DNA of 38,983 nucleotides from a virus. Within the stretch, counting starts at the first letter, position 1. Each line of letters begins with the position of its first letter. The stretch spans positions 1 through 38,983 of the IMG/VR virus record IMGVR_UViG_3300012984_000004. The stretch is one strand, 5' to 3'. Both the position numbers and the translations under genes were made by a program. The notes beneath the pieces were generated by a model. The model saw only the letters and a program-made list of their open reading frames with translations. It was not told the origin of the DNA and did not search any database. Positions 1 through 38,983 of this stretch are shown here, piece by piece.

Positions 1-107
1 TGGTCACGGGTGCCGAAATTAGCAAGATAACCAGTAACAATACGGTTTTTATAATCGATATCTTTTACAGTACCTGAAATGCTTTTAAATTCTAACAATC
101 CGTCCAT
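1..107 (-). CDS. prohead protease, N-terminal fragment (redundant copy)
   Basis: The start codon (complement of 105-107) and about the first 35 codons of the prohead protease are repeated here, and the reading frame runs off the left edge. The full gene is at 38269-38967. This is the same gene seen twice because the contig ends overlap, not a second gene. It also shows that the protease directly follows the MuF-type gene, one base after its stop. Confidence 0.9.
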   Translation of the reverse strand, partial: MDGLLEFKSISGTVKDIDYKNRIVTGYLANFGTRD

Positions 108-123
108 TCTAAGTATTTTTTAA
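1..123. repeat. 123-bp terminal direct repeat, left copy
   Basis: This segment is identical to the last 123 bases of the window (38861-38983). Both copies cover the 5' end of the prohead protease gene and the few bases after it. A repeat of this size ending at arbitrary points inside a gene is what an assembler leaves at the ends of a circular or circularly permuted genome. A true short terminal repeat cannot be excluded from sequence alone. Confidence 0.95.
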
Positions 124-879
124 TATTAAATTACCTTCTGCGTCACGTTTAGGAATAAATGCAACCATACATCTGCAATTAATAACATTTCCTGCACTTG
201 CCTTTGTATCACCCGGATAATTGATGTTTTCACCTCCAACAAAAAAAGGTTTATTAAGTTCTTGTTTTTGGTTATTCATATCTAAATGATCGTAAGGTAT
301 TACCCTTGTTCTATTGTCCTGTATAGAAATCCAAACTTTATCTAAAACCAAATCAGACATTTCAGCTGTTTTAATTGCGCTAAAATTAGATGCCGAAGTT
401 GTTTCTGTTCTTGCTATTCTGAGTGACTGCCATTTATAAAATGTCTGTGACTTTGAAATTATAGCCTGTAATGCGTTTCGTAAATCAATAATAGTTCCGT
501 TTTCACCTAATTTTTCTTGTAATGATTTTACAATGTCGGCAATCAATGTTTCACGAACAGAAGTGATCTTTACACCTCCTTCACTAGACAAAAATAGTAA
601 AATTTCTTTTAATAAGGCTTCATTAAACAAAACATTTGCTTTTTTTACCTTTTCTAAAGTCAAATTAACTTTATTCCCGTAGTTTATTCCGATTGTAATG
701 TAAATTTCACGGAACATTCTGTAAATCTGTTCAGGCGTGATATTTAAAGCTATTACTATCTCGTAATTATCTAATGTTGTGTTATCAACAGGTATTCCGT
801 TCAGAATAGTTTTAATGTGTTTCTGAACAATTTGATAAGCTTTACGATCGTATATGTTTCGTTGTTTATTCCAATCCAT
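109..879 (-). CDS. MuF-type phage head morphogenesis protein
   Basis: 256 aa minor head protein of the Mu gpF / SPP1 gp7 family, whose members bind the portal region and help head assembly or DNA ejection. The C-terminal third carries the family signature: an R-x-x-P-Y-D-H-x-D segment, a PGD turn, and INCRC (C235, C237) close to the end. The N-terminal half is helical, as usual. The ATG overlaps the portal stop by one base (TAATG), so translation is probably coupled. The gene sits between portal and prohead protease, the standard order for HK97-like head modules. It stops with TAG. Confidence 0.88.
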   Translation of the reverse strand: MDWNKQRNIYDRKAYQIVQKHIKTILNGIPVDNTTLDNYEIVIALNITPEQIYRMFREIYITIGINYGNKVNLTLEKVKKANVLFNEALLKEILLFLSSEGGVKITSVRETLIADIVKSLQEKLGENGTIIDLRNALQAIISKSQTFYKWQSLRIARTETTSASNFSAIKTAEMSDLVLDKVWISIQDNRTRVIPYDHLDMNNQKQELNKPFFVGGENINYPGDTKASAGNVINCRCMVAFIPKRDAEGNLILKNT

Positions 880-2261
880 TACAAAGGCTCGTTTAAAACA
901 CCATCACTAACATCATCAATTCTTTTTTGCCCTGAAGGAATCCATACAGAGTCCATACCTTCCTGATCCAAAGTTTCGTATTTAAATACGGTTCTTCTTT
1001 CGTTATACGTTGTACCCATCAATTGCAAAGCTTCAGCCAATTGCTTCATATCCGCTTGCATTTCTGGAAGCTCCGTGACGTCCCATTCAATAACGCTATT
1101 TTCATAACCTGGAAATAATGGGATAAACGACTTATTCAAAGCGTCCTGAAGCAAACATAAATCAGGTTTAATATTTTCTGTTATAAGCGTTTTCTTTGCT
1201 TCTAATGTTTCAGAACCACCGCCTAAACGAGCCGTACCATCATTATTCAACAATTCATCAGGATAATTCAAAACGTTGCATAACTGCTTTTGGTCCCAAT
1301 TCAAATAATCAAAAGGCTTTAATTCATCTGTAGTCAATGAAATTCTTTGGAATCCAATCTCAGCAGATGAAGCTCCTATTTTACCCAAACGCCCCGGATC
1401 TTTATCCATTTCAACTAAACGCTCTTTTAATGATGTTGCTTGGTCAGGTGTTAAAGGGGTTCCTTTTCCGTACAAGAATCCGTAAGCCCCTGCAGATTTA
1501 AGCATTTGAATATTGGTGTCAATTGCGCTGTTTTGCGACTGCATATTACGTAAACCTGCTCTTAAACGAGATTGACCATACAAATGACTACCTGAACGAT
1601 CGTAATTAGGGTTTACAGTTTTTACATGTATAACATCTTCAACAGGAAACTGAATATATCCATCACCATCAATAAGCATATAATAATCAATTGGATTTTC
1701 ATCCATCAACAGATTAGCGTTTTTCTTCAAAACAATTTGAATTAAATGAGCCGGCAATGCGTAGGCTAATTTTGGCACGCCTTTGTTTATTCCGTTTTCT
1801 GGCTTTGGAGTGTATAAATAAAAGTTACCAATAAGATCAAGATAAGTTTTATATAATCCCCAAATATCCGTCCATGTTTGATTAGGGTTAGGCTGTTCTA
1901 ATGGGAACGGCTTTTCTTTATCCTTATAGGCTTTTAGCTCTATTTTGTTTCGCTTAACATATTGCTGTAAAGAAATATTTCCTTTGGTTGCAATGTCAAG
2001 TTGTTGCAGTTTTTGGTATTGTTGCTTATCGTCTATTTCCTTTATGGCGTAAGGAACGGAAACAAGCTTTACAGTTGATTTGTTGATAATTGAGTAAATA
2101 GTCGGATTCTCATTGTATCCTTTTTCAAGATATGTTTTATTTTTGTGATCGTACTTTACATATCCGATACCAATCCACTCATAAAAAGCTTGATTATAAG
2201 CGTTTTTAGTTGCTTTATTACCTCTTAAATAATCGTAACCGAGTTTAAATATATTTGCCAT
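879..2261 (-). CDS. phage portal protein (HK97 family)
   Basis: About 460 aa. The portal forms the dodecameric channel at the capsid vertex through which DNA is packaged and ejected. Length, position between large terminase and MuF-type protein, and the P-N-P-N-Q-T-W-T-D-I-W and G-x-x-x-L-Y-G-Q-S-R-L-R-A-G-L segments fit HK97-type portals. A GTG six bases upstream (2267) could extend it by two residues. I prefer the ATG at 2261, whose product starts MANIFKLG. The octamer TATCTTTG lies five bases before this ATG. Confidence 0.88.
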   Translation of the reverse strand: MANIFKLGYDYLRGNKATKNAYNQAFYEWIGIGYVKYDHKNKTYLEKGYNENPTIYSIINKSTVKLVSVPYAIKEIDDKQQYQKLQQLDIATKGNISLQQYVKRNKIELKAYKDKEKPFPLEQPNPNQTWTDIWGLYKTYLDLIGNFYLYTPKPENGINKGVPKLAYALPAHLIQIVLKKNANLLMDENPIDYYMLIDGDGYIQFPVEDVIHVKTVNPNYDRSGSHLYGQSRLRAGLRNMQSQNSAIDTNIQMLKSAGAYGFLYGKGTPLTPDQATSLKERLVEMDKDPGRLGKIGASSAEIGFQRISLTTDELKPFDYLNWDQKQLCNVLNYPDELLNNDGTARLGGGSETLEAKKTLITENIKPDLCLLQDALNKSFIPLFPGYENSVIEWDVTELPEMQADMKQLAEALQLMGTTYNERRTVFKYETLDQEGMDSVWIPSGQKRIDDVSDGVLNEPL

Positions 2262-2266
2262 AGACA

Positions 2267-2274
2267 CAAAGATA
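2267..2274 (-). promoter_or_regulatory. TATCTTTG (-7-like) box just before the portal start
   Basis: An exact Bacteroidota -7 octamer (TAnnTTTG) ends five bases before the portal ATG. No convincing -33 element lies at 17-22 bp. If used, the transcript would start near the ATG and be almost leaderless. Similar boxes precede four other late genes (TerS, 27616, 33220 and, as TACCTTTA, 36959). Confidence 0.35.
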
Positions 2275-2287
2275 TATAATTTTTTAT

Positions 2288-3808
2288 TTACATTATGAAA
2301 AATGCCGGTGCTTTATCTAAATCAAACCTTTCACGCATCATAAACATATCCATTACATCGGGTGATTCTCCGTTTAATTTAGTTTTCATTTCATCTTTAC
2401 CTATAATCTGGAGCTTCCCATCCATATCTGCTTTTTTACGCTTTATTGCTTTTCTTTCGAACATGAAGCGTTGTTTAAAAGTATTTTTATCATCATACAT
2501 TGTATTGGCTACTTCTTCAGATATCTTATACAACCCTTTATTTACTTTGTCTCCAGAACGATAATAACATTGTGTTTTTAGGTTTTGGTAATTCTCTTTT
2601 TTTTCTTTTTCTTCTTTAGTTGCGTTATCAGGCAAGTCCGGATTAGGAAAAGGAGAAGCTCCATTGTTAAACGGTATTGCCCCAACTATAAACCCATCTA
2701 TAAAACCTCCAACTCCATCAGCATCGTAGGTTATGTTTTTGTTCTGGCATTTAATTTCTTTAGCCATATCAGTAATAGCGTCAATCACTTCTTTACCATC
2801 ACTTTTATTAAGTATTTTTATTTTAACTAATTCCCTTCCTAACCAACCACCAACAATGAATTTGTCAGATCCTTTCAATGCAATATCCGCTGTTATGTAT
2901 GGAGTTGAATCTTCTAATTGATATGTGTTATTAAACAATCCTCTTGTTGAAGCATAATCATAAATATCATTATCTGATATTACAGTTTTCCAGTTAGAAT
3001 GCAAAAGTGCCGCTTGAGTATCTTTATCCTGTGCTAATAAATTACCTAAGTATGCAGGATTTTCTTTTAAAAGTTCTTTGTTATCGTAAATTGATCCACC
3101 GATAAAAGTAACTGATTTCACGAATTCACTCGGATCTATTTTTGATTTTAAAACTACATCTTCTAAAATGTGCCATCCTTTTTGAATGACTTCTTCTTTT
3201 GAATCGCCCCAAATATAATTTTCACCATCAACAATTAAATAACGTAAAACTCCTCGTCTTTCCGGTATTGCAAAACCTGTATCTTGGTCTATCCACCACG
3301 ATATAAACTCAGCAACCCATGAATCAGGGTCAGGATTACATGTTGCTCTAACATATGGATTTACGCCACAAACAGAACGATTACGAGTAAGCAAGTAAAA
3401 GAACATTTTCTTTGTAAAATGCGTAAGCTCGTCAAACCCAATCAATGGTATTTGCGAGCCTTGCCAATCGTAAATATTTTTTTCGTATTCTAAATTAGAG
3501 AATTTTAGTTTTGATTTACCAAACATCCATTCTAAACTGCTTTGTCTCGGAATAGCATCTAAACAGGAGTATAATTGTATTGACGTATCCCATAATCCGC
3601 CCTCGTTTCTAATTTGTGGGTTTGTTCTTCTGAAGATAACTGATCCGAAGCCTTCAATATCTTTGTGTCTTATAGGCTCTAAAAGCAATGAGAAAGTTTT
3701 CCCAACTCCTGCAGCACCGCCACCGATGCAAATATCAGCAGGAGAAGAAGCGAAATCTAATTGATATCCTTCTTGTGGCGTAATTATTTTTACATTACTT
3801 TCTGCCAT
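2288..3808 (-). CDS. terL: terminase large subunit (TerL)
   Basis: 506 aa packaging motor: an N-terminal ATPase and a C-terminal RNase H-fold nuclease that cuts the DNA concatemer. The Walker A motif GGAAGVGKT is at residues 30-38, and a Walker B region with the catalytic pair, GFDELTHF, has D126 and E127. Nuclease aspartates are plausible at D308 (YITADIAL), D362/D364 (TYDADGVGG) and D484 or D487 near the C-terminus (SPDVMDMF). The start overlaps the TerS end by 14 bases. Its length is slightly above typical TerL. It works with TerS (3795-4325) and docks on the portal encoded directly downstream. Confidence 0.95.
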   Translation of the reverse strand: MAESNVKIITPQEGYQLDFASSPADICIGGGAAGVGKTFSLLLEPIRHKDIEGFGSVIFRRTNPQIRNEGGLWDTSIQLYSCLDAIPRQSSLEWMFGKSKLKFSNLEYEKNIYDWQGSQIPLIGFDELTHFTKKMFFYLLTRNRSVCGVNPYVRATCNPDPDSWVAEFISWWIDQDTGFAIPERRGVLRYLIVDGENYIWGDSKEEVIQKGWHILEDVVLKSKIDPSEFVKSVTFIGGSIYDNKELLKENPAYLGNLLAQDKDTQAALLHSNWKTVISDNDIYDYASTRGLFNNTYQLEDSTPYITADIALKGSDKFIVGGWLGRELVKIKILNKSDGKEVIDAITDMAKEIKCQNKNITYDADGVGGFIDGFIVGAIPFNNGASPFPNPDLPDNATKEEKEKKENYQNLKTQCYYRSGDKVNKGLYKISEEVANTMYDDKNTFKQRFMFERKAIKRKKADMDGKLQIIGKDEMKTKLNGESPDVMDMFMMRERFDLDKAPAFFIM

Positions 3809-4325
3809 TGTCAGGCAATTGGAATATAGTTACTTGGCTTTGATTCTTTTGCCCGTTATCTTTTTCATACGCTCCAAAGTGTTTCATAAACTTTTCAATA
3901 ACATCAAGCTTATTTAATAAACGAACCTCTTTGGTTTCGCCTATTTTTTCTCTTTGTCCATCAACATTCATAAAATCTTCATAAACCTTAACTGACAATA
4001 TCATTTCACGATGCGGCTTAGGTATATCATGTATTGATTTCATTCTACCATTTTCCTCATATATCTCAGCAATGTCAAATTTAATCATATCTGCAAGATA
4101 TCCTATAACATCGTCAATTTTAACCTTATTTCGCTCTCTAAGCTCTTTTTGCAATTCTTCAATCCTTAGGGTTACATTAGGGTTTTTAAATACTTCCTGA
4201 GCAGCTACGGCAACCGAATTAGAATTCATTGCATCTGCATCATAAGCAACTCTATAAGCTTTACTTTTGTCGCTTAATTCAATATATGCCTGGCAAAATT
4301 TTTCTTGTTTCTCTGTAAGTTCCAT
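3795..4325 (-). CDS. terS: terminase small subunit (TerS)
   Basis: 176 aa DNA-recognition subunit of the packaging motor. Residues 1-60 match the Terminase_2 pattern: LTEKQEKFCQAYIE, then SKAYRVAYDA, then NPNVTLRIEEL, a helix-turn-helix region followed by oligomerisation helices. A mostly helical linker and a Gln/Asn-rich tail follow. Position directly before TerL with a 14-base overlap supports the call. TAACTTTG, a -7-like box, lies four bases before the ATG, so TerS may open the packaging transcript. Confidence 0.9.
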   Translation of the reverse strand: MELTEKQEKFCQAYIELSDKSKAYRVAYDADAMNSNSVAVAAQEVFKNPNVTLRIEELQKELRERNKVKIDDVIGYLADMIKFDIAEIYEENGRMKSIHDIPKPHREMILSVKVYEDFMNVDGQREKIGETKEVRLLNKLDVIEKFMKHFGAYEKDNGQKNQSQVTIFQLPDNGRK

Positions 4326-4329
4326 AAAT

Positions 4330-4337
4330 CAAAGTTA
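4330..4337 (-). promoter_or_regulatory. TAACTTTG (-7-like) box four bases before terS
   Basis: The box matches TAnnTTTG and is separated from the terS ATG by four bases. The position 19 bp upstream reads GTA rather than TTG, so no -33 element is visible. It belongs to a set of late-gene boxes at the same distance from their start codons and would give a leaderless mRNA if it is the -7 element. Confidence 0.35.
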
Positions 4338-4341
4338 CAAA

Positions 4342-4446
4342 TTATTTTTTACCCATTACCACCACAAAGCTAACTACTGCAATTATCGCTACTGTGATGC
4401 AGAATTTAAGTGTCAGGTTTGCTGTTTTTTGTTCGTTTTTTGTCAT
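4342..4446 (-). CDS. 34-aa single-span membrane peptide
   Basis: A small ORF starting in an ATGA overlap with the gene before it. The product has a charged N-terminus (MTKNEQKTAN) and one hydrophobic segment (about residues 14-31) ending in MGKK. It is the last member of a run of overlapping membrane-protein genes just upstream of terS. No family is recognised. The coupled start and clear membrane span make a real gene likely. Roles in lysis timing or superinfection exclusion would be guesses. Confidence 0.55.
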   Translation of the reverse strand: MTKNEQKTANLTLKFCITVAIIAVVSFVVVMGKK

Positions 4447-4577
4447 TTTTTAGCGAATATTAAAATAAATAATCCAACTATAGCCCATAATAAAATGGCT
4501 AACAATGCAAATTTAAAAATGCAGATAGAAAATTCTGAAACAAAAACAAAATATTCTTTTAGTGTGAAATTTTTCAT
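4443..4577 (-). CDS. 44-aa single-span membrane peptide
   Basis: Starts inside the stop of the 160-aa exported protein (ATGA overlap, 4574-4577) and ends in an ATGA overlap with the 34-aa gene, so it is translationally coupled on both sides. The product begins MKNFTLKEYF and has a strongly hydrophobic stretch (about residues 18-41) ending FAKK, typical of a small inner-membrane protein with a short cytoplasmic tail. No homologue is recognised. It belongs to the membrane cassette 4342-5356. Confidence 0.55.
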   Translation of the reverse strand: MKNFTLKEYFVFVSEFSICIFKFALLAILLWAIVGLFILIFAKK

Positions 4578-5056
4578 AATTCAAAAGATACTCCAAGTTG
4601 AACACTGTTAACACTATCATACGAACCAATAACCGAAAACCGTTCATCAACATCATAACTCGCCATTATCCCAAGCGCTAGGAATAAATCATTTGTAGGT
4701 TCGTTGTTTATTGACTGTGATACGAACGAACCCCCGATTTTCCCTATAATATTAAGTTTTTCGAATTTTGCACCTGTAAGGATAAAGCAAGCCGGCACAA
4801 CAACCCCATTAAATTCGTGGTGTTTCCCTTTGTCGTTTGTATTAGCGCGCTTCTCTGACACGTTTGCATCAACAATGGACGCGGAAACACCGCAAATAAG
4901 CTCCGATTCTTTGTTTGTTATAGTTATACCTATCTCGAATGATTTAAATCCTGCTAATGCGTTTATTTTGGTTTGTGCCGTAGCGTAGTGCCATAATGCA
5001 GACACCAATAAAAATACTACTGTAAAAAATATGATAATTTGTGTTTTTGTTTTCAT
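4574..5056 (-). CDS. exported protein, possibly a small outer-membrane beta-barrel
   Basis: 160 aa. Residues 1-28 form a signal peptide: MKTKTQ, a long hydrophobic core, then ATAQ, a common Flavobacteriia cleavage context. The mature part alternates polar and hydrophobic residues in strand-like stretches (FKSFEIGITIT, ELICGVSASIV, LNIIGKIGGSFV, LFLALGIMASYDV, RFSVIGSYD, VNSVQLGVSFEL). It ends with an amphipathic strand close to an aromatic residue, as in outer-membrane barrels. Its neighbours are tiny membrane proteins on both sides. A phage protein placed in the host outer membrane could block receptors or act in lysis. Both are inference. No family is recognised. Confidence 0.6.
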   Translation of the reverse strand: MKTKTQIIIFFTVVFLLVSALWHYATAQTKINALAGFKSFEIGITITNKESELICGVSASIVDANVSEKRANTNDKGKHHEFNGVVVPACFILTGAKFEKLNIIGKIGGSFVSQSINNEPTNDLFLALGIMASYDVDERFSVIGSYDSVNSVQLGVSFEL

Positions 5057-5060
5057 GGCT

Positions 5061-5204
5061 TTAATTTTTTAAGTCATTAGCTAATGAGGCTATAATAAGT
5101 CCTAATATAATTACACTACCCAAAATACCTATAAAATATAAAGGCGTAAAAAATACAGGGATTTGCATAATTAAACAGCTGGCATAAGTAATATATTTTT
5201 TCAT
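5061..5204 (-). CDS. 47-aa membrane protein
   Basis: Begins in an ATGA overlap with the 51-aa gene upstream and ends four bases before the exported-protein gene. The product is hydrophobic through most of its length (about residues 9-40) with a basic start (MKKYITYA) and a polar end (NDLKN), consistent with one or two membrane spans. No family is recognised. It is part of the membrane cassette upstream of terS. Confidence 0.55.
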   Translation of the reverse strand: MKKYITYASCLIMQIPVFFTPLYFIGILGSVIILGLIIASLANDLKN

Positions 5205-5356
5205 AATTCTTTAGTTGTTAATTGATACCATAACGAAAAACAAACAATGCATTTGTTTATTATAGGATGGTATATTGTTTTTAATGTTTTAATTAGTAAT
5301 ACGCTTGCAATAGTTATTTCGGTTAAAAGCAGGTAGATTTGGGTTAGTTCGGTCAT
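5201..5356 (-). CDS. 51-aa membrane protein
   Basis: Starts in an ATGA overlap with the end of the 100-aa gene (5353-5356) and ends in another with the 47-aa gene, so three consecutive genes are coupled. The product starts MTELTQIYLLLTEI and has a hydrophobic first half, then HPIINKCIVC and a second hydrophobic patch, suggesting one or two membrane passes. No family is recognised. Confidence 0.55.
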   Translation of the reverse strand: MTELTQIYLLLTEITIASVLLIKTLKTIYHPIINKCIVCFSLWYQLTTKEL

Positions 5357-5655
5357 GTTGTTGCTTTTTGGATTAGTTCATTGCATTGGTGTAAATATTT
5401 GCCACAATGTCCAATGTCTTTATAAGTTTCTTTCAAATGGTTTATTTCTTTAATACTGTTTTTTAACATTTCCAGCATTTCAGGAGCACACGAAATTAGT
5501 TTTGCGTTGGCTCTTGTTTCTTCTTCTGTATTATGATAGCTGTTAAATTGCTTTGAGATACATTCGCAAATTAATTTACCAAGACCAGATGATTTTTTAA
5601 CAATAACATTTTTACCATCATTTACCCACTCTCCTTTTGTTCCTTTAAATTCCAT
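5353..5655 (-). CDS. conserved small phage protein, GTKGEW family (copy 1)
   Basis: 100 aa soluble protein beginning MEFKGTKGEW, followed by a beta-rich stretch, then ETRANAKLISCAPEMLEML, a long helix, and a C-terminal NELIQKATT. The arrangement (GTKxEW start, ANAKL..APEML centre, NELIQK end) is one I recognise from small proteins in many phages and prophages. Its function is unknown. A diverged paralogue with the same landmarks is at 15283-15582. It is translationally coupled to the membrane cassette downstream. Confidence 0.75.
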   Translation of the reverse strand: MEFKGTKGEWVNDGKNVIVKKSSGLGKLICECISKQFNSYHNTEEETRANAKLISCAPEMLEMLKNSIKEINHLKETYKDIGHCGKYLHQCNELIQKATT

Positions 5656-5663
5656 AATCCAAG

Positions 5664-5897
5664 TTATTTAATTATATAATGTCTTTCGTCTATTTCGCAG
5701 TCTAGGAATTTTGAAGCTTGGCTAATACAATGTACTATACTTATTCCTGTAATTACTTTTTCTTGTAGATTTGATTTAGAATTGCCATATTTAAAAACCG
5801 CTATGAATTTTCTATTCAAAAATACTTTAAGTTTCTCAATCTCAATAGTAGTAAATACTAATTCAGTCTTTTTTGTGAATGTTTTGGTTTCTGGCAT
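5664..5897 (-). CDS. hypothetical protein, 77 aa
   Basis: I use the internal ATG at 5897 (product starting MPETKTFTKK), because the upstream extension lies inside the previous gene and this ATG follows its stop by two bases. The product is a mix of strands and helices (VFTTIEIEKLKVFLNRKF, then a C-terminal ISIVHCISQASKFLDCEID). It has two Cys but no zinc-site spacing. No family is recognised. Confidence 0.65.
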   Translation of the reverse strand: MPETKTFTKKTELVFTTIEIEKLKVFLNRKFIAVFKYGNSKSNLQEKVITGISIVHCISQASKFLDCEIDERHYIIK

Positions 5898-5899
5898 GG

Positions 5900-6409
5900 T
5901 TATACGATTTTCTTGCTTAATAACGCTTCGGCTTCTTGTTTTGTGATAACTGGGATAATTTCTGCCCATTGTCCGTTTTCAAATACTACAGGCATAAGAT
6001 AAGTAGTACCGATGCAGTTGATTCCTTTTTGATTGTTTAATCCAAAATCAAGTTCTTTTATTTCTAGTATAGGATTGCCTTTATGAAAAAATGATTTTAC
6101 ATGATTTCCAATTTTATAACGCTTAACCGCTTCATTTTTCAAAGCTTCAAAAACTTCTTGTTCGGTGGCTTCTTCAAAACCATAATCGAAAGTCTTTAAA
6201 AATGATAATTCAGGGCACCAACCATATTTATTAAATCCATAGCCTTTGTCGTGAGTTTCTATTTCGTCAGTTAAAGTTATACATGCTAAAAAACGATCGG
6301 CATAATGATAACCAACGTACCATTTACCTGATTGTAATTCTTTTTTAACATCAGGAACATATTTAACCCCATCTACAGTAATGTAATTTTCTTCAATTTC
6401 TATTTTCAT
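5900..6409 (-). CDS. hypothetical phage protein, 169 aa
   Basis: A soluble protein with an N-terminal beta stretch (MKIEIEENYITVDGVKYVP), an aromatic centre (GKWYVGYHY, GFNKYGWCPEL), then EEATEQEVFEALKNEAVKRY, a helical motif common in small phage proteins of unknown role. The end, QAEALLSKKIV, is helical. It is probably cotranscribed with 6463-6639 from the promoter at 6672-6701, across the hairpin at 6426-6447. No catalytic motif is visible. Confidence 0.7.
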   Translation of the reverse strand: MKIEIEENYITVDGVKYVPDVKKELQSGKWYVGYHYADRFLACITLTDEIETHDKGYGFNKYGWCPELSFLKTFDYGFEEATEQEVFEALKNEAVKRYKIGNHVKSFFHKGNPILEIKELDFGLNNQKGINCIGTTYLMPVVFENGQWAEIIPVITKQEAEALLSKKIV

Positions 6410-6425
6410 AATATTTAAGTTTTTT

Positions 6426-6447
6426 AAGCGGGATTTTAGCCCCGCTT
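6426..6447. terminator. intergenic hairpin without a clear T-tract
   Basis: AAGCGGG and CCCGCTT (6426-6432 and 6441-6447) form a 7-bp GC-rich stem with an 8-nt loop. On the minus strand, the direction of transcription, it is followed by TTAAAAAACTT rather than a run of T. It could be a weak terminator or an mRNA processing or stabilising hairpin between two early genes. Confidence 0.45.
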
Positions 6448-6462
6448 GGTTGGGTTTTAGAT

Positions 6463-6639
6463 TTAATAAGTTTCGTAAAGTTCAAGGAAGCTGATTATTG
6501 ATTGTTCGGTGTACTTGTAATGAAATAATTGCGGTTCACCTTTGAATCTTACTCTAAATCCTTTTTTCTTGAATACTACTTCTTCGATTTTACCATCTTG
6601 AAGTAAATTTCCAACGAACATAAATGATTCTGTGTACAT
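6463..6639 (-). CDS. hypothetical protein, 58 aa
   Basis: First gene after the promoter at 6672-6701, with a leader of about 30 bases. The product begins MYTESFMFVGNLLQDG and alternates short strands rich in Lys, Arg and Phe (EEVVFKKKGFRVRFKGEPQLF) with a C-terminal helix, so it looks like a small compact fold. The basic beta hairpin might bind nucleic acid (inference). No family is recognised. Confidence 0.6.
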   Translation of the reverse strand: MYTESFMFVGNLLQDGKIEEVVFKKKGFRVRFKGEPQLFHYKYTEQSIISFLELYETY

Positions 6640-6671
6640 AATTAATTGTTTTTAGGTTTATTATTATGATT

Positions 6672-6701
6672 CAAAGATACGAATGTTTTTGATATACGCA
6701 A
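6672..6701 (-). promoter_or_regulatory. early promoter (TTG-N19-TATCTTTG)
   Basis: On the minus strand TTG (6701-6699) and TATCTTTG (6679-6672) are separated by exactly 19 bp, as in the other early promoters. AGTGTTAAA begins exactly 23 bases upstream of the TTG, within the last codons of the 49-aa gene. CGTATTGCG, a near-palindrome, overlaps the -33 region. The promoter drives the 58-aa gene and those after it. Confidence 0.8.
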
Positions 6702-6709
6702 TACGTTTA

Positions 6710-6859
6710 TTAAACTTTAACACTTTTTTTATACTTCTCAATTTCTTCCCTGCAGTATAATTGAAGTTGTTTGTAAAGTTTTGACGGCACTCCACGAACT
6801 TGAAGTGTTTTATAATCCGGTGGGTTTGGCGGGTGTCCTACTGGTTTCTTATTCTGCAT
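6710..6859 (-). CDS. 49-aa possible ribbon-helix-helix DNA-binding protein
   Basis: A small basic protein. A Pro-rich start (NKKPVGHPPNPPDY) precedes TLQVRGVPSKLYKQLQLYC, which reads as a beta strand followed by a helix, then EEIEKYKKSVKV. Strand-helix-helix in under 50 residues suggests a ribbon-helix-helix repressor of the Arc/MetJ type. The stop lies 8 bases before the -33 element of the promoter at 6672-6701, so its product might control that promoter. The last residues (KSVKV) and the DNA behind them match the 55-aa gene at 16712-16879. The start overlaps the previous gene by 11 bases. Confidence 0.55.
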   Translation of the reverse strand: MQNKKPVGHPPNPPDYKTLQVRGVPSKLYKQLQLYCREEIEKYKKSVKV

Positions 6860-7100
6860 ACCATTTAGTTAAAGCGGTTACATAATTCATTGTCGATATT
6901 GATGAAGGTCTTACTTCTTTTATCTCGGTAATTTCGTAACACGAATATTTACCGTTACCAATTTTTGCTCTTATTTTATCCCTTACTTCAATAGTCGTAT
7001 TTTTAGGAATATTAAATTTAATTTCGTTGTTGGTATTTCTTTTATTAGGATTTTCTTCCCATACCATTAAATGCACTTCTTTTGGATTTTCGTAATTCAT
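6849..7100 (-). CDS. hypothetical protein, 83 aa
   Basis: First gene after the promoter at 7124-7153. The product is beta-rich: EVHLMVWEENPN, then NEIKFNIPKNTTIEVRDKIRAKIGNGKYSCYEITEI. This resembles a small barrel, with a helical end (YVTALTKWYAE). No active-site motif is visible and no family is recognised. Confidence 0.65.
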   Translation of the reverse strand: MNYENPKEVHLMVWEENPNKRNTNNEIKFNIPKNTTIEVRDKIRAKIGNGKYSCYEITEIKEVRPSSISTMNYVTALTKWYAE

Positions 7101-7123
7101 AATTTTAGGTTTTAAATTCTTTG

Positions 7124-7153
7124 TAAATATAGTTATTAATTTAATATGCGTAA
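7124..7153 (-). promoter_or_regulatory. early promoter (TTA-N19-TATATTTA)
   Basis: On the minus strand TTA (7153-7151), 19 bp and TATATTTA (7131-7124) align base for base with the other early promoters. The last G of TAnnTTTG is A here. The -33 region sits in CGTATTACG, a near-palindrome also seen at the 6672-6701 promoter. The leader to the ATG at 7100 is about 20 bases. Confidence 0.7.
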
Positions 7154-7166
7154 TACGTTATTAGGT

Positions 7167-7295
7167 TTATTTTTTCAATTCTAAATAAATACTCTTTATT
7201 TGTTCGAATGTTATTGTGGTAATGTTGCGTGAGTGCATGATTTGTTTTTTGGTTTCTTTTGGTGTGTCTCGCCAGAAGCGTAGGATTTCGGTCAT
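7167..7295 (-). CDS. hypothetical protein, 42 aa
   Basis: Starts in an ATGA overlap with the C5-methyltransferase stop (7292-7295), so it is translationally coupled. The product begins MTEILRFWRDTPKETKKQIM and is mostly helical and basic, ending LELKK. It ends 13 bases before the -33 element of the next promoter. It might be a small regulator or methyltransferase partner, but nothing in the sequence proves this. Confidence 0.5.
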   Translation of the reverse strand: MTEILRFWRDTPKETKKQIMHSRNITTITFEQIKSIYLELKK

Positions 7296-8437
7296 AACTT
7301 ACTTAACCATTGATCGTAAATATTTGAGGCTATTTGTGCAGTCATAACTGGAGGTACTGACATTCCTATTAAATACTTTGGTTTTAAATCTAAGAAATCA
7401 TAGTCACCTGGATAAGAACCTCCTTTTGTTAAATCATCCTTATGAAAGTAAGTTGGCATATCATGTCTAAATTCTCCACTATCGTAACCACTTAAAATTG
7501 TACAAAATGGATTATTAGGATTAACTTTTCTATAACTAAAAAACTTTTCCTTATGCCCTAAACTTCTTAAATAATTACAAACAGAAGAACCTTGTGGAGT
7601 TGCTTCCCAATGTTCTTTTATTGATGGTGCTAATGGATGACCTGGCTTACCACTATCAAACTCCTTAACTGGTATTTCTTTTTCATTAAAAATCATTTCT
7701 AATTTAGGCGTTTGAGTAAATAAATCTGTTGATTCCATAAAATTTTCACATAAGTCTTTTCTTAATGCTATAAAGAAAACTCTTTTTCTTTTTTGAGGAA
7801 CGCCCATTTTTGCACCATTCAATAAAAAATGTTGAACACTATATCCTGCCTTATCGAATTGTTTATAAATTTCAATTACATATGATTTAGCAGCTCCTAA
7901 AAGAAGCCCTTCTACATTTTCAGCTACAACAACTTCGGGTTGTAATTCTTTTGCCAAATCAATAAAATCAAAAAATAATGTATCTAAAACCTGATTAGCC
8001 TGTCCTTCTTTGAATTTCTTTTCTTTACCCCAATCATCTTCCCTGTTTCCCATCATACTGAATGATGAACATGGAGGACTACCATCTAAAATTCTTAATT
8101 TATAAAGTTCAGCCGGCATTAACCATTTTTCATCTCCTCCTGCTAATTCATAATTTTCAACACTTCCAAATCTTTCAATTGCTTTTTCTCTTGTGGTCCT
8201 TAATTTAAAATGTTGTATTGGTTCTAAAAACGAATATTTAGGATTATGGTTTTTACGATATGCTTTCATCATTTTTGGGTCAATTTCATTGCATCCTAAA
8301 ACGTTAAATCCAGCCAGCTTATAACCCATTGTAGAGCCTCCACCACAAGCATAACACGAAAATACATCACCCTTATCTTTTGTAAATACTGCGTCTTTTA
8401 GTGTCCAATTGTACGGGAATTTGTGTTCTTTAGTCAT
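7292..8437 (-). CDS. C5-cytosine DNA methyltransferase
   Basis: About 381 aa. It transfers a methyl group from SAM to carbon 5 of cytosine in DNA. Motifs in order, numbered from this start: motif I GDVFSCYACGGG (about 23-34); motif IV with the catalytic Cys in GSPPCSSFS (C123); motif VI VVAENVEG (E173); motif VIII QKRKRVFFI (from Q215). A target-recognition region follows, and the last motifs are near the C-terminus. I chose the ATG at 8437 (MTKEHKF), which has an A-rich upstream region and an 8-base overlap with the previous gene. An ATG at 8461 would add 8 residues. No restriction enzyme is nearby, so it is probably an orphan enzyme that modifies phage DNA against host restriction. Confidence 0.9.
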   Translation of the reverse strand: MTKEHKFPYNWTLKDAVFTKDKGDVFSCYACGGGSTMGYKLAGFNVLGCNEIDPKMMKAYRKNHNPKYSFLEPIQHFKLRTTREKAIERFGSVENYELAGGDEKWLMPAELYKLRILDGSPPCSSFSMMGNREDDWGKEKKFKEGQANQVLDTLFFDFIDLAKELQPEVVVAENVEGLLLGAAKSYVIEIYKQFDKAGYSVQHFLLNGAKMGVPQKRKRVFFIALRKDLCENFMESTDLFTQTPKLEMIFNEKEIPVKEFDSGKPGHPLAPSIKEHWEATPQGSSVCNYLRSLGHKEKFFSYRKVNPNNPFCTILSGYDSGEFRHDMPTYFHKDDLTKGGSYPGDYDFLDLKPKYLIGMSVPPVMTAQIASNIYDQWLSKL

Positions 8438-8648
8438 TTTTATTTCTTTTTGGTAAGTCATACGAAATATTTTCTGTTTCTAATACCCATTCTAAAATAG
8501 CTATTTTGCATTGTTGTAAATAAGTATGATTTTCCACAGATTCCATTTCTAAAACATCTATATCTTTTTTTTGTAGATAATTATTATCTAATTTAATAAG
8601 TTCAATAAAGTGGTTAATTTTATTCTTTATTTCTTCTTCTGTTCTCAT
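8430..8648 (-). CDS. hypothetical protein, 72 aa
   Basis: A small acidic, mostly helical protein: MRTEEEIKNKINHFIELIKL, then QKKDIDVLEMES, and QQCKIAILEWVLETE near the end. The pattern of two long helices is common among small phage proteins located next to helicases or methyltransferases. It overlaps the methyltransferase start by 8 bases (ATGACTAA). No family is recognised. Confidence 0.65.
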   Translation of the reverse strand: MRTEEEIKNKINHFIELIKLDNNYLQKKDIDVLEMESVENHTYLQQCKIAILEWVLETENISYDLPKRNKND

Positions 8649-8685
8649 AATCTATTTTTTTTAGTTAATATTCGCTTTGGGTGGG

Positions 8686-8889
8686 TTAAACATAACGCCA
8701 ATGTTCCGATTTTTCAATAAATCCAATATTGCCATTTGACAACTGTACAGAGTGTAAATATCCGTAAATCGCTCTTTTGTCTTTGCTATTAAAATCTGTT
8801 TTTATAATAGTTCCGTACAATCCTTCAAAGTTTCCGCTAATAAACTTTACATTATCTCCGTTTTGTAATTTCTTTCGTTTCATTCCCAT
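8686..8889 (-). CDS. small KOW-like protein, 67 aa
   Basis: The product reads KLQNGDNVKFISGNFEGLYG, then TIIKTDFNSKD, and YLHSVQLSNGNIGFIEKSE. A G-x-x-V-x-F-x-x-G-x-F-x-G-x-x-G-x-I run is typical of KOW/SH3-like small barrels that bind RNA or proteins. The function here is unknown. ATGs at 8889 and 8883 are both possible; I give the longer form. TAACTTTA lies seven bases upstream of the first ATG. Confidence 0.6.
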   Translation of the reverse strand: MGMKRKKLQNGDNVKFISGNFEGLYGTIIKTDFNSKDKRAIYGYLHSVQLSNGNIGFIEKSEHWRYV

Positions 8890-8924
8890 TTACTTTTAAA
8901 GTTATCTTAAATATTTATTGGTGG

Positions 8925-9209
8925 TTAAAGCTCTCCGGTATCTGCAAACTTCTGCAGAATAGGTAATAGCTTTTTTACTTGTTTTTGTGTTAGATGCATT
9001 CTGGTTGTAAATAAAACCTCTTTATGTATTTCAAATGGTTGCCAACCTGAGCCATGTTTTAATATTTTTGGGTCTGCATCATCTACACCGAACCAAATAG
9101 CGTCTTCAGTTGCTAAGCTTGATTTTTGAATAGAACATTTAGCGTTGTATCTGTCTTGGAACTCTATTGAATAAAATCCTCTTTGTGTCTTTGTCTTTTT
9201 AATTCTCAT
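8925..9209 (-). CDS. conserved phage protein of unknown function, 94 aa
   Basis: A pattern I recognise from many unrelated phages: RGFYSIEFQDRYNAKCSIQKSSLA, then IWFGVDDADPKIL, GWQPFEIH, LFTTRMHLTQKQVKKLLP and a final FADTGEL. It is compact, with strands first and helices last. It commonly lies among early genes near replication or recombination functions, but no activity is established to my knowledge. It is separated from the next upstream gene by one base. Confidence 0.8.
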   Translation of the reverse strand: MRIKKTKTQRGFYSIEFQDRYNAKCSIQKSSLATEDAIWFGVDDADPKILKHGSGWQPFEIHKEVLFTTRMHLTQKQVKKLLPILQKFADTGEL

Positions 9210-9210
9210 A

Positions 9211-9636
9211 TCAAATATTTTTTAATTGTTTCGTGGTTAATTCTTGTCCTGTAAGTGCGTGAAATAGGTTTTGTAGTTGATGTACAGTTTCAATACAGTA
9301 ATCTCCGTTTTTACGTCCTTCATTTATATTGAATCCAAATTTACCATGGAAGAATAAAACAAAAGGTTCTCTCTTAGTTTCTAAAATAGCAAAACGCATA
9401 CTTTCTCCGCCGTAATTTAAAGAATATTTTTTATCGTGTATTGTAAACCCAAACTTAATCAACCATTCTTCTGTTAATGGTATTGGCTGTAAAGTAGGAT
9501 TACTAAATTTAACTGTACATTTTCCATTTCCACCGTCATATTTTGCAGATATACCTTCAGTACCTATAAGCGTTATTTCTGCAATCTCTCCGTAAGCTTG
9601 TATTAAGTTTCTAATTCTTAATTCTGTTGCTCTCAT
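9211..9636 (-). CDS. conserved phage protein, 141 aa
   Basis: The family is recognisable from LRIRNLIQAYGEIAEIT at the N-terminus (usually an IRIGNWV-type start), PIPLTEEWLIKFGF in the middle, and a C-terminal IETVHQLQNLFHALTGQELT. These landmarks are frequent in Bacteroidota phages and prophages, where the protein is annotated as hypothetical. It is beta-rich with a C-terminal helix. It is cotranscribed with the replication and recombination genes upstream. Confidence 0.75.
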   Translation of the reverse strand: MRATELRIRNLIQAYGEIAEITLIGTEGISAKYDGGNGKCTVKFSNPTLQPIPLTEEWLIKFGFTIHDKKYSLNYGGESMRFAILETKREPFVLFFHGKFGFNINEGRKNGDYCIETVHQLQNLFHALTGQELTTKQLKNI

Positions 9637-9689
9637 AATTTCTCTATTTATTTTTAGTTTTCAAATAAGGCTCAATTTTGGGGTAGGGG

Positions 9690-10016
9690 TTAATAAATAC
9701 GAAACTTAATATATTCTTCGCCCTTTTTAACTATTGCTTTAAATGCGTGAATTTCTTGTATATGTTTATCGTCCGTTTTATACTTCTTTACTAAACAATC
9801 AATTAACGATTTTAAATGGTTATCCAGGTCACTTGCTTTAGAGCTAAATCCGAACTCAATCGCTAATTTAATATTTAACGGATCAGGGTATTCGATTTGT
9901 TTCGGCAATAGAAACATCATTGATTTTATAAACGCATCGTATTTTTTGCTACGTGTACGAATGCCGTTAAAAGCTTCATTAACTGATAACGGCTTAATGT
10001 TTATAGTGTGATTCAT
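9690..10016 (-). CDS. rusA: RusA-family Holliday junction resolvase
   Basis: 108 aa endonuclease that cuts four-way DNA junctions formed during recombination and replication. The N-terminal PLSVNEAF and the acidic core SDLDNHLKSLIDCL (D63, D65, N66, K69, D73) followed by KTDDKHI (D83) match the RusA metal site. Length is typical. It starts in an ATGA overlap with the DUF7768-like gene. It probably clears branched DNA before packaging, together with the YqaJ-type exonuclease further upstream. Confidence 0.88.
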   Translation of the reverse strand: MNHTINIKPLSVNEAFNGIRTRSKKYDAFIKSMMFLLPKQIEYPDPLNIKLAIEFGFSSKASDLDNHLKSLIDCLVKKYKTDDKHIQEIHAFKAIVKKGEEYIKFRIY

Positions 10017-10330
10017 AATATTTTTCTAGTTTCAAATGGTATATTATGCTCTTTGGCGTAATCCATTCCGTAACGCATACCTTCAGATATACCATAATCA
10101 ATATAAAAAACTTGCAAATCTGCAACTTCTTTCCATTTTAAACCCGCATTAATTCCCTGCAGTCTTTCGTCTGGATTTCCATCATCTAATATTCCTTCTT
10201 GCGTGTAAAGTAAATGTGATGCTATTGGAGCTTCTCCACGACTTAAGCTATCTTTTACACATAATCTTGCGTACCGTATGTTTCTTTGTACATGTCCTGC
10301 GTAAGGACTTTCTAATATTACTCTTTTCAT
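10013..10330 (-). CDS. DUF7768-like (nucleoside deoxyribosyltransferase-like) protein
   Basis: 105 aa. The sequence follows the phage DUF7768 pattern: ESPYAGHVQRNIRYARLCV, SRGEAPIASHLLYTQ, GILDDGNPDERLQGI, then DLQVFYIDYGISEGMRYGM and a final PFETRKIL. This Rossmann-like group is related to nucleoside 2-deoxyribosyltransferases, but a reaction in phages is not established to my knowledge. ATGA overlaps join it to the methyltransferase before it and the resolvase after it. Confidence 0.8.
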   Translation of the reverse strand: MKRVILESPYAGHVQRNIRYARLCVKDSLSRGEAPIASHLLYTQEGILDDGNPDERLQGINAGLKWKEVADLQVFYIDYGISEGMRYGMDYAKEHNIPFETRKIL

Positions 10331-11049
10331 AATAATGCTTTTTTACGTCGTTCTAATCCTTTTTCAAATTGCTCTAAATCTTTTTCTATTCCAATATAAT
10401 TTCTTTTTAATCTATCACAAACAACGCCTGCAGTGTTTGAGCCTCTGCATGGATCTAGAACAGTATCGCCTTCATTTGTATATGTTTTTACAAAATACTC
10501 TATTAGTGATTCAGGTTTTTGAGTTGGATTTATGTTTGATTTCTGTTTGTCACTTGCAAAAACCTGAACGCTTAAAGGATATCTTTCCGTACTATCATAA
10601 CTTATTCCTTTTGAGTTTTGATCTCCGTAAACTTCTGATTTATCAACACCCTTAATGGCTTGTTTTCTTTTATGCCCTTGTGTTTTTTGAGCGTTATAAG
10701 TTGGAAGTTTTTTATAAAACACTAATACGTTTTCATGCGCTTTCATTGGCATTTTCTTAGCATTTAAATGCCCTGTAGGATGTGTTTTTTGCCATGTCCA
10801 ATCATAACGTAAATTTTTTAAATTACTCATAGCTAAAATTGCCGTGAATGGAAATTGAGCGGTACATACAACACAGCCGTTATCAACCAATACTCTATCA
10901 GCTTCTTCCCAAAATAATTCTAAATCCACTAAATTATCCCATTTACATTTTGTTGTTCCATAAGGGAAATCAGGAATTATTAAATTTACGCTTTTTGATT
11001 TTATTAAAGGCATAATATTTTCAAATGAATCATTGTATTCTTGTTCCAT
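10327..11049 (-). CDS. DNA N4-cytosine/N6-adenine methyltransferase
   Basis: 240 aa amino-methyltransferase of the N6_N4_Mtase family, beta-type motif order. The catalytic motif IV comes first as DFPYG (27-30, usually DPPY). The SAM-binding motif I comes near the C-terminus as LDPCRGSNTAG (from about 198, usually DPFxGSGT), followed by YIGIEKD. INPTQKPESLIEYFV before it is the usual helix preceding motif I. Both signature motifs depart from consensus (F for P in DPPY; CR and N in the SAM loop), so activity should not be assumed. No restriction enzyme is adjacent. Confidence 0.85.
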   Translation of the reverse strand: MEQEYNDSFENIMPLIKSKSVNLIIPDFPYGTTKCKWDNLVDLELFWEEADRVLVDNGCVVCTAQFPFTAILAMSNLKNLRYDWTWQKTHPTGHLNAKKMPMKAHENVLVFYKKLPTYNAQKTQGHKRKQAIKGVDKSEVYGDQNSKGISYDSTERYPLSVQVFASDKQKSNINPTQKPESLIEYFVKTYTNEGDTVLDPCRGSNTAGVVCDRLKRNYIGIEKDLEQFEKGLERRKKALL

Positions 11050-11100
11050 TGTTAATTAATATTTACAGTAAATAACTTTTTTATTTTTTCGTATTCTATT

Positions 11101-11436
11101 TCAATCACGTACTAAATTACTGTAATTCATAATTGTATTTGAGTACGTTTCAAATAAGTGATCAGGTGGATTGCATTCATAAAGTAATTCTAAGCAATCT
11201 TTTAATGCATTAGTTAAAACCGTTTCTCTATCTGGAATAACTTCAAAATATCCGTTTCTAACTCTCTTTAAAGTTCCGGTGTTTACCATATCCGCTAAAA
11301 CTTTTCCTATTCTGTTTTTAGCTATATTTTTATAAAGATGTCCAATAACATCAATAGCTTCACGTTTACTTATTTTGTTACCGTTACTAATTGCATACTG
11401 CAATAAAATAACTTTGCTTTCTGATAATTTTGGCAT
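11101..11436 (-). CDS. small winged-helix-like protein, 111 aa
   Basis: The N-terminal 65 residues read like a winged helix: LSESKVILLQYAIS, KISKREAIDVIGHLY, IGKVLADMVNTGTLKRVRNGYFEVI. This is the layout of small phage proteins that replace AT-hook or wHTH regulators. The C-terminal part (TNALKDCLELLYECNPP) is helical. It lies two bases after the DnaB helicase stop codon and is cotranscribed with it. A DNA-binding role is inference from the fold pattern. Confidence 0.65.
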   Translation of the reverse strand: MPKLSESKVILLQYAISNGNKISKREAIDVIGHLYKNIAKNRIGKVLADMVNTGTLKRVRNGYFEVIPDRETVLTNALKDCLELLYECNPPDHLFETYSNTIMNYSNLVRD

Positions 11437-11438
11437 AG

Positions 11439-12950
11439 CTAAAAAGGTGTATCTTGTTCTGGTTTGTCGAATGCATCACTTGCACTTACTTTTGGTAATT
11501 CAAATTCTTTTATTTCTTGTTTAGGTGTTTTTGGTTTTGATTCATTTCTAAAATAACGTCCTGTTAAATCTTGTCCTAAATGGTCAACATCCATAAATCG
11601 CATATATTTTAATTCGCATCCGGTTCTACAATATCCGGTTTCTCCATTACGGTATTTAGCAACATCAATTTCTGCAGTGTTTTCCGTTGGAGATTGTTCG
11701 TCGTCATCCCATTGCTCAATCTTATAATATTCAGGTCTGTAAATAAACAAAACAATATCTGCGTCCTGTTCAATAGATCCTGAATCCCTTAAATCTGAAA
11801 GCAAAGGTCTTTTACTCGAACCTCTTTGCTCTACATTTCTTGAAAGTTGGCTAAGTGCAATAACCGGAACATCTAAATCTTTTGCTAAGTTTTTAAGTGA
11901 AGATGATATTTCTGAAACTTCATTTTCCTTATTATTCATTTTCTTGTTTTTAACTCGCATTAATTGCAAATAATCAACAACAATCATTTTAATACCGTGT
12001 TCACGCTTTAATTTGTTTGCTTTAATCTTTAATTCAATTGGACTAATTCCTCCTTTATCATCTATAAAAATAGGCAATGAAGCTAATAAATCAGAACATT
12101 GTTTTAAATATAAAACTTCTTCATGTGATAAATTAAAGTTGTTTATTTTGGTTATATCTACTCCTGAAACAATACTTAATAACCTTCCTATAATTTGCTT
12201 TGTACTCATTTCAAGACTAAAAAAAGCTACTGGAATCCCATTTAAACCGCATTCTAAAACCTCATTTAAAACAAAAGCAGTTTTTCCCATTCCTGGACGT
12301 GCTGCCAAAATAATCAAATCTGAATTTTGATATCCGTTTAGTTTTTTGTTTAGTTTAGTTAATGATGAAGGTATTCCTGTTTTTCCGGAACCTGAATTAT
12401 TTAAAAATGCGTGTACATTATCTTTAAAACTTTCAACTTTTCCGACTGTAATTAAATCTGAAACTTCTCCATAGTCTTTATAAACCTTTTCTAACAATTC
12501 AAAAACATCTACATCTTCAGAATAAGAACTTTCAATTAATTCTGATGATGTAGCTATACATCTTCTTTGAACGTACTTCTGTAACAATATTCTGGAATGA
12601 TAATCGATATGTGCGGATGAAGCAATTTTTTGAGTTAGTTGGATCAAATAAAAATCACCTCCTGCTAAATCTAATTTTCCGGCTCTTTTAAGCTCGTTTG
12701 ATATTGTCAATAAGTCAATAGGTTGGTTTTTATTATAAAGCTCTGAAATCGCCTCAAAAATGCTTTTATTTGAGTCTTTGTAAAAAACATCACAAGATAA
12801 TAATTCCATTGCTTCATGTAATCCGGTTTTATCTATCATCATTGCGCCCAAAACCGCTTCTTCCAAATCAACTGCCTGAGGCGGTAATTTGCCTTTATCC
12901 AAATTTATGATTCTGGTTTTTTCTATTTTAATTGGTGTATAGTTTGTCAT
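11439..12950 (-). CDS. dnaB: replicative DNA helicase, DnaB family
   Basis: 503 aa hexameric helicase that unwinds DNA at the phage fork. The N-terminal domain is typical (PPQAVDLEEAVLGAMMID from about 23). The RecA-like domain has Walker A ARPGMGKTAF (217-226), Walker B IVVDYLQLM (D326), and VPVIALSQLSRNVEQR followed by LLSDLRDSGSIEQDAD, the conserved DnaB segments. The C-terminus is an acidic tail. It overlaps the initiator gene by four bases (ATGA). No primase was recognised, so host primase may be used. Confidence 0.95.
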   Translation of the reverse strand: MTNYTPIKIEKTRIINLDKGKLPPQAVDLEEAVLGAMMIDKTGLHEAMELLSCDVFYKDSNKSIFEAISELYNKNQPIDLLTISNELKRAGKLDLAGGDFYLIQLTQKIASSAHIDYHSRILLQKYVQRRCIATSSELIESSYSEDVDVFELLEKVYKDYGEVSDLITVGKVESFKDNVHAFLNNSGSGKTGIPSSLTKLNKKLNGYQNSDLIILAARPGMGKTAFVLNEVLECGLNGIPVAFFSLEMSTKQIIGRLLSIVSGVDITKINNFNLSHEEVLYLKQCSDLLASLPIFIDDKGGISPIELKIKANKLKREHGIKMIVVDYLQLMRVKNKKMNNKENEVSEISSSLKNLAKDLDVPVIALSQLSRNVEQRGSSKRPLLSDLRDSGSIEQDADIVLFIYRPEYYKIEQWDDDEQSPTENTAEIDVAKYRNGETGYCRTGCELKYMRFMDVDHLGQDLTGRYFRNESKPKTPKQEIKEFELPKVSASDAFDKPEQDTPF

Positions 12951-13618
12951 TGGTCAAATCTTTTTCGTTTATTAGGGTCTGGTATGTTTGAAATTGAATT
13001 TTGTTTTTCTTGCTTATTTAGCCAATTAACAAAGTGCGTGCAATATTCTGTCTTGTTTATCTTATTGTCAAATTGCACATTAATCATGTCATTGTATTTT
13101 TTAAGTTGCGCCTTAACCTGAACCGGTGTAAATTTTTGCTTTGATTGCATAGCGGTACTTTCCAACCAGATTTCAGAAATTAATAAATCATTAAAAATTC
13201 TATCATTATTATTAGTCTCTTTAATTTCCTTTTCACTTTCACTTTCTTTTTCTCTTTCTAAAGGTGGGTTATTTTGGGTTTCTTTTTTGGGTTCTTTGGG
13301 TTTTGGCGGTCTGCCACCTTTCTTACCGTTTTCCCTGTTAGCTACCGCCTTTCTTAGTCTTTTGTTGACTGATTCATGAGTATAACAATCTTTATCAATT
13401 ATGAACTTAGAAACTACAATTTCCCAATCTTCGGTTTTTACTTGGGTTCGTGTTCGGTTTTCAAATTGGGTTTTTTGGGTTTTCATTAAACCATCATTTG
13501 AATACATTATAAAAAGACATTCTAAATAATAATATCTTTGTATTGGTGATAATTCGAAATAACTTTCCGAAGTCCACCAATCTTTTGGGTAGAATGTAAA
13601 TCCTAATTTATCGCTCAT
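12947..13618 (-). CDS. replication initiator / helicase-loader-like protein
   Basis: 223 aa. The N-terminal FTFYPKDWWTSESYFELSPIQRYYYLE resembles the winged-helix start of phage replisome organisers (DUF1376-like). A low-complexity linker rich in Glu, Lys, Pro and Ser (about 100-135) follows, then a C-terminal part with FTPVQVKAQLKKYND and YCTHFVNWLNKQE, like the end domains of Bacteroidota phage initiators. The direct ATGA overlap with dnaB supports a role in bringing the helicase to the origin. No ATPase motif is present, so it is not a DnaC-type loader. Confidence 0.7.
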   Translation of the reverse strand: MSDKLGFTFYPKDWWTSESYFELSPIQRYYYLECLFIMYSNDGLMKTQKTQFENRTRTQVKTEDWEIVVSKFIIDKDCYTHESVNKRLRKAVANRENGKKGGRPPKPKEPKKETQNNPPLEREKESESEKEIKETNNNDRIFNDLLISEIWLESTAMQSKQKFTPVQVKAQLKKYNDMINVQFDNKINKTEYCTHFVNWLNKQEKQNSISNIPDPNKRKRFDQ

Positions 13619-13652
13619 AACTTTACTAATTGTTAAATTTTAAAGAAAAAAA

Positions 13653-13808
13653 TTACTCTACTAATACAAAAGTAACTCCGTCAATTATTACTTTGGTCAA
13701 TAATCCGTCTCCAATTCGCTTATAAACGGTAGGTTTTGATAAATTATAAGTCTTAGCGTAATTTTCTACAGTCTTTAATTTTGTTCTATCTATTTTTAAT
13801 GGTTGCAT
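13653..13808 (-). CDS. 51-aa helix-turn-helix protein
   Basis: The product contains KTVENYAKTYNLSKPTVYKR, a clear helix-turn-helix, followed by IGDGLLTKVIIDGVTFVLVE, a short wing. The layout matches excisionase/MerR-like small HTH domains or the HTH proteins that precede phage replication genes. It lies just upstream of the initiator and helicase and just after a terminator, so it could control or start the replication unit (inference). There is no integrase in the window, so an excisionase role has no support. Confidence 0.7.
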   Translation of the reverse strand: MQPLKIDRTKLKTVENYAKTYNLSKPTVYKRIGDGLLTKVIIDGVTFVLVE

Positions 13809-13837
13809 TTTACTAAGTGTTAATTTCTAATTCAAAC

Positions 13838-13861
13838 AAAAGGCTAATTTTCACTAGCCTT
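13838..13861. terminator. bidirectional hairpin terminator before the replication unit
   Basis: AAGGCTA (13840-13846) pairs with TAGCCTT (13855-13861) around an 8-nt loop. On the minus strand the stem is followed by TTGTTTGAA; on the plus strand by GTTTTATG. It ends the small-gene unit 16652-13893 and separates it from the HTH and replication genes. A weak -7-like TACATTTA (13870-13877) lies just upstream, so a new transcript might start at this hairpin. Confidence 0.7.
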
Positions 13862-13892
13862 GTTTTATGTAAATGTATGGAATTTTGTTGTA

Positions 13893-14237
13893 TTATTTAA
13901 GTAAATTTTTTATTTTTTCTATAATTTCTTTTGTTAACGGCTTTCCTTTTGTTTTTATGCAATGACTGCTCCACTCTTCTATTTCAGTATATTGTTTTAA
14001 TTCAAACCATTCTTGCCATCCTCCAAAATTTTCAAAAATATTTTCGTATTCATAATACATTTTTACACTCATTGACGGTATTTTTTCTCCATTAGGCAGT
14101 ATTTCCCCAAAGTAAGGAGTATTTAAAATCATTCTTCCATCAACGCCATAACTTATTTTAAACTCTGTACCTATTGGATATGGTGGAAAATTTTGTTTTA
14201 ATATTAATATCGTTCCCGATTTTAGTTTCTCTTTCAT
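13893..14237 (-). CDS. hypothetical protein, 114 aa
   Basis: A beta-rich soluble protein: KLKSGTILILKQNFPPYPIGTEFKI, then RMILNTPYFGEI, and an aromatic stretch GGWQEWFELKQYTEIEEW, with a C-terminal Lys-rich helix. The N-terminal half could be a small barrel. It is the last gene before the terminator at 13838-13861. No family is recognised. Confidence 0.65.
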   Translation of the reverse strand: MKEKLKSGTILILKQNFPPYPIGTEFKISYGVDGRMILNTPYFGEILPNGEKIPSMSVKMYYEYENIFENFGGWQEWFELKQYTEIEEWSSHCIKTKGKPLTKEIIEKIKNLLK

Positions 14238-14263
14238 AATCTCCTATTTTGTGCCTTTTGGCG

Positions 14264-14461
14264 TTAGTTTTTTATAATATTGTGTGTTTTACTGTTTTCG
14301 ACAAACTGATTAAGTATTTTCAAAGCGAGTTTAATATCTGTTGTTTGCTTATTGTGTAAAACCGCACCGATTAAATCTTCTTCTTCATATTCTGCATCTT
14401 CCGGAATAGGTTTGTTTATTTCCTCAAGTTGCGCTTCTAGTATTTCAATTGCGTATTTCAT
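14264..14461 (-). CDS. hypothetical protein, 65 aa
   Basis: A small acidic helical protein: MKYAIEILEAQLEEINKPIP, then EYEEEDLIGAVLHNKQTTDIKLALKIL. The antiparallel two-helix pattern (IEILEAQLEEI ... DIKLALKIL) is frequent in phage early regions, where such proteins remain uncharacterised. No family-specific motif is visible. Confidence 0.6.
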   Translation of the reverse strand: MKYAIEILEAQLEEINKPIPEDAEYEEEDLIGAVLHNKQTTDIKLALKILNQFVENSKTHNIIKN

Positions 14462-14472
14462 AATTAATTGTT

Positions 14473-14685
14473 TTAAATATTATCATTGTAATCGCATTCA
14501 TTTAATACGGGTAATTCAGGATGATATCCATTATGAAGCAATACTTTTTTATATCTATTACAAATATGTCTGTCTTTGTTTTTCTGTTTAGACTGTTGTT
14601 CTTCGGTAATATTTAAAAAACAACAATTCCCGCAAAATCTAGGCTTAAAATCACTCTGAATAATTCCATGCATTGCCGTTTTCAT
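14473..14685 (-). CDS. small Cys-rich, zinc-ribbon-like protein, 70 aa
   Basis: Cysteines occur as FCGNCCFLN near residue 18 and in HICNRYKK further on, with a final Cys in LNECDY. The C-x2-C ... C ... C spacing suggests a small zinc-binding fold as found in many phage proteins. The start lies in an ATGA overlap with the 114-aa gene. A function cannot be assigned. It may be a DNA- or protein-binding accessory factor. Confidence 0.6.
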   Translation of the reverse strand: MKTAMHGIIQSDFKPRFCGNCCFLNITEEQQSKQKNKDRHICNRYKKVLLHNGYHPELPVLNECDYNDNI

Positions 14686-15026
14686 CTTTGTTTTGTTTTT
14701 AAGTTATAAATTGGCTGGTTAAATATAATCAATTTGTTCCTGTATTTTTTCTGCAATTGAAAGCGAGTTTTAGCTCGTTTTATTTGATGCTTACTTATTT
14801 GTATTTGCCTTTTCTTTCTTTTTATATAAGATTTCAAGGCTAATTCTATATTTACATAAGCAAATCTTTTTCCCTCTCCAGAAAGAACAAATTTTTCTTT
14901 TCCGTTAACTACTATCCAAAAGCCTTTATTAGTTTCTCTAATTACTTCAAAGTCGCTTAAATTTAAATGGTCTGCTGAGGTATATTCTTCATACCAATTA
15001 CAATAGTCGTATCTAAATAGTTTCAT
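14682..15026 (-). CDS. basic hypothetical protein, 114 aa
   Basis: The N-terminal half reads LFRYDYCNWYEEYTSADHLN and GFWIVVNGKEKFVLSGEGKRFAYV, a small beta-fold. The C-terminal half is very rich in Lys, Arg and Gln (KSYIKRKKRQIQISKHQIKR and onwards), predicted helical and nucleic-acid binding by charge alone. It is translationally coupled to the Cys-rich gene downstream. No family is recognised. Confidence 0.6.
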   Translation of the reverse strand: MKLFRYDYCNWYEEYTSADHLNLSDFEVIRETNKGFWIVVNGKEKFVLSGEGKRFAYVNIELALKSYIKRKKRQIQISKHQIKRAKTRFQLQKKYRNKLIIFNQPIYNLKTKQR

Positions 15027-15028
15027 AA

Positions 15029-15286
15029 CTACACATCTTTTAAAGGTTTATCAAATTTTTCGTCTTTGGCGTATGAAAATGTACTTGCGTAATACTTGTA
15101 ATCTTCCATGCATCCGAATTCGTGTGCTAATCCAGAATGATAAGCTTTTTCTATTTGTTGTTTTTCTATACCGATATAAGTGTCATTTATTTCTTTTTTT
15201 AAAACACCTATATTTATAGATAAAACTCCACTTTCTTTTTGGTATTCTTCTATTTTTTGTAAAAGTTGCTGTAATGCTGTTTTCAT
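15029..15286 (-). CDS. hypothetical protein, 85 aa
   Basis: Residues 1-40 form a long helix or coiled coil (ALQQLLQKIEEYQKESG, then VLKKEINDTYIGIEKQQI). The end contains AYHSGLAHEFGCMEDYKYYASTF, a His/Cys/aromatic stretch seen in small phage proteins of unknown role. The start is in an ATGA overlap with the GTKxEW-family gene before it. Confidence 0.6.
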   Translation of the reverse strand: MKTALQQLLQKIEEYQKESGVLSINIGVLKKEINDTYIGIEKQQIEKAYHSGLAHEFGCMEDYKYYASTFSYAKDEKFDKPLKDV

Positions 15287-15582
15287 GATATTATTTTTTG
15301 GATTAGTTCGTTAGCTTCAGAACATGTTTGGAAATCTATTTCTTCTCTGTAGCTAGATAATTTTTGCAAACAGCTTGATAGTTCAAAATTAAGACTCATA
15401 ACCATGTCTAAAAGTTCGAAAGAATGTTTTGCAAGCTTAGCGTTTGCATTAGCCACCTCTTCTCCAACATCCGAATAATCTAAAATGTTTTTTCCTTCGT
15501 AAAAATCAGAATCTTTCAATATTATGAATCCCGCAAATTCTACTGCGTGCCATTCGGTTTTTGTTCCTTTAAATGCTTCCAT
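15283..15582 (-). CDS. conserved small phage protein, GTKGEW family (copy 2)
   Basis: 99 aa from the ATG at 15582 (MEAFKGTKTEW). I prefer it to a TTG nine codons upstream because the product then begins like the paralogue at 5353-5655 and the start lies 7 bases after the previous gene. Shared landmarks are GTKxEW at the start, ANANAKLA with a following helix in the middle, and ANELIQK at the end. The duplication suggests two versions of the same, still unknown, function in different transcription units. Confidence 0.7.
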   Translation of the reverse strand: MEAFKGTKTEWHAVEFAGFIILKDSDFYEGKNILDYSDVGEEVANANAKLAKHSFELLDMVMSLNFELSSCLQKLSSYREEIDFQTCSEANELIQKIIS

Positions 15583-15589
15583 ATCGTAT

Positions 15590-15712
15590 CTAATTAAGGC
15601 ATATTCCAATTTCTTTAATAGTTTTCTTCAATGCTTTCATGTTTTCGCTGTCCTCCATTATCTTCTTCAATAGATTAATATTGTGGTTGCGGAATATGGT
15701 TTTGGTTTTCAT
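15590..15712 (-). CDS. basic 40-aa protein
   Basis: Begins in an ATGA overlap with the 90-aa gene (15709-15712) and ends TAG. The product (MKTKTIFRNHNINLLKKIME, then a basic helix) is strongly basic and helical. It may be a small nucleic-acid-binding or regulatory peptide, but the only evidence is the coupled start and tight packing between two genes. Confidence 0.45.
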   Translation of the reverse strand: MKTKTIFRNHNINLLKKIMEDSENMKALKKTIKEIGICLN

Positions 15713-15981
15713 TTCTTTGTGGTTTTTATAGCGTTTAAACAACTCTTACAAGTTCCGTTTGAGGTCATAGAATAAAATCTATAATCTTTAGGCGCAAACT
15801 CGTCAACTTTCATGTTGCAAAATGTTTTATCTAATGTTTTAACAAGATGTATTTTTCTGCCCCTTGAATGTCCTGAGTGATTTGGTTTGTCCGGATGTGT
15901 TGCGGTACAAACAGTATGACCATGCATAGTTCCTGGAATCTGATCTATTGACCATGTTTTTGATACTTCGGTTATTTTCAT
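15709..15981 (-). CDS. hypothetical protein with Cys/His motifs, 90 aa
   Basis: Contains HGHTVCTATHPDKPNHSGHS, then KTFCNMKVDEFAPKDYRFY, and GTCKSCLNAIK at the end. The scattered Cys and His could form a zinc site, and the final C-x2-C is ribbon-like. The segment SRGRKIHLVKTL is basic. No family is recognised. It is coupled by ATGA to the 40-aa gene after it. Confidence 0.6.
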   Translation of the reverse strand: MKITEVSKTWSIDQIPGTMHGHTVCTATHPDKPNHSGHSRGRKIHLVKTLDKTFCNMKVDEFAPKDYRFYSMTSNGTCKSCLNAIKTTKK

Positions 15982-15992
15982 GATTTCAATTT

Positions 15993-16190
15993 TTATCGGT
16001 TATATCTTTCGGTTAGATAGTTTTTAATTTCTTGGTAACGTGTGATGTTTCTTGCGCTTATATTGTTTACAATTACACCTCTTTCAAATCTTGCAGTAAA
16101 TTGCTTCTCTCTCAATATACGCTCGTCACACTCCTCTATCATTTCAATAATGGCTAGCTTGCGTAAATGATATTTCTTTTCTTCTTGCAT
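15993..16190 (-). CDS. hypothetical protein, 65 aa
   Basis: A charged, helix-rich small protein: EEKKYHLRKLAIIEMIEECDERILREK, then ITRYQEIKNYLTERYNR. It is rich in Arg, Glu and Lys, with a short turn (RGVIVNNISA) between the helices. No family is recognised. It lies in the run of small genes transcribed from the promoter at 16674-16703. Confidence 0.6.
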   Translation of the reverse strand: MQEEKKYHLRKLAIIEMIEECDERILREKQFTARFERGVIVNNISARNITRYQEIKNYLTERYNR

Positions 16191-16208
16191 TTTGGTTGGG
16201 TTTAGGGG

Positions 16209-16376
16209 TTAACATGTTTGGTCGCATCCGTTGCCTAAACAGCAACTTAATGAACACCATCCGGTTTTATTATCATACTTTTCAGAGCAGGACTCGCATA
16301 AATCACGACCTGTATAATCTTCTAATTTTTCTACGAGTTCTTCGCATCCCTCGCAAAATTGTTTTTTATCTTCCAT
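16209..16376 (-). CDS. Cys-rich 55-aa protein, probable zinc binder
   Basis: Cysteines come as FCEGCEEL, LCESCSEKY, WCSLSCCLGNGCDQTC. The first two C-x2-C pairs, separated by about 20 residues containing EKLEDYTGRDLC, have the spacing of a treble-clef or rubredoxin-like zinc ribbon. The Cys-dense tail (six Cys in the last 16 residues) is unusual. The gene fills the gap between 16190 and 16380 on the same strand as its neighbours, with an ATG four bases from the preceding stop. Confidence 0.6.
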   Translation of the reverse strand: MEDKKQFCEGCEELVEKLEDYTGRDLCESCSEKYDNKTGWCSLSCCLGNGCDQTC

Positions 16377-16379
16377 AAT

Positions 16380-16652
16380 CTAATCGTTATTGAATGTTTT
16401 TCCATCGTACCAGTGAACTGCACCGGCATTATTTACTGATTCTCTTTTAAATGCAATGTTAACGTAAGTCAATTGATTAAAATAAACAGTTTCGTATCCA
16501 AGTCCTGCAGACTTCACTAGCTTATTCATTTTAACAATAACAGCTTTAAATCCTTTTTTGAAATATGACCAAGCCAAAGTCAAAGCCTCCGAAAAAGTTA
16601 CATTTCCGTTTTTGAATATTTTATGTGCGCTGGTCATTATGATTGATTTCAT
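16380..16652 (-). CDS. conserved phage protein (helical, AHKIF...FSEAL type), 90 aa
   Basis: The ATG at 16652 (MKSIIMTSAHKIF) is chosen over an upstream TTG that lies inside the -7 box of the promoter. The product resembles a small family I know from phage early regions: a helix starting IMTSAHKIF, then VTFSEALTLAWSYFK, and a C-terminal part VYFNQLTYVNIAFKRESV. Its function is unknown. It is the first gene after the promoter at 16674-16703. Confidence 0.7.
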   Translation of the reverse strand: MKSIIMTSAHKIFKNGNVTFSEALTLAWSYFKKGFKAVIVKMNKLVKSAGLGYETVYFNQLTYVNIAFKRESVNNAGAVHWYDGKTFNND

Positions 16653-16673
16653 GGTTTCTTTGTTTTTGTTTGA

Positions 16674-16703
16674 CAAATGTATGAAACTTATTTTAATAAA
16701 TAA
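16674..16703 (-). promoter_or_regulatory. early promoter (TTA-N19-TACATTTG)
   Basis: On the minus strand TTA (16703-16701), 19 bp, TACATTTG (16681-16674). GCGTTATTTATT surrounds the -33 element, as at the 17528-17557 promoter. AGTGTTAAA begins exactly 23 bases upstream of the TTA, in the last codons of the 55-aa gene. The leader to the ATG at 16652 is about 20 bases. Confidence 0.8.
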
Positions 16704-16711
16704 CGCTTTTA

Positions 16712-16879
16712 TTAAACTTTAACACTTTTGTTTTTCTCTTTTTCAATTTCTTCTTTTTGAACGTTACGAATGAAATCCATTACTTCCTTTTCTCGGCTCA
16801 TTGGAATTAAGAAATTTTTTCTGATCGGGTTCGGGATTGGGTTTCTTCCTGCGTTTCTGTAAGTTGATTCTTTTTTCAT
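16712..16879 (-). CDS. 55-aa possible DNA-binding protein next to a promoter
   Basis: The product has a basic, Pro-rich start (KESTYRNAGRNPIPNPI), then RKNFLIPMSREKEVMDFI, a possible strand and helix, and a charged C-terminal helix ending EKNKSVKV. Layout and ending resemble the 49-aa protein at 6710-6859 (EEIEKYKKSVKV). Both stop codons lie 8 bases before the -33 element of an early promoter. This suggests a duplicated gene-promoter unit and perhaps autoregulation. Confidence 0.55.
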   Translation of the reverse strand: MKKESTYRNAGRNPIPNPIRKNFLIPMSREKEVMDFIRNVQKEEIEKEKNKSVKV

Positions 16880-16894
16880 TTTATGTTTTTTTTA

Positions 16895-17491
16895 TTAGTC
16901 TAATCCAAAATATAAATCATTGCTTAAATCATCAGTGTTTGAAGTTTTTAAAGCTTCAATAAGTTTTGATTTTGATTCTTTACATAAACCAAATCCATAA
17001 GAACGGTATCTATAAGAACGCTCAAAACTTGAAACAGGAAACATTAAATTTCCGTCAATAACCAATTTATTACACGTTAAATCTTCGAAGAACGTATCTA
17101 CAAACACATTGTAATATAAAATTCCTTCTTCTTCAGTTTTACGAGCATAAGCGAAACGAGTAATTGAAAAATCAAACATAGAAATTATTTCAATTGCTGT
17201 TCCGTATGTGTGACGAATTAATTCTATACGAATGTTCGTTTTCTTGTTTTTAAAAGAGACCGTGTTATTGTTTTCGTATGAAAAAATATAATCTTCATTT
17301 GATTCAAAAAATGATTTTGCACTTAAAAAATCAGATTCTTTCTCGAAGAAAATGTCTAAATCCTTTATTTTTTGATTCTTAAATATATTTTTGAAACAAC
17401 CGCCAGCAATAAATCCAGCATGACCTTCCATGTAGTAATCTAAGAAACGGACTTTGTTAAATGTTTCTTTTGGTTTTTCTCTAAAGTTCAT
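16895..17491 (-). CDS. nucleotidyltransferase-fold protein
   Basis: 198 aa. The segment GFIAGGCFKNIFKNQKIKDL followed by DIFF matches the nucleotidyltransferase superfamily signature: GG (30-31), a basic residue at K34, and the metal-binding D44-x-D46 pair. Later IRIELI and IISMFDFSITRFAY match phage members I recognise. Such proteins are widespread in phages, but their nucleotide and acceptor are unknown. A tRNA or protein target would be a guess. It has its own promoter (17528-17557) and follows a strong terminator, so it is expressed independently of upstream genes. Confidence 0.75.
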   Translation of the reverse strand: MNFREKPKETFNKVRFLDYYMEGHAGFIAGGCFKNIFKNQKIKDLDIFFEKESDFLSAKSFFESNEDYIFSYENNNTVSFKNKKTNIRIELIRHTYGTAIEIISMFDFSITRFAYARKTEEEGILYYNVFVDTFFEDLTCNKLVIDGNLMFPVSSFERSYRYRSYGFGLCKESKSKLIEALKTSNTDDLSNDLYFGLD

Positions 17492-17527
17492 AATTAAATA
17501 TTTTTTGTTTTACCGTTATTGGTTCAA

Positions 17528-17557
17528 CAAATATACAAATACATTTTAAATAAATAA
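17528..17557 (-). promoter_or_regulatory. early promoter (TTA-N19-TATATTTG)
   Basis: On the minus strand TTA (17557-17555), 19 bp, TATATTTG (17535-17528). The upstream block AATAAAAGCGTTATTTATT is almost identical to that of the 16674-16703 promoter. AATAA and TTATT form a dyad across the -33 region. The promoter serves the nucleotidyltransferase-fold gene with a leader of about 30 bases and lies directly behind a terminator. Confidence 0.8.
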
Positions 17558-17593
17558 CGCTTTTATTAAAATATTTTCAATTTATTTTTTCGC

Positions 17594-17626
17594 CACAAAA
17601 AAACCACTCGGTTAGTGAGTGGTTTT
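17594..17626 (-). terminator. strong rho-independent terminator
   Basis: AAACCACTC and GAGTGGTTT (17601-17609 and 17617-17625) form a perfect stem with a 7-nt loop. On the minus strand it is followed by seven T (complement of 17594-17600). It ends the recombination-gene unit that begins at the promoter 20931-20960, just before the promoter of the nucleotidyltransferase-fold gene. Confidence 0.85.
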
Positions 17627-17648
17627 GTATCTATGTGTAAAATATATA

Positions 17649-17843
17649 TTATTTATCCTCAATGTCGAACCATCCGACAATTGAACCTAATCCAGTACAT
17701 ACAGATGCTGTATAAATTATTTCGGCTTTTCCTATTGGCTCCCAATTACAAGTTAATGCTTTGTAAATACATCTTACTTCTCCAATTAATAAGGCTAAAA
17801 TAATAGCTCCGTAAATAACGATAATTGTAATGCTTGTTTTCAT
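17649..17843 (-). CDS. 64-aa membrane protein
   Basis: Residues 4-24 are hydrophobic (SITIIVIYGAIILALLIGEV), forming a signal anchor or signal peptide. The remainder holds two Cys (VRCIYKALTCNW) and a mildly hydrophobic region (IIYTASVCTGLGSIVGWF) that could be a second span. It is the last gene before the terminator at 17594-17626. No family is recognised. Expression with recombination genes suggests early action at the inner membrane. Confidence 0.6.
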   Translation of the reverse strand: MKTSITIIVIYGAIILALLIGEVRCIYKALTCNWEPIGKAEIIYTASVCTGLGSIVGWFDIEDK

Positions 17844-17856
17844 AATTATTTGTGTT

Positions 17857-18018
17857 TTATTTATTGTTTAAAATTGATTCTACGATGTAAAAACCATCTT
17901 TGACTTCTACTTTTACTGGATATTGATTTTTTACTCTGCTTTCTATACAGAATTGCACACGAAACTTTTCTTTGTTTTTGGTACGCAATTTATCCTTCTG
18001 CTCCTGGCTGTACTTCAT
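17857..18018 (-). CDS. basic 53-aa protein
   Basis: The product starts MKYSQEQKDKLRTKNKEKFR, a highly basic helix, followed by beta-like segments VQFCIESRVKNQ, YPVKVEVKDGFYIVESIL. It lies in the gap between two genes of the same strand and keeps an open frame to TAA. It overlaps the possible 24-aa acidic peptide in another frame. No family is recognised. Confidence 0.5.
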   Translation of the reverse strand: MKYSQEQKDKLRTKNKEKFRVQFCIESRVKNQYPVKVEVKDGFYIVESILNNK

Positions 18019-18064
18019 ACTCCACAATTTCAGGTTCTACTACTTCTATTTCGCTTGGGTTCAT
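17990..18064 (-). CDS. possible 24-aa acidic peptide
   Basis: An ATG one base after the stop of 18066-18347 opens a short frame whose product (MNPSEIEVVEPEIVEYEVQP and four more residues) is almost entirely acidic and hydrophobic, a composition unlike random translation. It overlaps the start of the 53-aa gene in a different frame. Its close spacing to the previous stop is the main support. It may be only a spacer. Confidence 0.25.
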   Translation of the reverse strand: MNPSEIEVVEPEIVEYEVQPGAEG

Positions 18065-18065
18065 G

Positions 18066-18347
18066 TCAAATGGTTTTAAATTCTGTTCCTAATTTTAGTT
18101 TTCTATCCATTATTACTTTGCAAAATCCGTTTTGCCTCCTGCATTCGGATATTGAAGGATATTCAAATCCGTCACGAATACGCATAACCTTTACAGAATT
18201 AACAGCTTTCCAATTTCGTTTCTTTTTTTCTTCCAGCTTGTCAAATTCTTTTTGTTCCTGTTCAGTCCATTTATGCAAAGGTTTATCCCAAAGGCTATGA
18301 TGTGGGTTTTTAATCATAGCCTGTCTTATTTCTTGAACTGTTGGCAT
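18066..18347 (-). CDS. NUMOD1-like DNA-binding protein, 93 aa
   Basis: The first half is a charged helical region (TVQEIRQAMIKNPHHSLWDK, then KEFDKLEEKKKRNWKAV). The second half reads DGFEYPSISECRRQNGFCKV followed by IMDRKLKLGTEFK. That pattern (Y-x-S-I-S-E-x-x-R-x-N-G and K-x-G-x-x-F) is that of the NUMOD1/HTH modules associated with homing endonucleases. No nuclease domain is attached, so this may be a stand-alone DNA-binding protein. It follows the YqaJ-type gene by one base. Confidence 0.55.
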   Translation of the reverse strand: MPTVQEIRQAMIKNPHHSLWDKPLHKWTEQEQKEFDKLEEKKKRNWKAVNSVKVMRIRDGFEYPSISECRRQNGFCKVIMDRKLKLGTEFKTI

Positions 18348-18348
18348 A

Positions 18349-19200
18349 TTACAAATTTAACATTGGTATTAATTCGTTCTCAATATATTTTCGAGAAGCT
18401 AAAACGTATTTTTCAGCGAGTCTAATATAATTTTCATCATAATCAAACTCAAAAACTTTTTTTCTTAATCCTTCAGGTAAATGATCGTAGCTTAATTCTG
18501 CTTCTGCCATATCCCAATCTTCAATATCCGGTTCATCTTTATCCATTTCTCTTGCGATTTCCCAAGAAAGCTTATCGATTTGTTCGTGACTTCCGTTTTC
18601 TAGGCAGAAAAAAAGACTCCCTTTTCTTAATTTTTTCAATTCCTGATAAACCTGGATTTGACCGTAATAGTTTTTATCTGGTTCTGTTTCAAAATAAGGA
18701 AACGTAAAGCAATCAAAAGGCACTTTTGCATCAATAACGATTTCATTTGTGTTAGTGTCGTAAGTTCCGGTAAAGTATTCATTTTCTAAAGGCTCTTCAT
18801 TTTTTGCCAAGTCACAACCGTAATGTTTTCCAATACGTTTAATTGCGCTTTCCTCCATCGCTTTACCACGAGAAAGGTATTTTGACCTAACTTCTTTTTT
18901 CTTGCCTGTAAGCTCAGAAATAAGCCATTCTTTACAGTATGATTTTGCTGTTTCACTTAATATTATTTCATTAATAAGAGGTTTTAGCCTTTCGATTTCT
19001 TTTTCTGCCTCAGGAATTTTTTCGTTTACAATCTGCAAAGCCGATTTACATTCTTTGTTTTTGAATTCCTCCAAACGCTTGTTTAGAGATTCTTTTTTCA
19101 ACAAAGCATCATCGTATTGCTCTTTATAAGATTTTCCTGAGTGGCCAGTCATTAATATACCAATCTTTGAAGCCCTGCACTTGAAATTTTTAATTTCCAT
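18349..19200 (-). CDS. YqaJ/lambda-exonuclease-type recombination nuclease
   Basis: 283 aa member of the PD-(D/E)XK exonuclease group that resects DNA ends for annealing-based recombination. RGKAMEESAI (about 111-120, E116/E117), GTYDTNTNEIVIDAK (D148, D157, K159) and YYGQIQVYQEL (Q181) reproduce the YqaJ active site. Residues 30-80 form an inserted coiled coil (KKESLNKRLEEFKNKE, IPEAEKEIERLKPL). The start overlaps the 171-aa partner gene by 11 bases, which ties the two together as a recombination pair. Confidence 0.85.
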   Translation of the reverse strand: MEIKNFKCRASKIGILMTGHSGKSYKEQYDDALLKKESLNKRLEEFKNKECKSALQIVNEKIPEAEKEIERLKPLINEIILSETAKSYCKEWLISELTGKKKEVRSKYLSRGKAMEESAIKRIGKHYGCDLAKNEEPLENEYFTGTYDTNTNEIVIDAKVPFDCFTFPYFETEPDKNYYGQIQVYQELKKLRKGSLFFCLENGSHEQIDKLSWEIAREMDKDEPDIEDWDMAEAELSYDHLPEGLRKKVFEFDYDENYIRLAEKYVLASRKYIENELIPMLNL

Positions 19201-19705
19201 TTTGTAAATCTTTTAATTGTTCGTTAGTTAAATCGTATTTTTCTAAAACAGCATCGAGTTTTATTTTACCTTCTTTCAATGCTTTTTTTGCGCCTTCTAA
19301 GTCTTTCAATTCAACCAACGGCAACATATCAATTGTCATTGGAACACGTTTGTTTTTGGCAGTTGTTACAAGTACGCGTGTTTCTCCTGAAATGTGTGAA
19401 GCTTGGCTGATTCTGATTCCTCCAATTTCAACACCCGCCCATTTTACGCTATCATCACGAAAAATTGTCAATCTGCGTCCAATGTATTGCAATCCATCTA
19501 CGCCCCATAATTGAACTAATATTCTGCGTACTGACTTGCACGGCTTAAAAGGCTTATTATTGTCTCCATAAAAATAAATAGACACTGGTTGCGCTTCATC
19601 TTCGCCTCCTTTTATGTCTCTAATTTTTATAATCTTTGATCCTGCAATCAAGTCATCAGCGTTTAACTGGTCTGATTTCGGAATAATTGTTTTTGATAAA
19701 TCCAT
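19190..19705 (-). CDS. phage protein paired with the exonuclease (recombination accessory)
   Basis: 171 aa. The pattern MDLSKTIIPKSDQLNADDLI, KPFKPCKSVRRILVQLWG, YIGRRLTIFRDDSVKWAGV and IGGIRISQASHI belongs to a family frequent in phages and often adjacent to recombination nucleases. Its biochemistry is unknown to me. The beta-rich middle could be an OB-like or annealing fold. It overlaps the exonuclease start, and no RecT or Erf homologue was found in the window, so it is the best candidate for the annealing or single-strand-binding partner (inference). Confidence 0.65.
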   Translation of the reverse strand: MDLSKTIIPKSDQLNADDLIAGSKIIKIRDIKGGEDEAQPVSIYFYGDNNKPFKPCKSVRRILVQLWGVDGLQYIGRRLTIFRDDSVKWAGVEIGGIRISQASHISGETRVLVTTAKNKRVPMTIDMLPLVELKDLEGAKKALKEGKIKLDAVLEKYDLTNEQLKDLQNGN

Positions 19706-19729
19706 TTTCGTTTTAGGTTTTAAAATAGG

Positions 19730-19945
19730 TTAATTAATTTTATCAAGGTCATAATGATTCTTGATATAACTTACATTTTCAGGGTTTTTAAAATGTTGGC
19801 TTGTTTCGTGTAAAGCTTCAGTAACTTTAATTTTAGCGAACTCAATCATTAATTCAGGTGTTGTTATGCCTTGGTTTTCAGATAGCAATTTATCCACTAA
19901 TTCAACTGCCGTAATCGGTTGCGGTTTTACTTTCTTTTGTTTCAT
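19730..19945 (-). CDS. hypothetical protein, 71 aa
   Basis: A Lys-rich start (MKQKKVKPQP), then ITAVELVDKLLSENQG and IEFAKIKVTEALHETSQHF, two helices. Small proteins with an xTAVEWLxxKL-type first helix are common in Bacteroidota phages and have no known role. It lies upstream of the recombination pair in the same transcript. Confidence 0.65.
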   Translation of the reverse strand: MKQKKVKPQPITAVELVDKLLSENQGITTPELMIEFAKIKVTEALHETSQHFKNPENVSYIKNHYDLDKIN

Positions 19946-19950
19946 AATAT

Positions 19951-20157
19951 CTAATTATTAAATCGGTTAATATTATCAGCGTTTCTTAAAAACACCTTCG
20001 CTTGCTGTTTAATCTCGCTTGTGTAGTGCGTTATTGTGTTGACAGTTGTTACAATTCTGTTTCTAGATATCAACACGTAACGAAGCGATTTCATGTAAAT
20101 ACGGCTTTTCTTTAGTTTTAAACGGTGTCCGTAGTGGGTTATTAGGGTTGGGTGCAT
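19951..20157 (-). CDS. basic hypothetical protein, 68 aa
   Basis: The ATG at 20157 (MHPTLITHYGHRLKLKKSRI) follows the previous stop by two bases. The longer frame upstream would run through a neighbouring gene. The product is very basic with short strands (YVLISRNRIVTTVNTITHY) and a helical end (SEIKQQAKVFLRNADNINRF). It may bind nucleic acid. No family is recognised. Confidence 0.55.
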   Translation of the reverse strand: MHPTLITHYGHRLKLKKSRIYMKSLRYVLISRNRIVTTVNTITHYTSEIKQQAKVFLRNADNINRFNN

Positions 20158-20159
20158 TG

Positions 20160-20333
20160 TTACCACTCTTCTTTTGAATATCCGTTTTCTTCTGCCCATT
20201 CAGTAAAAACATCTTCGCCATATATGTCTTGTGCGCTAAAATTGTTTTTAATGTATTCAATAGAATCTTCAAGCAATGAGCTTGATATTACCTGAGATAT
20301 AAATTCTCTGTCTTGATTCGTTGTTGTAGTCAT
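20160..20333 (-). CDS. conserved small phage protein, 57 aa
   Basis: The product ends NFSAQDIYGEDVFTEWAEEN and a few more residues, a pattern I recognise from short phage proteins encoded beside recombination nucleases (usually PEDVF...LEEWAEENGY). Its role is unknown. The start follows the 47-aa gene stop by two bases. Another frame here (20063-20272) is a shadow and is not reported. Confidence 0.65.
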   Translation of the reverse strand: MTTTTNQDREFISQVISSSLLEDSIEYIKNNFSAQDIYGEDVFTEWAEENGYSKEEW

Positions 20334-20335
20334 AA

Positions 20336-20479
20336 TTACTCAATTTTTTGGTTTACATGATTTACGATTGGTTCTTGGTATTCTTCGCTTCGTTCTTTAG
20401 CGTACTTCCTAACGTCTTTTATAACTTTAGGGTGGCAACGGATTTGAAACCGTTCGTTTGTTAGTTTTTTTCTTCCCAT
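20336..20479 (-). CDS. 47-aa ribbon-helix-helix-like protein
   Basis: The product reads MGRKKLTNERFQIRCHPKVI, then KDVRKYAKERSEEYQ and a polar tail. A short strand with alternating residues (RFQIRCH) followed by two helices matches the ribbon-helix-helix layout of small phage repressors. The start overlaps the previous gene by 19 bases. It belongs to the transcript of promoter 20931-20960 and might regulate the early promoters (inference). Confidence 0.6.
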   Translation of the reverse strand: MGRKKLTNERFQIRCHPKVIKDVRKYAKERSEEYQEPIVNHVNQKIE

Positions 20480-20676
20480 AATTCATTGCTTATAAAATAT
20501 TCTACATTATTATATTTGATATGAGAAACGTAATTAAACGCTTCTCCTAAAAATTCAATTTTTTTTCCTAAAATAATATAACTTTCTTTTGGTAAAAATT
20601 GACCTTTAAAATGCATGCCTTCACTAGTTACGGCAAGGGATTTTTTCGTAGCATATTTTTTATTTATTAAAAACAT
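20461..20676 (-). CDS. hypothetical protein, 71 aa
   Basis: A beta-rich small protein: SLAVTSEGMHFKGQFLPKESYIIL, then GKKIEFLGEAFNYVSHIKYN and NVEYFISNELW. The alternating pattern suggests a small barrel or sheet. It overlaps the genes on both sides by 17-19 bases, so the three are translated as a chain. Its end (EYFISNELW) echoes the upstream neighbour's YKGIIYSISSIEKE. No family is recognised. Confidence 0.6.
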   Translation of the reverse strand: MFLINKKYATKKSLAVTSEGMHFKGQFLPKESYIILGKKIEFLGEAFNYVSHIKYNNVEYFISNELWEEKN

Positions 20677-20899
20677 ATCCAGTTTCTTTTTCTATTGAAG
20701 ATATTGAATAAATAATTCCTTTATACTCTAGGTTTACGAAATATTTTTTAGCCAAAATATAAGCTTCAAAACTTTTATGATTTAATTCAGTTACAATCAA
20801 AGTTAAAAACCCGCCTACTTTTTTTAAAGTAAAATCTTTTTTAGTAAATCCCGAGTTTAATAAATCAGCTGTAAGTTTTTGTTTTGATAAAGTTGACAT
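20660..20899 (-). CDS. hypothetical protein, 79 aa (first gene of the early unit)
   Basis: The ATG at 20899 (MSTLSKQKLTADLL) is preferred: the frame extends upstream to a TTG at 21004, but that stretch contains the promoter 20931-20960. The product has an N-terminal helix (KLTADLLNSGFTKKDFTL), then a beta hairpin (KVGGFLTLIVTEL) and YFVNLEYKGIIYSI. It is the first gene expressed from its promoter, a position that often encodes host-takeover proteins. No function can be assigned. Confidence 0.65.
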   Translation of the reverse strand: MSTLSKQKLTADLLNSGFTKKDFTLKKVGGFLTLIVTELNHKSFEAYILAKKYFVNLEYKGIIYSISSIEKETGYVFNK

Positions 20900-20930
20900 G
20901 ATGGTTATTTTTTTAATTGTTATCTGAGTA

Positions 20931-20960
20931 CAAATATAACACCTTTTATTTAATAAACAA
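20931..20960 (-). promoter_or_regulatory. early promoter (TTG-N19-TATATTTG)
   Basis: On the minus strand TTG (20960-20958), 19 bp, TATATTTG (20938-20931). AGTGTTAAA begins exactly 23 bases upstream of the TTG. GGTGTT occurs on both sides (AAAGGTGTT repeated twice, about 22 bp apart), a possible operator. The promoter is preceded by the terminator at 21003-21035 and drives the recombination unit. Confidence 0.8.
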
Positions 20961-21002
20961 CACCTTTTATAAATTTTAACACTTTTATTTTCAAACCCCA
21001 AC

Positions 21003-21035
21003 AAAAAAAGGCTCTCCGAATAACGAAAAGCCTTT
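21003..21035 (-). terminator. strong rho-independent terminator at the late/early boundary
   Basis: AAAGGCT (21007-21013) and AGCCTTT (21029-21035) form the base of a hairpin that continues inward to about 12 pairs including wobbles, with a 5-nt loop. On the minus strand it runs into seven or more T. It ends the late transcript after the lysis genes and separates it from the early promoter. Confidence 0.85.
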
Positions 21036-21091
21036 TAAAACCTAAAAATACCAATTATGAAAAATAACAGTCAACCAAAAAACCGTATGTG

Positions 21092-21313
21092 TTATGCTTT
21101 TCTAAACTCGCAAATATATTCTGCGCCAGCTTCAAAAAAATCTAATGCATCAGGATTTGTAATATGCATTTTTACCGAAGCGTTAGGAGTATAAATACTG
21201 AAAGTTTTGTTTTCTTCCGAATCGGCAACTACTGCTGATAAATTCGCTTCGATGTTTTTGTTTCCGTAATCTACTACTGAGCCTACTTTGAACTTTGCTA
21301 GTAATGTTCTCAT
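21092..21313 (-). CDS. conserved phage protein, 73 aa
   Basis: The pattern LAKFKVGSVVDYGN, VVADSEENKTFSIYTPNASVKMHI, NPDALDFFEAGAEYICEFRKA is one I recognise from small Bacteroidota phage proteins of unknown role. It is all-beta with a short helix. It is the last gene before the terminator at 21003-21035. A late role is inferred from that position only. Confidence 0.7.
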   Translation of the reverse strand: MRTLLAKFKVGSVVDYGNKNIEANLSAVVADSEENKTFSIYTPNASVKMHITNPDALDFFEAGAEYICEFRKA

Positions 21314-21350
21314 TGCTTAATTTTTTAAATGTTAATTATTAATTGTAAAG

Positions 21351-21500
21351 TTAAGGAATATTTTTAAATACATCGTCAACTTTATCGGCATTTGGTGTAT
21401 TTTTAATCCCTTTTTGGTTTTTTATAACCATAGACAAAGCAATCAATCCTATTTGTTTGACTATTTTACCGACTACTGTTTGAAAGAATGGTTTTTTCAT
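21351..21500 (-). CDS. 49-aa protein downstream of the endolysin
   Basis: The product (MKKPFFQTVVGKIVKQIGLI and onwards) has a mildly hydrophobic or amphipathic first half (about 7-27) and a polar second half. It lies four bases after the endolysin stop. It may be a small lysis accessory (spanin-like or membrane peptide), but the sequence is too short for assignment. Confidence 0.5.
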   Translation of the reverse strand: MKKPFFQTVVGKIVKQIGLIALSMVIKNQKGIKNTPNADKVDDVFKNIP

Positions 21501-21504
21501 ATTT

Positions 21505-22083
21505 TTAATTTATTACAATACATTTAGAAAACTTACGCCAATATTCAGCTATTTTTTCAGCTTTATCCGTGCCGTTTATAATTTTTCTTGCACCTACTGC
21601 ATCAGTAATATTCTCGTTGAAATAATGGCTTAATTTACGCCCTGTGTATAATCCGGTTAACATCGCGTGAAATGTAGCCCAAACAGAACATTCCATTGTA
21701 AGCAATAATGACGGGTTGTTTTCAAAATCCCATCCTTTTACATTTGATTTAGTCAACTTAATATAAATATCTCGCCAAGTGTTTTGAGTATGTCCGCGGC
21801 CGTAAAAAATATGCGGAATATCTGTATAAATACGATTATCAAACCAAACTCTTTTTCCGTATCGCAATCCCTTTCCTTTTCCTATTTCTTCAATAGGTTG
21901 CATCGTTCCTCCTACTTCGTGCCAAATTGTAGCTAAAATGTAATACAAAAAACGTAAGTCGGTAAGTTTGCGTAATTCCCATTCGTCAAAAATCGCTTCA
22001 AACCCATCGACTTGTTTTTGCGAAAGCGACCGCAATCCAAATTGTGATTTAATATTTTCGTATGTCTTTTGTCGGTTTATCAT
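21505..22083 (-). CDS. endolysin, GH19/chitinase-like fold
   Basis: 192 aa peptidoglycan hydrolase. FLYYILATIWHEVGGTMQPIEE contains the conserved H55-E56 pair and E65/E66. FYGRGHTQNTWRDIY (from 93) matches the YYGRGxxQxTWxxNY signature of the phage GH19-like group. There is no signal peptide, so it depends on the holin. The start overlaps the holin end by four bases. Confidence 0.85.
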   Translation of the reverse strand: MINRQKTYENIKSQFGLRSLSQKQVDGFEAIFDEWELRKLTDLRFLYYILATIWHEVGGTMQPIEEIGKGKGLRYGKRVWFDNRIYTDIPHIFYGRGHTQNTWRDIYIKLTKSNVKGWDFENNPSLLLTMECSVWATFHAMLTGLYTGRKLSHYFNENITDAVGARKIINGTDKAEKIAEYWRKFSKCIVIN

Positions 22084-22436
22084 TTCTTATTTTTTAAGTT
22101 AAGTATAAAGTCGAAAAAACTTTCTGTCAAAGCGGTTAAAAATATATCTACATTAAGTTTATAAATCAAAAACTCTCCTATTTTGTCCGAGGTAATCGCA
22201 ATTAATGCAATTACTATTGAAACGTTATCAGCATCAAAATAAGACCTTACCCAATCAGAACAAATATAAGCGCCACCAACTCCTATTATCATAGACAGGA
22301 ACACATTTAAAGCTGTTACTTTTGTTTTACTGCTTTTCATTTCTATTGCTATTTTTAAACCTACCGCTAAAAAAGCAGGAAGTAATATTTTAATGAAGAA
22401 CTGATAGAATTCACTTTGAATTAGTTTTTCGGGCAT
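22080..22436 (-). CDS. putative holin
   Basis: 118 aa with three hydrophobic stretches: IKILLPAFLAVGLKIAIEM, VFLSMIIGVGGAYICSDWV, and VSIVIALIAITSDKIGEFLI. Charged residues lie between them, and a Lys-rich C-terminus ends LNLKNKK. This is a class I-like holin layout. It sits directly before the endolysin in an ATGA overlap and would form the membrane hole through which the enzyme passes. Confidence 0.75.
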   Translation of the reverse strand: MPEKLIQSEFYQFFIKILLPAFLAVGLKIAIEMKSSKTKVTALNVFLSMIIGVGGAYICSDWVRSYFDADNVSIVIALIAITSDKIGEFLIYKLNVDIFLTALTESFFDFILNLKNKK

Positions 22437-22722
22437 TTCTCTTATTGTTTATAAGCCAAATAATCGGCAGGATTAGGACAAAAAAATATTCATTGTAACC
22501 TATTGTTGTGTTGTCAAATACGTATTCATCCAATAAATTACCAATACTCAAAGATAAAAGATAAAACTTTATAAAGCTTTTTCTATCTGTCAAAAACATA
22601 TAAACGCATAGATAATTTATAAATAATGCATTCAAAATGTAATAGCTTCCTTTGGGCAATTCGCGCCAAAAGAAGCCATATAAGAAGCATATAGGCAAAG
22701 ATATGTAGAGAATATTTTTCAA
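22411..22722 (-). CDS. 103-aa membrane protein of the lysis cassette
   Basis: A very hydrophobic protein with at least three spans (ILYISLPICFLYGFFW, YILNALFINYLCVYMFL, FFVLILPIIWLI) and a basic tail (NNKRNARKTNSK). The start is a TTG in a TTGA overlap with the preceding stop. No ATG gives a product with all spans. It lies between two holin-like genes and may be a second holin, an antiholin or a membrane anchor. Confidence 0.6.
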   Translation of the reverse strand: MKNILYISLPICFLYGFFWRELPKGSYYILNALFINYLCVYMFLTDRKSFIKFYLLSLSIGNLLDEYVFDNTTIGYNEYFFVLILPIIWLINNKRNARKTNSK

Positions 22723-22967
22723 CGGTCTTTTGGTCTATCTCCAACAATCGGTTTGTTTTCTTCTTCAGCTAATTTATTAACCGTTTTACCTCCACTAACA
22801 TTATGATCTTTTGCTAAAACTCCAAAAATAATAAATCCGATTCCTAGCCATAATTGACTACCTGTTTTATCCGTAAAATATCCAGCCTGATAAGCCTGAA
22901 TAAGCGAATCTATAATAGGGTATAATGATAAAGCAATACCCGCTATTGTTGTTCTCCAGTTTTTCAT
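22719..22967 (-). CDS. small holin-like membrane protein, 82 aa
   Basis: Residues 5-27 (RTTIAGIALSLYPIIDSLI) and about 41-52 (WLGIGFIIFGVLA) are hydrophobic, followed by KDHNVSGGKTV and a charged tail. The MKNWRTTIxGI start and GxxAKDHNVxGG centre are typical of a small family found next to phage lysis genes. It is the first gene after the tail fibre and may be the pinholin or an auxiliary holin. Confidence 0.65.
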   Translation of the reverse strand: MKNWRTTIAGIALSLYPIIDSLIQAYQAGYFTDKTGSQLWLGIGFIIFGVLAKDHNVSGGKTVNKLAEEENKPIVGDRPKDR

Positions 22968-22987
22968 TTTTTATATATTTTTAATTA

Positions 22988-25786
22988 TTATTTAGTAATA
23001 TCGTATTGAAAAATAAACGATCCTGTATTAGTTCCCGTATCACTAGGAAAATACCTGATAGATACTGTTGTTGTAGAACTTGATTGCACTAAACTGCTAA
23101 AATTATTGCTAGAACCGCCAGACAAAACTGTTCCTGTTCCTAAATTTAAAGTAGAAGAAGTAGCTCTATTTATAGGTAAAGTCATTGTAAATATAGTGTT
23201 TGTATTAGAAACTGTAGCGGTAATATTTGCAGAACAATTAACTGTTACTATATTTCCAATTTTTGTATAAGTAGCATTTGATATAGCTGTTCCAGAAGAA
23301 ACATTTGTTACTCCTATAAAAGTAGGATTGTATGTTCCAGAAGTTCCTATTGCAGCCTGAACAAAAGCAGTTGTAGCAATCTGAGCTGTATTTGTTCCTG
23401 CCGTTGCAGTTGGAGCTGTTGGCGTTCCTGTAAGCGTTGCGTCCCCTGTATAGCTTGTAGCTGTCAATGCACCAGATACTACTGCGCCTCCGCCTGCTAT
23501 AAGAGTTAGCCTAGTCGCTACTCCTGACTCTACAATTTGAAAATCATTTGCGCTTATCCTGGTATCCCATCTTTTATTTGAAGATGCGGAATTTATAAGA
23601 GAAGAAGTAGGAGTAGAATTAGTAAGTCTATAATTTCTGCTTAAATTTACATTAACTCCATCGTCTAAAATTGCAGAATCTACGAGATCACCCGCATTAT
23701 TAACCCTAGTCAAAACATTTTGAGATGCTTTTACAACTGTAGTACCTCTAAAAAATGAAAAAATGTGCTTAGGTATAAAATGTGAAATATCTCCATGCAA
23801 TCCTGTTGCTGTGACAATATAAGAACTTATGCTTGCGCCCGTTAATTTTGTATTGAAAAGATCGGCATTCGTGGTTTTGATAATAGTCAAATCACCAGCT
23901 GATGCAGTCATGGTATATTTTTTGTTTGCGTATGCGTTTCCTGCATATAATTGAGGATCGTTTCCAGCTGTTGCGGCCGCATAATTTGCTGATCCTGTAA
24001 ACCCGTAAGCAGTTTCTATTGCTGAGGCAAACCCTTCAGTAAAATAAGCTTCATTTAAATTTGTCGCCGGATAAATTCCGTACCAACGGCTAACTGCTGG
24101 AATTGCATTTTTAGCAATCATGTTCAATGAAGTTATCCCGCCCATGGAATGCCCAACGAAAACAACATCATTAATATTATAATTAGCTATGATGTAATTG
24201 TATAAGGCCAAATAATCATCCTGAGAGGCTTGATTACCCCAAGCATTGCCATGCGCTTCGCTTGTAGCTACAATATATCCTTCAGATAGTAATTTATCAA
24301 TTATATACTTGCTGCCAGTATCTGTAAAAGGGTTTAATTGATTTGTACCCGATCCATGAAAATATATTACTAGTTTTACAGGTTGTGTTGTATTTAAACT
24401 GTTTACATATCTTATTCTGCCTAACTGTCCAGAAATAGTAGGAGTCAGCTCAGTAATATTCTCACTTAAATTGCCCTTAGTAAAAATATTTCCCTCTTCG
24501 CCAATCTCAGCAACTTTTACATAAGCTACATTTTTAGACAAATAAAATCTGTATGCGTTATACGGCTCATAATCTATTGTTGCAGAAGATGGATTTTGCA
24601 ATCCTGTTGCCCACGCATAGCGAGGAACTAATAAATCTTTAAAATATTCTATAGATGAATTACCTCCTGACACTATTAGCGGCGTTTGCTGATCTGCTGC
24701 ATTGAACTGTGTTAAATGTCTTCCTGTAGTTATAAAACTGCCTAAATCTGAAAGACCGAATCTTGCCTGTCCAAACCATCGTTTAATACCTGAGGTTATA
24801 TTTTCATCTCCTGTTTTATGAACTATATTATTAACAGATACCTCACTATTTAAATTATTTATAACATCTGTTAAATTAACTCCTGTTAACGGGGTTTTAT
24901 TCAAAACCGCGTCCGTTGTTATAGCTACAGGAACATCGTAATAAGAATTATATGATGATCCATAATAAACGCCAAAAGTAACGTTTCCGCCTCCTGTTCC
25001 AATTTTAGCCGCGGAAACGTGATAACGCAATCTTTCTCCTGTGTTTATAGTTACATTTTGCGTTAACCTCCCCGACACTGGAATGTTTGTAATAGATCCA
25101 GCAGTTAAATTAAGTTCTCCACTATCCAAAACCGCTAAAACCGTAACTCCTAAATCCCCAACAATTGCGCCAGATACTCCAGAAGCAATTGGAACGCCTA
25201 AATTATTTGTACGATAAATCTCAACTGTAAACCTTTGCTTTGTAGCTACAGGAGTAGGAGAGGCAGAAACGGTTAAATTACCGCTATAAACTCCAGCGTA
25301 ACCGATAGTAGGTGATATCTGTGCAATTGAAATTACATCTTTTGTAAAAAACGCTTTAGTATTGTCAGGTAATACCAGTGCAGGAGGTGAACCAGTAGCC
25401 GTAGAGCCTTTACCAGACAAACTGCTGGCGAAATACGTAACAGCATTTACCACAGTATTATCAGCAGTAAAATCAACTCTTTGTGTAAGTCCTGCGCTTG
25501 TAGATGAAATCTGGCCAAGACGTGTATCAATTCCTGCCAAATGATTCCCTATAGTTTGAGTGGGTGCACTGTAATTTACAGGCATGTACGGAATATTTAC
25601 ATTTATCGGTGCTATTTTGCTAACGCTTCCGTCCGCTTCGTTTGTTGACAAGAAGTTAACCGTTGACACCGTTGTGGGTGTCTTAATTTTAAGCGTGTTA
25701 GTTGTTGTGTTTCCGTATGTCGGATTCTGCAACGTTTGCCCGTAACTCGATACGGCAATTAATAATAAAAAAAGTATTTTTTTCAT
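22988..25786 (-). CDS. tail fibre with signal peptide and alpha/beta-hydrolase (esterase) domain
   Basis: 932 aa. The N-terminus (MKKILFLLLIAVSSYGQT) is a complete Sec signal ending in the Flavobacteriia-style SYGQ. Residues 20-460 are Thr/Ser/Asn-rich and beta-like. Residues 468-680 form an alpha/beta-hydrolase: oxyanion FHGSG (476-480), nucleophile GHSMGG (S547), probable acid D632 in TASAGDL, and His664 or His669 in GLHGDISHF. The region GTPTAPTATAG and QIATTAFVQAA (about 787-812) is the common fibre repeat, followed by a beta C-terminus. Position last among tail genes and directly before lysis genes fits a receptor-binding fibre or depolymerase that may deacylate surface polysaccharide. 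A secretion signal on a virion protein is unusual. Confidence 0.8.
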   Translation of the reverse strand: MKKILFLLLIAVSSYGQTLQNPTYGNTTTNTLKIKTPTTVSTVNFLSTNEADGSVSKIAPINVNIPYMPVNYSAPTQTIGNHLAGIDTRLGQISSTSAGLTQRVDFTADNTVVNAVTYFASSLSGKGSTATGSPPALVLPDNTKAFFTKDVISIAQISPTIGYAGVYSGNLTVSASPTPVATKQRFTVEIYRTNNLGVPIASGVSGAIVGDLGVTVLAVLDSGELNLTAGSITNIPVSGRLTQNVTINTGERLRYHVSAAKIGTGGGNVTFGVYYGSSYNSYYDVPVAITTDAVLNKTPLTGVNLTDVINNLNSEVSVNNIVHKTGDENITSGIKRWFGQARFGLSDLGSFITTGRHLTQFNAADQQTPLIVSGGNSSIEYFKDLLVPRYAWATGLQNPSSATIDYEPYNAYRFYLSKNVAYVKVAEIGEEGNIFTKGNLSENITELTPTISGQLGRIRYVNSLNTTQPVKLVIYFHGSGTNQLNPFTDTGSKYIIDKLLSEGYIVATSEAHGNAWGNQASQDDYLALYNYIIANYNINDVVFVGHSMGGITSLNMIAKNAIPAVSRWYGIYPATNLNEAYFTEGFASAIETAYGFTGSANYAAATAGNDPQLYAGNAYANKKYTMTASAGDLTIIKTTNADLFNTKLTGASISSYIVTATGLHGDISHFIPKHIFSFFRGTTVVKASQNVLTRVNNAGDLVDSAILDDGVNVNLSRNYRLTNSTPTSSLINSASSNKRWDTRISANDFQIVESGVATRLTLIAGGGAVVSGALTATSYTGDATLTGTPTAPTATAGTNTAQIATTAFVQAAIGTSGTYNPTFIGVTNVSSGTAISNATYTKIGNIVTVNCSANITATVSNTNTIFTMTLPINRATSSTLNLGTGTVLSGGSSNNFSSLVQSSSTTTVSIRYFPSDTGTNTGSFIFQYDITK

Positions 25787-25787
25787 G

Positions 25788-26489
25788 TTATGTAAATTGA
25801 ATTATAGCGTTTAAAACGGGTGTAAATGTAAATGTTACTGTTGTTCCTGAAAAACTCCAATCTCCTTTTCTTAACAATGCAGAATCTAAAAAAGCTCCTG
25901 TTGGTTTTGTTGTAACCCCTATGTTTATGAAATTATCTGTTCCATTAGCCACAAATTCAAGTCCGTCCTGTAGCGTTTTAAAACTATTGATTAAATTAAC
26001 AATATCTTGAGCTGTTCCGGAATATCCACCAGAATTTAATTTTAAAGCCAAAGCATTATAAATAGCATTCTCACTTGGAGTTGTTTCCGTATACCCTGAT
26101 CTAATATTTTGCGTAATACCTGCTAATTCTACATTAACAGGTATTTGAACCGCTAAAGACCAATAAGAACCGTTAGATGTTACTGCATTTAGTTCTTCAG
26201 TAGTAGTTATATCTGTGCCGCCTCCTACATTATGAAAAGTTCCTTTTCCAACCAACATCCATTCATTCGAATCAGTATCGGGTAATGTACCACCATCTAC
26301 TACAGTAGTGGGATTAAATGCCAAACTTGAAGATGCACCTAAATAATCACCTATTAAGTCAGCTAGCTGTAAAACACTGCCTCGAAACAAAGTTTCTTCT
26401 ATTTCATGAGGTATTTTATCTGTTAACTCAAATGGAGCGGAAGGTAATTCTCCAACTCTTGCCGTTGTTACTGCATTTGGATCTATCAT
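25788..26489 (-). CDS. tail-tip protein with docking module (233 aa)
   Basis: The first 50 residues (IDPNAVTTARVGELPSAPFE, then LTDKIPHEIEETL) match the start of the neighbouring 203-aa protein residue pattern for residue pattern. The rest is Thr/Gly/Asn-rich with fibre-like character and a C-terminal beta stretch (DWSFSGTTVTFTFTPVLNAI). It is probably a short fibre or adaptor attached to the tail tip by the shared module. The start overlaps the upstream stop by four bases. Confidence 0.65.
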   Translation of the reverse strand: MIDPNAVTTARVGELPSAPFELTDKIPHEIEETLFRGSVLQLADLIGDYLGASSSLAFNPTTVVDGGTLPDTDSNEWMLVGKGTFHNVGGGTDITTTEELNAVTSNGSYWSLAVQIPVNVELAGITQNIRSGYTETTPSENAIYNALALKLNSGGYSGTAQDIVNLINSFKTLQDGLEFVANGTDNFINIGVTTKPTGAFLDSALLRKGDWSFSGTTVTFTFTPVLNAIIQFT

Positions 26490-27097
26490 GGTAATTTCAT
26501 TATAAATAAAGCAACCATTGATGGTTGCATGTTATTATGTGATTGTCCTCCTCCAAAAGGAGCTATTAATTCTCCTGGCGCAAAATTATTAGTTCCATTA
26601 TCCCCAACGGTTAATCCTGAAGATCCTCCGAATCCAGTTCCCTTTTTAAAGAAAGACCCGTTTATAGGACTTACAACAGGAAGCTCAGGAATAGTAAGAG
26701 TATGTTCTTTTTCTCCAACGAATTGACCTATTGTACTATAATTTGCCCCATATCCTATTAGTGTTTGCCCGTCTAGATTTTCAGTTCCGTTGTTTCCGTT
26801 GTGTATTGCCCATCCATTCCATAATCCTTCTACTCTTCCAAGTCCTTGAGTAGATCCTGGTGTCATATCAAAATTAGCTTCAATATAAGCGTTTGAAGAT
26901 GCTTGTGGCAAAGTAAGTATTTTTGTTTCGTATGCGTAACTAGAAGATTGTCCGCGAACAAAATCAACTAATTGTTGTATAGTTGCCCGGCTCAAAACAT
27001 CGTCAACTTCATGCGGAAAATTATCCGTTAATGATATTGGCAAAGGCGGTAATTCTTTTACCTGAACCGTTGTAATTAATGATGGATCTATAGCCAT
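26486..27097 (-). CDS. tail-collar-like protein (203 aa)
   Basis: Residues 1-48 are the docking module shared with the 233-aa neighbour (IDPSLITTVQVKELPPLPIS, then LTDNFPHEVDDVL). The C-terminal part has the tail-collar pattern: IGQFVGEKEHTLTIPELPVV and then GGGQSHNNMQPSMVALFIMK. In collar-domain fibres this C-terminus trimerises. It is probably a virion tip component of receptor-binding type, next to the large esterase fibre. Confidence 0.75.
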   Translation of the reverse strand: MAIDPSLITTVQVKELPPLPISLTDNFPHEVDDVLSRATIQQLVDFVRGQSSSYAYETKILTLPQASSNAYIEANFDMTPGSTQGLGRVEGLWNGWAIHNGNNGTENLDGQTLIGYGANYSTIGQFVGEKEHTLTIPELPVVSPINGSFFKKGTGFGGSSGLTVGDNGTNNFAPGELIAPFGGGQSHNNMQPSMVALFIMKLP

Positions 27098-27100
27098 TAT

Positions 27101-27616
27101 CTAAAATTTAGTTGTTCTTAATAATTCCAATCCTGCATCATCTGTCTGAATAACCACATTTGGATCTCCGTTGTTTAATAACACAGTCCCTAAAGTAGTC
27201 TTTAATGGTTTTCCAAATCCTGTAATAGATCCGGAAAAACTCATAAACTCACCTATATTTTCCGCGCTTCCAATATCTGTAATGTAACCTTCCCCATAAT
27301 CAACAACCGGAAATATTTTGCCTTGTATTTTCCACTCAACACGTATTTTATCACGTTTAATAACGGTTAATTTATCGTATGAAGCAACATTAAAGTTGCC
27401 ACCTACAGCCGTAGAGTTTATTTGTAATCCTGAAAACCCAATACTGTAAGATTGCAATACAGGCGAAGATGTCGCCCATCCTTTATTATCACGAGTTGTA
27501 GTGTCAATCATTTCGGTAGTTTCGTCTATTGTATTGCCTGTTAAGCATCCAATAGGCAAATAAATACCATTGTATTTTATGAATAAAATCCTATCTTCTC
27601 CGTTTACAAAATCCAT
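27101..27616 (-). CDS. second tail-tube-like protein
   Basis: 171 aa. It aligns with the major tail protein at 32332-32781: both contain a G-x-x-L-P-I/V-x-C-L-T-x-N-x-x-D block near residue 20, a T-x-V-G-G turn in the middle, a V-x-W-K core and a G-x-G-x-I-T/L-x-x-G end with EFxxFS. It lies between the hub-like protein and the tail-tip proteins, where a distal tail (Dit-like) or tube-cap ring is expected. A TATCTTTG box lies four bases upstream of the ATG. Confidence 0.65.
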   Translation of the reverse strand: MDFVNGEDRILFIKYNGIYLPIGCLTGNTIDETTEMIDTTTRDNKGWATSSPVLQSYSIGFSGLQINSTAVGGNFNVASYDKLTVIKRDKIRVEWKIQGKIFPVVDYGEGYITDIGSAENIGEFMSFSGSITGFGKPLKTTLGTVLLNNGDPNVVIQTDDAGLELLRTTKF

Positions 27617-27620
27617 ATTT

Positions 27621-27628
27621 CAAAGATA
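27621..27628 (-). promoter_or_regulatory. TATCTTTG box four bases before the second tail-tube gene
   Basis: An exact -7-type octamer ends four bases before the ATG at 27616. No -33 element is found at 17-22 bp. Its spacing to the start codon equals that of the boxes at 4330-4337, 33225-33232 and 36964-36971. It may give a late leaderless transcript. Confidence 0.35.
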
Positions 27629-27635
27629 TTAAAAA

Positions 27636-29879
27636 TTATCCAATAATTGTAGGCTTAACAGTTTCTCCGTAGTCATATGTAAACTTATAATTTATATCCG
27701 GCAATTCATTGCTAAATAATTGAAGCCATTTGGCTGAACCCTTATTTGTAAATGTATCGTATGAATATTCTATAGACATAAAAACTCCTTCTAAACCATC
27801 AATTTTCAGCACTGATAAATAAGCAACATATCCAAAAAAACTGCCATTAAACAGTTGTAAAGGTTTTTGAAATATTCTAAGCGAATCCTCTGTCGCAATT
27901 CTTAATAATGGTTTTGATTCTACAAAGTTTTTTCTATACCATAAATCAGTTAATGTAAAAGTGTCTAACTTGTAAATCGCCCCTACATAAGCAATTCCGG
28001 TATTATCTCCATTATAAACCTTTTTGTTCTCTTTTACTATAGAAGAAATCCCATCACCTCTTTGCGCTGTATGAAATTCACCAATAATATTGTTGCCGTC
28101 AAAAGTGTTTATTATATCAAAATCTTTTTGAGTAGTCATTATAGGTGTATCTATAACTGTATATCTATTTGAAGCAGACCATATTTCAATTGTTAAATCC
28201 CCGCTAACAGGTATTTTTTCAGTATTTAAAATATATTTTCTTTCGCCTATAACGGATTGAGAAACAAACGTATCGCCTAATAACCACGTCCCATCGTTTT
28301 GTAATGAATAACCTCCTACTTTTACCTTAGAAAAAAACGTTAATTCATCTGTTTCTGAATGCGAAATATACGTAGCTTTAAATGTAAATTTATAACCCTC
28401 CTCTACAGTTATTGGAGCAGATGTTAATAATAACATAGAGCCAACGCCGCTACTTCTGGCATAAACTCCATAATCAGTTGTAGGGTCATTAAAAATCCAT
28501 GACCCTGTAATATAGCTACCTCCTCCACCAATTAAAGATTCTGGATTAACAGTCCAAAAAGGATAATCCAAATCATCAGTATGAAACAAGCTACCGTTAT
28601 TTAAAACGCCTTTGTCGAATCCATATTTATAATTTATCCTGAAAGCTGAAATTCCTCCTTTTATTTGAATAGTCTGATCGCCTCCGCAATGATGTGGATA
28701 AAAATTGTTTATTTGACTGCCCAATGTTTTATTTAAATTCTTTTTAATAGTATTTGTGTAAATATTTGAAATATCGTATTTCTTAAAATCTACATAAGCA
28801 TTTTGGAACAATTCATTTGGGCGGTAAATATACCACTCGCCATCTTCTTGTGTGATACACGCGTTAAATATGTCTAAAATTGATCTCAATACATCTCCAC
28901 AACTCATTATGGTGTCATCATCTTCTTTTATGAATCTATCTGTATTTAAAACAACTGATTCAAATATATTTTTATTAGGCAAATCTTCGTATCCTTCGTA
29001 AAATATATTTACAGAGGTGTTTATTTTCTGAAGCATTCCTGTACGTCTAAGACAATTAAATATAATGTCCTGAGAGTTCATTTTTCCAATAAACCTAAGC
29101 CCTGTTTCTTTTACGAACGATAAATTATCGATAGCGCCTAATCCATCAACGCAGGATAAATTTATTTGCCAAATATCGCGTGTAAAAGATTGAAACACCC
29201 CGTCAGGATTTAAAAAACCCCTGAATATTAACTTTGAATTTCGGTAAAACTTAACAGGAAAGTCTAATTCATTCTGAGAGTACAAATCTTGTAATGTAAA
29301 ATCTACACTAGCCTCTAACATTATATTTACAGAGGTTCCTCTTACCGGATCTAAATGATCTTTTGAGGATGCTTTTTGAATGCTTGCGCGCCCTGTTATT
29401 TCTTTGCTACTTCCTGTAAATCCTATTTGATAAATTTCAAATCTGTAATCGTCATTTGCAAGGTTTTTATATTCAAAGAAATACTTTAATTTCATTTCTC
29501 CTTCAACAATAACATTTATTTCTTCCTGAGCCGTAACAATTCCAATATTAGAAGAATAAAGATTTTGAATTATTGAAGATTCAGAATTAATATAGACCTC
29601 AATTATATTCTCTATTTTTTGATATGTAATTAAAGGATGTGCGTAATATGTGTTAAGCCAATTTAACGTGCTTAAAATGGTATTATTTATCTGTAATTGC
29701 TTTTCTATACCATTAGGTATTAAATTACCTGTTCCATTAGCTCTATAGTGTAAGTTTACATTATTATTCCCGTAATTATAAACTATTCTAACTCCATCAA
29801 TATAAATATCATAGTTGAATTCATGAGCTACACCAACCTCTATTGGATCATTAAAAGTTAAAATTATTTTCTTTGCCAT
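27636..29879 (-). CDS. tail hub / tail-associated protein (gp27-like)
   Basis: 747 aa, directly after the tape measure. The middle contains FPVKFYRNSKLIFRGFLNPD and WQINLSCVDGLGAIDNLSFV, a pattern of tail hub proteins (F-x-G-x-L/V followed by I-x-x-x-x-D-G-L-x-x-L). Then QDIIFNCLRRTGM and a region with ISAFRINYKYGFDKG follow. No peptidase or lysozyme motif is visible. It probably forms the tail-tip hub that anchors fibres. The similarity call rests on position and local patterns. Confidence 0.65.
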   Translation of the reverse strand: MAKKIILTFNDPIEVGVAHEFNYDIYIDGVRIVYNYGNNNVNLHYRANGTGNLIPNGIEKQLQINNTILSTLNWLNTYYAHPLITYQKIENIIEVYINSESSIIQNLYSSNIGIVTAQEEINVIVEGEMKLKYFFEYKNLANDDYRFEIYQIGFTGSSKEITGRASIQKASSKDHLDPVRGTSVNIMLEASVDFTLQDLYSQNELDFPVKFYRNSKLIFRGFLNPDGVFQSFTRDIWQINLSCVDGLGAIDNLSFVKETGLRFIGKMNSQDIIFNCLRRTGMLQKINTSVNIFYEGYEDLPNKNIFESVVLNTDRFIKEDDDTIMSCGDVLRSILDIFNACITQEDGEWYIYRPNELFQNAYVDFKKYDISNIYTNTIKKNLNKTLGSQINNFYPHHCGGDQTIQIKGGISAFRINYKYGFDKGVLNNGSLFHTDDLDYPFWTVNPESLIGGGGSYITGSWIFNDPTTDYGVYARSSGVGSMLLLTSAPITVEEGYKFTFKATYISHSETDELTFFSKVKVGGYSLQNDGTWLLGDTFVSQSVIGERKYILNTEKIPVSGDLTIEIWSASNRYTVIDTPIMTTQKDFDIINTFDGNNIIGEFHTAQRGDGISSIVKENKKVYNGDNTGIAYVGAIYKLDTFTLTDLWYRKNFVESKPLLRIATEDSLRIFQKPLQLFNGSFFGYVAYLSVLKIDGLEGVFMSIEYSYDTFTNKGSAKWLQLFSNELPDINYKFTYDYGETVKPTIIG

Positions 29880-29880
29880 A

Positions 29881-31665
29881 TTATGTTAACCCTAAAGTTC
29901 CTCCAAGTTTAGTATTAGCATCTAATGTATTACTTAAAACGCCTATTAATTTTGTTCCTGCTATTTCAAAAACAACAGTTCCGCTTCCATAAGATGCAGA
30001 TGAACCGCCACCGCTTGTATATGAAGATGATGAAGCGGGAGAGCTATATGAATTGCCAGTATTATAGCTTCCTGTCGATGCGTTTGAACTAGATGAATTG
30101 CCTAAATTCTTAACAGATCCTTTGACTGCGCTACCCAATGCAACCAAAGCTACTCCGGCTCCAATTGCTACATAAGGATTTAATGATTTTAAAGCTGTCT
30201 GTATGGCCAATATTCCTATACCTGTGGTTATAGCCATTTTCCCAAGTTCAACTAAAACGCCTCCTAATGTAGAAAGTAATGATTTTCCCACTGCAGATAT
30301 TATATTATCTCCTTGTGAAAATGCTGTTCCTATAGCTTCTCCAAGACCAGATAAGGTATCAGCTATACCTCCTTTTATTATATCTGAAAGATCCTTATTG
30401 AATTTTTGCAACTCCAATAATGATTGCTGTCCTGCTGTATTGAAATAATACGGTATATTTTTTAAACTGGTTTTTATTTCACCCTCTCTACCTTGTACGT
30501 TTTTAGCTACCTGAGTAACCATTGCGTCTAAAGATACTAATCCGTCTAAGCCTATAGGGGTAATAGAAACATCTAAAGGTGATACCTGAGGTGTTTTGAA
30601 AACAGGTTTGGTTTTATTACTTGCGTTTTTATTAGCTATTTCAAAAGCATTAGATGCTTTTACGCTTTTTTCTAATTCACTATTTAATAGTTCCTGTTCT
30701 TTTCTTAACGCGTCAATTGATTTTGCTGTAGAATCCGCAGACGCTTTTAAAAATTGTTGAGCAGTTGCGCCTTTTAATAATGCAAAAGCACCTTTTCCAG
30801 CCGTGAAGTCAGCAAATAATTTTTGTCCTTCTTGTTGTAATTGAAGTATTTTTAAATCATTTTCAGCTATTCTGTTCGATATTATTTGTGCTTTTGATTT
30901 TTGTATTAAAGCATTTGTAACAGATTTAACAGCGTCCGCAACTTCTCCGTTTAATATTTGTTCTTTTGTTAAATTACCAAAATATGCCGGATATTCATCT
31001 TGCAGTTTTTGTACTGCCGCTAAACGTTCTTCTCTTGTAGCTGTTTCATCTTGAGATACAGAAACTAATGCTCTTAATGTAGCTATTTCAGCACCGGAGT
31101 TTTTAACAGCTTCATTATTTACATCTTGCATTGATTTTTTAAGATTGTCGAAGTTTCCAGATAATTTATCTAGCACATCTCCAATACTTAAATTATTTTG
31201 ACTCATGTATGTTAATGCAGACGTAAGTAAAGAAACCGCAAGCAAAATACCTCCTGATCCTATAATCGAAGCTCCTAATGCTTTTAAGGCACCACCTGCA
31301 GATCCTGTTTCTTTTTGCAGGTGACCAAAAGCTTCAACTGTAGCTGTAATATTATTTCCAATACCCATAATACCAAATGGCGCGTCCTGAGCAATACGTG
31401 AAAATTGCATTAATGCGTTGCCACCATTAGCTACTTTTGGCGCAAAATCCTTTTGAAAATCCATCCCAGCGTCTTTAGCTGTAGATTTTAAATCATTAAG
31501 AGTTTTTTTAGCATCTTTTAAATGCGCATCAAGCTCTTTGGTGTCTAATCCTAATTTTATATTTATAGCCTTTTCATTAGCTAATTGCTGAATGTCATTT
31601 TCAACTTCCTGTATTTTTTTTTGGAAATCTTTAATATCTGCGCCTACTTGTACTTCTAAAGCCAT
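29881..31665 (-). CDS. tail tape measure protein
   Basis: 594 aa, short for a tape measure. By the usual rule of about 1.5 angstroms per residue it would set a tail of roughly 90 nm. Residues 10-75 form a coiled coil. ALMQFSRIAQDAPFGIMGIG (84-103) is a motif I know from Bacteroidota tape measures. Hydrophobic segments lie at about 131-153 and near 485-520. A Ser/Gly/Tyr low-complexity stretch precedes the C-terminal VFEIAGTKLIGVL (565-577). It follows the tail chaperones by one base. Confidence 0.88.
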   Translation of the reverse strand: MALEVQVGADIKDFQKKIQEVENDIQQLANEKAINIKLGLDTKELDAHLKDAKKTLNDLKSTAKDAGMDFQKDFAPKVANGGNALMQFSRIAQDAPFGIMGIGNNITATVEAFGHLQKETGSAGGALKALGASIIGSGGILLAVSLLTSALTYMSQNNLSIGDVLDKLSGNFDNLKKSMQDVNNEAVKNSGAEIATLRALVSVSQDETATREERLAAVQKLQDEYPAYFGNLTKEQILNGEVADAVKSVTNALIQKSKAQIISNRIAENDLKILQLQQEGQKLFADFTAGKGAFALLKGATAQQFLKASADSTAKSIDALRKEQELLNSELEKSVKASNAFEIANKNASNKTKPVFKTPQVSPLDVSITPIGLDGLVSLDAMVTQVAKNVQGREGEIKTSLKNIPYYFNTAGQQSLLELQKFNKDLSDIIKGGIADTLSGLGEAIGTAFSQGDNIISAVGKSLLSTLGGVLVELGKMAITTGIGILAIQTALKSLNPYVAIGAGVALVALGSAVKGSVKNLGNSSSSNASTGSYNTGNSYSSPASSSSYTSGGGSSASYGSGTVVFEIAGTKLIGVLSNTLDANTKLGGTLGLT

Positions 31666-31666
31666 A

Positions 31667-32328
31667 TCAATTAATTTGTTTTACATATTCAGCCATCTCT
31701 TCTAAAAACCTTTTTTTATGAGAATCAGAAATTACATTTTGTTTTTTGTCAATATCCAAACTCATGAAATTAGTTATTGATTTTGGTAATTTTTTTGGAT
31801 CTTGGTGCGACCCTGTCAAAGCGTACCAAGCCAATAAACGAACCTTTTCCCATTCTCTTTCCTGTGTCCTTTTCCATGCAAAAAGGCGAATTTGAAACTC
31901 TGCAAATGACATGTCATAAACACGTTTCATTGTAGAAATTCCAAGTTCGCCAATCGCAAATGAAATAACGTCTTTTTGCCAGTCTATTTTTTGGCTTTCG
32001 TCACTTTTTTTTTATTTTCTTCTACAGGAACGTCTTTTGATAATGACTGTAAAAAAGCTTTTGCGAAGTCTTTTACAAAATCTCCAAGCACACCGCCATT
32101 ATTATCAATAAGGTCATTTATATCGAACATATCAAAATCAGGTTGTTGACGTTTTCTTTGAACTGAATATAAACGGGAATAATACATTAATTTAGGATAA
32201 ATTGAAACTTCTCCAGATTCCATTTTATATCCTATTTCCTGTAATGAATAACCTGTATTATCTAACAGTTCTGTTAAAAAACCAATGCCGAAATGGAATT
32301 CTATTCCTAAAAGTTCTATTTTATTCAT
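31667..32328 (-). CDS. tail assembly chaperone, frameshift fusion (gpGT-type)
   Basis: Read through a -1 slip on A_AAA_AAA (complement of 32011-32005) the upstream 114-aa chaperone joins a second frame: after ENKKK the new frame reads SDESQKIDWQKDVISFAIGE and continues in frame into MKRVYDMSFAEFQIRLFAW. The product is about 220 aa. IDW...GELG...MSFAEF is the typical sequence of the T part in siphoviruses. The T frame has an internal ATG at 31930 but no stop between the slip site and that ATG (25 open codons), which strongly supports the programmed frameshift. The fusion protein recruits the tape measure during tail assembly. Confidence 0.85.
31984..32328 (-). CDS. tail assembly chaperone (gpG-type)
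   Basis: 114 aa, between the major tail protein and the tape measure as in lambda and most siphoviruses. The sequence has LLGIEFHFGIGFLTELLDNT at the start and a helical end VKDFAKAFLQSL followed by a Lys-rich tail. The Lys codons of the tail (nine A in a row) are the slip site for the longer fusion product. The unshifted protein is the abundant chaperone form. Confidence 0.82.
   Translation of the reverse strand: MNKIELLGIEFHFGIGFLTELLDNTGYSLQEIGYKMESGEVSIYPKLMYYSRLYSVQRKRQQPDFDMFDINDLIDNNGGVLGDFVKDFAKAFLQSLSKDVPVEENKKKVTKAKK
32004..32013 (-). promoter_or_regulatory. programmed -1 frameshift site (A-run)
   Basis: Nine consecutive A followed by G on the minus strand, in the frame AAA AAA AAA GTG, contains the slippery heptamer A_AAA_AAA. 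A slip by one base puts the ribosome into the T frame, which stays open for 25 codons up to the downstream ATG and then to the stop at 31667. No obvious strong hairpin follows in the next bases. Confidence 0.82.
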
Positions 32329-32331
32329 AAA

Positions 32332-32781
32332 TTATACACTTGGAGCTAACGGATCACTTGTTGTAATTCCACCAGAACCGTTAATAGTTAATGAAAAAGT
32401 TGCGAATTCGTCACCAGCAGGAGCTTCCAATCCTAAAGAAGTTAAAATTCCGTTACCATAATAAGCCAAATCAGTAGATCCGCTGTTCATCTTCCAATTT
32501 ACATTAGTTTTCGCTTGCTGTAAACCTAATAAATAATCGTGAGAAGCCTTTGTATCATCACCTCCTACTGAAGTAGTGTCGATTGCAATCGCATCAGCAG
32601 TCAATGTGTATGAAAAAATACCCGCCTGAGTTTCAGTAACGCCTGGAGCGCACTTTGTTTGAGCTTCAATAACTCCTAATTCAGTATCTAAAGAATTAGA
32701 TGTAAGACAAGCAACAGGACGGTACAATGCACCATCGTGAACATACAAAATAAGTCCTTCGCCTTTAATTTTATCTGCCAT
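32332..32781 (-). CDS. major tail protein (tail tube)
   Basis: 149 aa. Located between tail completion and chaperone genes, the expected site. The family pattern is visible: GEGLILYVHDGALYRPVACL, TSNSLDTELGVIEAQTKCAP, TTSVGGDDTKASHDYLLGL, then GNGILTSLGLEAPAGDEFATFS. It forms the hexameric rings of the non-contractile tube. No sheath gene is present, which supports siphovirus morphology. A second, larger paralogue is at 27101-27616. Confidence 0.88.
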   Translation of the reverse strand: MADKIKGEGLILYVHDGALYRPVACLTSNSLDTELGVIEAQTKCAPGVTETQAGIFSYTLTADAIAIDTTSVGGDDTKASHDYLLGLQQAKTNVNWKMNSGSTDLAYYGNGILTSLGLEAPAGDEFATFSLTINGSGGITTSDPLAPSV

Positions 32782-32788
32782 TGTATTT

Positions 32789-33220
32789 TTATTTTAAAGT
32801 TAAATTTAATCTTAAAAATGATCTGAATATATTATCTGTGTCAGTAACTGTTTCTAATTGATTTTCGTATGTGATGTTTTGAGTTATATTTGTAAATCCA
32901 GAAACCGTAATTTTTGGATTTAATAAATCAATAACTGCCTGTTCGATATCATTTAGTAAAACCCTGCTTCCTGTATTTCCTGCACTTGAATAACGTGTGT
33001 AAATCTCAATTAATAATGATGTTTCCCAATCGTATTCACACTTTGTACTTTTATCAACTTCTTTTGTTTGAGCCGTCAATAAAACATATTCTGATAAATT
33101 AGCATTCCCAGTAACACGGCTATCAAAGCATTTTATTATTTTTGTACTTACTACAATGTTGTTTATTAAGTCAAAAACTGCTTTTCTGATCCATTTATCT
33201 GGGTTTACTGTAACTGCCAT
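32789..33220 (-). CDS. tail terminator / completion protein
   Basis: 143 aa encoded directly before the major tail protein. WIRKAVFDLINNIV, CEYDWETSLLIEIYTRYSS, LLNDIEQAVIDLL and a C-terminal FRSFLRLNLTL form the alternating sheet and helix arrangement of tail-terminator proteins (lambda gpU / DUF3168 type). The call rests on gene order and length more than on motifs. A TATCTTTG box stands four bases upstream of the ATG. Confidence 0.65.
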   Translation of the reverse strand: MAVTVNPDKWIRKAVFDLINNIVVSTKIIKCFDSRVTGNANLSEYVLLTAQTKEVDKSTKCEYDWETSLLIEIYTRYSSAGNTGSRVLLNDIEQAVIDLLNPKITVSGFTNITQNITYENQLETVTDTDNIFRSFLRLNLTLK

Positions 33221-33224
33221 AGTT

Positions 33225-33232
33225 CAAAGATA
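33225..33232 (-). promoter_or_regulatory. TATCTTTG box four bases before the tail completion gene
   Basis: An exact octamer lies four bases upstream of the ATG at 33220, between two closely packed late genes. No -33 element is found at the usual distance. It has the same layout as the boxes at 4330-4337, 27621-27628 and 36964-36971. Confidence 0.35.
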
Positions 33233-33233
33233 A

Positions 33234-33758
33234 TCAAATTTTCTTATTTACTGACTTAACTAATGTTTCTAAATTTAAAATCAATTCTTTTTCTCCTTTT
33301 TTATAAGCCGGATATAAAAATGGCTGTGGATTTACTCCTGCGCCTAATATTTTTGCTAAAATAGGATAAGCGGCTTTTTCGTCAATTCCTTTTGATTTAC
33401 ACCAAACTTTTATTGCTTCTAAAGCGTCTTTCAAGTTTCCTTTTGTTTTTTTGCCTTGGAATGATTTTGCTATTTCTGTAAATTCAGCAGGAACTTGTAC
33501 TTTTGTTCCTGTTCCAAATTCCATGTAAGCACCGTAAACTTCATTTACTGTAACTTTCCATGTCAGGTTTTTTACTTTTGAATGGCTTATTGTTTGCGCT
33601 AATTTACCAAAATTTTTAGGAGCTAGTTTTTTTGCATCAGCTTCTATTTGGATTATCGCAGCTTCAATTTTTGCATTAATTTGCTTTTCTACATCTTTGC
33701 TGAACTTATTTAGTTTTGCTAATGTTTCTGAAATGCCTTTAACTCCCTTGCTCGCCAT
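33234..33758 (-). CDS. HK97 gp10-like head-tail joining protein
   Basis: 174 aa from the ATG at 33758 (MASKGVKG); an ATG six bases upstream is also possible. The family landmarks are clear: ETLAKLNKFSKDVEKQIN, ADAKKLAPKNFGKLAQTI, VYGAYMEFGTGTKVQVP, and NPQPFLYPAYKKGEKEL near the end. HK97 gp10 homologues act at the head-tail interface or tail completion. It overlaps the adaptor gene end by 20 bases. Confidence 0.85.
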   Translation of the reverse strand: MASKGVKGISETLAKLNKFSKDVEKQINAKIEAAIIQIEADAKKLAPKNFGKLAQTISHSKVKNLTWKVTVNEVYGAYMEFGTGTKVQVPAEFTEIAKSFQGKKTKGNLKDALEAIKVWCKSKGIDEKAAYPILAKILGAGVNPQPFLYPAYKKGEKELILNLETLVKSVNKKI

Positions 33759-34074
33759 TAGCAATAATATTTAATTCTCTGAATAATTCATCATTATAAC
33801 GAATATCATTTACAACACGATTAACGCCTTTGTATTCTATTGTTAAATTATCAATGTTATCAGGCGTAATTTTAGGTGTAGCACGAATATTAAATGACCA
33901 ATTATCTTTTATGTCCGCTTTGCCTATACTGTAATCACGATATGCGGAATTTTGCTTTAATTCAGCCCAAAATGAGCCTATTAAAACATCGGTTACAGTA
34001 TTGCCTCCGTATCCATCAGGAACATTAGCTGTACTGTAAATTTTAATTCTTTTATCGTATTGTCTTGCTAGCAC
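33739..34074 (-). CDS. head-tail adaptor (head-closure) protein
   Basis: About 111 aa from a GTG at 34074, one base after the preceding stop. The product then starts close to YDKRIKIYSTANVPDGYGGN, the usual beginning of Phage_H_T_join / SPP1 gp16-like adaptors. A TTG at 34125 would add 17 residues overlapping the neighbour. FWAELKQNSAYRDY and RATPKITPDNIDNLTIEYKG follow the family pattern. There is no ATG start. Confidence 0.78.
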   Translation of the reverse strand: MLARQYDKRIKIYSTANVPDGYGGNTVTDVLIGSFWAELKQNSAYRDYSIGKADIKDNWSFNIRATPKITPDNIDNLTIEYKGVNRVVNDIRYNDELFRELNIIANGEQGS

Positions 34075-34075
34075 T

Positions 34076-34351
34076 TTATAATGAATTTGAATTATCTCTA
34101 TTATTGTTTTTATTAATAACGCCAATTAATTTATCTCCTTGTATTTCAAAAACAGTATTGGTATTTTTTAAATCCTCTAGCTTAACTAAAAAACTTATAG
34201 TAGCTTCTGTTTTTTTATTATCTCCTTCATAAGCGTCTTGAGTTATAATAGTTTTTATTTGCGCAGGCAACATCTCTCCTTTGAAATAAGCTAAATGTAC
34301 TCCGTCTACGTTTTTAATCTCAATATATTCTCTGTTTTTTAAATAGGTCAT
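34076..34351 (-). CDS. head-module protein with a tape-measure-like C-terminal motif
   Basis: 91 aa, between two head-tail connector genes. The body (YIEIKNVDGVHLAYFKGEML, TEATISFLVKLEDL) looks like a small beta fold. The C-terminal VFEIQGDKLIGVI (67-79) shares 10 of 12 positions with VFEIAGTKLIGVL at the end of the tape measure protein (565-577). The shared peptide may be an interaction or processing motif. No family is assigned. Confidence 0.6.
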   Translation of the reverse strand: MTYLKNREYIEIKNVDGVHLAYFKGEMLPAQIKTIITQDAYEGDNKKTEATISFLVKLEDLKNTNTVFEIQGDKLIGVINKNNNRDNSNSL

Positions 34352-34368
34352 AATTTGTTTATTTTAGG

Positions 34369-34818
34369 TTATATAAATCTTTTTTCAACATCCAACGCTT
34401 CAGTTACACTAATCGGTATCATTTGGCTGTTTATTTGTTTTTCAGCCTCATAATACCATACTTTAATTATTTGCAAAGCAGATTGAATAAAAATATCAGG
34501 TACTAATTCTGGCGCAGTATAACCAACATTCAATTCAACTGTTTTTACATCAGGATAAATTGTATAAGTTGAACGAACGACAAACCACGGCGCCGGATCG
34601 GTTACAACTGAATTAATAGGATAGTCATAAACTTTTACTTGGCAGGATCCATTATAAACAATGTTGCGAGCATACATAAAGTGTCGTGTTCTTTGCTCAA
34701 CGTATCGCAATGACGCATTAATCATTGAAGTAATATCTGCATCATCTTCGGTTAAATCCGAATCAATACGAAGATAGTTCTTTGCTCTTTCAAGTGTTAT
34801 GACATCCAAATAACTCAT
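34369..34818 (-). CDS. head-tail connector (HK97 gp6-like)
   Basis: 149 aa. DVITLERAKNYLRIDSDLTE, DDADITSMINASLRYVEQRT and FIQSALQIIKVWYYEAEKQ match the gp6-like head-tail connector family, mostly helical with a beta hairpin in the middle (VYDYPINSVV, TVELNVGYTAPELV). It forms the ring below the portal. The start overlaps the 49-aa gene end by one base. Confidence 0.82.
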   Translation of the reverse strand: MSYLDVITLERAKNYLRIDSDLTEDDADITSMINASLRYVEQRTRHFMYARNIVYNGSCQVKVYDYPINSVVTDPAPWFVVRSTYTIYPDVKTVELNVGYTAPELVPDIFIQSALQIIKVWYYEAEKQINSQMIPISVTEALDVEKRFI

Positions 34819-34967
34819 TACTTTTTATTTTTATGTTTTTTAACAGGTTTTGTTTCGTTGGTAGTCGCTGTTTTAATACGACATAAGTACTCGCCTCTTT
34901 TGTCTGAAACATCAATACTGTCTCCTATCAAATGACTTAAGTAATTTTTCAATAATGTGATTTTCAT
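34818..34967 (-). CDS. small head-module protein, 49 aa
   Basis: The ATG at 34967 (MKITLLKNYLSHLIG) is used because the frame upstream contains the divergent promoters. The core GDSIDVSDKRGEYLCRIKTA is followed by a Lys-rich tail (KPVKKHKNKK). The core resembles the C-terminal 43 residues of the glycosyltransferase (VGEIVDLPKERAYSAIERG). Such small proteins are common between capsid and connector genes in phages, and their role is unknown. It is the first gene after the minus-strand promoter at 34983-34990. Confidence 0.65.
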   Translation of the reverse strand: MKITLLKNYLSHLIGDSIDVSDKRGEYLCRIKTATTNETKPVKKHKNKK

Positions 34968-34982
34968 AACATTTACTTTTTT

Positions 34983-34990
34983 CAAAGATA
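34983..34990 (-). promoter_or_regulatory. minus-strand promoter element (TATCTTTG) in the divergent region
   Basis: TATCTTTG on the minus strand lies 15 bases before the ATG of the 49-aa gene at 34967. The -33 region is weak (AAT at 19 bp). AATACGCA nearby resembles the TACGCA of the 7124-7153 promoter with an 18-bp spacing. It overlaps the -33 side of the plus-strand promoter, so the two may compete. Confidence 0.5.
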
Positions 34991-35002
34991 GTAAAAATAT
35001 TG

Positions 35003-35033
35003 TTTGCGTATTTAAAAAATAGTTATACATTTG
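35003..35033 (+). promoter_or_regulatory. consensus plus-strand promoter of the moron-like unit
   Basis: TTTG (35003-35006), exactly 19 bp, TACATTTG (35026-35033): a full match to the Bacteroidota promoter and the only clear plus-strand one I found. GCGTATTTAAAAAA after the TTTG resembles the phage early promoters. Transcription should start near 35038, at the first base of the leader hairpin. Confidence 0.82.
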
Positions 35034-35037
35034 TTTA

Positions 35038-35119
35038 GTAAAGAAGTCGGAAGCTTTACAATGGAAAATATTATTAAGACTCTTTAGAACTGCCGACTCA
35101 GTTTTATTGGGTCTTTTTT
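35038..35119 (+). ncRNA. structured leader RNA with complementary loops and terminator
   Basis: Hairpin 1: GTAAAG (35038-35043) pairs with CTTTAC (35054-35059), with a 10-nt loop containing AGTCGG (35045-35050). Hairpin 2: AAGACTC (35076-35082) pairs with GGGTCTT (35109-35115), with an inner stem AACTG/CAGTT (35088-35092 and 35099-35103), a loop of exactly CCGACT (35093-35098), and a following T-run (35114-35119). AGTCGG and CCGACT are perfect complements, so the two loops can kiss. The hairpin followed by T is a terminator located before the first gene, so this is either a small RNA of about 80 nt or an attenuator for the two genes downstream. Confidence 0.6.
35061..35087 (+). CDS. possible 8-aa leader peptide (MENIIKTL)
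   Basis: ATG GAA AAT ATT ATT AAG ACT CTT TAG lies between the two leader hairpins and ends inside the terminator stem. GGAAG, seven bases upstream, resembles a Shine-Dalgarno sequence and lies in the loop of hairpin 1. Ribosomes translating it would cover the 5' arm of the terminator. Bacteroidota rarely depend on Shine-Dalgarno sequences, and an 8-codon frame can arise by chance, so confidence is low. Confidence 0.3.
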   Translation: MENIIKTL

Positions 35120-35132
35120 AATTTATATTATT

Positions 35133-35483
35133 ATGGAAACTTTTTTGAACTGTATAATTGCTTTTTTTACAGGCGTAGGTGCTGTGTGTACAATTTTATT
35201 TTTAATGGGTAAATTTAAAAATAGGCCTAGACAAAATATAAAATTAGATTTCAATACACATGTTTTACCACATTGGATTGCTAATGATCCGATGTTATAT
35301 TTTGATAAACCGCACATAGATTACGAAAAATATAAAATTCCTGAAAAACCTGAGCTACCAACGGATATTTTTAAATTTTATTATCAAGGCGAGTTTATTT
35401 GTGAAATACAACGAAAAGACAAATATAAAATTGAAGGCATTTATGATTTGGTAGAAATTAAACTAATATTAAATAACAAATAA
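35133..35483 (+). CDS. moron-like gene 1: membrane-anchored protein, 116 aa
   Basis: Residues 4-26 are hydrophobic (FLNCIIAFFTGVGAVCTILF), a signal anchor with the rest probably cytoplasmic (KFKNRPRQ follows the span). The soluble part has VLPHWIANDPMLYFDKPHID, KIPEKPELPTDIFKFYYQGEFI and IEGIYDLVEIKLIL. No family is recognised. It is one of only two plus-strand genes, with its own promoter and terminator, which suggests expression independent of the lytic programme (inference). A host-membrane role such as blocking superinfection is a common one for such genes. Confidence 0.75.
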   Translation: METFLNCIIAFFTGVGAVCTILFLMGKFKNRPRQNIKLDFNTHVLPHWIANDPMLYFDKPHIDYEKYKIPEKPELPTDIFKFYYQGEFICEIQRKDKYKIEGIYDLVEIKLILNNK

Positions 35484-35485
35484 TT

Positions 35486-35845
35486 ATGACATTAGAAGAA
35501 GAAATATCAGCTTATAAAAAAGAAATTATAAGGCTTAATTTTGATTTGTTGGCTATGAATAAACGTCATGATGAATTATTAAAAATGACAGAAGTTAGCG
35601 GAAACGATGTGATAAAAGATATAGTATTAGGCGAAGAAAAATTAGTCTCTTTAGAAACTGTAAATGGAAATTACGAATATATTTTAGGGGGTGACGGACG
35701 TTCTCAACCTTGGAGCCAGATAAGGAGCGGATATATTTGTAATGTAACTTTAATGCCTAATATTTATTTAAGTAATAATCATAGAGACTTTATAATAAGA
35801 TATTTGAAAAACGAACTAAAAGTAAATGATGTAAATATTTTATAA
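35486..35845 (+). CDS. moron-like gene 2: soluble protein, 119 aa
   Basis: Follows gene 1 by two bases. An N-terminal coiled coil (LEEEISAYKKEIIRLNFDLL, then AMNKRHDELLK) is followed by a beta-rich domain (GEEKLVSLETVNGNYEYILG, GYICNVTLMPNIYL) and a final helix (FIIRYLKNELKV). Its close coupling to the membrane protein suggests a complex of the two. No family or catalytic motif is recognised. The plus-strand terminator begins just after its stop. Confidence 0.75.
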   Translation: MTLEEEISAYKKEIIRLNFDLLAMNKRHDELLKMTEVSGNDVIKDIVLGEEKLVSLETVNGNYEYILGGDGRSQPWSQIRSGYICNVTLMPNIYLSNNHRDFIIRYLKNELKVNDVNIL

Positions 35846-35848
35846 ACC

Positions 35849-35876
35849 AAAGCCAATCCTAATCGATTGGCTTTTC
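35849..35876. terminator. bidirectional terminator between convergent genes
   Basis: AAAGCCAATC (35849-35858) and GATTGGCTTT (35865-35874) form a perfect 10-bp stem with a 6-nt loop. On the plus strand it is followed by TCTATT and ends the moron-like unit. On the minus strand it includes the last codons and stop of the glycosyltransferase gene (EKPID, TAG). Confidence 0.85.
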
Positions 35877-36959
35877 TATTAGCTCCACCAACCCTCTTTC
35901 GATTGCTGAATAAGCACGTTCTTTTGGTAAATCAACTATTTCACCAACTTTGTAAACCTGAACTATAGCGGTAATACGAACAGTTACCATATTTTCTTTA
36001 TACCACTGCATTGATAATTCAAAGAAATTATTCCAATGTTCTTCTTTGCCTAATTCTTCAAATTCAGGTACTTTTAATAAGCGTTTTTCTATTTCTGAAT
36101 AATCAATTCCATTCATTTCAAACGGCACAATATAACCGTTAATTCCGTGTGTAATCTGCTCTTTTCCGGATGCAAAAGGTGTAATTATGCAAGGAGTTTT
36201 TACTTGCATTGCTTCGTAAACAGAATATGCGAATCCTTCGGTATCTGATAGCTGTACTAAATAATCTGCTTTGTTAATTTCTTTGAATGGCTCAGTTGTG
36301 ATACCTTTAAAAAACACATTAGGACAATCGTCAAACTGTTTTAGCAATTGTTTTCCGTAAGCATGTGAATCATCACCAAATATATTCCAAAAGTAGTCTA
36401 TACCTAATGAATCCATTTTTTTAGCCATTATATGCATTCGCTCAAATCCTTTTTCGCCTGACAAACGAGAACACGTAATCAATGAAAGTATTTTGTTTTT
36501 CTTTTTAGGCGAGTATTTATGAGTATTATCCAATAAATTATAAATAACCGCGTCACATTTCAAACCTGTAGTCGCTTCAAAACCTTCTTTTACAATTTCA
36601 CCAACGCAAACATGGTGTGTAACTTTTGGGTGCTTTTTATACTTGAATGCCCAGCCCGAAATAACCACCCTATAATCAGCGTGAACCGTTTGAATATAAA
36701 CTTTTGAATCTATTACATCAAATGCACTTTTACCCCATGCAGAAGCCGAAATAAACACATCGCATTTATGTCTTTGTTTGAAATTTATCTTTTCTACGTT
36801 GCAATATTTTTGTATTTCTTCAATCAAGTGCTGTGAAGCTACGTTATCATACAACAAAGTTACATCGTGGTGTTTTGACATTCTTTTGCAGAAGTTTTTA
36901 GTGAAGGTTTCCACACCGCCCAATAAATTCCAATTGCTTAAATAAATAATTACTTTCAT
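35859..36959 (-). CDS. GT-B glycosyltransferase (family 4-like) with fused C-terminal head domain
   Basis: 366 aa. Residues 1-320 form a GT4-type enzyme that transfers a sugar from a nucleotide donor: WNLLGGVETF near the start (acceptor-side Gly loop), ITCSRLSGEKGFE (161-173) at the donor site, and the E-x7-E motif EGFAYSVYE (241-249). Residues 324-366, beginning with their own Met (MVTVRITAIVQVYKVGEIVD), resemble the separate 49-aa head protein at 34818-34967, so a small head-module gene seems to have been fused to the enzyme. Lying between capsid and connector genes, it may glycosylate virion proteins. Host surface modification is the alternative. TACCTTTA lies four bases before the ATG. 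Confidence 0.82.
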   Translation of the reverse strand: MKVIIYLSNWNLLGGVETFTKNFCKRMSKHHDVTLLYDNVASQHLIEEIQKYCNVEKINFKQRHKCDVFISASAWGKSAFDVIDSKVYIQTVHADYRVVISGWAFKYKKHPKVTHHVCVGEIVKEGFEATTGLKCDAVIYNLLDNTHKYSPKKKNKILSLITCSRLSGEKGFERMHIMAKKMDSLGIDYFWNIFGDDSHAYGKQLLKQFDDCPNVFFKGITTEPFKEINKADYLVQLSDTEGFAYSVYEAMQVKTPCIITPFASGKEQITHGINGYIVPFEMNGIDYSEIEKRLLKVPEFEELGKEEHWNNFFELSMQWYKENMVTVRITAIVQVYKVGEIVDLPKERAYSAIERGLVELIEKPID

Positions 36960-36963
36960 AAAT

Positions 36964-36971
36964 TAAAGGTA
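36964..36971 (-). promoter_or_regulatory. TACCTTTA box four bases before the glycosyltransferase
   Basis: A -7-like octamer with A for the last G, four bases before the ATG at 36959. A TTG 20 bp upstream lies inside the preceding terminator hairpin. Because that terminator should stop capsid transcription, a promoter here would be needed for strong glycosyltransferase expression. Confidence 0.4.
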
Positions 36972-36973
36972 AT

Positions 36974-37002
36974 AAAAAACCCTATCGTTTTCAATAGGGT
37001 TT
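36974..37002 (-). terminator. strong terminator after the major capsid gene
   Basis: AAACCCTAT (36977-36985) and ATAGGGTTT (36994-37002) form a 9-bp stem with an 8-nt loop. On the minus strand it is followed by TTTATT. It separates the capsid gene from the glycosyltransferase and probably lets capsid mRNA accumulate in excess over downstream head genes. Confidence 0.85.
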
Positions 37003-37031
37003 AATAATCAATAAAACATTAAACAACTAAA

Positions 37032-38267
37032 TTATACTGAAGGAGTTGCAAGGCTTCCTTTTACTACTGCTGAATTGTTGAATACCGCTAAAGTAATTCT
37101 TTCCTCAATTCTAAACATTACTTTGTTTTGTTTAGCCAAAGTAGAATCTTCAAACATTCTTAATTCTGGTGCAAGACGGTTGATTAATAATGTTGCCGCT
37201 CTATCAAATGCCAAGAAATTGTTAGCTCCTAATTGAGTAGTAGTCGCAATATTTAAACCAGCCACTTGTAAACGCCCGTTTTGAAAAGCTACAGTTCCAG
37301 GAGGCAAATCGTATTCTCCAGATCCTTCTGCTTTGTTCAATCCAATTTTAACACCGTCTCTTACATTTAAAATTGCCGTGTTCCCTTGGTAGAACTCAAA
37401 AGTATCTTCTGGAATTTGTCCGTATGCCGCATCTACAATTTTATCAACTGCCGCGGTAAAAGTTCCATCATATGCCGTAGCAACATCAAGCAATCCTTGA
37501 ACTGGATTAGTATCGGTTGTTCCATTTAAAATGAAATCGTTTTCAGCAACTTTTAAGCTGATAAGCATTTGAGATTGAATGTATGAAGTCATGAAATCCA
37601 AATCGTCCAACATTTCACGATCAACAATAACATAACCTGCAATCCATTTAACAAATGCAGATTGAGAAGTCAAATCGAAATCCATTTGCGCTTTATTTCC
37701 AGAACCAACAACCCATGTTGCCGCTCCGCCTTCTCCACCGTTTTGTTTTGGATAAATAACACTTCCTTTTGTTGTGCTTCCTTGTGGCAGGTAATCCGAT
37801 AACCAAACTCTGTCATAAGGTTTTGGAATAATATCGCCTCTTACGTCTTGATTCCACGGAGTAGCATCCGGAAAGTTAGCGGCAATACTCATATCCCCTA
37901 CTGCTTTCAATTCCATAACCAAATCAGGAGAACTTTTTCTAAAGCTTTGAATTGCTTCAGCATTTTCTTTGATCGTTTCAGCTAATAACTGATTGAAGGT
38001 TTTTATTTCGGCAGGCGCATTTCCTTGCGCTTGTTTCAAACGAATGTCTAATGCGTCAAGGTGATCTTGTTGCAGTTTAGACTTAGTTTGAAAATCCTCT
38101 TTTAAAGCTTTGATTTCGGCGTCAAAAGATTCTTTTGTTTTAGCTTCTTCAGCTTTTGCTTTTACTTCAAACGCATCGATTGCATTTTGAATATCTAACT
38201 TTGATTTCGTTTCAAAGTTGTTTGTAAGGTCATTTTTTAAACCTTCTAATTGTTCTTTTAATTCCAT
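37032..38267 (-). CDS. HK97-fold major capsid protein with N-terminal scaffold (delta) domain
   Basis: 411 aa. Residues 1-110 are a charged coiled coil (LKEQLEGLKNDLTNNFETKS, AEEAKTKESFDAEIKALKED), the delta domain that acts as scaffold and is normally removed by the prohead protease. The HK97 fold follows from about residue 120: DVRGDIIPKPYDRVWLSDYL, TWVVGSGNKAQMDFDLTSQS, VKWIAGYVIVDREMLDDLDF, and a C-terminal RIEERITLAVFNNSAVVKG. The protease gene ends one base upstream. Cleavage is expected near residues 115-125. Confidence 0.93.
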   Translation of the reverse strand: MELKEQLEGLKNDLTNNFETKSKLDIQNAIDAFEVKAKAEEAKTKESFDAEIKALKEDFQTKSKLQQDHLDALDIRLKQAQGNAPAEIKTFNQLLAETIKENAEAIQSFRKSSPDLVMELKAVGDMSIAANFPDATPWNQDVRGDIIPKPYDRVWLSDYLPQGSTTKGSVIYPKQNGGEGGAATWVVGSGNKAQMDFDLTSQSAFVKWIAGYVIVDREMLDDLDFMTSYIQSQMLISLKVAENDFILNGTTDTNPVQGLLDVATAYDGTFTAAVDKIVDAAYGQIPEDTFEFYQGNTAILNVRDGVKIGLNKAEGSGEYDLPPGTVAFQNGRLQVAGLNIATTTQLGANNFLAFDRAATLLINRLAPELRMFEDSTLAKQNKVMFRIEERITLAVFNNSAVVKGSLATPSV

Positions 38268-38268
38268 T

Positions 38269-38967
38269 TTACTGAATTATTAATGATTGTCTAAATTGTT
38301 TAATTTGCTCTATAATTAACGGCTCTTCAGTTCGAGTGGAATCATCCGGCTCTTCGAGTGTTTTTTTACCTAATTCATAGCTTTCTAATTGAAGCTGTTT
38401 TAATGCAATTTCTAACTGCATAAATGTTTCGTCTGTAAATTGTCCGCTTTTAACTGCTTTCAATATAACCGAAACCTGATCGTTTATTTCTCCAATAGAA
38501 TGGTTTTTAAACCCTAAAAATGGAGTTTTCGAGTTGGCGCCTAACGTTACATTGCTTCCCTCATAAAGTTTTGCTTCTTTAATTGTTCGTTTCCAATTCT
38601 CCCCCTGTAATGCTTTTGTAACAGAATATCCAATAGAATGTTCGTTTACAATTCCAAGTGCATATAATTCCAATAGATCGTTAGAATATGAAGTGTTTGG
38701 CAACGGCATGCTTTCAAAATATAATCCAGTATTGTCTTCTTTCAATTCCGAAAACTTTCCATGAGGTTTAGACCAATCGTGTTGATTAAGAAAATAAATA
38801 CTATCTTTTCGTTCTTTAATTGATTTTGCAAAAGCCCCTTTTTCAATAACATCGTCATCGTGGTCACGGGTGCCGAAATTAGCAAGATAACCAGTAACAA
38901 TACGGTTTTTATAATCGATATCTTTTACAGTACCTGAAATGCTTTTAAATTCTAACAATCCGTCCAT
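38269..38967 (-). CDS. HK97-type prohead protease (U35)
   Basis: 232 aa. It digests the scaffold part of the capsid protein during maturation. The herpesvirus-protease-like domain is recognisable from RIVTGYLANFGTRDHDDDVI, the catalytic His in FLNQHDWSKPHGKF (H63) and the catalytic Ser in VNEHSIGYS (S111). The C-terminal 60 residues are helical and acidic and are probably self-removed. It starts one base after the MuF-type gene once the circle is closed, and it spans the contig junction. Confidence 0.92.
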   Translation of the reverse strand: MDGLLEFKSISGTVKDIDYKNRIVTGYLANFGTRDHDDDVIEKGAFAKSIKERKDSIYFLNQHDWSKPHGKFSELKEDNTGLYFESMPLPNTSYSNDLLELYALGIVNEHSIGYSVTKALQGENWKRTIKEAKLYEGSNVTLGANSKTPFLGFKNHSIGEINDQVSVILKAVKSGQFTDETFMQLEIALKQLQLESYELGKKTLEEPDDSTRTEEPLIIEQIKQFRQSLIIQ

Positions 38968-38983
38968 TCTAAGTATTTTTTAA
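38861..38983. repeat. 123-bp terminal direct repeat, right copy
   Basis: Identical to bases 1-123. It contains the start codon of the prohead protease gene (38967-38965) and the bases behind it, which in the circular map continue into the MuF-type gene. See the left copy for interpretation. Confidence 0.95.

Follow-up and report, generated by a model that had tools for sequence, protein, structure and literature searches.

The unit in the head module

The analysed window is the whole of positions 1 to 38,983 (38,983 bases) of the IMG/VR phage record IMGVR_UViG_3300012984_000004. A unit at 35003-35876 on the plus strand consists of a promoter, a leader, two open reading frames (ORFs) and a terminator (Table 1), as the first-pass annotation had described it, and its statement that all other genes lie on the minus strand was confirmed for the long ORFs of the window. 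The neighbours had been taken for ordinary head genes, but the gene next to the downstream end of the unit (35859-36959) encodes a glycosyltransferase (Pfam Glycos_transf_1). The downstream terminator overlaps the 3' end of this gene on the opposite strand, and its block AAGCCAATCC is common to the relatives L006 and L012. The predicted structured leader does fold; however, the annotation had overlooked that it contains a strong intrinsic terminator (35076-35119) whose loop is complementary to that of the upstream hairpin. We infer a transcription start at the base of hairpin 1 (about 35037-35040).

Table 1. Features of the unit and of the surrounding head module
Feature	Position	Strand	Evidence
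Bacteroidota-type promoter, TTTG-N19-TACATTTG	35003-35033	+	sequence; recovered again by pattern match
Leader, structured RNA	35038-35119	+	fold, comparison
Hairpin 1, GTAAAG-AAGTCGGAAG-CTTTAC	35038-35059	+	sequence, fold, covariation
AGTCGG in loop 1, 5' strand of the loop-loop (kissing) helix	35045-35050	+	alignment, architecture scans
Hairpin 2, intrinsic terminator AAGACTC-TT-TAGAACTG-[CCGACT]-CAGTTTTA-TT-GGGTCTT, then T-run	35076-35119	+	terminator scan, fold, covariation
CCGACT, loop of the terminator and 3' strand of the kissing helix	35093-35098	+	alignment, open-loop search
Cargo gene 1, 116-aa orphan, one N-terminal membrane-spanning stretch	35133-35483	+	ORF, hydropathy, searches
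Cargo gene 2, orphan protein of 119 aa; heptad-like helix at the N-terminus, recognised by eye	35486-35845	+	ORF, searches
Downstream terminator hairpin, 10-bp stem and T-run	35849-35875	+	sequence
Small 49-aa gene, other hotspot flank, adjoins the connector	34818-34967	-	profile matches, synteny
gp6-like head-tail connector	34369-34818	-	profile match
Glycosyltransferase flanking the unit	35859-36959	-	Pfam Glycos_transf_1, E 7e-15
Capsid, HK97-type head module	37032-38267	-	profile match
Protease, HK97-type head module	38269-38967	-	profile match

The two cargo ORFs are separated by 2 nt, and the chance that frames of their own base composition stay open this long is about 1e-5 for the 116-aa protein and about 3e-6 for the 119-aa protein. 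Residues 7-25 of the 116-aa protein are hydrophobic (mean Kyte-Doolittle value 2.4), and the protein is probably membrane-anchored. A membrane-anchored and a coiled-coil protein had been proposed; the hydrophobic N-terminus of the first agrees with this, whereas the heptad-like pattern of the second was recognised by eye only. Neither protein matched Pfam (even weakly), PHROGs, the INPHARED phages or the ORFs of more than 100 related loci, and a search of 2.9 million viral contigs returned only one identical copy of the pair, in a 6-kb contig. The 119-aa protein had no match among plasmids either. The proteins thus lie outside familiar families, as had been noted. Single-sequence AlphaFold models reached pLDDT values of 39 and 48, too poor for a fold search.

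The proposal that the two orphans are an exclusion or defence pair did not gain support, since neither has a homologue or a domain match in these searches and the structure models are unusable. The variable position of the cargo, the combination of a membrane-anchored protein with a soluble partner, and the DNA methyltransferases among the other cargo at the hotspot or behind the leader would fit superinfection exclusion or defence, but we regard this function as unlikely. The position and the leader of the two orphans say that they are replaceable cargo under separate control, for which exclusion is one possibility among several. A ToxIN-type type III toxin-antitoxin system was rejected, as the leader is by inspection a single unit and not a set of tandem repeats, and the proteins have no Pfam match.

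Two observations concern other parts of the window. Most phages match the large terminase (2288-3808, minus strand) over residues 8-274 only, and its C-terminal half looks unusual. Furthermore, 45 bases at 8628-8672 (minus strand) are 80% identical to the junction of the cargo genes (35465-35506).

Variable cargo at the site

Relatives were defined as viral contigs with closely related capsid genes, and 16 of them show both sides of the site. Antisense cargo between the capsid or glycosyltransferase gene and the connector gene was found in seven (L006, L008, L009, L011, L012, L013 and L015), with different cargo in each, and was absent from the other nine (for L018 and L019, the length of the interval was the only criterion). 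The cargo includes small orphans, an N6/N4 methyltransferase (L015) and a weak methylase match (L012). L051, from the same metagenome as the contig with the identical copy of the window unit, has no cargo, and in its empty site the edge of the promoter (...AAAATATTGTTT) is joined directly to the glycosyltransferase stop. The glycosyltransferase flank is itself accessory, being absent in L015-L020. The same site was also found through the leader in contigs with less similar capsids (L058, L061-L063 and L065). The first-pass annotation had called the unit moron-like and had proposed the comparison of relatives as a check. The resulting pattern of presence and absence, the unit's own promoter and terminator, and the variable site among otherwise collinear phages all support this description. 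We conclude that the unit is a replaceable cargo operon in a head-module hotspot of a Bacteroidota (Flavobacterium-type) phage; the contigs are mostly metagenomic, and this host assignment is based on the promoter type and the phage relatives only.

Because no gene or promoter region on the same strand lies upstream within the interval in the antisense hotspot copies, a transcript must pass the terminator to include their cargo. The antisense orientation and the separate promoter make it likely that the unit is transcribed apart from the late genes. The cargo of L015 has the promoter and neither hairpin, and that of L013 has the terminator without a matching loop. In the Cellulophaga phages phi18:1 (L154:23590-24080(-)) and phi10:1 (L153:28248-29079(-)), the head module likewise contains an antisense gene unit; both units have a Bacteroidota promoter and no kissing leader.

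Several hotspot contigs contain tRNA-related sequences. In L012 (6799-6872 and 7040-7071), a tRNA gene lies between the small gene and the leader, and just beyond there is a match to the DUF805b cis-regulatory RNA (RF02914, above the gathering score). L061, L062 and L063 have a tRNA-like sequence between the promoter and hairpin 1, and their leader RNA may be derived from a tRNA transcript. The 4.8-kb contig L063 has connector genes in both orientations at its two ends, suggesting that it is a palindromic assembly artefact.

Structure and conservation of the leader RNA

The leader of the window, named here as the AGTCGG class, folds better than dinucleotide shuffles (z -2.6) and forms two hairpins. 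The loop of hairpin 1 is AAGUCGGAAG. Hairpin 2 has two stems, a UU/UU internal loop, the 6-nt loop CCGACU and a U-run, and AGUCGG of loop 1 is the exact complement of CCGACU of loop 2. The leaders of L006 and L008 are nearly identical despite quite different cargo. A search with a 23-base piece of hairpin 2 returned 12 viral contigs, all of which have AAGTCGGAAG upstream, although this part was not searched for. A two-part pattern returned 38 contigs, of which 33 were real by position and structure, so that about 33 viral contigs have the AGTCGG leader, before unrelated genes. The matches in L077, L081, L082, L088, L091 and L167 and those in bacterial genomes were set aside as chance matches of the leader pattern.

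A first alignment of hotspot leaders, made without structure, was uninformative. In an alignment of 22 leaders, 97.5% of the pair cells are standard pairs, and this value drops to 26-48% when the 3' side is slid by 1-3 columns. Two-sided changes occur at 14 of the 27 pairs; compensatory change was seen at every one of the six hairpin 1 pairs and at 8 of 15 in hairpin 2. Pair 56-85 is U-G in 22/22 leaders and pair 62-79 is G-U in 18/22, and the retention of these G-U pairs indicates a folded RNA and not a DNA palindrome. The loop of hairpin 1 is invariant among the aligned relatives. When only the outer stem and the two loop-closing bases on each side were fixed in a search, all 22 viral matches were known AGTCGG leaders with the loop CCGACT, and the inner stem beside this loop varies with compensation in the same set.

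A covariance model found exactly one strong copy per carrier record. No second copy was detected in the window with this model, the architecture scan or the promoter pattern, and the leader therefore cannot control the window's own early operons. The start codon at 35133 lies 18 nt past the terminator stem (35115), outside both hairpins. As in an attenuator, an intrinsic terminator lies between the promoter and the coding region. As an alternative helix, only the loop-loop helix is conserved, and it is compatible with the terminator stem. A leader peptide, MENIIKTL (35062-35088), was rejected because L006 and L008 lack a matching start codon.

A common architecture with many loop classes

An architecture scan that knows the layout only (a terminator hairpin, an upstream hairpin and complementary loops) was run on full records, 1.15 Mb of phage DNA in total, and found 42 leaders, compared with 0.33 per dinucleotide-shuffled replicate. 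An earlier, stricter scan set contained 27 leaders versus 0. Over all scans, more than 15 different loop-loop pairs were found, among them the loop classes AGTCGG, GTGGTGG, TGCACTAC, GTGGAG, CCGCCAAG, GTGGAAA, GTGAGATA, GTGCAG, CCACTAC, GTTGCGG, ATGCAAG, CGTCCGAC, GTAGGAC, GTCGTAG and AGTGGAAG; their frequencies are biased, as the carrier records were mostly found via two loop classes. Three loop pairs were first seen by hotspot synteny and not by complementarity, namely GGTCTGA (L009), CGTCCGAC (L012) and TCGCTACAA (L011), and the loops of the L009 and L012 leaders read off in this way proved to be complementary and of new sequence. Weak matches that may be due to chance were set apart (window 16870, a minus-strand scan position; CCTGTT in G429; GGCATC in G022). 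The scanner misses some true leaders (e.g., those of G010 and G012 in the form that found the 42 leaders), and the counts for single genomes are therefore minimum values.

Hairpin 2 ends in a T-run and is closely followed by a start codon in almost all leaders whose gene can be read. The genes behind the leaders include early operons with an RNase H (G001), an SNF2 helicase (G019), DUF6291 proteins (G020) and ResIII helicases (G004, G017 and, by eye, G011), and leaders are also present in sense-oriented early operons. Homing endonucleases and morons stand behind kissing leaders as well. The ATGCAAG class was found in 20 viral contigs, and nine of the ten different downstream genes scanned encode homing endonucleases of two unrelated folds, NUMOD4-HNH or GIY-YIG; the tenth (the L155/L169 gene) was not assigned. 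These leaders (L062 and L155-L174) lie directly before free-standing homing endonuclease genes and are antisense in late modules in some phages. In the cultured Flavobacterium phage 11b (L152:33630-33725, NC_006356), a leader with the loops CGGGCAGG/CTGCCC and an AGUA/GAA internal loop precedes PHG11b_62/63, and the gene behind it resembles, by eye, the G020 protein. The sarcin-ricin-like AGUA/GAA loop, between the outer stem and the kissing stem, also occurs in L073, L076, L090, L112, L141 and L151. In L117:1489 and L146:17924 (minus-strand scan position), an extra small hairpin between hairpin 1 and the terminator covaries between the two phages (TTTACAC..TGTGTAA and TTTAGAC..TCTAA).

A class was never repeated within a genome: G001 and G017 have three classes each and G429 has at least five, and a label shuffle on the multi-leader genomes gave P of about 0.045 for this non-repetition. 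In the 74-kb record G429 (L175-L178), most of the leaders, at least five in number and all different, precede homing-endonuclease-like genes.

No match above the gathering threshold was found in the window with the 4227 families of Rfam 15, and no family was assigned to the leaders of L050, L009, L012, L057, L067 and L064 at E values up to 1. No match fitting the covariance model came out of 85,000 bacterial genomes scanned with an exact pattern, and the model found no copy in 399 Flavobacteriales genomes (ten candidates scored per genome). A host origin of the leader RNA was rejected on the basis of these scans. Among named phages, the AGTCGG class was not found and phage 11b has another class; searching with the terminase proved ill-suited to collecting related phages in culture. 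The searched literature contains no description of a kissing-loop leader element. This undescribed structured-RNA family seems confined to phages of one major bacterial phylum.

Proposed mechanism

Sequence comparison shows a promoter followed by hairpin 1, a linker and hairpin 2 as the terminator, with pairing between the two loops and a gene that starts shortly afterwards. Judging from these sequences, we think it fairly probable that the leaders form an undescribed family, the kissing-loop attenuators, and control how often transcription reads through into the cargo and early genes of phages. The promoter would start the transcript and hairpin 1 would fold first, followed by a 16-nt A+U-rich linker and by hairpin 2, the terminator ahead of the first gene. 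Loops 1 and 2 would then pair into a compact loop-loop complex while RNA polymerase sits at the terminator. Most transcripts would be expected to stop at the U-run as an RNA of about 80 nt, and the cargo would be expressed from read-through transcripts only. Whether and how the loops are in contact, within one transcript or with another copy of the short RNA, may set the fraction of read-through. The start site, termination in vivo and the switch, with its direction and its trigger, form the putative part of this model. Because the loops can pair while the terminator stem stays formed, the leader would not be a classical mutually exclusive antiterminator, and the pairing could promote termination, oppose it or leave it unaffected. 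It also speaks against the attenuator that some hotspot cargo (L015 and L013) is without the element.

Trp-type attenuators likewise have an intrinsic terminator in the 5' leader before the first gene and need read-through for expression, but no alternative antiterminator helix or conserved leader peptide was seen here, and the long-range contact is made by two loops whose helix can coexist with the terminator. RNAI and RNAII of ColE1 (with Rop) are plasmid kissing regulators made as separate sense and antisense RNAs. They share with the leader a loop-loop helix of 6-8 bp that uses nearly the whole loop, whereas here both loops are in one transcript and one is the terminator loop. The put RNA of HK022 and the nut sites of lambda are small structured RNAs directly after a phage promoter that are tied to termination control; they stand before distant terminators, while here the second hairpin is the terminator itself. 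IsrK of Gifsy-1 is a phage RNA with a short terminated form and a read-through mRNA form, as proposed for the leader, and acts on translation of the read-through transcript; it is an unrelated system, and its abstract describes no kissing pair of a hairpin with a terminator (PMC4825925). The homing endonuclease genes I-TevI, mobE and segB of T4-type phages are also preceded by RNA structure, in the form of hairpins that hide the ribosome-binding site and limit expression; here, in contrast, the start codon is outside the hairpin and the T-run marks a transcription stop (PMC3014915). A leader of this type was rejected, since the start codon at 35133 is not buried in a hairpin.

Alternative explanations

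The main rivals of the attenuator are recognition in trans and protein-dependent antitermination; the readings overlap, and the confidence placed in them does not add up to one. The main function could be sequence-specific action in trans, by which the short terminated RNA or a loop-reading factor acts on copies of the same leader. Each loop class would then be a separate address, and phages of the same class in one cell would regulate or exclude each other. Plasmid copy-number RNAs and the immunity RNA of phage P4 are models for such action. The CCGACT loop is kept in 22/22 viral contigs when it is left open in the search, although the neighbouring inner stem changes with compensation, and the hairpin 1 loop is kept in 12/12 contigs found by the hairpin 2 sequence alone. 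Pure cis pairing would allow the loops to drift, and their invariance therefore hints at sequence-specific recognition. The absence of doubled classes points the same way, as does the different class before each homing endonuclease of the 74-kb record; however, the P value is borderline, the genomes were sampled by class, and the missing duplicates may result from recombination between repeats, common descent or this sampling. The fairly constant linker length (mostly 22-30 nt from the pairing site to the terminator) favours cis pairing, and we consider a main function in trans possible but doubtful. A little more doubtful still is the broader proposal that Bacteroidota phages use mutually orthogonal kissing-loop RNAs as a trans address code, in which each short RNA would recognise its own class only.

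Alternatively, a phage or host protein might recognise the shape of the kissing complex or the conserved hairpin 1 loop and let the polymerase pass the terminator early in infection, just as Rop recognises the RNAI-RNAII kissing complex by shape and lambda N recognises boxB. Such an antitermination site would suit a terminator directly after the promoter of both early operons (ResIII and SNF2 helicases, RNase H and DUF6291) and cargo, and the AGUA/GAA internal loop recurs in the terminators of several classes. On the other hand, no gene for a partner protein was identified, and one protein specific for a loop sequence is hard to reconcile with the different loops that leaders have within the same genome. 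We judge this explanation unlikely. It is less likely again that the terminator merely insulates, lowering basal expression and blocking antisense transcription into the late genes, with the loop complementarity stabilising the RNA. The cassettes indeed run against the late genes and have terminators on their borders, but insulation needs neither fixed spacing nor loops whose complementarity is conserved across more than 15 different sequences, and sense-oriented early operons have leaders too. Finally, the occurrence of one leader before unrelated genes and the empty site of L051, which ends at the promoter edge, would also suit a DNA site for cassette exchange, i.e., a recombination hairpin and not a regulatory RNA. 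The position after a promoter in nearly all copies, the T-run, the orientation, the conserved G-U pairs, the different loop sequences inside one genome and the different flanks outside the hotspot make this very improbable.

Implications

Phage gene regulation in Bacteroidota is little known, and the leader adds an undescribed structured-RNA family to it. The design exists in many versions that do not cross-match, which makes it useful for synthetic biology, and with Flavobacterium phage 11b a carrier is in culture in which the mechanism can be tested. If the address code were true, homing endonucleases, morons and early operons would be dosed separately, and co-infecting phages of the same class would interfere with each other much like incompatible plasmids. 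In these phages, a gene directly behind a kissing leader, including those of the two orphan proteins described here, is a candidate for an early, homing or host-modifying function.
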